The notes under the pieces were generated by a model, which worked only from the letters and a program-made list of their open reading frames with translations, ran no database searches and was not told the DNA's origin. Below, one piece after another: positions 1 through 38,873 of a stretch of DNA of 38,873 nucleotides; position 1 is the first letter of the stretch, and every line of letters starts with the position of its first letter. The DNA is taken from contig CALEHE010000168.1 of the NCBI GenBank assembly GCA_937876415.1, positions 1-38,873 of the forward strand. The letters are read 5' to 3'. This stretch comes from an uncultured Actinomycetes bacterium. Lineage in GTDB: Bacteria > Actinomycetota > Acidimicrobiia > Acidimicrobiales > Ilumatobacteraceae. The position numbers and the translations under genes were made by a program.

Positions 1-569
1 TCATTCACGACTTGTGCGCCCGACTTCGTTGATGTCTGCCCCTTAGCAACGACAACATCTTTGCCAAAAGCGATCACGCTGTAATCCTCGGGACTACGCC
101 AAGCAACTGCTGCGGCGGCCATGGCCGACGTAGCAAGTGGCTTACCGCCCATTGATCCACTGCGATCAACCAAAAGTGCAATCGCCATTCCAGGCTTCAC
201 CCAACTGCGAACTTTCAAACCTTCTGGGTCAATCGCTTGACGTGAAGCACGCGCTTCAACAATGGCGTCCATCGATGCATCAAGATCAATATCGCCAGCA
301 TCTGGTCGATACGGACGCGTTGCCATCTTGCCAATTCCACGCGGCGACACCGGACCACGCTTCGAGACATCTAAAAACAAACGGCCGGCCAAACGCTTGG
401 CGAGATCACGTAATTTCTGATCGGTGGCACCGGTGAGATCAGCCAGCAGCGCCAGCATCGCATCAGGGTCTTCTTCAAGACCCTCCTCGACGGCAGTCTC
501 ATCAAGTTCTCCAACTTCGGGCGATACTTGTTCAAATTGAGGATTACGTGACAACTCACGTCGCGACAA
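1..569 (-). CDS. VWA-domain (MoxR-associated) protein, 3' end cut by window edge
   Basis: Reading the minus strand gives a continuous frame that runs off the left edge. It contains a von Willebrand factor A metal-ion-dependent adhesion motif, DRSGSMGG (about positions 146-170), preceded by an acidic helical region. Proteins of this type pair with MoxR AAA+ ATPases and are thought to act in metal insertion or maturation of complexes; that role comes from the family. The start is uncertain. No ATG, GTG or TTG exists in frame between the upstream stop (about 690) and a TTG at 569, although the frame is open and protein-like back into the ATPase gene (for example GDPLAKEGAAADDAVNEASK). I chose the TTG at 569, giving 189 codons in the window. 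A non-canonical start or a programmed frameshift from the ATPase gene is possible. It lies directly downstream of the MoxR ATPase on the same strand. Confidence 0.75.
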   Translation of the reverse strand, partial: MSRRELSRNPQFEQVSPEVGELDETAVEEGLEEDPDAMLALLADLTGATDQKLRDLAKRLAGRLFLDVSKRGPVSPRGIGKMATRPYRPDAGDIDLDASMDAIVEARASRQAIDPEGLKVRSWVKPGMAIALLVDRSGSMGGKPLATSAMAAAAVAWRSPEDYSVIAFGKDVVVAKGQTSTKSGAQVVN

Positions 570-622
570 AGTTTTCTTTGATGCTTCGTTTACTGCGTCA
601 TCGGCAGCAGCACCTTCTTTGG

Positions 623-1540
623 CTAGTGGGTCGCCCCCACTGGGGCGCTCGCTTTTCCCGATTCGCCTTGCGGGGCAGGGGCAAACACCTCATTCCACAA
701 CTCAGTGATGATGTCTTCAGCAGTGCGCACACTTCCTTCACGCACACGCACACGACCCGACAACGCAACGAGAGCTGCATCAAGTCCGACGCCCGCATCA
801 AGAACTGTGAGTGAGCGCACGCTTGCAAGTGAAACGGTTACCGCTGTCATGTCAATGGCTCCACGCACCGATGAACCAACACGTAGATCACTGTGGGTAC
901 GCGTTCGACGCACCAACTCAACAACCTTGTCGAGCCAACCATCAGGAAGGTTCTTCATACCGCGTCCAGCAATGCGTTGTTCAACTTCAGCATTTTGATA
1001 GCCAACTGACACACGGCACACACGGTCATACACCGCGCCAGAAATTCGCGCAGTGCCCACAGCATCAAACGGATTCATCGCTGCGACTAAACGGAAACCC
1101 GATGATGCAGCAACACGACCGTAACGCGGCACATTGAGCTCGCCTTCGCTCATGACCGTGATCAAAACATTCAAAGTTTCTTCGGGAATGCGATTAATCT
1201 CTTCGACATACAACAACGAGCCATCACGCATTGCGGTCACTAATGGTCCGTCAACAAACACATCGGGGTCATAACCATCGGTGAGAACTCGAGCCGGATC
1301 GAAGTGACCAACCAGTCGCGCGGGAGTCAGTTCGGCATTGCCTTCAACGAAAACGAAACCGATACCCAGTCCTTCGGCGACAGCACGCAACAGCGTGCTC
1401 TTGCCAGTTCCAGGGGGTCCTTCAAGTAACACATGCCGATCAGCATCAAGTGCTGCGACTACTAGTTCAACTTCACGACGTCGCCCAATGACAGTGTCAT
1501 CGAGCGACGCGATCAAAGAACTTCGCGACGATTGAGTCAT
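623..1540 (-). CDS. MoxR-family AAA+ ATPase
   Basis: 305 residues. Walker A GPPGTGKS at residues 41-48, Walker B LLYVEE at 109-114, sensor-1 AMNPFD at 154-159 and a YDR arginine-finger-like motif near 171-173 define a MoxR/magnesium-chelatase-I type AAA+ ATPase. Such ATPases act as chaperones that remodel or load metal cofactors into partner proteins together with a VWA-domain partner, and such a partner gene follows immediately downstream. The gene starts 14 bases after the stop of an NDMA-dependent alcohol dehydrogenase on the same strand, so co-transcription with the mycofactocin-linked dehydrogenases is plausible. The substrate of this pair cannot be told from sequence. No clear Shine-Dalgarno sequence precedes the ATG, which fits translational coupling to the gene upstream. 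Confidence 0.9.
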   Translation of the reverse strand: MTQSSRSSLIASLDDTVIGRRREVELVVAALDADRHVLLEGPPGTGKSTLLRAVAEGLGIGFVFVEGNAELTPARLVGHFDPARVLTDGYDPDVFVDGPLVTAMRDGSLLYVEEINRIPEETLNVLITVMSEGELNVPRYGRVAASSGFRLVAAMNPFDAVGTARISGAVYDRVCRVSVGYQNAEVEQRIAGRGMKNLPDGWLDKVVELVRRTRTHSDLRVGSSVRGAIDMTAVTVSLASVRSLTVLDAGVGLDAALVALSGRVRVREGSVRTAEDIITELWNEVFAPAPQGESGKASAPVGATH

Positions 1541-1554
1541 TGAAGTGTCGACAA

Positions 1555-2715
1555 TCAGGCGTTGACAATGACGCCACGAAGGTTCGTGCCATCACGCATG
1601 GCTTCGTAACCTTCGTTGATATCTTCAAGCTTGTAAGTCTTGGTGATGAGTTCATCAAGCTTCAATTGACCAGCACGGTACATGTCAAGCAACGCAGGGA
1701 TGTCGGCACGAGGATTCAAAGAACCAAAGATGGTTCCCTTGATTTCCTTGTTCCACATCGCCAAGTTGAACAAGTTGATGTTTGCTGTTTCGCTCGTCAT
1801 CGGCGAAATAGCGGTAATCACAACGGTGCTTCCCTTGCCAGCCAAGTTCATGGCTTCGGTCATCATCTCGCCGTGCAAAACACCAGGGGTCATGATGACG
1901 CGATCGGCCATCTGACCGTATGTCATTTCCATCACCGACATCATGGCGTCAGCCATTGAAGGGAACGTGTGAGTTGCACCGAACTCCATGGCCTTTTCGC
2001 GCTTGAACTCGATTGGGTCGATAGCAATGATGCGCTTGGCTCCAGCCATTCGTGCACCTTGCACCGCGTTCATACCAATGCCACCGATACCGACGACAAC
2101 AACGGTGTCTCCAGGTTGTGTGCCGGCGCGATTTGCTGCCGAGCCCCAACCAGTTGCCACGCCACAGGACACGAGTGCAACACACTCCAGCGGGATGTCT
2201 TTTTCAACCTTGATGATTGACTGCTCGCTCACACATGCGTATTCGGAGAATGTGCCAACCTTGGTCATCAACGTAACGGGTTGACCGTTAACGAAGTGAC
2301 GGTGAGTGTCATCAGTGATCATGCCGCCAACAAATGTCTTGGCACCGTTATCACACAAGTTCTGACGACCGGTGCTGCAGTAACGGCAACGTCCACATGA
2401 CGGAACGAATGAGGCCGACACGTGATCGCCAACTACGACGCTGGTGACTCCGGGTCCGACTTCAACAACAACGCCAGCACCTTCGTGACCACCAATGATC
2501 GGGAAGAAACTTTCAATGCCCATGAGGGGCCAGAACTCTTCGGGCGGAACCAAGTCGCCGGTAACCAAGTGCTCATCGCTGTGGCACAATCCTGCAGCGC
2601 GCCAGTGAACAATCACTTCACCGGTCTTAGGTGGGTGGATTTCGATTTCCTCGATCTTCCACTGCTGATTCAAGCCCCACAATACGGCGGCCTTTGACTT
2701 ACGGATTCCAGACAT
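1555..2715 (-). CDS. NDMA-dependent (nicotinoprotein) alcohol dehydrogenase, long form
   Basis: 386 residues, medium-chain zinc alcohol dehydrogenase. Catalytic zinc residues C44 (in CHSDEH), H77/E78 (GGHEGAG) and C184 (SCGVATGWGSA) are visible. Structural zinc cysteines are C107, C110, C113 and C121, and the NAD-binding loop GIGGIG is at 209-214. The overall sequence matches the NDMA-dependent alcohol dehydrogenases that hold NAD(H) permanently and pass electrons to mycofactocin rather than to free NAD. That link is known for the family and is supported here by mftABC 1.3 kb away. Compared with its neighbour at 2808-3920 it carries about 13 extra residues after HLVTGDL (VPPEEFWPLMGIESFF region). 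Start ATG at 2715. It is the second gene of a minus-strand series adh-adh-moxR-vwa. Substrate is probably a primary alcohol; not determinable here. Confidence 0.93.
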   Translation of the reverse strand: MSGIRKSKAAVLWGLNQQWKIEEIEIHPPKTGEVIVHWRAAGLCHSDEHLVTGDLVPPEEFWPLMGIESFFPIIGGHEGAGVVVEVGPGVTSVVVGDHVSASFVPSCGRCRYCSTGRQNLCDNGAKTFVGGMITDDTHRHFVNGQPVTLMTKVGTFSEYACVSEQSIIKVEKDIPLECVALVSCGVATGWGSAANRAGTQPGDTVVVVGIGGIGMNAVQGARMAGAKRIIAIDPIEFKREKAMEFGATHTFPSMADAMMSVMEMTYGQMADRVIMTPGVLHGEMMTEAMNLAGKGSTVVITAISPMTSETANINLFNLAMWNKEIKGTIFGSLNPRADIPALLDMYRAGQLKLDELITKTYKLEDINEGYEAMRDGTNLRGVIVNA

Positions 2716-2764
2716 GGCGGTCTCCCCTTCGTGGCACGTCCTTCGCGCCTACAGGGAGAACGCT

Positions 2765-2796
2765 ACTCGCCTAGAACCTCACGGCTCTAGGCGAGT
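2765..2796. terminator. Hairpin between the two alcohol dehydrogenase genes
   Basis: 14-bp stem with one mismatch: arm 2765-2778 (actcgcctagaacc), loop tcac, arm 2783-2796 (ggctctaggcgagt). It lies 11 bases beyond the stop of the dehydrogenase ending at 2808. It lacks a U-run on the minus strand, so it may be a weak terminator or an mRNA-stabilising or processing hairpin that tunes the downstream gene. Confidence 0.55.
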
Positions 2797-2807
2797 CACG
2801 TCAGATC

Positions 2808-3920
2808 TCACTCGTATACGAGAACTCCGCGAATGTTTTCTCCAGCCCGCATGGCTTCGTAGCCGTCGTTGACGCCTTCGAGCGAATAGGTGCGGGTTAC
2901 AAGACCATCAAGATCGAGCTGGCCTTCGCGATACAAACCAGCCAACTTGGGAATGTCGGCCCGGGGGTTGCCCGAACCAAACAGCGAACCGACCACTTGC
3001 TTTTCCATCAAGGTGACGTCGAGTAGGTTCATCGTGACACCCATTTCCATGGCGGGGTGGATGTTGGTGACGACCACTCGTCCCCGCTTTGAGGCCAACG
3101 CCATTGCTTCAGCCATGAGGGCCCCCGAACCGACGCCCATGGTCAAGATGACCTTGTTCGCCATAGTTCCCCAGGTAACTTCTTGAAGCAACGCCACCGC
3201 ATCAGTCATTGACGCGGCAGTGTGGGTCGCGCCAAATTCCATGGCCTTTTCGCGCTTGAACTCAACAGGGTCGATGGCGATGATGCGCTTCGCACCAGCC
3301 AAACGAGCACCCTGAATGGCGTTAGCACCGATTCCGCCGACGCCAACAACCGCAACCGTATCGCCAGGCTTAACCTCGGCCGCATACACCGCCGAACCCC
3401 AGCCCGTCACCACTCCGCAGCCCAAGAGGCAGACCTTGTCAAATGGCAGGTCGTTGTCCACCTTGATGCAACTGGCTTCGTTGACCACGGTGTGGTGGGC
3501 GAAGGTACCGAGCAGGCACATCAGACCCAGTTCTTGACCTCGGGCATGGTGACGTGAGCCGCCGTCAGTGATTTGGCGTCCACCGCCCATAAGCGCACCA
3601 AGGTCGCACAGGTTTTGGTGTCCAGTTGAACAGCTTGGACAACGTCCGCACGACGGAATAAAACCAAAGACCACGTGGTCGCCTGGGGCGAGCCAGCTAA
3701 CGCCTTCGCCAACTTTGCGCACGATTCCCGCGCCCTCGTGGCCACCAATGATCGGCAGGGCAAACGGAAGGTCGCCCGTCATCAAGTGCTCGTCGCTATG
3801 GCACATTCCGGATGCCTTCATTTCGACAAGTACTTCACCGGCTTTGGGATCGTCAAGCTCGATCTCTTCAACACTCCAGGGCTTATTGGTTTCCCACAAA
3901 ATTGCGGCCTTAGATTTCAT
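2808..3920 (-). CDS. NDMA-dependent (nicotinoprotein) alcohol dehydrogenase, short form
   Basis: 370 residues from the ATG at 3920 (MKSKAAILWETNK). This start aligns with the paralogue and is preceded by a G-rich GGGGGTG stretch; the frame stays open to 3974 but the extra 18 residues do not look conserved. Catalytic zinc ligands C40, H61 and C168, structural zinc cysteines C91, C94, C97 and C105, and GVGGIG at 193-198 are visible. It is a second member of the mycofactocin-linked NDMA-dependent family and is divergent from mftA. It lacks the insertion after TGDL seen in the paralogue, so the two probably differ in the substrate channel. The 110-bp region between it and mftA carries two palindromes that could control both directions. 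Confidence 0.92.
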   Translation of the reverse strand: MKSKAAILWETNKPWSVEEIELDDPKAGEVLVEMKASGMCHSDEHLMTGDLPFALPIIGGHEGAGIVRKVGEGVSWLAPGDHVVFGFIPSCGRCPSCSTGHQNLCDLGALMGGGRQITDGGSRHHARGQELGLMCLLGTFAHHTVVNEASCIKVDNDLPFDKVCLLGCGVVTGWGSAVYAAEVKPGDTVAVVGVGGIGANAIQGARLAGAKRIIAIDPVEFKREKAMEFGATHTAASMTDAVALLQEVTWGTMANKVILTMGVGSGALMAEAMALASKRGRVVVTNIHPAMEMGVTMNLLDVTLMEKQVVGSLFGSGNPRADIPKLAGLYREGQLDLDGLVTRTYSLEGVNDGYEAMRAGENIRGVLVYE

Positions 3921-3940
3921 GTGCACCCCCGTGACTAGTT

Positions 3941-3959
3941 GGTCATCGTGTCGATGACC
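3941..3959. promoter_or_regulatory. Perfect palindrome between adh and mftA (candidate operator)
   Basis: GGTCATCG-tgt-CGATGACC: two perfect 8-bp arms with a 3-base centre, about 20 bases upstream of the dehydrogenase start and 70 bases upstream of mftA. Placement and symmetry suit a dimeric repressor or activator (for example TetR or GntR type). The cognate regulator is not in the window. The regulatory role is inferred. Confidence 0.55.
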
Positions 3960-3964
3960 CGAAT

Positions 3965-3978
3965 TGATATTCATATCA
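3965..3978. promoter_or_regulatory. Second palindrome upstream of mftA
   Basis: TGATAT-tc-ATATCA: 6-bp perfect arms with a 2-base centre, 6 bases from the larger palindrome. AT-rich, so it could be an operator half of the same element or part of a promoter. Function is inferred from position only. Confidence 0.35.
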
Positions 3979-4030
3979 GATCAGGAGAACGGTAGTCGCT
4001 CGTGAGCCAGAGCGTTGTACGCTTCTATGC

Positions 4031-4171
4031 ATGGAAAGCCCGATTGTCACCGCAGATACTTCTGTCATCGAAGAGTCCCCCGTCGCCCATGTAGTTGGGG
4101 ATGCTCCCGCCATTGAAGCCGAACTGCTCATCGAGGAAATTTCCATCGATGGCATGTGCGGCGTCTACTGA
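4031..4171 (+). CDS. mftA: Mycofactocin precursor peptide MftA
   Basis: A 46-residue gene. Translating from the ATG at 4031 gives an acidic leader (about residues 1-36, including AIEAELLIEE) followed by the diagnostic C-terminus ISIDGMCGVY. In the family the final Val-Tyr is decarboxylated and cross-linked by the radical SAM enzyme MftC, then released and oxidised to the redox cofactor mycofactocin. The invariant IDGMCGVY end is intact. There is no strong Shine-Dalgarno sequence in front. It is the first gene of mftABC and is divergent from the dehydrogenase that would use the cofactor. Identification is firm because of the C-terminus and the two genes that follow. Confidence 0.96.
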   Translation: MESPIVTADTSVIEESPVAHVVGDAPAIEAELLIEEISIDGMCGVY

Positions 4172-4200
4172 GCCCCGCTTTCACGGCAACCGAGAACGTC

Positions 4201-4479
4201 ATGTCCGTCGCTCTCGAATCAGTTCTTGAGATTCACCCGCAAGTGGCAGTTCGTCCCGAAACATTTGGCGCGTTGGCATATCACTACGGCAATCGCCGGC
4301 TGATTTTCCTGAAGCACCCCGACGTCGTCACCGTGGTGCAATCACTCAATTCACATCCCGACGTGCAGTCAACATTGGCTGCATGCGGAGTAGCCCCAGA
4401 GCGTTGGCCGTCATTTGTTGCAGCCTTGTCATCGCTCGAAACATCGGAGGTCGTGCGTGAGCGCAAAATCGCTAGTTGA
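4201..4479 (+). CDS. mftB: Mycofactocin biosynthesis chaperone MftB
   Basis: 92 residues from the ATG at 4201 (MSVALESVLEIHPQVAVRPE). The frame is open further upstream to 4156, but that would overlap mftA and add unconserved residues. It is a PqqD-like RiPP recognition element with the typical block RPETFGALAYHYGNRRL followed by a helical C-terminus. MftB binds the MftA leader and presents it to MftC. It starts 29 bases after the mftA stop and its 3' end overlaps the start of mftC by 23 bases, indicating translational coupling. Confidence 0.95.
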   Translation: MSVALESVLEIHPQVAVRPETFGALAYHYGNRRLIFLKHPDVVTVVQSLNSHPDVQSTLAACGVAPERWPSFVAALSSLETSEVVRERKIAS

Positions 4480-5593
4480 AGAAATGAAGCGGGGCCTTGA
4501 TGCCCCTATTTGCCTCACTTGGGAACTCACCTATGCGTGCAACTTGCAATGTGTGCATTGCTTGTCGTCAAGCGGTCAGCGTGATGAGCGCGAACTCTCA
4601 ACCGAAGAAGCGAAAAAGATTCTCGACGATTTGCGTGACCTACAGGTGTTCTACATCAACATCGGTGGCGGCGAACCGATGGTGCGCCGTGACTTTTTTG
4701 AACTACTTGAATACTCAGTTGCTAATGGCATCGGTGTGAAGTTCAGTACTAACGGCGCATTCATTGATGAAGAGAAAGCCCGTCGTCTCGCGGCTATGGA
4801 TTATCTCGATATCCAAATCAGCCTTGACGGCGTTGACGCTGTCACCAACGACGCCATTCGTGGCGAGGGTTCATATGACATGGCCATTCGGGCCATGGAA
4901 AATCTGAAGGCCGCCAACTTCGGACAATTCAAAATTTCGGTTGTCGTGACTCGCCATAACGTTTCGCAACTCGATCAGTTCAAAGCATTGGCCGACCATT
5001 ACGGTGCGCAGTTACGTATCACCCGTTTGCGCCCCGCTGGTCGTGGTGCTGATACTTGGCACGAACTTCATCCGACCAATGCGCAACAACGCGAAATTTA
5101 CAACTGGTTGTTGAAGCATGGCGAAAATGTTCTAACTGGTGACTCGTTCTTCCACCTCAATGCTCTCGGTGAATCACTTCCCGGACTCAACATGTGTGGC
5201 GCTGGACGAGTGGTGTGTCTCATCGACCCCATTGGCGATGTGTACGCCTGCCCATTCGTCATCCACGATGAATTCAAAGCCGGCAATGTGCGCGACGAAG
5301 GCGGCTTTGCCAAAGTGTGGAAACAAAGCGATTTGTTCTTGTCATTGCGTGAACCACAATCTGCTGGCGCGTGCGCATCGTGTGGTGCTTTCGACGCATG
5401 TCAGGGCGGATGCATGGCCGCAAAGTTCTTCACCGGACTTCCACTTGACGGACCCGACCCCGAATGTGTGGGTGGCGATGCCGACGAAGCACTTTCAATC
5501 ATCTCGCGCGGTTCAGAACCCAAGCCGAGCATGGATCATTCAAAGCCCGTCACTCTGACGCGAAAGAAGTTGCCGGTTTCAACGGCCAGTTAA
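4457..5593 (+). CDS. mftC: Mycofactocin radical SAM maturase MftC
   Basis: 378 residues from a GTG at 4457, chosen because GGAGG at 4446-4450 lies 6 bases upstream and the protein then begins close to the family N-terminus. The radical SAM cluster motif CNLQCVHC supplies C28, C32 and C35, followed by the SAM-binding GGGEP. The C-terminal SPASM domain has the cysteines in MCGAGRVVC, YACPF, CASCGAFDACQGGC and PECV for the auxiliary clusters. MftC performs the oxidative decarboxylation and C-C bond formation on the Val-Tyr end of MftA. It overlaps mftB. The last ~25 residues after the SPASM domain are polar and probably unstructured. Confidence 0.96.
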   Translation: MSAKSLVEEMKRGLDAPICLTWELTYACNLQCVHCLSSSGQRDERELSTEEAKKILDDLRDLQVFYINIGGGEPMVRRDFFELLEYSVANGIGVKFSTNGAFIDEEKARRLAAMDYLDIQISLDGVDAVTNDAIRGEGSYDMAIRAMENLKAANFGQFKISVVVTRHNVSQLDQFKALADHYGAQLRITRLRPAGRGADTWHELHPTNAQQREIYNWLLKHGENVLTGDSFFHLNALGESLPGLNMCGAGRVVCLIDPIGDVYACPFVIHDEFKAGNVRDEGGFAKVWKQSDLFLSLREPQSAGACASCGAFDACQGGCMAAKFFTGLPLDGPDPECVGGDADEALSIISRGSEPKPSMDHSKPVTLTRKKLPVSTAS

Positions 5594-5658
5594 TTCAGTC
5601 AGAAAATACCTCGACGAAGAGTTTCCGATTTCGTCCAAAATCGGCGAGACTGTAACCG

Positions 5659-7554
5659 ATGTCCATAGTGAATCCGCTTTCTATCGGTTCTCGTACCGCA
5701 CCCAATCGGGTGATGTTCGGACCCCATGTCACCAATTTGGGTACCGACGAACGTTCATTCTCTGATGACCATGTTGCGTATTACGAACGCCGCGCTATCG
5801 GTGGATGTGGAGTCATCGTTGTTGAAGGTGCAAGCGTTCACGACAGTGATTGGCCATACGAGCGCGCACCACTTGCCAGTCGTTGCACGTCAGGTTGGGC
5901 CGATATCGCCAAGGCTTGCCACCACCATGGCTCCCTCGTCATCGCATCACTCGACCACGCCGGCGGACAGGGCTCCTCGGCTTATTCGCAACAACCGCTG
6001 TGGGCACCTTCACGTGTGCCCGAAGTTAACTCACGTGAAGTTCCAAAATGGATGGAACACGACGACATTATGGCGGTGATTGAGGGTTTCGGTGCAGCCA
6101 CTCGTCTCGCAATCGGTGCTGGGTGTGATGGTGTTGAGATCAACGCTGGCCAACACAGTTTGGTTCGTCAGTTTTTGTCCGGTCTCACCAATCAGCGTGG
6201 CGATGAATACGCAGATCGTATGTTGTTCTCCCGACAAGTTGTCCATGCAGTACGCAGTGCGGCAATTGCGATTCGTCCTGATGCAATTGTTGGTTTGCGG
6301 TTGTCGTGTGATGAGCTTGCTCCGTGGGCCGGAATTACACCTGAGATGGCTCCCGAAATCGCTCGCGAACTCTGCGAGCTGGGTATTGATTACGTCGTTG
6401 TTGTCCGAGGCTCAATTTTCTCTGCTGAAAAAACTCGACCTGACTTTCATGAACCAACCGGTTTCAACGTTGACACCTGTCGTGCGTTAAGTGCTGTCTT
6501 ACCCGATTCCACAGCACTCTTTTTGCAAGGCTCAATTATTGATGTCGGTCAAGCCGAATGGGCCATTAACGACGGTGTGTGTGATGCGGTTGAGATGACT
6601 CGCGCGCAAATCGCCGATCCAGATCTCGTGCAAAAAATCAAAAATGGACAGCACGATCAAATTCGCCCATGTATTCGCTGTAATCAGGCCTGCCAAGTTC
6701 GCGACGCCCGTAATCCGATCGTGACCTGTATCGCCGAGCCAACTTCTGGACACGAATCGCAAGATCCCGATTGGTATCAACCAGCCAGTTCCCCCCGACA
6801 CATCACTGTGATCGGTGCGGGTGTTGCTGGTCTTGAGACTGCTCGCGTCGCATCATTACGTGGTCATTCTGTGACCATTGTTGAAAAGTCATCTCGAATT
6901 GGTGGTGTTGCTGCAATCGCTGGTCCGGGCCAACCATTAGTTGCCTGGTTGCAATCTGAAATTGAAAGGCTCGGAGTTCAAGTCGAGCTCAATCACGAAT
7001 TTGATTCGTCTTCGTTGCCCAATTTTCAAGTAGTTATTCAAGCCACGGGAGCTCAACGTGGCGTCAGCGAATACGAAATTACATCCGGCACCGAAGTTCT
7101 TGACATTGCTGAAATTCGTCGTGGAAATTCAGCACTTCCAGAGACTGGCGTAGTAGTCATTCTTGACCCTATTGGCGGACCCATCGGAGTTGCGCTTGCC
7201 GAAGAACTTGGCGAGCGAGCGATTTTGGTAACACCCGACAATATTGCGGGCAACGAGTTGTCGCGCACTGGTGATTTAGCACCAGCCAATGTGCGCCTCG
7301 CGCAACGAGGAGTTCGTATTCAACGACGCAGTGTGGTGCGTGCAGTGACCAAACGCGATTCACTTTTTGTTGTTCGTGTCCAAGATCGTTTCTCGGGTGA
7401 AATTGCCGAAATTGAATGTGCTGCTGTTGTCGATGCAGGATTCAGATTGCCGACGACTCCAATTGATGGTTCGGTTCAAGTAGGCGACTGTGTTGCACCG
7501 CGAACAATTCTTGAAGCAATCCTCGAAGCCCGCCGCGCTGCCCTCGCCCTCTAA
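5659..7554 (+). CDS. Mycofactocin-system FadH/OYE family oxidoreductase
   Basis: 631 residues with two parts. Residues 1 to about 330 form an FMN-binding old-yellow-enzyme barrel (NPLSIGSRTAPNRVMFGPH at the start; GCDGVEINAGQHSLVRQFLS in the middle). A cysteine cluster CIRCNQACQ...TC near 338-357 should bind a [4Fe-4S] cluster. From about 385 an FAD/NAD(P)-binding domain begins with GAGVAGLE. The layout is that of 2,4-dienoyl-CoA reductase/trimethylamine dehydrogenase-type enzymes, and versions of this family recur beside mycofactocin genes. It follows mftC by 65 bases on the same strand. It could pass electrons to or from mycofactocin, but the substrate is unknown. It is not MftD, which is an FMN lactate-dehydrogenase-like protein. 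Confidence 0.88.
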   Translation: MSIVNPLSIGSRTAPNRVMFGPHVTNLGTDERSFSDDHVAYYERRAIGGCGVIVVEGASVHDSDWPYERAPLASRCTSGWADIAKACHHHGSLVIASLDHAGGQGSSAYSQQPLWAPSRVPEVNSREVPKWMEHDDIMAVIEGFGAATRLAIGAGCDGVEINAGQHSLVRQFLSGLTNQRGDEYADRMLFSRQVVHAVRSAAIAIRPDAIVGLRLSCDELAPWAGITPEMAPEIARELCELGIDYVVVVRGSIFSAEKTRPDFHEPTGFNVDTCRALSAVLPDSTALFLQGSIIDVGQAEWAINDGVCDAVEMTRAQIADPDLVQKIKNGQHDQIRPCIRCNQACQVRDARNPIVTCIAEPTSGHESQDPDWYQPASSPRHITVIGAGVAGLETARVASLRGHSVTIVEKSSRIGGVAAIAGPGQPLVAWLQSEIERLGVQVELNHEFDSSSLPNFQVVIQATGAQRGVSEYEITSGTEVLDIAEIRRGNSALPETGVVVILDPIGGPIGVALAEELGERAILVTPDNIAGNELSRTGDLAPANVRLAQRGVRIQRRSVVRAVTKRDSLFVVRVQDRFSGEIAEIECAAVVDAGFRLPTTPIDGSVQVGDCVAPRTILEAILEARRAALAL

Positions 7555-7567
7555 ACCATTGGCCGAG

Positions 7568-7592
7568 AAAACCCCCCGTTTACGGTGGTTTA
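7568..7592. terminator. Imperfect hairpin between converging genes
   Basis: aaaaccccccg, loop, cggtggttta forms an interrupted stem followed by a T-containing stretch on the + strand. It lies 13 bases after the oxidoreductase stop and overlaps the end of the convergent methyltransferase gene. Stem mismatches make this a tentative call. Confidence 0.35.
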
Positions 7593-8957
7593 TTTACCCA
7601 AGGCGGGGTGATTTTGGGCTGCTTCTTGATTGCGGACGTCTATCACCGCAGCAATCGGCCGACCCGGTCCCACGACCATTGCCAGTGCGTTACCGCCACT
7701 CAATTTCTCGGGTAGCCCCGACGTAAAAATGATGAAGGGAGTGTGCGGTTCCAGTCCGGCAATCACTGCACCGCGGCCGATCGCCCGCCACAATAAATCG
7801 CCACGAGACAACCCCGGCCGCACATTTGTCAGTCCACCAGCGATGTCAAAGATAATTGTTGAACCATCATTGCGAATTGCTCGACCGGTGGCTTCAAAAC
7901 CCGTCAGCATGCGAGCTCCCCACACAATTCTGTTAAATCCGTTGCTCGTCAGAATCTCTTCGACGACATCGCGTATTGAACGATTTTCCGTATCGGTTCG
8001 CGGTTGACCTTCGTTGACTACACGATTCAAAGCCCGAGCAACGTAATTCTCATCAGTGTCAAAACCAACGAACGAACGCGATAAACGCGCTGCTGCAACT
8101 GCTGTCGAACCAGAACCCATAAATGGATCAAGAATGAGATCACCTTTGAATGAGTACAAGTCGATACACCGCTCGGCAAGAGTGACTGGAAACGGCGCAG
8201 GGTGATTCACTCGAGTTGCACTTTCGGGTTGTATTTCCCACACATCAATCGTGGCCTCAACAAATTCGTCCGATGTCGAAGTTGACACCGAAGGAAAACC
8301 TCGCTTGGCACGCTTCGCTGGCAAGATCGCTCGATCGAATCGACCTTTGCTCGCCATGATCAACCGCTCGGTTGTATCGCGTAACACTGGGTTCGTCGCT
8401 GACCTGAAAGATCCCCACGCACAACTCCCTGAAGAGCCCCGTTGCTTCAACCACACGACTTCACCACGCAACAACAGTCCAAGCTCGTCCTGCAAGATCG
8501 TGGTGATATCAGAGGCGAGCGAACGAAACGGCCGCCGTCCCAAATTGGCAACGTTGACAACGATCCGCCCACCAGGTTCAAGAACACGACGGCACTCGGC
8601 GAATACGTCAGTGAGCATCTCGAGATACTTAACATAGTCGGCTGGGATATGTCCTTCACCCAAGGCCTCTTCATAGGCCTTACCCGCGAAGTACGGCGGC
8701 GAGGTAACGACAAGTCCCACTGAGTTATCGGGGATCTGCGACATATCACGCGAATCGCCAACGAAGATCTGATTACGAACTGGATCGACCGTTAATGGAT
8801 CTGCCAATGTCTCATCTGCCGAGATATCTGGTGTTCGAAAACGCGCATAAAAAGCCGATGCATCATGACCCTCACGTTTTGATGCGCCAAAGGCCGACGT
8901 TGAGGTGCTGCGCCGTATTCGGGGCGCGTTTTCACCGTAATTCGGGACATCAGACAT
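7590..8957 (-). CDS. Orphan beta-class site-specific DNA methyltransferase with extra C-terminal domain
   Basis: 455 residues from the ATG at 8957 (MSDVPNYGEN); the frame extends to 9011 but that would crowd the divergent plsY start. Motif IV TSPPY (85-89) comes before motif I DPFMGSGSTA (277-286), which is the beta-class order. The SPPY form is common in N4-cytosine enzymes, but N6-adenine is not excluded. Residues 1-55 are low-complexity. Residues from about 320 to 455 form a further domain (VVEEILTSNGF, FDIAGGLTN, FTSGLPEKL) that I do not recognise. No restriction endonuclease gene is nearby, so it is probably a solitary epigenetic enzyme unless the C-terminal domain has nuclease ancestry. 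It converges on the mycofactocin oxidoreductase gene and is divergent from plsY. Confidence 0.88.
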   Translation of the reverse strand: MSDVPNYGENAPRIRRSTSTSAFGASKREGHDASAFYARFRTPDISADETLADPLTVDPVRNQIFVGDSRDMSQIPDNSVGLVVTSPPYFAGKAYEEALGEGHIPADYVKYLEMLTDVFAECRRVLEPGGRIVVNVANLGRRPFRSLASDITTILQDELGLLLRGEVVWLKQRGSSGSCAWGSFRSATNPVLRDTTERLIMASKGRFDRAILPAKRAKRGFPSVSTSTSDEFVEATIDVWEIQPESATRVNHPAPFPVTLAERCIDLYSFKGDLILDPFMGSGSTAVAAARLSRSFVGFDTDENYVARALNRVVNEGQPRTDTENRSIRDVVEEILTSNGFNRIVWGARMLTGFEATGRAIRNDGSTIIFDIAGGLTNVRPGLSRGDLLWRAIGRGAVIAGLEPHTPFIIFTSGLPEKLSGGNALAMVVGPGRPIAAVIDVRNQEAAQNHPALGK

Positions 8958-9043
8958 TGATGGCAGAGTACCCATCTCACGCGCGTGCCCGCGCGATACC
9001 CATGCCCACAATCTTGAGTGCGTGATAGTCCGCCATTCGCCTG

Positions 9044-9652
9044 GTGCGAGCCATAAAGATAGAACCAGTGATTGCCATTTTGTTCCTTATACCCGCTGCC
9101 TACATGCTCGGAACTTTCCCCAGTGCAGTTTTGATTGCTCGAAGTCGCGGCATCGATATCACGACTTCTGGTTCGGGAAATCCGGGGGCTTCAAATGTCG
9201 GTCGGTTACTTGGTCGCAAGCTTGGCATTTTGGTGTTCGTCTTGGATGGACTCAAAGGCGCAGTGTCGGTGGGCATAGGTTTTTGGATCGCTGGATACGC
9301 CGGAGCGCTGGCCTTGGCGTGCGCAGCTGTTGTCGGCCACGTTTTCCCGGTCACGCGAAAGTTCAAAGGTGGCAAAGGTGTTGCGACAGCCGGCGGCGGA
9401 ATGATCGCGCTGTACCCGCTTCTTGGCGTGGCGATGACATTGCTCTGGCTCATCACGGCAAAGATCACTAAGAAGGCATCCCTTGGTTCATTGGCGATCG
9501 CGATCGGTCTTCCTGTTTCACAAATCATCATCGGTCGGCCAGTGGGAGAAGTTCTGACCGGTGTTGGCTTATGCGCCTTTGTTGTGTGGCGTCATGTCCC
9601 AAATCTCAAAAGACTCTTTGCCGGAAGCGAAAACAGTCTCAAGAAGAAGTAG
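9044..9652 (+). CDS. plsY: Glycerol-3-phosphate acyltransferase PlsY
   Basis: 202 residues from a GTG at 9044. An integral membrane protein with about five hydrophobic segments. The PlsY signatures are GTFPSAVLIAR, GSGNPGASNVGR and FKGGKGVAT, the last two being the conserved cytoplasmic loops that bind phosphate and acyl-phosphate. It transfers an acyl group from acyl-phosphate to the sn-1 position of glycerol-3-phosphate, the first step of phospholipid synthesis. The C-terminus is lysine-rich. It is followed 27 bases later by an esterase gene on the same strand. Confidence 0.93.
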   Translation: MRAIKIEPVIAILFLIPAAYMLGTFPSAVLIARSRGIDITTSGSGNPGASNVGRLLGRKLGILVFVLDGLKGAVSVGIGFWIAGYAGALALACAAVVGHVFPVTRKFKGGKGVATAGGGMIALYPLLGVAMTLLWLITAKITKKASLGSLAIAIGLPVSQIIIGRPVGEVLTGVGLCAFVVWRHVPNLKRLFAGSENSLKKK

Positions 9653-9679
9653 AAGGCTCGTCAATGGCAAGATATTGCC

Positions 9680-10591
9680 ATGGCACTTCACCCACAAACC
9701 GCAGCACTACTCGTCGCTCTCGAGCAACTCAATGCTCCCGCACTTGAAACTCAAGAACCAGTCGCCGCTCGCGCCGGTATGGAACTGATGACTGCTCCTT
9801 CAATGGTTGAGCTTCACGAAATTCGCGATGTTGACGCTGATGGTGTGCCAGCTCGTTTGTATCGTCCGAATAATCGCACTGACGTCGGTTTGCTCGTGTT
9901 TTACCACGGTGGTGGTTGGGTGCTTGGAAGTATCAATACCCACGATGATGTGTGTCGTAAACTGGCACAATCAATGGGTCACGCGGTGCTCTCAGTTGAC
10001 TACCGTCTCGCTCCCGAGTTCGCATTTCCTGAGCCCTTAAATGACTGCGTCGTTGCATTGCGTTGGGCGCACGCTCATGCCAGTGAACTAGGCATTGACG
10101 CGTCGCGTATCGCAGTCGGCGGCGACTCTGCTGGAGGAAACTTGGCGGCAGCAGTTGCCAACTTGCAACCCGTGCCACTGAAATTTCAGATGTTGATTTA
10201 CCCAGTCACCGATGCAACGCGTAGTTCACAAAGTTACATCGATAACGGCGAAGGTTTTCGCTTAACGGCTGGTGGCATGAAGTGGTTCTGTGATCACTAT
10301 CTCAGCGGATCCATTGGTTCGCCGACAGATCCACGAGTCTCGCCTCTATTCGCTGACGCGGTGATCTTGGCCTCGGCACCGCCCGCCATCGTCATTACCG
10401 CCGAATACGATCCGCTTCGCGACGAAGGCGAGCAATACGCCAATCGCCTTAATGAGGCCGGCGTCTCATGTTCGTTAACGCGCTATTACGGACAGGTCCA
10501 TGGATTCTTTTCAATGAGCCAATTTGTCGACGACGGTGCCGCAGCAATTACACAAGCATCGACTGCAACTCGAATCGCACTTGAGCGCTGA
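9680..10591 (+). CDS. Alpha/beta hydrolase of the hormone-sensitive lipase family
   Basis: 303 residues. Oxyanion-hole motif HGGGW at 76-80, nucleophile elbow GDSAGG with Ser150, acid residue Asp244 in EYDPLRDEG and catalytic His274 in VHGFF make a complete HSL-type triad. Such enzymes hydrolyse short- to medium-chain carboxyl esters; the physiological substrate is not evident. No signal peptide, so cytoplasmic. Likely co-transcribed with plsY upstream, and 41 bases before the next gene. Confidence 0.92.
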   Translation: MALHPQTAALLVALEQLNAPALETQEPVAARAGMELMTAPSMVELHEIRDVDADGVPARLYRPNNRTDVGLLVFYHGGGWVLGSINTHDDVCRKLAQSMGHAVLSVDYRLAPEFAFPEPLNDCVVALRWAHAHASELGIDASRIAVGGDSAGGNLAAAVANLQPVPLKFQMLIYPVTDATRSSQSYIDNGEGFRLTAGGMKWFCDHYLSGSIGSPTDPRVSPLFADAVILASAPPAIVITAEYDPLRDEGEQYANRLNEAGVSCSLTRYYGQVHGFFSMSQFVDDGAAAITQASTATRIALER

Positions 10592-10632
10592 CAGGGCAAA
10601 GTCTTTGAAATGCCACTAGGTTGGCACATGTT

Positions 10633-11292
10633 ATGACTGCCAAAAAGACAACGAAAACCGCCCCACCATCGTCAACATTGGTGTTGCTCGTTCGTCATGG
10701 GCAAACTCCGACGACTGGGAAACTCTTGCCTGGTCGCGCCACCGGACTGCATCTCGCTGACGTCGGAATCAAACAAGCCGAAGCGGTTGCCGAACGTATC
10801 GCTGGATTGAAAAAAGTTGACGCGATTTATGCGTCTCCTCTTGAACGCGCTCGCGAAACTGCTGCGCCTATTGCCAAGGCACTCGGTCTTCGCACAAAAA
10901 TTGATAAGGGTCTACTTGAATGCGAGTTCGGTGATTGGACTGGTGCCGAACTCGGCAAACTCATGAAGCTTCCCGAATGGTCAACTGTGCAACGCGCACC
11001 ATCAACCTTTCGTTTCCCGAATGGTGAGAGTTTCACCGAAATGCAAACACGAATGGTTTCAGCAATTGATCGTTTGGCTGCGCAACATCGAGGCGGGGTC
11101 ATTGTTTGCGTTTCTCACGCCGATCCCATCAAAGCAGCAGTTGCTCATGCCATGGGCACGCACATTGATCTTTTTCAACGGATCGTCATCAGCACCTGTT
11201 CAGTTTCGGCAATTGCATATACCGTTGGTGGACCGATCGTTCTCAACGTCAACTCCACCGGAGGATCGCTCGGCGATCTTCGCCCTTCATGA
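10633..11292 (+). CDS. Histidine phosphatase, MSMEG_4193-type (trio member 1)
   Basis: 219 residues from the ATG at 10633; an in-frame TTG at 10621 would add four residues. The phosphatase motif is LVRHGQT (RHG at 21-23), with the second arginine in YASPLERARETA, a general acid region around LLECEFGDWTG, and the second histidine in VCVSHADPIK. This is the actinobacterial phosphoglycerate-mutase-like family that is commonly found with the two genes that follow (DUF3090 and the SCO1664 family). Its substrate is unknown; a soluble phosphoester is expected. It ends 8 bases before the DUF3090 gene, indicating an operon. Confidence 0.9.
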   Translation: MTAKKTTKTAPPSSTLVLLVRHGQTPTTGKLLPGRATGLHLADVGIKQAEAVAERIAGLKKVDAIYASPLERARETAAPIAKALGLRTKIDKGLLECEFGDWTGAELGKLMKLPEWSTVQRAPSTFRFPNGESFTEMQTRMVSAIDRLAAQHRGGVIVCVSHADPIKAAVAHAMGTHIDLFQRIVISTCSVSAIAYTVGGPIVLNVNSTGGSLGDLRPS

Positions 11293-11300
11293 GATAGAAC

Positions 11301-11852
11301 ATGGATTTTTTCGCTGATTTTGATTTTGTCGATGTCATTACTTCGGGGGCTATCGGCGAACCCGGACAACGCACTTTCTACATACAGGCGCGAGCAGGTG
11401 CCCGAACAGTGACCATCAGAAGTGAAAAGCAACAAGTGGCAGCGATCGCAAAATACCTTCGTCGTGCCCTCGCCCACTTGCCAATCCCCGAAGGTCAACC
11501 CCCTCGCTCGGTGATGCAACTCACTGAACCAATTCAAGAAGCATTTGTTTTAGGGGCCGTTGCACTTGAGTTCAACCGCGAAAATGATGACTTTGTTTTA
11601 CATCTCAAAGAATTCGCTCCGCTCACACAAAATGATGACGATGAGTTCGAAGATGATGACAATGACCATGATGACAACGATGACCCCATGGAGAACATCC
11701 CTGGGGCACGAGCACGAATCAGCATGACACGCGCCCAAGCAATGGCATTTTGCGACAATGCTGATCGCATCGTTTCTGCTGGTCGCCCCGACTGTGAATT
11801 TTGCGGACTGCCCATCAACACCGACGGCCACTTTTGCCCACGAATGAACTGA
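11301..11852 (+). CDS. DUF3090 family protein (trio member 2)
   Basis: 183 residues. It matches the actinobacterial DUF3090 family, starting MDFFADFDFVDVITSGAIG and containing GEPGQRTFYIQAR. The C-terminus carries CEFCGLPIN...GHFCPR, a likely zinc-binding knuckle, preceded by the RAQAMAFCDNA helix. A very acidic linker (DDDEFEDDDNDHDDNDD, about residues 112-128) interrupts the middle. Biochemical function is unknown. Its family co-occurs with the phosphatase upstream and the kinase-like protein downstream, from which it is separated by 8 and 18 bases. Confidence 0.9.
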   Translation: MDFFADFDFVDVITSGAIGEPGQRTFYIQARAGARTVTIRSEKQQVAAIAKYLRRALAHLPIPEGQPPRSVMQLTEPIQEAFVLGAVALEFNRENDDFVLHLKEFAPLTQNDDDEFEDDDNDHDDNDDPMENIPGARARISMTRAQAMAFCDNADRIVSAGRPDCEFCGLPINTDGHFCPRMN

Positions 11853-11870
11853 CTTGTTCGAATCGTCATC

Positions 11871-12563
11871 ATGAATATTTTGGATTTACTGCAGCACGGC
11901 GACATTGAAGTCGAAGGTCGCATGCCATACAGCAGCAACGCAACTTTTCTGGTGAAGCTGTCACTTGGTGATCAAGTCGGTCAAGGTATTTACAAGCCAC
12001 TGCGCGGTGAACGACCGCTGTGGGATTTTCCATCAGGGCTGTATCAACGCGAGGTAGCTGCCTATCTTTTGTCTGAAGCCATGGAAGTTAACGTCATCCC
12101 GCCAACCATTGAACGAGATGGTCCTTTTGGAATTGGTTCTTTGCAATGGTTCATTGATGCCCGTTTTGAAGAGCACTACTTCACGTTGTACGAATCGCGC
12201 GAAGACCTGCACGATCAGTTTCGCAATATGGCGGCTTTTGACATTGTTGCCAACAACACTGACCGCAAAAGTGGACATTGCCTCATTGACAGTGACGATC
12301 GCATCTGGGGAATCGATCAAGGTTTGTGTTTTTCGGCCGAGTTCAAATTGCGCACGGTGATTTGGGAGTTCGGCGGAGAAGCAATTGCCCCAAATTTGTT
12401 AGAGAAAATTCAACGTGTTGTTGATCACCCACCACTTGAAGTGGCAGCACTTCTTGATGCCGATGAAATTGAAGCGATGATCGAGCGGGCTGCAATGCTC
12501 GCCCAAGGTGGTATGTTCCCCATTGATGCATCTGGCCACCGCTACCCCTGGCCAATGGTCTAA
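11871..12563 (+). CDS. SCO1664-family PI3/4-kinase-like protein (trio member 3)
   Basis: 230 residues. Features resemble a minimal phosphatidylinositol-kinase-like fold: a nucleotide-binding strand region GIYKPLRGERPLWDFP, a helix REVAAYLLSEAM, a catalytic-loop-like DIVANNTDRKSGH and a metal-site-like IWGIDQGLCF. The family is largely actinobacterial and uncharacterised. With a phosphatase two genes upstream, an opposing kinase/phosphatase pair acting on a protein or small molecule is a reasonable hypothesis, not a demonstrated fact. It is followed 32 bases later by an unrecognised protein on the same strand. Confidence 0.88.
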   Translation: MNILDLLQHGDIEVEGRMPYSSNATFLVKLSLGDQVGQGIYKPLRGERPLWDFPSGLYQREVAAYLLSEAMEVNVIPPTIERDGPFGIGSLQWFIDARFEEHYFTLYESREDLHDQFRNMAAFDIVANNTDRKSGHCLIDSDDRIWGIDQGLCFSAEFKLRTVIWEFGGEAIAPNLLEKIQRVVDHPPLEVAALLDADEIEAMIERAAMLAQGGMFPIDASGHRYPWPMV

Positions 12564-12595
12564 ACACTTACACCCAAGACTTGTGGCGAATAATC

Positions 12596-13615
12596 ATGCA
12601 TGACGAAGATCTTGACCCGCTCATTGATCGGTCTGATCTTGATGGATTGGTACGACTGATTGATGCTCGGTGCGAGACACGCGATTGGGAAGGTCTCTTT
12701 CGTATTCGCGAACGTGCTCAACTGGCAACACAGACTGGTCGCCAAGTGTGGCCAGCTGCGACTTTGGCCGAATACCGTTTGGCGTTACATGCAAGCACTG
12801 AGTGGGCGGCCAAGGTTTTACAAGAAGATGCCGGCCGTTTTACGATTGGTCCGTTGACTGAGGTCGTTGCACAGAATCATTCGTGGCATGACTTGCAAAC
12901 ATTGCTCGTCGCTGGACCGCGCTCGGCATTCATCGCTCACGAGCGTGCGATTCGTGGTGAAGTCATTGATCGCGCCTCGGTCGGCGACGTGCTTGATGTT
13001 TTGGATCTTCCGCTCGAACTTCAACCGTGGGAACCCACCTATCCAGTTGCGACGTATTCAGATAATGGAATTGATGCACCTTCCCCAAGTGATGTCTGGC
13101 GACATGAATGGACCGATATCAAGGCTGATGAATTTTTCGAGGACATGATTGTTGACGATCCATTTGTCCGTGATGCGTTGCGATCCCTGGTTGAACCTTG
13201 GACATCATCATCTGGCGGTCAGGCGACATCAGTTGTGGTTGATGGAACAGTTAATGATGCAATGAGTGCTTTGGGATATCACTCTTTTCGGATGACACAG
13301 TTGACCACTGAACAGGCAGTGCAATGGTTGGCATGGTCTGGGTCTTCGGGGGGCACTCACGGTCGTCGGCGTGGCGCCGCGCTCGGTCGCTTCGGCGTGT
13401 GGTGGTTGCTCGCAGCGATAGGTGGCTATACCGAAGATTGGGACGAACTACGAGAAGCTGGCGATTTGGCTCACGAAGTGGGTGACACCGCTCGGGCCTT
13501 GCGTTGGTTCCGAGTCGATACGGGGGGTCATTATCCCTATGAATTGGCCCTGGCCGCCGAGGATCCCGATAACGACATCGCAGTTGCTCTCCTCGCCCAC
13601 GACCCCGCTAGCTAA
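12596..13615 (+). CDS. Unrecognised protein downstream of the trio
   Basis: 339 residues from the ATG at 12596; the frame opens at a TTG at 12581. I do not recognise the family. The protein is acidic and rich in Asp, Glu and Trp, without signal peptide or membrane segment. The N-terminal part looks helical. The C-terminal part has HGRRRGAALGRFGVWWLL, a DWDELREAGDLAHEVGD segment resembling a helical repeat, and a final HYPYELALAAEDPDND stretch. The gene is 32 bases from the SCO1664-family gene and is followed by a strong terminator, so it is probably the last gene of the same operon. Confidence 0.75.
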   Translation: MHDEDLDPLIDRSDLDGLVRLIDARCETRDWEGLFRIRERAQLATQTGRQVWPAATLAEYRLALHASTEWAAKVLQEDAGRFTIGPLTEVVAQNHSWHDLQTLLVAGPRSAFIAHERAIRGEVIDRASVGDVLDVLDLPLELQPWEPTYPVATYSDNGIDAPSPSDVWRHEWTDIKADEFFEDMIVDDPFVRDALRSLVEPWTSSSGGQATSVVVDGTVNDAMSALGYHSFRMTQLTTEQAVQWLAWSGSSGGTHGRRRGAALGRFGVWWLLAAIGGYTEDWDELREAGDLAHEVGDTARALRWFRVDTGGHYPYELALAAEDPDNDIAVALLAHDPAS

Positions 13616-13628
13616 CCCCACAAATAAC

Positions 13629-13679
13629 GCCACTCTGTACAAATATGCGCGCTGAGCGCGACTATTTGTACAGAGTGGC
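13629..13679. terminator. Long perfect hairpin, likely bidirectional terminator
   Basis: A perfect 17-bp inverted repeat: arms 13629-13645 (gccactctgtacaaata) and 13663-13679. Inside is a second GC-rich stem (cgcgc/gcgcg, 13648-13652 with 13656-13660). On the minus strand the stem follows a T-run (the + strand reads aaaaaa after it). It sits between the converging unknown gene (ends 13615) and etfA (ends 13749), so termination in both directions is expected. Confidence 0.8.
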
Positions 13680-13748
13680 AAAAAACGACCGCTTTGGAAG
13701 CTGGCTACCGCCTAGCAGCAACCAAATTCTAAAGTGGGAGAATTGGGG

Positions 13749-14711
13749 TCAGCGACCTTGGAGGGCTTCGATGAGCTTGGGCAGCACCTTGTGAACGTCG
13801 CCCACGATTCCGAGGTCAGCAATTCCGAAGATCGGCGCTTCCTTGTCCTTGTTGATGGCGATGATGTTCTTAGAACCCTTCATACCCACCATGTGCTGGG
13901 TTGCGCCCGATATACCCGCAGCGATGTACACGCTGGGCTTGACAACCTTGCCGGTCTGGCCGACTTGGTAGCTGTACGGAACCCATCCCGCGTCCACGAT
14001 TGCACGTGATGCGCCAGGCGCACCCTTGAGCAACTTGGCCAAAGTCTCGATCATTGCGTAGTTGGCGCTTTCACCAAGTCCACGTCCACCCGACACAACC
14101 ACGTTGGCCTCATCGAGCTTGGGACCAGTCGTCTCTTCAACATGCACTGCGGTGACCTTGGCGGTTCCGGTCGCACCGAGATCGGGGACGCTGACGGCCT
14201 GCACTGCAGCGGCGGCGCCACCTGAAGCTTCGGGGTTGAATGACTTCGGGCGGAATGCTGCCAAGTACGGAGCACCACCGGTGAAGGTTGTCGTGACCAA
14301 AGTGTTGCCACCAAAGATTGGCGTGGTAGCCGAAACTGAATCTCCAGCGACTTCAATGTCAACACTATTGGTGAGCACGGTGCGACCGAGCTTGACCGAC
14401 AAACGAGCCATCACATCGCGGCCTTCGTATGACTGCGGGAACATGACGAGATCGGGCGATTCGCCGCCGTCAATCGTGGCCTTCATTGCCGAAGCAACGG
14501 CAACGCCTGCCAAGTTCTGGCCGTAGTCAACTGCGAAAACTTTGCTTGCGCCGTATTCGCCAAGTGCACCAGCGACCGAGGCACCGTCACCGGCAACCCA
14601 CACGCTCACTGATCCGCCAAGAGTGCGGGCCTTGGTCACCAATTCAAGTGAACCTGAAGTTGGTGCGCCATTTGCGACCTGAGCAAAAACCCAAATGTTG
14701 CTAATTCCCAT
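13749..14711 (-). CDS. etfA: Electron transfer flavoprotein alpha subunit
   Basis: 320 residues. The C-terminal FAD domain is clear: VVSGGRGLG, then [33 protein letters not shown] and [14 protein letters not shown], which bind the FAD. The N-terminal nucleotide-binding domain is shorter and less conserved. With EtfB it accepts electrons from acyl-CoA dehydrogenases and passes them to the quinone pool through an ETF oxidoreductase. It lies 72 bases after etfB on the same strand. The start ATG at 14711 follows a GGACAG-type site. Confidence 0.96.
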
Positions 14712-14767
14712 TGTTCTGTCCGTTCTCGTTCTTTGTCGTCGTTAAGTTGTTGTAGTTGTTGATCATC

Positions 14768-14783
14768 AAACCGCGAACGGTTT
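14768..14783. other. Small hairpin between etfB and etfA
   Basis: aaaccg-cgaa-cggttt, a 6-bp stem immediately after the etfB stop. It may act as a weak attenuator or an mRNA end-protecting structure within the operon. Too short to call a terminator. Confidence 0.3.
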
Positions 14784-15560
14784 TCAGATCACCTTCAAAC
14801 CTTCGAGGAAGGTCACGATCTTGCCGAATGTTTCGCCGTCATCTTCGATGACTTCACCAGCAGCACGAGCCTCGGCCTGTGCAACGTTGCTGATTTGCTG
14901 ACCAGCGCCAGCCCAGCCAACCGGAGTCACGCCAAGATCGGCAGCAGTTACTTCATCAACTGGCTTTGACTTTGCAGCCATGATGCCTTTGAAGCTTGGG
15001 TAACGAGGCTCAACAACACCAGCGGTCACTGAAATGAGGGCGGGCAGTGGGCAGGTCACTTCGTCATAACCATCTTCGGTCTGACGATCGGCCTTGAGCA
15101 CTCCGCCTTCAATCGCAACTTTCTTTGAGAAAGTTACCGAAGGCAATCCGAGAACTTCAGCGAGTTGCTCGGGAACTGTTCCGGTGTAACCATCGCTTGA
15201 TTCGGTCGCAGCGATAATCAAATCGGCGCCACCCAAACGCTGAATCGCCGCAGCCAAAATCTTTGCGGTCGTGAGTGCGTCTGAACCCTGCAATGCCGGA
15301 TCAGAAACGAGCACTGCTTTAGTTGCACCCATCGCGAGGGCGGTGCGCAAACCAGCGGTCTCGCTGTTCGGTGCCATCGACACCAAGCTGACTTCACCGC
15401 CGCCGGCTGCATCAACCAACTGCAAGGCCATTTCAACGCCGTAGCTGTCGGACTCGTCAAGGATCAATTTGCCTTCGCGCTTGAGCGTGTTTGACGAGGC
15501 GTCAAGGGCTCCGGGGTTGGCGGGGTCGGGGATCTGCTTCACACAGACGATTACGTTCAT
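14784..15560 (-). CDS. etfB: Electron transfer flavoprotein beta subunit
   Basis: 258 residues from the ATG at 15560 (MNVIVCVKQIPDP), the conserved EtfB N-terminus; the frame is open to 15611 but those residues are not family-like. Further EtfB features are DSYGVEMALQL, a nucleotide-binding region around ALAMGATKAVLV, and the TESSDGYTGTVPEQLAEVLG signature. The C-terminus carries the helical arm that wraps EtfA. It is the first gene of etfBA and is divergent from the lipid kinase gene, with 129 bases between starts. Confidence 0.96.
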   Translation of the reverse strand: MNVIVCVKQIPDPANPGALDASSNTLKREGKLILDESDSYGVEMALQLVDAAGGGEVSLVSMAPNSETAGLRTALAMGATKAVLVSDPALQGSDALTTAKILAAAIQRLGGADLIIAATESSDGYTGTVPEQLAEVLGLPSVTFSKKVAIEGGVLKADRQTEDGYDEVTCPLPALISVTAGVVEPRYPSFKGIMAAKSKPVDEVTAADLGVTPVGWAGAGQQISNVAQAEARAAGEVIEDDGETFGKIVTFLEGLKVI

Positions 15561-15689
15561 AGTTCGCCATTCTTGCGCCTTGTGCACGGTTTCACACAAC
15601 CCTTCTGACATCTAAATAAGTGACTCCCGACCTACCCATCAAGGCGTCGGCTCAACTCCTCGCTAAATGGGCTGGTACGGTCTCAGGCG

Positions 15690-16691
15690 GTGCGGATTCT
15701 GCTGGTCGTCAACTCCTTTGCCTCCTCGGTCACGGCGCGAAACACGGTCATCGTGCATCGAGCCTTGTCGCGGCAACACGATGTCCAGATCGTTGAGACC
15801 AATCGCCGTGGCCATGCCACCCGATTTGCCCAAGACGCCGCCCACCGGGGAATTGATCTGGTGATTTCGTTTGGTGGCGATGGCACTCTCAATGAAGTCG
15901 CGACCGGTGTTGCTGGCTCCGAAACTGCCCTAGGCGTTTTGCCTGGTGGAAGCACCAATGTTTTTGCGCGAACCATCGGTCTCCCCAATGACCCCGTTGC
16001 TGCAGCCACATTGCTCGTTGCCGGCCTCGAAGATCCCGAGGCGAATATTCGTCCCATCGGTCTTGGTCGCGTCAACGGTCGTTTCTTTTGTTTCCATACC
16101 GGCATCGGTTACGACGCTGCCGTCGTGCGCACTGTCGAAACGCGTGCATCACTGAAACGTTGGGCGGGGCATCCACTTTTCATTTACGCAGCGTTACATA
16201 CGTGGCTCAACAAATACGATCGTCATCATCCGCATTTCAGCGTTGCTGCTGATTCGGCGATCGGTGGTCCTGGTGGACTCACTGACAATGAGAACCTCAA
16301 CTACGACCCATCACGTTTCGTTGATGACGGTTACTTCACTATTGTTCTGAATACGAATCCATATTCGTTCTTGGGTAATCGTCCTCTTGATTTGTCACCA
16401 GCAGCCGGCCTTGACAAACCATTAGTTGCAGTGACTTTCCGCACGATGTCAGCCATCGCGATTATTCGCACACTCGCCGGCGCACTGAAAGGTGGCGGAG
16501 TCACTCCGAGCAAGCACGTTGCATGTTTCAACGATGTGCACGAACTCATCGTTGAAAATGCCGAACCATTTCCGTACCAAGTAGACGGCGACTACCTGGG
16601 TGAATCAACGCGTTTGCATTTCAGGCACGTGCCAGAGGCAGTGAAATTACTTTTCCCCGTTCAGCCCGCTGATCAAATACTCAAAGACTGA
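15690..16691 (+). CDS. Diacylglycerol kinase-family lipid kinase
   Basis: 333 residues from a GTG at 15690. The catalytic domain has VVNSFAS at the N-terminus, the glycine loop FGGDGTLNEV and the LPGGSTNVFAR nucleotide-binding motif. The second domain contains CFHTGIGYDAAVV and ends near YQVDGDYLGES. The family phosphorylates diacylglycerol or related lipids. The 3' end overlaps the convergent GDPD gene by 19 bases. Its pairing with a phosphodiesterase of glycerophosphodiesters suggests a local lipid-turnover theme, but they are on opposite strands. Confidence 0.9.
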   Translation: MRILLVVNSFASSVTARNTVIVHRALSRQHDVQIVETNRRGHATRFAQDAAHRGIDLVISFGGDGTLNEVATGVAGSETALGVLPGGSTNVFARTIGLPNDPVAAATLLVAGLEDPEANIRPIGLGRVNGRFFCFHTGIGYDAAVVRTVETRASLKRWAGHPLFIYAALHTWLNKYDRHHPHFSVAADSAIGGPGGLTDNENLNYDPSRFVDDGYFTIVLNTNPYSFLGNRPLDLSPAAGLDKPLVAVTFRTMSAIAIIRTLAGALKGGGVTPSKHVACFNDVHELIVENAEPFPYQVDGDYLGESTRLHFRHVPEAVKLLFPVQPADQILKD

Positions 16692-17380
16692 TCGCGTACT
16701 TGCAGTGCGATATCAGGAACGTTGGTACAAATTCCGTCAACGCCCCAAGCAATAAGTTCTGCCATTCTCTTCGGATCGTCGCAGGTCCATGTGTTTAGTG
16801 CGAGACCATGTTGGTGGCATGCGTCAACAGTTTCTTGAGTTACAAAATTGACCCAAGGATGTAACGCACTGTGCCCACTCTTCACGAGGTCAGGTAACAC
16901 CAAGTTGAATTCTTCGGGACGAACACCAATTGTTAGCCATGCAGTTGCGATGGTCGGTCGAAGTTGTTGACAACGATCAATGGTCTCGCGACGGAACGAA
17001 GAAATCAACCAACGGTCATCTCCTTCGGGACGTCGTTCAAGGCAATTAATGGTTTGATCAGCAATTGATTCGCTCGCATCAAAGTTGGGGTCTTTGGGGT
17101 CATTCTTGATTTCAACGTTGACCCACATCGGCACGCATGCATCAAGTGCTTCATCAAGCGTGCACACATGGTCGGGCAATTCCGAATATTTGACTTGCGA
17201 AATGATTTGCCCGTCATCGAGTGTCGCATTGTGATGTACGACCAAAACGCCGTCGAGAGTTCGTCGCACATCAAGCTCCGCAGCATCAGAACCCAGCAAA
17301 ACTGCACGTTTAAAGGCAGAAATTGTGTTTTCCTTCTCGTCGGCCGATGCACCACGGTGAGCGAGTACCTGAATTCCCAT
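16673..17380 (-). CDS. Glycerophosphodiester phosphodiesterase
   Basis: 235 residues. N-terminal HRG (8-10), the metal-binding ELD (35-37), and VVHHNATLD at 47-55 give the GDPD-family TIM barrel; WVNVEIKND and NTWTCDDPKRM follow in the expected order. Most relatives have an aspartate where this protein has Asn51 (HHN). It hydrolyses glycerophosphodiesters to glycerol-3-phosphate and an alcohol. No signal peptide, so it is cytoplasmic. It overlaps the tail of the convergent lipid kinase gene. Confidence 0.9.
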   Translation of the reverse strand: MGIQVLAHRGASADEKENTISAFKRAVLLGSDAAELDVRRTLDGVLVVHHNATLDDGQIISQVKYSELPDHVCTLDEALDACVPMWVNVEIKNDPKDPNFDASESIADQTINCLERRPEGDDRWLISSFRRETIDRCQQLRPTIATAWLTIGVRPEEFNLVLPDLVKSGHSALHPWVNFVTQETVDACHQHGLALNTWTCDDPKRMAELIAWGVDGICTNVPDIALQVRDQSLSI

Positions 17381-17512
17381 ACCTTGAGTTAACTCTAATT
17401 ACACACCTACAAGAACATTTATATTTTTTATGTTCGAAAAAAATTTGTCCTGTGACGAAAAAATATGACCTGACCCCTTGCGTGTTCATCTGTTGTTTGC
17501 CAACCTTGAACA

Positions 17513-17543
17513 GTCAGTTCATTCAGACGGTCAGTTCATTCAG
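17513..17543. repeat. Two 14-bp direct repeats upstream of whiB
   Basis: gtcagttcattcag occurs at 17513-17526 and 17530-17543, a 17-base period, with a third partial copy (gtcagtta) near 17559. A TATACA candidate -10 follows at 17565-17570. The repeats sit 60-90 bases before the whiB start in a 223-base AT-rich non-coding region, so they may be activator or repressor sites. Inferred from position. Confidence 0.5.
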
Positions 17544-17603
17544 GCATCTGAATTTTCTGTCAGTTATACAACCCCTCACCCCCTAACTTGCCTGGAGCAC
17601 ACC

Positions 17604-17921
17604 GTGTCAATCCTTGCCTCTTCACTTGCACTTGGTTCCGCCGATTATTCATGGCGCGATGAAGCCGTTTGCCGTGACACCGATCCCGATCTGTTTTTCC
17701 CAATAGGAACAACCGGTCAAGCGCTTCTACAAATTGACCGAGCAAAGCAAGTCTGTAACGAATGCACAGTTCAAGTGAGCTGTCTTGAGTTCGCACTCGA
17801 AACCAACCAAGACTCTGGTATCTGGGGCGGAACCTCCGAGGAAGAACGTCGCGACATTCGTCGCAAAATTGCTGCACGTCATCGCGCTGCCCAGTTGGCA
17901 GCTCGCTCGTTCGCCTCCTGA
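17604..17921 (+). CDS. whiB1: WhiB-family iron-sulfur transcription factor
   Basis: 105 residues from a GTG at 17604, chosen because GGAG lies 7 bases upstream and the upstream 42 codons are not WhiB-like. The four cluster cysteines are C23, C51, C54 and C60 (VC, CNEC, SC), followed by the GIWGG turn (72-76) and a basic C-terminal stretch RRDIRRKIAARHRAAQLAAR that contacts DNA. WhiB proteins hold a [4Fe-4S] cluster sensitive to NO or oxygen and bind the principal sigma factor. Being beside a convergent pdtaS it has the same neighbour as mycobacterial whiB1, hence the symbol. Confidence 0.93.
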   Translation: MSILASSLALGSADYSWRDEAVCRDTDPDLFFPIGTTGQALLQIDRAKQVCNECTVQVSCLEFALETNQDSGIWGGTSEEERRDIRRKIAARHRAAQLAARSFAS

Positions 17922-17933
17922 GAAGTTTTCGAT

Positions 17934-19415
17934 TTAGCGCGGTAGACGCAAGTCAACAACTGTTCCATCGCCGCGGCGATGAGCCTCAATTCCTACTGCA
18001 ACAAAATCCTCAGGTGCGCCAGCGCGAATTGAAATTGAGCCGTTGAGCTCAGTCGTTACCAAAGTTCGCACGATCGACAACCCGAGCCCAGTCGCACCGT
18101 TCAAATCAAAAGACGGGTCTAAACCCCGACCATCGTTGATGACCTTGATTCGAATTTCATCATCGCCACCGCCCAGTTGCACGACGACGGTTCCGCCGTC
18201 GCTTCCCTCGGGGAACCCGTGATCAACCGCGTTTTGCAAGAGTTCAGTCAGCACCACCGAAAGTGGTGTCGCAATCGTTGCTGGCAATCGTCCGCCATCG
18301 CCCTGCACAATAAATCGCACGGGTCGATCTGGCGACTGCAATCCTTCTTCGGCCAAGCGCATCAGTGGTCGCACAATTTCAATGAACGCAACATCTTCGC
18401 CTGTTTCGCGAGACAACGTTTCGTGTACGAGAGCAATGGTGCGAATACGTCGCACACTCTCTTGGACTGCTGCTTTCGCCTCTGGAGATTCAAGACGGCG
18501 GGCTTGCAATCGCAAGAGTGAAGAAATTGTCTGCAGGTTATTTTTCACTCGGTGGTGAATCTCTCGAATCGTCGCGTCCTTCGACAACAGCATTCGGTCA
18601 CGTCGACGCACTTCGGTGACGTCGCGTATGAGCAACATTCCGCCCGTAATAACTTCGGTTGAAATGATCGGAATACAACGTACGAGTAAGGTGACATCGG
18701 AAGTCTGATCAAACTCTTCGATGACTGGTTCAAACCGTTCAAATGCCTGACGTACCGGACTATCGGCGAACCCAAGTTCGCTTAACGATTGCCCGACAAC
18801 ATTTGCGGTGATCCCGACTCGGTGAAGTGCCGAAACCGCATTCGGAGATGCGTAACGGATGATGGCATTTTCGTCCAACACAACCGCTCCGTCACCCACA
18901 CGGGGGGCAGCGCTCAAGTCGGCGGCACGTCCTCGGAACGGAAAGGTCCCTTCGGTGATCATCTCGGCAATGCGCTGGAAGATCGACAGATACGTGCGTT
19001 CAAGTTCGCCCGGTTGACGACTGGTTTTAGACGACCACTCGCGGGTCAAGACCGCGATAGGTCCATCAGTGCCGCGAACTGGAATCGCGAGAACATGAAC
19101 TGAATCGAACATCTCGTGCTTATGCAATTCACCTTCACTAATCGCGCCAGTAGACAATGCGCGATTCAACAACTCAGATTCGGCTGGGTTGGCCGAGGAC
19201 TCAACGAGGTCGCTCTGATAAATGGTTTGACCAGTCGCAGGACGAACTTGCGCCCCAACGACCCAATCGCCGTCGAGATTGCGAAGATACAAGATCATGT
19301 CGGCGAAGCACAGATCGGCGAGCATGCCCCATTCACCGATCAACTGTTGCAAATGGGCGCTGTCGTCTTTGGAAAGTTCAGTGTGTTGGCGAAGAAGTTC
19401 GGCAAGGGTTGCCAT
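17934..19415 (-). CDS. pdtaS: PdtaS-type sensor histidine kinase
   Basis: 493 residues. The N-terminal ~150 residues form a GAF-like sensor region, residues ~170-275 a PAS domain (DGAVVLDENAIIRYASPNAV). The HisKA_2 dimerisation block EIHHRVKNNLQTISSLLRL carries the phosphorylated histidine at 287 or 288, and the ATPase domain has ELLQNAVDHGF, NDGRGL and GLGLSIV. No membrane segment, so cytosolic, as in mycobacterial PdtaS (Rv3220c), which works with an ANTAR RNA-binding response regulator, PdtaR. That partner is not in the window. It converges on whiB with 12 bases between them. Confidence 0.92.
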   Translation of the reverse strand: MATLAELLRQHTELSKDDSAHLQQLIGEWGMLADLCFADMILYLRNLDGDWVVGAQVRPATGQTIYQSDLVESSANPAESELLNRALSTGAISEGELHKHEMFDSVHVLAIPVRGTDGPIAVLTREWSSKTSRQPGELERTYLSIFQRIAEMITEGTFPFRGRAADLSAAPRVGDGAVVLDENAIIRYASPNAVSALHRVGITANVVGQSLSELGFADSPVRQAFERFEPVIEEFDQTSDVTLLVRCIPIISTEVITGGMLLIRDVTEVRRRDRMLLSKDATIREIHHRVKNNLQTISSLLRLQARRLESPEAKAAVQESVRRIRTIALVHETLSRETGEDVAFIEIVRPLMRLAEEGLQSPDRPVRFIVQGDGGRLPATIATPLSVVLTELLQNAVDHGFPEGSDGGTVVVQLGGGDDEIRIKVINDGRGLDPSFDLNGATGLGLSIVRTLVTTELNGSISIRAGAPEDFVAVGIEAHRRGDGTVVDLRLPR

Positions 19416-19483
19416 ACCTACGAGTCTGCCCGAAAACCGACCCGCGCCGAGTCATACCCGACGATTGAAAACAGAGAAGTGCG

Positions 19484-19714
19484 TCATCCGCCGAAGCCGA
19501 TGCGGCGATCTCCTTCCACAGAACCGATTTCAACGTACGCGATTTTGGCGGATGGCACACCGATGGTGCGACCCTTTTTGTCAACAAGCCACAAAACATC
19601 AACGGCACCCGACAAGGCGGCTTCGACCTTGGCCTTTGTGGCATCGCGCTCGTCATCAGCCTGCTCCAACGAAATCTCTCGAGCGGCTTGGGTAACGCCG
19701 ATACGAATGTCCAC
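19484..19714 (-). CDS. DUF3107 small conserved protein
   Basis: 76 residues from a GTG at 19714, supported by a perfect AGGAGG site at 19721-19726. The sequence MDIRIGVTQAAREISLE, then VDVLWLVDKKGRTIGVPSAKIAYVEIG, is typical of DUF3107, a small actinobacterial family (mycobacterial Rv3208A is a member). Two beta-rich halves flank a central helix. Function is unknown. It is transcribed in the same direction as pdtaS, 68 bases upstream of it. Confidence 0.9.
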   Translation of the reverse strand: MDIRIGVTQAAREISLEQADDERDATKAKVEAALSGAVDVLWLVDKKGRTIGVPSAKIAYVEIGSVEGDRRIGFGG

Positions 19715-19797
19715 GATATGCCTCCTGTTAAAGCGATGTCGGCAGAATCTGCTGCCAACTACGTAGGTGAGACGCTACCGCCCCCGCGGGTTTCACG

Positions 19798-20550
19798 TCA
19801 GACGGCAGTGGCACAAAAAGTATTGCCCTGCGCCAACGATTCCATGGTTGACACGTCGGCGTCGCCATAAAGCACGCTCAACATCCCTTTCACCATGCCA
19901 CGATCGACCGCACAAATCACTGGATGCTCAATCGCCACATCACCAAAGGGACAGTGATTATTGATGATTTGCAACTGGTTATTGCGCTTTTCGGTGTGGG
20001 CTGCAAAACCGTGAGCGGTGAGAGCATCAGCGACCGCTTGCACTGCCGAACGAAGACTGCGCTGACCAGCCTCAAGATCGGAACCTGTGAGGGCCGCGGC
20101 CATGGCTCGGCCGTACTCTTGGCCAACTTCTTCAGCAATGACTTCTGCCTGATGCGTCGGCAATAAAGCAAGCGTCTTGCCAAGCAAGCTCAGCACCAAG
20201 TCGTCGCTGCGAACCGGGAACTCGCTCATGGGCAATTCAGCCGCTGCCGAATAACGCTTTGATGGCCGACCAGCTCCGCCACCTGGCGGGCGAACGACCG
20301 CCACATCGACATAACTACCCGATGCCAACTTGTCAAGATGATGGCGCGCCACATTGGGATGGAGGTCGAACTCTGAGGCCACCTCGGCGGCTGTGACACC
20401 GTCATCAACCCCTCGGACGTACAAATAGATCGCTCGTCGCGTTGGGTCGCCAAATGCGTTTGTAATTGCCGTGACCGACGCCGCGAATCCACCTGTCGAC
20501 TTAGACGGTGACCCGTGACCTGATGTCTGAGGAGGGCGAACAGTTGGCAC
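19798..20550 (-). CDS. sufR: SufR-like iron-sulfur transcriptional repressor
   Basis: 250 residues from a GTG at 20550. A winged helix-turn-helix occupies about residues 28-100 (TAAEVASEFDLHPNVARHHLDKL). The C-terminal domain has C200 and C213 (HCPFGD...VICAVDRG, 12 residues apart) and C246 near the end, a cysteine pattern like SufR, which senses the Fe-S cluster state and represses suf genes. It is divergent from an Mrp/ApbC Fe-S carrier gene. The start is backed by TATAAT on the minus strand at 20557-20562, only 6 bases before the GTG, implying a leaderless transcript. The frame is open to 20694 but that would overlap mrp. Confidence 0.85.
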   Translation of the reverse strand: MPTVRPPQTSGHGSPSKSTGGFAASVTAITNAFGDPTRRAIYLYVRGVDDGVTAAEVASEFDLHPNVARHHLDKLASGSYVDVAVVRPPGGGAGRPSKRYSAAAELPMSEFPVRSDDLVLSLLGKTLALLPTHQAEVIAEEVGQEYGRAMAAALTGSDLEAGQRSLRSAVQAVADALTAHGFAAHTEKRNNQLQIINNHCPFGDVAIEHPVICAVDRGMVKGMLSVLYGDADVSTMESLAQGNTFCATAV

Positions 20551-20556
20551 GTGGGT

Positions 20557-20562
20557 ATTATA
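20557..20562 (-). promoter_or_regulatory. TATAAT -10 box, probable leaderless sufR promoter
   Basis: A perfect TATAAT on the minus strand ends 6 bases before the GTG start of sufR, so transcription should begin at or next to the start codon. Leaderless mRNAs are common in actinobacteria. No good -35 is seen; the -35 area is covered by the tandem repeats. Confidence 0.6.
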
Positions 20563-20574
20563 CCTATCGCCATA

Positions 20575-20613
20575 GTGCAAATTAGTCGTGCACTTTGATC
20601 GTGCAAATTCTGA
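20575..20613. repeat. Three 13-bp tandem repeats between sufR and mrp
   Basis: gtgcaaattagtc, gtgcactttgatc and gtgcaaattctga follow each other with an exact 13-base period, starting at 20575, 20588 and 20601. The array covers the -35 area of sufR and the upstream region of mrp, as expected for an operator that controls both directions, plausibly bound by the SufR-like repressor itself. Binding is inferred. Confidence 0.6.
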
Positions 20614-20631
20614 AGTAGGGAGCCCCCACCC

Positions 20632-21777
20632 GTGTCCGTCACCCGTGAACAAGTCGTTGAAGCCCTTCGTCCCGTCGAAGACCCCGAGCTCCATCGCTCC
20701 ATTGTCGATCTCGGCATGCTGCGTGATGTGCAGATTGAAGGCGGAACCGTCTCAATTCTGATTGCTCTCACGGTGGCGGGTTGCCCGCTGCGAAATGAAA
20801 TCACCAATCGAGTGACGGGCGCAGTCGCTCCCCTCACCGGAGTTTCAAACGTCAATCTTGATTTCACCGTTATGACTGACCAAGAGCGCGAAGAACTACG
20901 CATGAAGTTGCATGGCGATCCAGGTTCAACGGCTGGTCAAGGTCAAGCGCATGGTCACGCTGAAGGTCGCGCCATTCCATTTGCTGACCCCGATAACAAG
21001 ACTCGTCCTCTTTTGATTTCTTCAGGAAAAGGCGGCGTTGGCAAAAGCAGCGTCACGACCAACCTTGCAGTTGCTCTCGCCGCGCAAGGTCACACTGTCG
21101 GAGTACTCGACGCCGACATTTACGGTTATTCAATTCCGCGCATGCTTGGCGCAAATAATGATCCAGTGGCAATTGATCGCATGTTGTTGCCATCAGAGGC
21201 CTACGGAGTTCGTTGCATCTCAATTGGTTACTTTGTTCCCGAAGGTCAGGCAGTTGTCTGGCGCGGACCAATGCTGCACAAAGCCCTCGAACAATTTTTA
21301 ACTGATGTCTTTTGGGATGAACCCGATTTCTTGTTAATTGACATGCCGCCCGGCACCGGCGACATTGCATTGAGCCTGAGCCAGTACCTGCCTAAGGGCG
21401 AGGTGTACGTCGTGACGACACCACAACAGGCAGCCCAAAAAGTTGCACGCTTGTCAGCGGCGATGGCGACCAAAGTTGGGTTACCCGTTAAGGGGGTCAT
21501 CGAGAACATGTCGTGGTTCACGGGCGACGATGGCAAGAAGTACGAATTGTTTGGTAGCGGTGGCGGTCAAGAACTCGCCAATGAACTCAATGTTCCTTTG
21601 CTTGGACAGCTGCCACTTGTGCAGCAACTACGCGAAGGTGGCGATGACGGTCATCCGATCGCGGCGATTGCTCCCGAAAGCGAAGCCGGAAAGATCTTCC
21701 ACGAGATGGCCCGCAAGATTGCTGCCGACAATAAGCCGCGCAAAAAGTTCAGCAAGTTTCTAAAAGTCAACGGCTAA
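20632..21777 (+). CDS. mrp: Mrp/ApbC-type Fe-S cluster carrier P-loop ATPase
   Basis: 381 residues from a GTG at 20632, with AGGGAG about 10 bases upstream. Residues 1-75 are a MIP18/DUF59 domain (EQVVEALRPVEDPELHRSIVDLGM). After a Gly/His-rich linker the deviant Walker A motif GKGGVGKS is at 132-139, followed by DADIYGYSIPRMLG and IDMPPGTGDIAL. The family carries or inserts [4Fe-4S] clusters. The cysteine pair (CPHC) seen after ENMS in ApbC/Nbp35 relatives is absent; here the sequence is VIENMSWFTGDDGKKYELFG. It is divergent from the SufR-like gene. Confidence 0.93.
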   Translation: MSVTREQVVEALRPVEDPELHRSIVDLGMLRDVQIEGGTVSILIALTVAGCPLRNEITNRVTGAVAPLTGVSNVNLDFTVMTDQEREELRMKLHGDPGSTAGQGQAHGHAEGRAIPFADPDNKTRPLLISSGKGGVGKSSVTTNLAVALAAQGHTVGVLDADIYGYSIPRMLGANNDPVAIDRMLLPSEAYGVRCISIGYFVPEGQAVVWRGPMLHKALEQFLTDVFWDEPDFLLIDMPPGTGDIALSLSQYLPKGEVYVVTTPQQAAQKVARLSAAMATKVGLPVKGVIENMSWFTGDDGKKYELFGSGGGQELANELNVPLLGQLPLVQQLREGGDDGHPIAAIAPESEAGKIFHEMARKIAADNKPRKKFSKFLKVNG

Positions 21778-21778
21778 C

Positions 21779-21835
21779 TGTGTTTCTGGTGCGGTTTTAA
21801 TTGGCTATACCAACTCAACTGACACCAGAATCACA
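21779..21835. terminator. Inverted repeat between convergent mrp and methyltransferase
   Basis: Arms tgtgtttctggtg (21779-21791) and caccagaatcaca (21823-21835) pair over 12 of 13 bases around a 31-base AT-rich loop that includes a small ttgg/ccaa stem. The left arm begins just past the mrp stop and the right arm overlaps the methyltransferase stop, so it could end transcription both ways. No U-run is obvious. Confidence 0.5.
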
Positions 21836-22466
21836 CGCGGCGTAAAACGCGCAGGCTTCCCGTCGCCGAAACTTCTTCGAATCGTCCACTGTTCATCGCT
21901 GGCAAGTAAATCTGTTCATACGGCGGACGTCCACCGTCGGCTGGATCAGGAAACACATCATGAATGGCCAGCGTGCCACCGACCGCAACATGTGGCGTCC
22001 AGAGTTCGTAATCAAGTCGCGCTGGTTCAGCACCATGACCACCGTCAATGAACAAAAACGCCAATGAACTCGTCCAATTTTTCGCAACGATGGGCGATTG
22101 ACCGACAACGGCCAAGACATGTTCTTCTAAATCGGCACGAAACATTGCATGACGAAAAAACGGAAGCGTGTCCATCTTTCCGACGACTGGATCGACCAGC
22201 GAAGCATCATGCCATTCCCAACCTGGCTGATTTTCTTCAGAACCACGATGATGATCGACTGCGAAAAGAACCGTGTCTGCTTGACGAGCCGCATCACCTA
22301 ACCAAATCGTTGAACGTCCGCAATACGAACCAACTTCAAGCAACGGCAAACCAGGCAACGAATGCGCCGCAGCAAGTGCCGCTTCATGTAATGCATCACC
22401 TTCATCAACGGGCATAAAGCCAGTTGTGGCCAGAGCTAATTCGCGCAGTTGCGCAGAAATCACCAC
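21831..22466 (-). CDS. Class I SAM-dependent methyltransferase
   Basis: 211 residues from a GTG at 22466. The SAM-binding motif I is LLEVGSYCGRSTIWLG, followed by LFAVDHHRGSEE and an acidic metal-like site FLFIDGGHGAEPARLDYELW, then GGTLAIHDVFPD. This resembles the Methyltransf_24 / O-methyltransferase-like group. Substrate is unknown. Its start overlaps the end of the nitroreductase gene by 7 bases, so the two are translationally coupled. Confidence 0.85.
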   Translation of the reverse strand: MVISAQLRELALATTGFMPVDEGDALHEAALAAAHSLPGLPLLEVGSYCGRSTIWLGDAARQADTVLFAVDHHRGSEENQPGWEWHDASLVDPVVGKMDTLPFFRHAMFRADLEEHVLAVVGQSPIVAKNWTSSLAFLFIDGGHGAEPARLDYELWTPHVAVGGTLAIHDVFPDPADGGRPPYEQIYLPAMNSGRFEEVSATGSLRVLRRV

Positions 22467-23125
22467 TTATCCCAGTGGATGATCGTTTCTGCGTCGGGAC
22501 GAATAGCCGCTTTGAAATCGGTTCCCTTGGTGAATGCCAATGGAGACAAGCAGACCTGCTGCACGGTGTCGAACGGAATGCCCAAGATGTCAGCAACTTG
22601 CTGTTCCATCATGAGGTGAACCGTGGTCCAGGCGGTTCCCATGCCACGGGCACGAGCAGCCAACATGAAGCTCCACATGGCCGGCAAAATATTTGCCATG
22701 ACCGATGAAGCCATCATGCCAAGACCGCCAGCGGCTTCGGTACGGCCACCCACGTTGCACGGGATCACCAACACCGGAGCGTCGCCCATATGGTCGCCCA
22801 GATAGTCAGCCGAGTCAGCCGAACGCTGCTGCTGCTGGTTCAGCACTGCGTCACCTTTGTCGATGGTACGGATGTACACGCCGTCCATGGCCTGATACTG
22901 CGAGAAACACTCGCGGTACACGGCACCGATGGCCTTGCGCTTGGCTTCGTCCTTCACGATGATGAATTGCATCGTCATGCTGTTCGAGCCCGACGGCGAC
23001 TGCATGGCTAGTGACACGCACTCACGGATCAATTCGTCCGGGACCGGTTTGTCAAAATCGAGGCGCTTACGTACGGCGCGGGTGGTTGAGAGGAGTTCGT
23101 CTGGGTTCAAGGGTAAAAGTGCCAC
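22460..23125 (-). CDS. Nitroreductase-family FMN oxidoreductase
   Basis: 221 residues from a GTG at 23125 (the frame is open to 23176, but the added residues do not fit the family). FMN-binding features are TTRAVRKRLDFDKPVP near the N-terminus, SPSGSNSMTMQFIIV, a central GGLGMMASSVMANILPAMWS helix and the RARGMGTAW segment. Family members reduce nitro groups, quinones or flavins with NAD(P)H; the specific substrate is unclear. It is coupled to the downstream methyltransferase and divergent from tesB. Confidence 0.87.
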   Translation of the reverse strand: MALLPLNPDELLSTTRAVRKRLDFDKPVPDELIRECVSLAMQSPSGSNSMTMQFIIVKDEAKRKAIGAVYRECFSQYQAMDGVYIRTIDKGDAVLNQQQQRSADSADYLGDHMGDAPVLVIPCNVGGRTEAAGGLGMMASSVMANILPAMWSFMLAARARGMGTAWTTVHLMMEQQVADILGIPFDTVQQVCLSPLAFTKGTDFKAAIRPDAETIIHWDKW

Positions 23126-23185
23126 GGGCGAGACGCTAGCCAAGATCCACGTGTGAAACACGCTCCTGCGTGACATGATGTAAGG

Positions 23186-24040
23186 GTGTTTGAAGCCCTC
23201 GATGACCTGATCTCCCTTCTTGACCTTGAAGCCATTGAGGTCAACATGTTCCGTGGTCGCTCACCCCAAGAAAATCGCCAGCGAGTCTTTGGCGGCCAAG
23301 TCGCCGGCCAGGCCCTCGTGGCTGCCTCCCGCACCATCGACGACCGTGACCGTCGCGTGCACTCGTTGCATGCCTATTTTTTGCGTCCAGGCGACCCCAC
23401 TGCTCCCATTTTGTACGACGTCGACCGCATCCGCGACGGCAAAAGCTTTTCGACCCGCCGTGTCGTTGCCATTCAGCATGGCCAAGCCATCTTCAACTTG
23501 CAGGCCAGCTTTCACGCTGACGAAGAGGGCTTATCGCATCAAGTACCAATGCCGGTTGTCCCCGAAGCAGAAAGTTTGCCCGACTTCAAAACTCGGATGG
23601 CGCCCCATAAGCATCTACTTGGCGAATGGTACGACCGCCCGCGACCGATTGATATTCGTTATGTTGATGGCGACCCGATGTCGCGTTCGCGCACACCAAC
23701 AGTGCAACAGCAAGTGTGGTTGCGCGCTGACGGCACGTTGCCCGACGACCCCACGTTGCATGCGTGCATCGTTACCTACGCCAGTGATATGACGTTGCTC
23801 GACACAACAGTTTTGCCACACGGCCTCAACTGGACCGACAGCGGATTGCAAATGGCCAGCCTTGACCATGCCATGTGGTTCCATCGTCCATTCCGCGCCG
23901 ATGAATGGTTGTTGTACGACCAGATGACACCGACCACTTCTGGTGCACGTGGTTTGGCAACCGGATCAATTTTCACGCACGATGGTCACCTCGCGATTAC
24001 TGTGGTTCAAGAAGGTCTCATTCGTCGCGAGCGTTCGTAA
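23186..24040 (+). CDS. tesB: Acyl-CoA thioesterase II (TesB type)
   Basis: 284 residues from a GTG at 23186. Double hot-dog fold: NRQRVFGGQVAGQALVAA and HSLHAYFLRPGDP in the first half, then LDHAMWFHRP and GLATGSIFTHDGHLAITVVQEGL in the second, the normal TesB pattern with the active-site Asp in the ASLDHAMWFH segment. It hydrolyses medium- and long-chain acyl-CoA. The stop codon overlaps the start of the next gene (TAATG). Confidence 0.95.
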   Translation: MFEALDDLISLLDLEAIEVNMFRGRSPQENRQRVFGGQVAGQALVAASRTIDDRDRRVHSLHAYFLRPGDPTAPILYDVDRIRDGKSFSTRRVVAIQHGQAIFNLQASFHADEEGLSHQVPMPVVPEAESLPDFKTRMAPHKHLLGEWYDRPRPIDIRYVDGDPMSRSRTPTVQQQVWLRADGTLPDDPTLHACIVTYASDMTLLDTTVLPHGLNWTDSGLQMASLDHAMWFHRPFRADEWLLYDQMTPTTSGARGLATGSIFTHDGHLAITVVQEGLIRRERS

Positions 24041-25233
24041 TGAAAATGTCTCAGGCTCGCCTCGGAATATTGGCCCTTTTGGCCGGTGTTTCATTGATTG
24101 CTTGCGCCTCGGAGACGGAAGTTCTTGTCAGCACAACTGCTGGGGGAACAACCCCCTCAACAACTGCTGTTGCAACATCTCTCGCCGAAACAGCAACAAC
24201 TGTTGTCAGCGAACCAAGTTTCGTGGCAACACTTGGTGCACCAATTACTGGCTACATCGATCCGGTCGACATAGCGGTGCGCAATAGCAAAACACCCCAG
24301 TCGTACATCGCAGAGCGTGACGGCACGGTATTTGAGCTTGCGATTAGCGGAACAAAAGGCAACCAAGTTTTTGATATCAGCGACCTCACGCTTGCGCAGG
24401 GCGAACAAGGTTTACTCGGTCTGGCTTTTGCTAACGACGGTTCAACGGCCTACGTCAACTACACCAACCTTGCCGGCGACACCGTGATCGCGTCATTCGC
24501 GATCAACACTGATGGCACCTTTGATGAGTCTTCACAAAACATCATCACCACGATCAAGCAGCCCTATCCAAATCACAATGGTGGCGACATTATGGTTGAT
24601 ACAGATGGTGCTATCTACGTATTCATGGGTGATGGCGGTGCTGCCAACGACCCCGAACGATACGCACTGGATATCACATCACCCCTCGGCAAAATTTGGA
24701 AACTCACCCAAACCGACGGCCGATGGAACACTGGAGAATCGTGGGCTGTTGGTTTGCGCAATCCGTGGCGTGTATCGCTTGATCCCATTACCAACGATTT
24801 GTGGATTGCCGATGTTGGTCAAAATCGTTGGGAAGAAATCAATGTTGTGCCGTTTGATCAAGTGCAAGGTGTGAGTTTCGGTTGGAGTGCACGCGAAGGA
24901 ACGAATGAGTTCAATGCCGACCAACAAGCAGCGCACGACACCTTCACCGCGGTTGAGCCCATTTACGAATACGAACACATCGACAACAACTGTTCAATTT
25001 CTGGTGGTGTGGTGTATCGCGGCTCAGAAGTTCCCGCTGTTGGAACCTGGTACATCTTTTCGGACTATTGCTCGGGCAAAGTACAAGCATTGTGTGTTGA
25101 CGAGCAGCGTCAGAATTGTGGAATGGTTGACCTTGGATCTGTCGAAAGATCAGTTGGGGTCGTGGCCGATGCTCAAGGTGAAGTCTGGGTCTTGTCGCAG
25201 AATGGCCTCATCGTGCCAATCGTTGCTAACTAA
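24040..25233 (+). CDS. PQQ-type sugar dehydrogenase-like lipoprotein
   Basis: 397 residues from the ATG at 24040, which overlaps the tesB stop. A lipoprotein signal peptide ends at the lipobox LIAC (Cys22), followed by a Ser/Thr-rich linker (about 25-60) and a six-bladed propeller: YIAERDGTVFEL, GEQGLLGLAF, YPNHNGGDIMVD, YVFMGDGGAANDP, GLRNPWRVSLDP and WIADVGQNRWEEIN. These are the glucose/sorbosone dehydrogenase signatures, the His in NHNGG and the Arg in LRNPWR matching PQQ-site residues. It should sit on the outer face of the membrane and oxidise sugars or other alcohols, if PQQ is available. No PQQ biosynthesis gene is in the window. Confidence 0.9.
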   Translation: MKMSQARLGILALLAGVSLIACASETEVLVSTTAGGTTPSTTAVATSLAETATTVVSEPSFVATLGAPITGYIDPVDIAVRNSKTPQSYIAERDGTVFELAISGTKGNQVFDISDLTLAQGEQGLLGLAFANDGSTAYVNYTNLAGDTVIASFAINTDGTFDESSQNIITTIKQPYPNHNGGDIMVDTDGAIYVFMGDGGAANDPERYALDITSPLGKIWKLTQTDGRWNTGESWAVGLRNPWRVSLDPITNDLWIADVGQNRWEEINVVPFDQVQGVSFGWSAREGTNEFNADQQAAHDTFTAVEPIYEYEHIDNNCSISGGVVYRGSEVPAVGTWYIFSDYCSGKVQALCVDEQRQNCGMVDLGSVERSVGVVADAQGEVWVLSQNGLIVPIVAN

Positions 25234-25243
25234 AAATCTTTGT

Positions 25244-26248
25244 TTACCGACGCTGGCCCATGAACATGCGCTTCAAGGCGTCATAGTTCTCAATACAGTG
25301 CCCAGCGCCAAGTACGACTGCTTCAAGCGGCATCTGCGACATGCGTACCGGCACTTGAGTTTCACGTTCAATACGTTCGGCGAGTCCACGCAACAATCCG
25401 CCACCACCAACTAAATACATACCACGTGTCAAGAAGTCTTGTGCGAGTTCAGCCGGTGCTTTAGCTAAGCAACGAACTACTGACTGCACGATTTGTGAAA
25501 CGACGTCATCAATTGCATAACGAATTTCTTCAGGCGTGAGAACAACCGTCTTTGGTAGTCCCATCATCAAGTCGCGACCACTGACTTCGGCTTCAACTTC
25601 GTCAGGTGTCTGCGCCGCCGAGCCAATCGCAACCTTAATTTCTTCGGCAGTACGCTCACCAATAGCAATACCGTGCTCGCGGCGCACATAGTTTTGAATC
25701 GCATTGTCAATATCGAAGCTTCCGACTCGGACTGCTTCAAGGGCAACGATTCCACCCAAACTGATCACTGCAGTTTCACTGGTACCGCCACCGATATCAA
25801 TCACCATGTTGCCCACTGGCTCGTCAATAGGAAGCTGAGCACCAATTGCAGCGGCCATTGGTTGTTCAATCAATTGAGCATCGGCAGCGCCGGCTCGACG
25901 AGCAGCGTCGGTGACGGCGCGACGTTCAACTTCGGTAATTGCTGACGGCACACAGATAACCACTTTTGGACGGGTAAAACGGCTGACTCCGACTCGTTGT
26001 AACAGCAAACGAATCATGCGCTCAGTGACATCAAAGTCGGTGATGGCACCTCCGCGAAGGGGACGGACCGCAACGATGTAACCAGGAGTACGACCAATCA
26101 TGTGCCACGCTTCGTGACCAGTTGCTAATACTTCGCCGGTCTGACGATTCAGTGCGATCACTGACGGTTCGTTCAGCACAATGCCACGACCCTTCATGTA
26201 CACCAAAGTGTTTGCAGTACCTAAGTCAATTGCTAGGTCACGTGCCAT
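25244..26248 (-). CDS. mreB: Rod-shape/actin-like protein MreB
   Basis: 334 residues. Actin-fold signatures: phosphate-1 DLGTANTLVY at the N-terminus, connector GGAITDFDVTERM, phosphate-2 VIDIGGGTSETAVISLGGI, and adenosine motif YLVGGGGLLRGL. It should polymerise at the membrane to guide cell-wall synthesis. mreC and mreD are not next to it; instead it overlaps a small membrane protein gene and follows moaE in a minus-strand series. A second mreB elsewhere in the genome would not be surprising. Confidence 0.94.
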   Translation of the reverse strand: MARDLAIDLGTANTLVYMKGRGIVLNEPSVIALNRQTGEVLATGHEAWHMIGRTPGYIVAVRPLRGGAITDFDVTERMIRLLLQRVGVSRFTRPKVVICVPSAITEVERRAVTDAARRAGAADAQLIEQPMAAAIGAQLPIDEPVGNMVIDIGGGTSETAVISLGGIVALEAVRVGSFDIDNAIQNYVRREHGIAIGERTAEEIKVAIGSAAQTPDEVEAEVSGRDLMMGLPKTVVLTPEEIRYAIDDVVSQIVQSVVRCLAKAPAELAQDFLTRGMYLVGGGGLLRGLAERIERETQVPVRMSQMPLEAVVLGAGHCIENYDALKRMFMGQRR

Positions 26249-26465
26249 CTTCTAGTTCCTCTTTTTCTTGGATTGGCAACGGTTCCACGGACTTCTTGTC
26301 AGGATAATTCTCAATCGTTTGGCGGCGTGCCTCGGGAGACAGTGCATTTAAATGACGTTGAAAATCGGCCACGCTGTCATTGCTCGTTGGGGTGCGCCGA
26401 CTCGTTGCGAGTACCGCAAAGACAACGACACAAATCGCTACAACGCCGAGCAACACGTAAACCAT
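26238..26465 (-). CDS. Small single-pass membrane protein
   Basis: 75 residues, unknown family. One N-terminal membrane segment (about residues 3-20, VYVLLGVVAICVVVFAVLA) followed by a hydrophilic tail with FQRHLNALSPEARRQTIEN. The ATG overlaps the moaE stop (TAATG), and its 3' end overlaps the mreB start by 11 bases, so all three are translationally coupled. The tight coupling to mreB suggests an envelope function, which is an inference. Confidence 0.75.
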   Translation of the reverse strand: MVYVLLGVVAICVVVFAVLATSRRTPTSNDSVADFQRHLNALSPEARRQTIENYPDKKSVEPLPIQEKEELEDGT

Positions 26466-26995
26466 TAGTGGCCAGCCCCTTCGGAGGAACGAACCTGCGC
26501 CGCATCAACAGGGGCTGTGGCACCTGTGCCCCAGTCACTTCCGCCATCCCAAGTTTCGTGTTTCCAAATGGGGGCCGACGACTTCAATGCATCAATGGCA
26601 AAACGTGCGGCTTCAAAAGCTTCGGGACGGTGGGCTGCCGACACGACGGCAATCACCGACGACTCACCCAGTTCAATACGTCCGACTCGATGCACCAAAG
26701 CAAAGCAGCCGATCTCGTCCCAACGTTGACGCGCTTCAACGGCAATCGAACGAAATCTCGGGATGACTTCTTCGGCGTAGGCCTCGTACTCTAGAAACTC
26801 AACGCCAGTGCGAAGTTGGTCGCCCTCAACGGCGTGATCCCGAACTGTGCCCGAGAATACGACGACGGCTCCACAAGCGGGCCGGACTGCCCAGTCATAC
26901 AACTCACCGACTGACAATGGCTCATCGGTGATCGCGAACCAATCGTCAGCAGTCTTTTCAACGAGCACATCTTGAGCGTAGCGGTTACTGGTCAA
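26465..26995 (-). CDS. moaE: Molybdopterin synthase catalytic subunit MoaE
   Basis: 176 residues from a TTG at 26995; a GTG at 26968 is an equally good start and would shorten it by nine residues. MoaE signatures: CGAVVVFSGTVRDH, LEYEAYAEEVIPRF, HRVGRIELGESSVIAVVSAAHR and the catalytic lysine block LKSSAPIWKHE. It transfers sulfur from MoaD thiocarboxylate to precursor Z. No moaD or other molybdenum-cofactor gene is in the window. The C-terminal ~20 residues after the GG are extra and low-complexity. Confidence 0.93.
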   Translation of the reverse strand: MTSNRYAQDVLVEKTADDWFAITDEPLSVGELYDWAVRPACGAVVVFSGTVRDHAVEGDQLRTGVEFLEYEAYAEEVIPRFRSIAVEARQRWDEIGCFALVHRVGRIELGESSVIAVVSAAHRPEAFEAARFAIDALKSSAPIWKHETWDGGSDWGTGATAPVDAAQVRSSEGAGH

Positions 26996-27050
26996 GGGAA
27001 CGCTCGACCGCGACCCACTGATGCCTAATCTTCACTAACCTTGCCTGCTT

Positions 27051-27905
27051 GTGGCAGTGAATGACGACTTCGGACCTAACGCCGGTGACTCATACCCCGA
27101 TGCCGAGTACACCCCGGCCCCACAACCTCCCCACGAACGTCTATGGCGCCATCCATCAGAGGTCGGCTTCGCAGCAGTCGCTCATGAGGCTTTGACGCCT
27201 CTCGATATCGGCCGGCGCGGGCGGGGGCTCGTCGGCTTTTCGTGCATCGCTGGCGCCGTCCTGATTTCAGGGTTGCTCCTCATCTTGATCCCCCGAGCTG
27301 ATCGCCAAAATACTTCTGATGTCGTGGCTCTGACCAATCGCAACCTTCAAGTGGCAGCAGTTGATAGCAACTTAGAAACATCCAAAGCGATGGGAATCAT
27401 TCTTTTCAACAATCAGATTCTTGTCACCACCACCGCCGCACTCGGTGAACTTGAAACAGTGGCAGTACGACTGCCCAATCGTTCGATCAGTACCGCACAT
27501 TTGGTTCATGTATTTCCCAACAACGGAATCGCAGTTCTCCGAATTGAACAACCAATTGACCCACTGGCATTTTTGCGCACGCTCACACGTACAAGCGGAA
27601 TCAAATACAGTAAGGGTTTCACGTCTGGACAAGTTGTAACTGTTCTACTTGAAAATCCAAAACGTTTCGTCATTAACGAAGTATCGCAACAGGCGATGAT
27701 TACTTTACGAATGAGTGACAATAGCGACTTTGACATTTACTCATTCGCCGAAGGTGCACCAGTTGTAGATCAAAGCGGTCGACTCGTCGGGCTATGTACT
27801 CATAGCGAATCCGAACTCGGATTCATACCCATCACAAGTATTGAACAACAGATCAATACGCTGATCGCCGACGGCGATATTTTCTCACTGCAACCAACAC
27901 CGTAA
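27051..27905 (+). CDS. Membrane-anchored trypsin-like fold protein, probably inactive
   Basis: 284 residues from a GTG at 27051 (an alternative GTG is at 27057). N-terminal proline-rich region with HERLWRHPSEVGF (28-40), a motif I associate with acidimicrobial membrane proteins, then one membrane segment (about 58-80). The extracellular part resembles an HtrA/S1C beta-barrel (IILFNNQILVTTTAALG, then VVDQSGRLVGLCTHSE), but the catalytic His after VTTTAAL and the GNSGGP serine motif are missing. It would then be a scaffold or sensor rather than a protease. The 3' end overlaps the convergent SDR-like gene by 53 bases. Confidence 0.7.
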   Translation: MAVNDDFGPNAGDSYPDAEYTPAPQPPHERLWRHPSEVGFAAVAHEALTPLDIGRRGRGLVGFSCIAGAVLISGLLLILIPRADRQNTSDVVALTNRNLQVAAVDSNLETSKAMGIILFNNQILVTTTAALGELETVAVRLPNRSISTAHLVHVFPNNGIAVLRIEQPIDPLAFLRTLTRTSGIKYSKGFTSGQVVTVLLENPKRFVINEVSQQAMITLRMSDNSDFDIYSFAEGAPVVDQSGRLVGLCTHSESELGFIPITSIEQQINTLIADGDIFSLQPTP

Positions 27906-28926
27906 TTATCGTGATCAATATCCCAGTCGCCATTGCACCTAAAGCAATTTCTTGCTTACGTTTTGGGGTCAACATCGTCCACCATTTGGCGTCAGTTCCC
28001 TCAACAAATGCTTGCTCATTGGTGACAGTCGGGGTCCAACCTTCAGAACGAAGCCGACCATTAGAAACAAGCCACGTTGATCGCACATACGGGCGTAGCC
28101 CCGGTGGGATTGGTCCGCGTTGGAAACGCCAACGAGTGTCGCTCACGATTTCGCTCATTCGATCAGGCAGTCGTAAACGTGGAGCCATACCCCATAACGA
28201 ACGCACACGAGCACTATGCACAAACCCATCAGGAGCAACGTTGTACACACCATCTAGTTTTTTGCGAGTTGCTAGAACAACCGCCTGAGCAAGATCATCA
28301 AGGTGCAAGAACTGGGCTGGTACATCATCTTCACCTAGTCGCCCGCCCATACCTGCTGCAAGAGCCCGTACCAAACTTGATGCACCATCGGCTGCCATCG
28401 CGGGCACTGGTCGTAGGACTGTTGCGCTGCGATCGTCGCCCGACTCACGCCAATCGTCGACAAGTTGTTCAACAGTTGCTAATTGTCGCGCAAAAGCAAA
28501 ACCGAAATCAGGACGAAGTGCCGTGTCTTCCGTGAGCGGAACGGGATTATTTGGCCAAGCGCCATAAACCATTGCCGATGACAACAACACGATGTGTTTG
28601 GCCCCCTGCACCGTTGCTGCTTGTAATAATTCGGGAGTTCCGATGACAGCACTGCGCCGACGTTCAACAAGGGCGTCATGGTCGCCAGGTGCGAGATGGA
28701 TGAACACATCAAGAGGTTCACCAATGACATCGGTGCTCTGGTTGATCTCGCGTACGTCAAATCCACCATCAATTTTCAGACATTCAATCACCCGTCTGCC
28801 GAGAGGCCATTGCCCGCCGCTCACTACGACTTTCACCAGATTTGTGGCCAAACCGCCAGTCGACAAACCGGCAGGCCCCAGTTCATCGGGCCCCAGGTCA
28901 TCGGGAGCAGTCACTGACATTGTCAC
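27853..28926 (-). CDS. SDR/NAD-epimerase-like membrane protein with degenerate active site
   Basis: 357 residues. Rossmann-type start VKVVVSGGQWPLGRRVIE, a substrate-domain-like middle (VLLSSAMVYGAWP, TVLRPVPAM, FLHLDDLAQAVVLA) and GVYNVAPDG identify the extended SDR family. The catalytic Tyr-x-x-x-Lys is not seen: the corresponding stretch is FGFAFARQLATVEQ. A C-terminal membrane anchor lies at about 330-348 (ALGAMATGILITIITVLVAV) followed by a basic tail. The start could be the ATG at 28926 or the second ATG two codons on. Function is unknown, perhaps a binding or regulatory protein. Confidence 0.8.
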   Translation of the reverse strand: MTMSVTAPDDLGPDELGPAGLSTGGLATNLVKVVVSGGQWPLGRRVIECLKIDGGFDVREINQSTDVIGEPLDVFIHLAPGDHDALVERRRSAVIGTPELLQAATVQGAKHIVLLSSAMVYGAWPNNPVPLTEDTALRPDFGFAFARQLATVEQLVDDWRESGDDRSATVLRPVPAMAADGASSLVRALAAGMGGRLGEDDVPAQFLHLDDLAQAVVLATRKKLDGVYNVAPDGFVHSARVRSLWGMAPRLRLPDRMSEIVSDTRWRFQRGPIPPGLRPYVRSTWLVSNGRLRSEGWTPTVTNEQAFVEGTDAKWWTMLTPKRKQEIALGAMATGILITIITVLVAVRKYRRRRSAY

Positions 28927-28991
28927 ACCCGCGACATTACAGCGATATGCGGCGCTGTATAAACCTCACCAATTAGTTCTATGCTCGCAAT

Positions 28992-30254
28992 GTGTCTGGA
29001 GATTCCCCCAACCCATTTGATTCTGACGACGACGACAACTCTAAAAATATGTTTGGCAACATGTTCGGAAATATGTCCGGAAACATATTTGGCAACATGC
29101 CCATGTTCGGCGACATGATGAAAATGTTCAATACCCAAGGACCCATCCAGTGGGATACCGCTCGTCAAATTGCGTTGGTGACTGCAACTGATGGACAGAC
29201 CGAACCCAACGTTGATCCACTCGTGCGTATTGAATACGCCAACCTTGCCCGCATTGCCGGAATGCATGTTCATCAAATCACCGGACTCGGCGATATCAGT
29301 ACTGCCAGTTCGGTTGAACCTGTCATGGTGACACCAGGTGCTTGGGCTCAACGCACACTTGATGACTACCGTCCTCTTTTCACTCAGTTGGCTACGGCGT
29401 TGAGCTCTCACCAAAATGAGCCACCTGATTCATCATCCGAGGGCGACCCTTTCGCAACCATGTTTGCTGGCATCACCAACATGATCGCGCCGATGACAAT
29501 GGGCATGACCGTCGGCTCAATGGTGGGTCACCTTGCCAAAAAATCACTGGGCCAATACGACCTTCCGCTCCCCCGACCAGTCAAAAATGAAATTGCCATC
29601 GTTCCCGCCACTGTTGATACATTCGCGGCCGAATGGGACCTCCCGCTTGAAGATGTACGCATGTGGACTTTGATTCGCGAACTCGTTGTACATCAGCTCT
29701 ACAGCATCACTCACATTCGTGACGCTGTCACCGACATGGTTCAATCTTTTATCGCGGGCTTTCGCCCCGACCCGTCGGCTATCACCGACAAGTTGTCCAA
29801 TCTTGACTCAACCGATCCCAGTGAACTGATGGAGTCGCTCCAGAAAATTCTCGGTGATCCCGAACTCATGCTGGGCGCAGTTCGATCAGAAGAACAAAAT
29901 CATTTGCAACCGCAACTTGATGCGTTACTTGGTCTCATCATTGGTTGGTCTGATCACATGACTGATGCAGTTGGTTCACGAGTGCTCGGAAATCCTTCCC
30001 GTATCGCCGAAGCCGCCCGACGTCGCCGACTTGAGTCGGGCGAGGAAACCATATTTGTTGAAAAACTCCTTGGACTACATATCAATCGTCAGCAAGTTGA
30101 ACGAGGCCGAAACTTTGTTCAAGGTGTGATTGAACGTATGGGTGAAGGTGGCTTGGCACCCCTATATGTTTCTGCAGCAAATTTGCCAACTCTTTCCGAA
30201 CTCGATGCGCCAGGATTATGGCTCGCTCGACTTGAATTCAGCGCAGACGACTGA
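28992..30254 (+). CDS. DUF2342 (zinc-metalloprotease-like) protein lacking HExxH
   Basis: 420 residues from a GTG at 28992. The N-terminus is low-complexity (SDDDDNSKN, then MFGNMFGNMSGNIFGNM between 20 and 36). The body matches the actinobacterial DUF2342/putative hydrolase family (GITNMIAPMTMGMTVGSMVGHLA, DVRMWTLIRELVVHQLY, EALLGLIIGWSDH-like LDALLGLIIGWSDHM, SRIAEAARRRRLESG). The metal-binding motif expected near residue 230 reads ELVVH rather than HExxH, so protease activity is doubtful. It converges on the MFS gene with a 17-base overlap. Confidence 0.85.
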   Translation: MSGDSPNPFDSDDDDNSKNMFGNMFGNMSGNIFGNMPMFGDMMKMFNTQGPIQWDTARQIALVTATDGQTEPNVDPLVRIEYANLARIAGMHVHQITGLGDISTASSVEPVMVTPGAWAQRTLDDYRPLFTQLATALSSHQNEPPDSSSEGDPFATMFAGITNMIAPMTMGMTVGSMVGHLAKKSLGQYDLPLPRPVKNEIAIVPATVDTFAAEWDLPLEDVRMWTLIRELVVHQLYSITHIRDAVTDMVQSFIAGFRPDPSAITDKLSNLDSTDPSELMESLQKILGDPELMLGAVRSEEQNHLQPQLDALLGLIIGWSDHMTDAVGSRVLGNPSRIAEAARRRRLESGEETIFVEKLLGLHINRQQVERGRNFVQGVIERMGEGGLAPLYVSAANLPTLSELDAPGLWLARLEFSADD

Positions 30255-31590
30255 AACGTTGTCGCAATTGAGCAACGACCGATGCAGGTTCGGCCCCTAA
30301 AGCGATCTGCCGCAACCCAATCCAATAGATGAATGCTCCGCTGAATCCGATGCCGGCCACAATGCCAAATCCGACGACACCTGGAAGTTTGAGTAACACT
30401 GGGATAATCCCGGCTGCGACCCACATCAATTGGAATCGCGTGTAGTAATTGGCAAGCGCACGACCACGGTTGGCGTCAGGAGCATCGCGCTGGACAATCG
30501 ATTCAAACGCCATGTTGCCAATGGCCGCCGCATAGTTCACTAAGGCCATCAAAAATAACGCGGTGATTGTCACCGACGTGAGAGCAGTGAGCAAACCAGC
30601 AACACCGATGATTGCCAAGGCAATTACCAATAAGTATTCAATGCGCTGAATCTTGTTCAATCGTTTAGCACTGAGATTGCCCAGCAATGAACCAATCGCC
30701 GCCATACTCACTGCGATTCCAAACCACATCGTGCCGAATTGTGGACCAAAGTGATATCTGACTTGAGTCCACAATCCGTTGGTATCGATGCCGACTACTT
30801 CAGCACGTTGCGGATCAGCAAACCAAAAGGCGAGATGAAAGAAGACAAACCCAACACTTGCTCGAACCAAACTCATTGCCGAAACTGCAATGACAATCCC
30901 GGGCTGTCTGAGTTCTTGAACTTCTAACTCTTCTGGTTCATTTTTGGCAACCGTCTGTTTCGGAAAACGCAATGCATTCAGTGCTGCGACAGCAAAGATG
31001 GCCGCGCCAAAGATCAATGTCGCCTTCGAAGAGATCAAACTCAAAATAACCGCTGGAATAGCAGCCGAGAAGCCGACAATGCCTGCGGTCACTCCCAACT
31101 TGGCGTTGGCTTCAACCAGATTGTTATCTGACTTAATCAGTGCAGGCACAAGGGCCGACTTAGAAACTGAGTACGTCTTGTTCAGAACCATCGCCACGAA
31201 GGCCAGCGGAAAAAGCAACAGCGAATCAAGTTGCGACACCATTAAAACCATGACGATGGCGCGCAACGTCGCAATCAACAAAACCAAAAGCCGGCGACCA
31301 CCCGGCATTCGATCAATCACCGGGCCGATGAACTTGGCCAAAATCAAAAATGGGGCGAAACTCACCGCTAAGAACAACAGCACTCGACCGCGAGCCTCAC
31401 CTGGAGTGATGGACAAAAATAACGAGTCAGCGAGAGCAACCGCCATTGAGGCTTCGCCAGCTGCCATCAGTGCATGCACCCGAACTAGGCGGGTAAACGG
31501 ACTCACTTGGAAATGATGCTGATGTTTGGGCGGCACATAATTCTTGCCTCGACCACGACCAGGCAATGGTTGTTCGGTCGGCTCGGTCAC
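30238..31590 (-). CDS. MFS-type membrane transporter
   Basis: 450 residues with about 11-12 hydrophobic segments. The cytoplasmic loop FIGPVIDRMPGGRR between segments 2 and 3 is the MFS signature. A second half starts after the hydrophilic centre VAKNEPEELEVQELRQP. The long charged N-terminus (GRGRGKNYVPPKHQHH) precedes the first segment. Substrate cannot be inferred. It lies 41 bases before the regX3 end but upstream on the same strand is transcribed away from it: the pst-senX3-regX3 genes end at 31632 and this gene starts at 31590, so read-through from the operon is possible. Confidence 0.88.
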   Translation of the reverse strand: MTEPTEQPLPGRGRGKNYVPPKHQHHFQVSPFTRLVRVHALMAAGEASMAVALADSLFLSITPGEARGRVLLFLAVSFAPFLILAKFIGPVIDRMPGGRRLLVLLIATLRAIVMVLMVSQLDSLLLFPLAFVAMVLNKTYSVSKSALVPALIKSDNNLVEANAKLGVTAGIVGFSAAIPAVILSLISSKATLIFGAAIFAVAALNALRFPKQTVAKNEPEELEVQELRQPGIVIAVSAMSLVRASVGFVFFHLAFWFADPQRAEVVGIDTNGLWTQVRYHFGPQFGTMWFGIAVSMAAIGSLLGNLSAKRLNKIQRIEYLLVIALAIIGVAGLLTALTSVTITALFLMALVNYAAAIGNMAFESIVQRDAPDANRGRALANYYTRFQLMWVAAGIIPVLLKLPGVVGFGIVAGIGFSGAFIYWIGLRQIALGAEPASVVAQLRQRFSRLR

Positions 31591-31631
31591 ACGCCTACTT
31601 TAGATGAGCGGATGTGAGGCAAAGTGGAAGA

Positions 31632-32342
31632 TCAACTCTTCGTACGCTCAAATTTGTAGCCCAAACCACGGATGGTCACGATCCGTGTTGGAACTGCCGG
31701 ATCATCCTCGATTTTGCTACGCAATCGCTTGATGTGAACGTCAAGCGTTTTGGTATCACCGACATAGTCGGTTCCCCACACCCGATCAATCAGGGTCTCA
31801 CGTGGAAGTACTCGCCCAGCATTAGCCAGAAGTAAATGTAATAACTCAAATTCCTTCAACGGCATCGCTACCTCTATGCCATTCACCAACACCCGATGTT
31901 GATCGGGGTCGAGAGCAATGGCTCCAACCTCGAAAGCATTGTCATCAAGGTCTGAGACTTTGCCACCCTGCTCAGAAGCTGAACGACGAAGAACCGCTCG
32001 CATCCGCGCCACTAATTCGCGCATCCGATATGGCTTGGTGATGTAGTCATCAGCACCAACTTCAAGACCAACCACAGTGTCAATTTCGGCACCTTTGGCG
32101 GTCACCATGATGATCGGCACCTGAGTGCGCTTGCGCAATTGACGACACACATCAATTCCGGAAATCTTCGGCAACATCACATCGAGCAACACGACATCGG
32201 GCTGCACAATGTCAAACTTCGCCAACGCCTCCATGCCATCGCGGGCGACTTCCACACGAAAGCCCTCTTTTTTAAGTCCGATCGTCAGCGCATCAATAAA
32301 ACTTTCTTCATCTTCCACCAACAGCACGGTTTGCATTCCCAT
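31632..32342 (-). CDS. regX3: OmpR/PhoB-family response regulator RegX3
   Basis: 236 residues. Receiver domain with acidic pocket ED (10-11), phospho-acceptor Asp54 (VLLDVMLPK) and Lys103 (YITKPY). The winged-helix effector ends with KTLDVHIKRLRSKIE and IVTIRGLGYKF. The neighbouring SenX3-type kinase and pst/phoU genes identify it as the phosphate-limitation regulator. Its ATG overlaps the senX3 stop (TAATG). Confidence 0.94.
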   Translation of the reverse strand: MGMQTVLLVEDEESFIDALTIGLKKEGFRVEVARDGMEALAKFDIVQPDVVLLDVMLPKISGIDVCRQLRKRTQVPIIMVTAKGAEIDTVVGLEVGADDYITKPYRMRELVARMRAVLRRSASEQGGKVSDLDDNAFEVGAIALDPDQHRVLVNGIEVAMPLKEFELLHLLLANAGRVLPRETLIDRVWGTDYVGDTKTLDVHIKRLRSKIEDDPAVPTRIVTIRGLGYKFERTKS

Positions 32343-33499
32343 TAGGCACTCTCTCTCATATCTTGCTCTCGTCCAACAAACTTTGGAATCTTGAGTGAGA
32401 AGGTTGAACCTTCACCCTCAATGCTCGTTACCGAGACATCGCCACCGTGGTTGTTGGCGACATGGCGCACAATTGCCAGACCCAAACCAGTTCCGCCGGT
32501 GTCACGTGATCGAGCACGGTCAACTCGATAGAAACGCTCAAAGACTCGGTCTAGATCACGTGCTGGAATGCCGAGGCCAAAGTCGGTAACGGCAAACTCA
32601 ACCGAATCGCCATCTGAGCGCGCCGTAACTTCAACTGATGAACCCGATTCGGAATACTTCACGGCATTTTCCACCAGGTTGCCAATTGCCGACACCAGTT
32701 GCCGTCGATCGCCTACAACTTTGAGTGGATATGGCAACTCGGTCATTGCAATCTTGATTGAGTGCAACGAAGCCAATGGAGCCGCTCGCGAAATCGATTC
32801 AGCCAATATGGACGCAGCATCAACTTCGTCTTTCACGGCCTCTCCCCCAAACTCAATACGAGACAGTTCCAACAAATCGTCAATAGTGCGTCCAACGCGG
32901 ATGGCTTCGTCAACCATCTTTTCGGAGAGTCGATGAATGACTTCAAGATCGTCTTCTTGTGACAACGCTTCAGCCAAGACTGCAAGCGCTCCTACGGGAG
33001 TCTTCAATTCATGACTGATATTGGCGACAAAATCGGTGCGGACCGCATCAACGAGATATCGCTCGGTGATGTCTTCGATCATTGCCACCGCCCCACCAAT
33101 TGTTAACGGGGTGGCCGAAACTCCGAATACTTTGCGAGGAGGCCCAAACAAATCAAGTACTTGACGCTTAGTTTCACCTTTCAGCGCAATCGACAGATGC
33201 TGTTCAACTACTTCTTCAACAAGGACATCTGCATGAATAACACCCGTAACGCTTTCGGCCAATTTGTTACGGAAATTCACCTTTCCATCGGCGCCGACCA
33301 CCACGACTCCGACACTTAATGAGTTCACCGCATCACGAATTAATAGCAACGATTCGATGTCTTCATTTGGTTGAACTTCCTCGGCTACAGAATCAGCGTT
33401 AGTGACAATGACCGAACTATTTCTTGCGGATGCAGCAAACAACAAGTAACTCACGATGCCGGCGGCCAAACCCACCAAGAGACCAAGAAGAAAACTCAT
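32342..33499 (-). CDS. senX3: Phosphate sensor histidine kinase SenX3
   Basis: 385 residues. One N-terminal membrane segment (about 3-23), a PAS domain from about 55 to 145 (LSVGVVVVGADGKVNFRN), HisKA with NISHELKTPVGALAVL (His163) and an ATPase domain with AIGNLVENAVKYS, VTDFGLGIPARD and GTGLGLAIVRHV. It phosphorylates RegX3 when phosphate is scarce, under control of PhoU and the Pst transporter. Its ATG overlaps the stop of phoU (ATGA), so the operon continues without gap. Confidence 0.94.
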   Translation of the reverse strand: MSFLLGLLVGLAAGIVSYLLFAASARNSSVIVTNADSVAEEVQPNEDIESLLLIRDAVNSLSVGVVVVGADGKVNFRNKLAESVTGVIHADVLVEEVVEQHLSIALKGETKRQVLDLFGPPRKVFGVSATPLTIGGAVAMIEDITERYLVDAVRTDFVANISHELKTPVGALAVLAEALSQEDDLEVIHRLSEKMVDEAIRVGRTIDDLLELSRIEFGGEAVKDEVDAASILAESISRAAPLASLHSIKIAMTELPYPLKVVGDRRQLVSAIGNLVENAVKYSESGSSVEVTARSDGDSVEFAVTDFGLGIPARDLDRVFERFYRVDRARSRDTGGTGLGLAIVRHVANNHGGDVSVTSIEGEGSTFSLKIPKFVGREQDMRESA

Positions 33500-34209
33500 G
33501 ACGTGAGCCCTTCAAAGTTTGAGTCAGCATCACCAATACGACCACCACGACGGTGATCGCCAGCTGGCGGAATCTCACCGGTAATCAGGTAGCAAACAAA
33601 ATGTGCCACGTTGACCGCATGATCTCCAATACGTTCGTAGAAGCGGGCGGTCACAGCCATTTGGATTGCCACTGAAAGATCAATTGTCCCGGCACTGTGT
33701 GATTCAAAAATACTCTCGATGAACTGCCGATGTAAATAGTCCAAAAACAAGTCCATGTCATCAACTGCTTTAGCCATTGGCAAGTCAAGATCGGCGTAGG
33801 CCTGGATGGCGTGGCGGAACAAGATTTGCGCTTGGGCACCCATGCGACCAATAAGACCTCGCATTTTGGGGTCAAGTTGAATTCCGTGAATCCGACGAGC
33901 GACTTTACAAATGTTTACAACTAGATCTGCCGATCGCTCAATGTCGGCCGCCATTTTCATAATCGTGACGGCGTGACGGAGTTCGCTGGCCACCGGTGCA
34001 TGCAATGCCATTAATGCGATACAGCGATCTTCAAGGTCCATTGTTCGCGCATCAAATTCATCATCAGCGAGAATTTGGTATTCGGCGCCTTCAAGATCTT
34101 GCTCAAGCAAAATTTGTGTGGCCCGCGGAATACTTTCAACCAAACTCGCCGTGACCCGCAGAAGTTCAGAACGCAATTCCATTAACTCATCGTGAGCTAG
34201 TCGATTCAC
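33496..34209 (-). CDS. phoU: PhoU phosphate-signalling regulator (second copy)
   Basis: 237 residues. Two three-helix repeats with the PhoU metal-binding motif forms DDEFDARTMDLEDRCIALMAL and AVDDMDLFLDYLHRQF-type helices, plus DIERSADLVVNICKVARRI and YERIGDHAVNVAHFV. PhoU mediates signalling between the Pst transporter and SenX3. It is a paralogue of the gene at 34316-35068, with the two sharing most of these motifs. It overlaps senX3 by 4 bases and is 106 bases downstream of the other phoU. Confidence 0.93.
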   Translation of the reverse strand: MNRLAHDELMELRSELLRVTASLVESIPRATQILLEQDLEGAEYQILADDEFDARTMDLEDRCIALMALHAPVASELRHAVTIMKMAADIERSADLVVNICKVARRIHGIQLDPKMRGLIGRMGAQAQILFRHAIQAYADLDLPMAKAVDDMDLFLDYLHRQFIESIFESHSAGTIDLSVAIQMAVTARFYERIGDHAVNVAHFVCYLITGEIPPAGDHRRGGRIGDADSNFEGLTS

Positions 34210-34282
34210 TTTTTATCGTTCCGACGGGCGAATGAACTCACGGTAAACAACCTTAGATAAGGCATATGTACCTTCACCTACA

Positions 34283-34304
34283 ACTGCGTAAATTCGCAGT
34301 GAAC
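34283..34304. promoter_or_regulatory. Possible PHO-box-like site between the two phoU genes
   Basis: On the minus strand, GTTCACTGCGA is followed directly by ATTTACGCAGT, two 11-base units that loosely resemble actinobacterial PHO boxes (GTTCACC-type repeats). The same bases form an inverted repeat ACTGCG-TAAATT-CGCAGT (34283-34300). It lies between the phoU genes in the 106-base gap, so it may be an internal RegX3-controlled promoter for phoU-senX3-regX3, or a weak hairpin. Tentative. Confidence 0.3.
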
Positions 34305-34315
34305 AACGAGAAAAC

Positions 34316-35068
34316 TCATGCACTAGTTGGTGGAACTTCCTGAGGTCGTGCAATGCCACCGAGCGGGGTTGGATCACCAATGACCCGCTGACGATGACGA
34401 GCCGCACCTGAGTGCTCTGGGGGTAAACCGGTCACTTGGAAACGAACTTTCTCGCCAATATTAACCGCATGGTCACCGATACGTTCGTAGAAACGCGCCA
34501 CGACCGCCAACTGAATCGCAACCTGAAGGTCAATGCGACCCGCTGCGTGCGATTCAAAAATTGCCTGGATGAATTGTCGTTGCAGGTCATCCAAGAACGA
34601 GTCCATATCATCGATCGCGGCAGCACGGGCGGCATCCATCGTCAGGTACGAACTCGTCGCTTCGCTAAAAAGATGACGAGCCTGTTCAGACATCTTCAAG
34701 ACCAATCCCCGTAACTTGGGATCAAAATCGTGACCATAAATTCGGCGAGCGGCCTTACAAATATTGACCACTAAGTCGGCCGACCGTTCAATTTCGGCAC
34801 AAATCTTGAGGGCCGATATTACTTGTCGAAGTTCTCCAGCAACAGGTGCCTGCAAAGCCAAAATCTGAATACAGCGATCTTCAAGATCAATGGTACGTGC
34901 ATCAATTTCGTCGTCCGCCATGATCATGGTTTCGGCACCAGCTAAATCTTGTTCAAGGAGTACTGCGGTGCACTTCGGGATACTTTCAACGACCCCTGCT
35001 GAAATTCGCACAAGTTCTTGTTGAACATCGCCCAGATCACGATGGAATATTTTGCGAGCTTCAGTCAT
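34316..35068 (-). CDS. phoU: PhoU phosphate-signalling regulator (first copy)
   Basis: 250 residues from the ATG at 35068 (MTEARKIFHRDLGDVQQ), which lies 10 bases after the pstB stop. The frame is open to 35185 but would run inside pstB. PhoU repeats are visible as DDEIDARTIDLEDRCIQILAL, EIERSADLVVNICKAARRI, IDDMDSFLDDLQRQFIQ and FYERIGDHAVNIGEKVRF. The C-terminal tail (about 30 residues, Gly/Pro/His/Arg-rich) is not part of the fold. Two PhoU copies in one operon suggest division of labour. Confidence 0.93.
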   Translation of the reverse strand: MTEARKIFHRDLGDVQQELVRISAGVVESIPKCTAVLLEQDLAGAETMIMADDEIDARTIDLEDRCIQILALQAPVAGELRQVISALKICAEIERSADLVVNICKAARRIYGHDFDPKLRGLVLKMSEQARHLFSEATSSYLTMDAARAAAIDDMDSFLDDLQRQFIQAIFESHAAGRIDLQVAIQLAVVARFYERIGDHAVNIGEKVRFQVTGLPPEHSGAARHRQRVIGDPTPLGGIARPQEVPPTSA

Positions 35069-35078
35069 TTTCTGCTCA

Positions 35079-35951
35079 TCAACCGAATCTTCCAGTGACG
35101 TACGCCTCGGTGCGCTCGTCACTCGGATTGGAGAAAATCTTTGGGGTTGCGTCAAACTCCACGAGAACGCCGGTGCGCAGGTCACTCACAGAATTCACCT
35201 CAGTGGTAAAGAACGCAGTCTGATCACTCACGCGAGCGGCCTGCTGCATGTTGTGCGTCACGATGATGATCGTATAGTCCTTCTTGATTTCTTGCATCAA
35301 GTCCTCAATACGTGCTGTGGCAATGGGGTCAAGAGCCGAACACGGTTCGTCCATCAGGATCACATCAGGTTCAACAGCAATACAGCGAGCGATGCAAAGA
35401 CGCTGCTGCTGACCACCCGAGAGGCCCATGGCCGAAGCCTTCAAGCGGTCCTTTACTTCGTCCCATAACGCAGCACGCTTCAACGATGATTCGACGACAT
35501 CGTCAAGTTCATTCTTCTTCTTGACGCCATTGAGACGCGGGCCAAAAGCCAAATTGTCATAGATGCTCTTAGGGAACGGGTTTGGCTTCTGAAAAACCAT
35601 GCCGATACGCCGTCTGACTTCGGTGGCGTTGACATTGGCCGAGTAAAGATCGATACCCCGATACTGTAGGTCGCCTTCCACTCTGGCCGTTTCGATGAGA
35701 TCGTTCATGCGATTGAAACAGCGCAACACCGTGGTTTTGCCGCAGCCCGATGGACCAATGAAGGCCGTGATCTTACGCTCAATAATGTCAACGTCGACGT
35801 TGCGAACGGCGAGGAACCGACCGTAGTAAACATTGAGGTCACGAACCGAGAACACCGCCGAGGGGGAACTCGGCGACGAGCCCATCGTGTCCTGTTGAGT
35901 TGTCGTCACTCTCGTTCCTCCGATTGTCTCGATGTTCAGATCTGCGTCCAT
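35079..35951 (-). CDS. pstB: Phosphate ABC transporter ATP-binding protein PstB
   Basis: 290 residues from the ATG at 35951, backed by AAGGTG just upstream; alternative starts exist before and after it. Walker A GPSGCGKT at 66-73, Q-loop region [18 protein letters not shown] signature [16 protein letters not shown], Walker [14 protein letters not shown] and switch His in VTHNMQQ. The [13 protein letters not shown] block is specific to PstB. The start lies 4 bases from the pstA stop, so the genes are coupled. Confidence 0.96.
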
Positions 35952-35955
35952 ATTG

Positions 35956-36906
35956 TCACCTTTTCTTCTCATAATGATTCCGGAGCAAAATGGCACCAGC
36001 ATTCGCCACTAACACGATCGCTAACATCACCACGATGGCGGCCGATGTCGACGATCGCCAATCGACTCCTGGCCGACCAGACCAAGTCGAGATCACGATC
36101 GGCAGGGCCGTGAACCGTTCTTGCAGGCTTGAGGGAAGATACGACTCACCGGTCGTCAAGAAACCTGTGGTGGCTCCCACCAAGATCAGTGGTGCCGCCT
36201 CGCCCAGGGCTCGGGCCACCGACAGAACGACGCCAGTGAGAATACCCGGCGCTGCGTACGGGAGCACATGACTGCGGACGACTTCCCAGCGAGTGGCGCC
36301 CACCCCAAAGCCCGCCTCGCGGATCCCGTTCGGTACGGCACGAATAGCTTCGGCACTGGTGATAATGATGATCGGGAGGACCAACACCGACAAAGTGAGT
36401 CCGGCTGAGATCACCGACCGACCGTTGGAATCTGGACCCGTGATCGAACCGAGCATCTTTACGAAAATCGTCAAGCCTAAAATTCCGTACACGACCGACG
36501 GGACGCCGGCCAAGTTTCGAATGTTGATGTCGATGAACCGCGCAAAGCGTCCGTTAGATGCGTATTCCTCAAGATAAATAGCTGCGGCAACCCCGAGCGG
36601 AACCGCCACAATGATGACGAACACTGCGATGTAGAACGAACCCCGAATGGCCTGAGACAACCCCGATGTCTCGGGCTTCGAACCCAGCGTGCCCGTGAGA
36701 AGGTCACCCAGGCTCGACGACAAGACCGACCATCCGCCGGTCACGACGTCGACAATCAACACGACGAGAACTAAGAGCGCCAGAACGAGGGCCCCCATCA
36801 AAACGACGCGTACAACACCACCTGCGATGTCACGTTCTCGCCGAGTGATGTCGGAGACCACTGCGGCCCCGCGTCGTGCTGCGTCGGATGGCTTTGAAAG
36901 TTCCAT
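35956..36906 (-). CDS. pstA: Phosphate ABC transporter permease PstA
   Basis: 316 residues from the ATG at 36906 ([10 protein letters not shown]), chosen because GGCGGA precedes it with a 6-base spacer; an ATG at 36912 is two codons upstream. Six membrane segments, with the PstA motifs [21 protein letters not shown] and the EAA-like cytoplasmic loop ([23 protein letters not shown]). It pairs with PstC to form the channel. It begins 13 bases after the pstC stop. Confidence 0.95.
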
Positions 36907-36919
36907 ATACATCCGCCGA

Positions 36920-37846
36920 TCAGTACGTTTGACGCACGCGCCGCACGAAGCGGTCGGCAATCAGATTGAGAAAGAGTGTGATGATGAACAAGAGCATGGC
37001 AACGAAGAACAAACTTTGGAAGGTGAGTCCTTCTCCCACGACCTGATCGGTCCCAGCCGCTTGGGATGCGATCGCAGCCGTCATGGTCTGACCGGGGCCC
37101 AATACGTTCGTTGAGAACAGCGAACCACCCGTTGCTCCGGCAGCCACGAACACGACCATGGTTTCACCGATGGCTCGAGAGACGGCAATAATCAAGGCCG
37201 CCACGAGACCTGACACCGCAGCCGGAATAACGATTCGAACGGTTGTCGAAATCTTCCGAGCGCCCAGACCGTACGACGCCTCGCGAAGGGCGTTCGGGAC
37301 CGACCGCATGGCGTCCTCCGACACCGATGCCACGAGCGGGATCACCAGGATGCCCACGGCGATACCTGCGGCCAGCATGTTGAACTGATCCGCGTCGGAG
37401 AATCGCTGGACAATCTCTGGGGAAATGAACGTCAGGGCGAAGAATCCGAGCACCACGCTCGGGATACCAGCCAAAATTTCCAATACTGGCTTGAGGATCC
37501 GCCGTAACCGTGGGCTGGCATACTCCGACAAATAGATGGCAGCCGACAAACCGATCGGGATCGCCACAAGAAGGGCAATCCCAGTAATCAAGAACGAGCC
37601 CAAAACAATGGTGCGGATGTCATACATTCCACGTCGCGGAAACCATCCGTCAGTCCACAGCGCCGCAGCCTCAACCTGTGAGACGAATGTCCAGGCCTCG
37701 CGAGTCAGCGACCACAGGATTAAAACAGACACGAGGACGGAAGTTAGGCCCGCCACCAGAAACAAAACTCGAGCAATGCGCTCGGAGCGGGCCCGCCGAC
37801 CGCTCAATTGCAACGAAACGGGGGCCGGAGAGTCAACCACTGTCAT
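36920..37846 (-). CDS. pstC: Phosphate ABC transporter permease PstC
   Basis: 308 residues. Six membrane segments, with YLSEYASPRLRR, AGIPSVVLGFFAL and an EAA-loop AMRSVPNALREASYGLGARK typical of PstC, and a final GQTMTAAIASQAA/FVAMLLFIITLFLNLIADRF pair. Forms the phosphate channel with PstA. A strong hairpin separates it from pstS upstream, which should make the binding protein more abundant than the permeases. Confidence 0.95.
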   Translation of the reverse strand: MTVVDSPAPVSLQLSGRRARSERIARVLFLVAGLTSVLVSVLILWSLTREAWTFVSQVEAAALWTDGWFPRRGMYDIRTIVLGSFLITGIALLVAIPIGLSAAIYLSEYASPRLRRILKPVLEILAGIPSVVLGFFALTFISPEIVQRFSDADQFNMLAAGIAVGILVIPLVASVSEDAMRSVPNALREASYGLGARKISTTVRIVIPAAVSGLVAALIIAVSRAIGETMVVFVAAGATGGSLFSTNVLGPGQTMTAAIASQAAGTDQVVGEGLTFQSLFFVAMLLFIITLFLNLIADRFVRRVRQTY

Positions 37847-37912
37847 GCTGTCACCCTCCGCTCACACATTTCCAAAACTTGATCGTACACAAAGGACCCG
37901 GCAGGTGCGACT

Positions 37913-37940
37913 GGGGGGTGAGCGTTTCCGCTCACCCCCC
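37913..37940. terminator. GC-rich hairpin between pstS and pstC
   Basis: A perfect 12-bp stem: ggggggtgagcg (37913-37924), loop tttc, cgctcacccccc (37929-37940). It begins 9 bases past the pstS stop. No U-run follows on the minus strand, so it is likely a partial terminator or 3'-end stabiliser that raises pstS transcript over pstCAB, as is known for binding-protein genes of ABC operons. Confidence 0.7.
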
Positions 37941-37949
37941 TGCGGAACA

Positions 37950-38873
37950 TCACTTAGCGAACGCCGTGCGGGAGTCCCACGTGTCGCGCAACGATTGTAG
38001 GTCTGCATCCGAGAGAGATACATAACCCACTTCAGAGACGTTGGCGATTCCGTCGTCCGAGAGGTAGTAATCAACAAATGCCGCCAAAGCTGGATTCGAC
38101 TCGGCCTTGGCCTTGTTCACGTAGATGAACAATGGTCGCGAGATCGGGTAACTGTTGTCGGCAATGGTTGCATCGGTCGGGGTGACACACTCTCCACCAG
38201 CTTCTTCAGCAACCTGAAGAATCTTCACGTCGGTTGCCTCTTTAGCAAAAGCGAACCCAACCCAGCCGAGGCTGGTGTCAGAACCCTCAATACCCTGAAT
38301 GATGATGTTGTCATCAGCCGACGCCTGGTAGTCGGGGCGGGTGGTTGCATCAAAACCACGATCCTCATTGAAGTCCTCAATCACGATTTCGATGAACGAG
38401 GCGAAGGTACCCGACTCTTCACCGGGACCGACGATACTGAGAGGCGCGTCGGGCAAGCTGGTGGTGTCACCGAGTTCGGCGGCAACAGCATTGGCGTCCG
38501 ACCACGAACCGAATCCCTGTGATTCTGGTCCGATCAAGGCGTAGATTTGGGGGAACGACACGCAGTCAACAGCGGAGTTGTTGATGTTTGTCATCATGGT
38601 GATGCCGTCGTTACCGACGCGAAGTTCAATCATTTCAATGCCGTTTGCTGCGCACTCTTCGAGTTGCTTATCCTTCACCTTTGACGACGCGTCGTTGATG
38701 TCGGTCTCACCTGCACAGAACAACTTGAATCCGTCACCAGTTCCTGGTCCGTCCACCGAGATGTCGACCTTCGAGTTGGCTGCGGCGAATTCTTCGGCCA
38801 CCGCGATTGAGATTGGCTCTACGGTTGACGAACCCGACACCACAATGGTGCCCGTCAGTTCTTCCGCGGGAGC
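37950..38873 (-). CDS. pstS: Phosphate-binding protein PstS, 5' end beyond the window
   Basis: The frame is open to the right edge, giving 307 codons; the N-terminal signal peptide and part of the first domain are outside the window. Phosphate-binding motifs are visible: VVSGSSTVEPISIA, GPGTGDGFKLFCAGETDIND and VGPGEESGTFASFIE. PstS captures phosphate outside the cell and delivers it to PstCA. First gene of the operon in reading order; its promoter, where a RegX3 site would be expected, is outside the window. Confidence 0.95.
   Translation of the reverse strand, partial: APAEELTGTIVVSGSSTVEPISIAVAEEFAAANSKVDISVDGPGTGDGFKLFCAGETDINDASSKVKDKQLEECAANGIEMIELRVGNDGITMMTNINNSAVDCVSFPQIYALIGPESQGFGSWSDANAVAAELGDTTSLPDAPLSIVGPGEESGTFASFIEIVIEDFNEDRGFDATTRPDYQASADDNIIIQGIEGSDTSLGWVGFAFAKEATDVKILQVAEEAGGECVTPTDATIADNSYPISRPLFIYVNKAKAESNPALAAFVDYYLSDDGIANVSEVGYVSLSDADLQSLRDTWDSRTAFAK

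Follow-up and report, generated by a model that had tools for sequence, protein, structure and literature searches.

Mutual exclusion of MftD and an ETF/FixCX gene module among mycofactocin loci of the family Ilumatobacteraceae

In genomes of the family Ilumatobacteraceae, MftD and a mycofactocin-associated set of ETF and Fix proteins do not occur together, and the one is swapped for the other. The DNA analysed here (the window) is the whole of contig C168 (CALEHE010000168.1, 38,873 nucleotides) from a draft assembly of an uncultured member of this family (GCA_937876415.1; 2.44 Mb, 348 contigs, 92.6% complete). NCBIfam already names OYE_1 (mycofact_OYE_1), OYE_2, mft_etfA and mft_etfB as mycofactocin associated. 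As far as our searches go, three things are new: the strictness of the exclusion, the swap in position, and the suggestion of the module as a replacement for MftD. No paper pairing mycofactocin with ETF, FixC, trimethylamine dehydrogenase, Acidimicrobi- or Ilumatobacter was found among the open-access papers searched. The redox-active centre of mycofactocin is formed by MftD (PMC7491314). The strict and repeated exclusion of MftD by ETF/Fix genes would mean that the centre can be made by a second route or that the final cofactor is a different one.

Distribution and position of the two cluster types

We searched 101 genomes of the family for MftE, MftD and mft_etfA. MftD was present in 34 and mft_etfA in 47, with no genome encoding both and 20 encoding neither (Fisher p = 4e-13, an overstated value because the genomes are related). 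Among the 71 genomes with MftE, 32 had MftD, 36 had mft_etfA, none had both and three had neither. These three are G031, with an MftD piece of 370 bits, and G024, with mft_etfA pieces of 231 bits, both below cut-off, as well as G073, which has a locus layout of the MftD type. Across the phylum, MftD exceeded its cut-off in 28 of 296 genomes. MftD loss may be linked to a lack of coenzyme F420, as one model description has it.

The usual gene order of the mft_etfA type is DedA, mft_etfA, FixC, FixX, mft_etfB, mftE, mftF, and that of the MftD type is DedA, mftE, mftF; beyond mftF both types carry the same genes. Of the mftE loci, 29 of the 36 of the mft_etfA type include ETF genes, compared with 0 of 32 of the MftD type and none of the three unassigned. 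The mftD gene itself lies off the mftE locus in 27 of 32 MftD-type loci, and adjoins mftE in five MftD-type loci of genus g13 (G034, G050, G064, G099 and, divergently, G012). Behind mftF, genes for DUF4395, Ala-racemase-like and YeiB-like proteins (L054:12342-15011) were observed in both types across much of the family.

A second difference lies downstream of mftC. Where mftC was in view in family loci, OYE_1 followed it in all three mft_etfA-type loci, in none of 12 MftD-type loci, and in neither of two unassigned loci. Within the genus of the window, OYE_1 followed mftC in 16 of 25 loci examined (some genomes having more than one) and in all five with at least 6.5 kb beyond mftC; the other nine extend just 91-1407 bases past the gene, and for one of these nine, in G056, a longer stretch shows OYE_1 further on.

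The same division is seen among named mftC loci, of which 80 were collected and 76 counted (mftC found, with at least 900 bases after it). MftD was present in 13, FixC in 12 and both in none, with OYE_1 behind mftC in 10 of the 12 FixC loci and 0 of the 13 MftD loci. A further 17 had OYE_1 without MftD or FixC, and 34, many of them short, had none of the three. L139, an MftD locus, contains a remote OYE_2 relative (32% identity). Compact clusters in Saccharopolyspora, Prauserella and Qaidamihabitans run mftB, mftC, OYE_1, OYE_2, etfA, FixC, FixX, etfB, mftF, with mftE next after mftF in four of these five loci (L144, L146, L154 and L171) and not seen in L158. Locus L144 belongs to Saccharopolyspora spinosa NRRL 18395, and its 21 kb contain no mftD.

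A rapidly built MftF tree (65 proteins, 63 of them labelled by type) requires at least seven changes of cluster type, four of them forced by starred branches. The four independent pairs on starred branches all went opposite ways (p = 0.125), which is too few for significance. Type was nevertheless strongly clustered on the tree, with seven changes against 20.5 in shuffles, as would be expected if two cluster types had been inherited or transferred whole and their exclusion were an accident, mftD being present and unassembled. The genomes of the genus are indeed drafts. We consider this explanation very improbable, given that MftD (TIGR03966) exceeded its cut-off in none of the 24 genus genomes, own genome included, among them one of seven contigs and 97% completeness, and that genera g2 and g13 each contain both types, never within one genome. 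Moreover, the flanking genes are common to both types, indicating that the module was exchanged inside a kept locus. A practical consequence is that mftD is an unsafe marker for the mycofactocin pathway.

Mycofactocin genes of the window and the second locus

Three plus-strand genes of the window form an mftABC set, which an earlier note on this DNA had read as intact. The profile scan bears this out, each product scoring above its curated NCBIfam cut-off, and no frame error was seen in mftA or mftC. The precursor gene mftA (4031-4171) encodes 46 residues ending in ISIDGMCGVY (TIGR03969, 51.7 bits, cut-off 25), mftB (4201-4479) a chaperone (TIGR03967, 96.5 bits, cut-off 33), and mftC (4457-5593) a radical SAM maturase (TIGR03962, 628.9 bits, cut-off 265). 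The mftC open reading frame spans 4415-5593 with a GTG at 4457 as its likely start, and the protein contains CNLQCVHC, a CxxxCxxC that is presumably the radical-SAM motif. Candidate cofactor users beside these genes are two NDMA-dependent alcohol dehydrogenases on the minus strand, at 1555-2715 (TIGR03989, 548.3 bits, cut-off 440) and 2808-3974 (554.4 bits against the same cut-off). To these can be added OYE_1 at 5659-7554 on the plus strand (TIGR03996, 706.2 bits, cut-off 627.9), a FadH/OYE-type iron-sulfur flavoenzyme that is a member of the MftD-less cluster set.

The earlier note had also found no mftD, mftE, mftF or mftR nearby and had proposed a genome-wide profile search. None of the four reached its cut-off in the 20 window open reading frames scanned with NCBIfam profiles (up to position 20694), nor did the genome-wide search raise any of them above cut-off in the draft assembly. 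The best scores were 31 bits for MftD (contig C33), 56 bits for MftF (TIGR03965) and 42 bits for MftR (TIGR03968), and MftE had no match at E 1e-3. The C33 protein, the sole MftD match, was rejected as a diverged MftD, being nitronate monooxygenase-like. A place for mftD, mftE and mftF just to the left of the window would lie beyond the end of contig C168. Across the 24 genus genomes, MftC exceeded its cut-off in 23, MftE (TIGR03964) in 17 and MftF in 16, and MftR in none. Haft 2011 (PMC3023750) describes MftD, MftE and MftR as present in the majority of mycofactocin species though not in every one, and MftF as universal.

Relatives of this genome keep the later genes at a second locus. Wherever mftE and mftF lie on one contig in the genus they adjoin each other, apart from mftABC, at a distance from mftC of ~10 kb in G022 and ~46 kb in G041, and on separate contigs from it in G069 and G056. 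Locus L054 of G069 has the order OYE_2, DedA, mft_etfA, FixC-like, FixX, mft_etfB, mftE, mftF, DUF4395, Ala-racemase-like, YeiB-like. Contig C88 of our genome matches the DNA of L054 and stops inside mft_etfA, at residue 264 of 306, so that this genome's own mft_etfA is cut by a contig end. On the other flank, contig C302 matches L054 into a gene (residue 145 of 313) and stops there, and the 8.8 kb of L054 between the two matches is unmatched in our assembly. C88 and C302 are taken as neighbours because of the gene order in relatives. An assembly gap is expected to leave this pattern, a pair of contigs each interrupted within a gene on either side of a single missing stretch, and the absence of mftE and mftF here is very probably due to such a gap. 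We are accordingly confident that the organism has both genes.

A true deletion of mftE and mftF, leaving as product only crosslinked MftA or a peptide cut by another peptidase, would agree with the failure of both to reach cut-off in a 92.6% complete assembly and with MftE scores below cut-off in six other genomes of the genus. It is highly unlikely, as the two flanking contigs each stop within a gene where the missing stretch begins or ends, and seven further genes of the G069 stretch are likewise missing or cut. A metagenome bin lacking mftE and mftF can thus reflect a contig break.

The absence of mftD, mftE, mftF and mftR is therefore part artefact, for mftE and mftF, and part a real trait of the lineage, which has neither MftD nor MftR. 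The two explanations first offered each find partial support. That the genes lie elsewhere holds for mftE and mftF, which relatives have at the second locus and whose absence here coincides with contig ends. That the lineage finishes the cofactor differently is supported as regards MftD, in place of which the genus has the OYE/ETF/FixC/FixX set.

Proposed role of the ETF/FixCX module

According to PMC7491314, MftD deaminates AHDP to premycofactocin, AHDP congeners are redox inactive, and deletion of mftD in M. smegmatis leads to a build-up of AHDP and abolishes mycofactocin formation. The MftA terminus SIDGMCGVY was found in 14 of 14 loci checked (four MftD-type and ten MftD-less), and with the same end in both types the same Val-Tyr core is expected. 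It follows that the MftD-less set either supplies the missing step or ends in another cofactor.

We slightly favour the former, a split two-locus, MftD-independent mycofactocin pathway in which the OYE/ETF/FixCX module makes premycofactocin instead of MftD, the chemistry being deduced from gene content. The window would then hold the front half of the pathway, comprising precursor, chaperone and radical SAM maturase, with MftC predicted to crosslink the Val-Tyr end of MftA. The second locus, in this genome within the gap between C88 and C302, would encode MftE and MftF. OYE_1 or OYE_2, as a FadH/trimethylamine-dehydrogenase-like enzyme, may oxidise the AHDP amine, the quinone pool may receive the electrons by way of mft_etfAB, FixC and FixX, and the product would be ordinary mycofactocin. 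In its general form the proposal is that premycofactocin has another synthase, of a kind not related to MftD: a quinone-linked system in which a FadH/trimethylamine-dehydrogenase-like iron-sulfur flavoenzyme with a dedicated ETF and FixCX oxidatively deaminates AHDP. This system would have been traded with MftD several times within one family and would also operate in the compact Saccharopolyspora-type clusters. We judge the case for this broader statement to be evenly balanced. A six-gene module exceeds the needs of one deamination, which counts against reading it as an MftD substitute. The proposal suggests a job for OYE_1, OYE_2, mft_etfA and mft_etfB, so far named by association only.

The main rival explanation gives the OYE/ETF/FixCX module the job of mycobacterial MftG, returning reduced mycofactocin to its oxidised form and supplying the respiratory chain, with some other, unlinked enzyme converting AHDP to premycofactocin. 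FixC and ETF are by homology parts of respiratory chains, and the available text of PMC11778925 describes MftG as a mycofactocin dehydrogenase that requires membrane-bound acceptors and is lacking in ~25% of MftC genomes. However, as far as tested, the module excludes MftD and not a re-oxidising enzyme, and in genus g13 it is mftD that occupies the module's place. We therefore regard re-oxidation as a possible but rather unlikely role. MftG as the exchanged partner was considered separately and set aside on two weak tests: scanning 38 loci with a custom motif yielded FixC-type proteins in 11 and nothing else, and no MftG was found at E 1e-20 among 10 open reading frames of five MftD-type named loci.

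Like mycobacterial mftABCDEF, the pathway has MftA, MftB and MftC over curated cut-offs and the Val-Tyr end in the window, and MftE and MftF in the genus, but it differs in being spread over two loci and in having no MftD or MftR over cut-off.

Relatives of the module proteins and further neighbours

An ETF takes up the electrons of trimethylamine dehydrogenase. Of the trimethylamine and histamine dehydrogenase systems with ETF (1djn, 1o94, 3k30), histamine dehydrogenase (3k30) is related to OYE_1 and OYE_2 over the greater part of their length, and an iron-sulfur motif is shared. Both proteins, however, match 2,4-dienoyl-CoA reductase and allied reductases with better scores than the histamine and trimethylamine dehydrogenases. 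After the FMN barrel, OYE_1 has the 4Fe-4S cysteine motif CxxCx3Cx11C (CIRCNQACQVRDARNPIVTC, residue 338), which is not specific to amine dehydrogenases since the aligned 2,4-dienoyl-CoA reductase has a 4Fe-4S motif too. The cysteine of histamine dehydrogenase that we take to be its FMN-linking residue is lost from both proteins, the aligned site being Val in OYE_1 and Leu in OYE_2, and this alignment argues against plain membership of either in the amine dehydrogenases.

Among solved structures, mft_etfB comes closest to the beta chain of trimethylamine dehydrogenase's ETF (1o94 chain C), whereas for mft_etfA other ETFs (6fah, E 1e-28) match better than that of trimethylamine dehydrogenase (E 4e-16). 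FixC is closest to the FixC of 7koe (E 1e-78), and FixX is a 97-residue 4Fe-4S protein encoded between fixC and mft_etfB, its family match having been obtained on L065. Gene order and matches place FixC, FixX, ETF alpha and ETF beta side by side in L054. The module thus has the same components as FixABCX/EtfABCX (7koe), namely FixC, a 4Fe-4S FixX and both ETF subunits, but is embedded in a mycofactocin locus. With respect to the NCBIfam models NF038209, TIGR04503, TIGR03996 and TIGR03997 (mft_etfA/mft_etfB, mycofact_OYE_1 and OYE_2), OYE_1 exceeds its cut-off in the window and the others do so in G069; the models name an association, to which the MftD exclusion and swap are added here.

The closest named relatives of the window mftC are from metagenome-assembled genomes labelled Actinobacteria, Ilumatobacteraceae or Acidimicrobiia, plus some with odd labels. 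Two of the loci, L095 (CAMDER010000032.1) and L157 (CAMDAT010000051.1), are titled Bifidobacterium breve and have mftC genes 96% and 71% identical, respectively, to that of the window; these titles look wrong.

Beside the alcohol dehydrogenases, the minus strand of the window within 3-1540 encodes a MoxR-like AAA ATPase (AAA_5, 91.5 bits; bpMoxR, 34 bits) that scores 55.5 bits with the MadB model, below its cut-off. MadB relatives adjoin NDMA-dependent alcohol dehydrogenase and mftBC genes in many relatives, and the MadB-like ATPase is perhaps an activator of the dehydrogenases. Within the same interval and on the same strand, a protein at the contig end contains DRSGSMGG and appears VWA-like by eye, with no Pfam match. 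A DNA methyltransferase (N6_N4_Mtase, 132 bits) is encoded at 7590-9011 on the minus strand, between OYE_1 and a plsY-like gene, and its relatives hold the same position in G069, G056 and G103. The window also carries a second, ordinary ETF alpha/beta pair at 13749-15611 on the minus strand, scoring below the mycofactocin-specific cut-offs at 151 of 240 bits for mft_etfA and 81 of 200 bits for mft_etfB.
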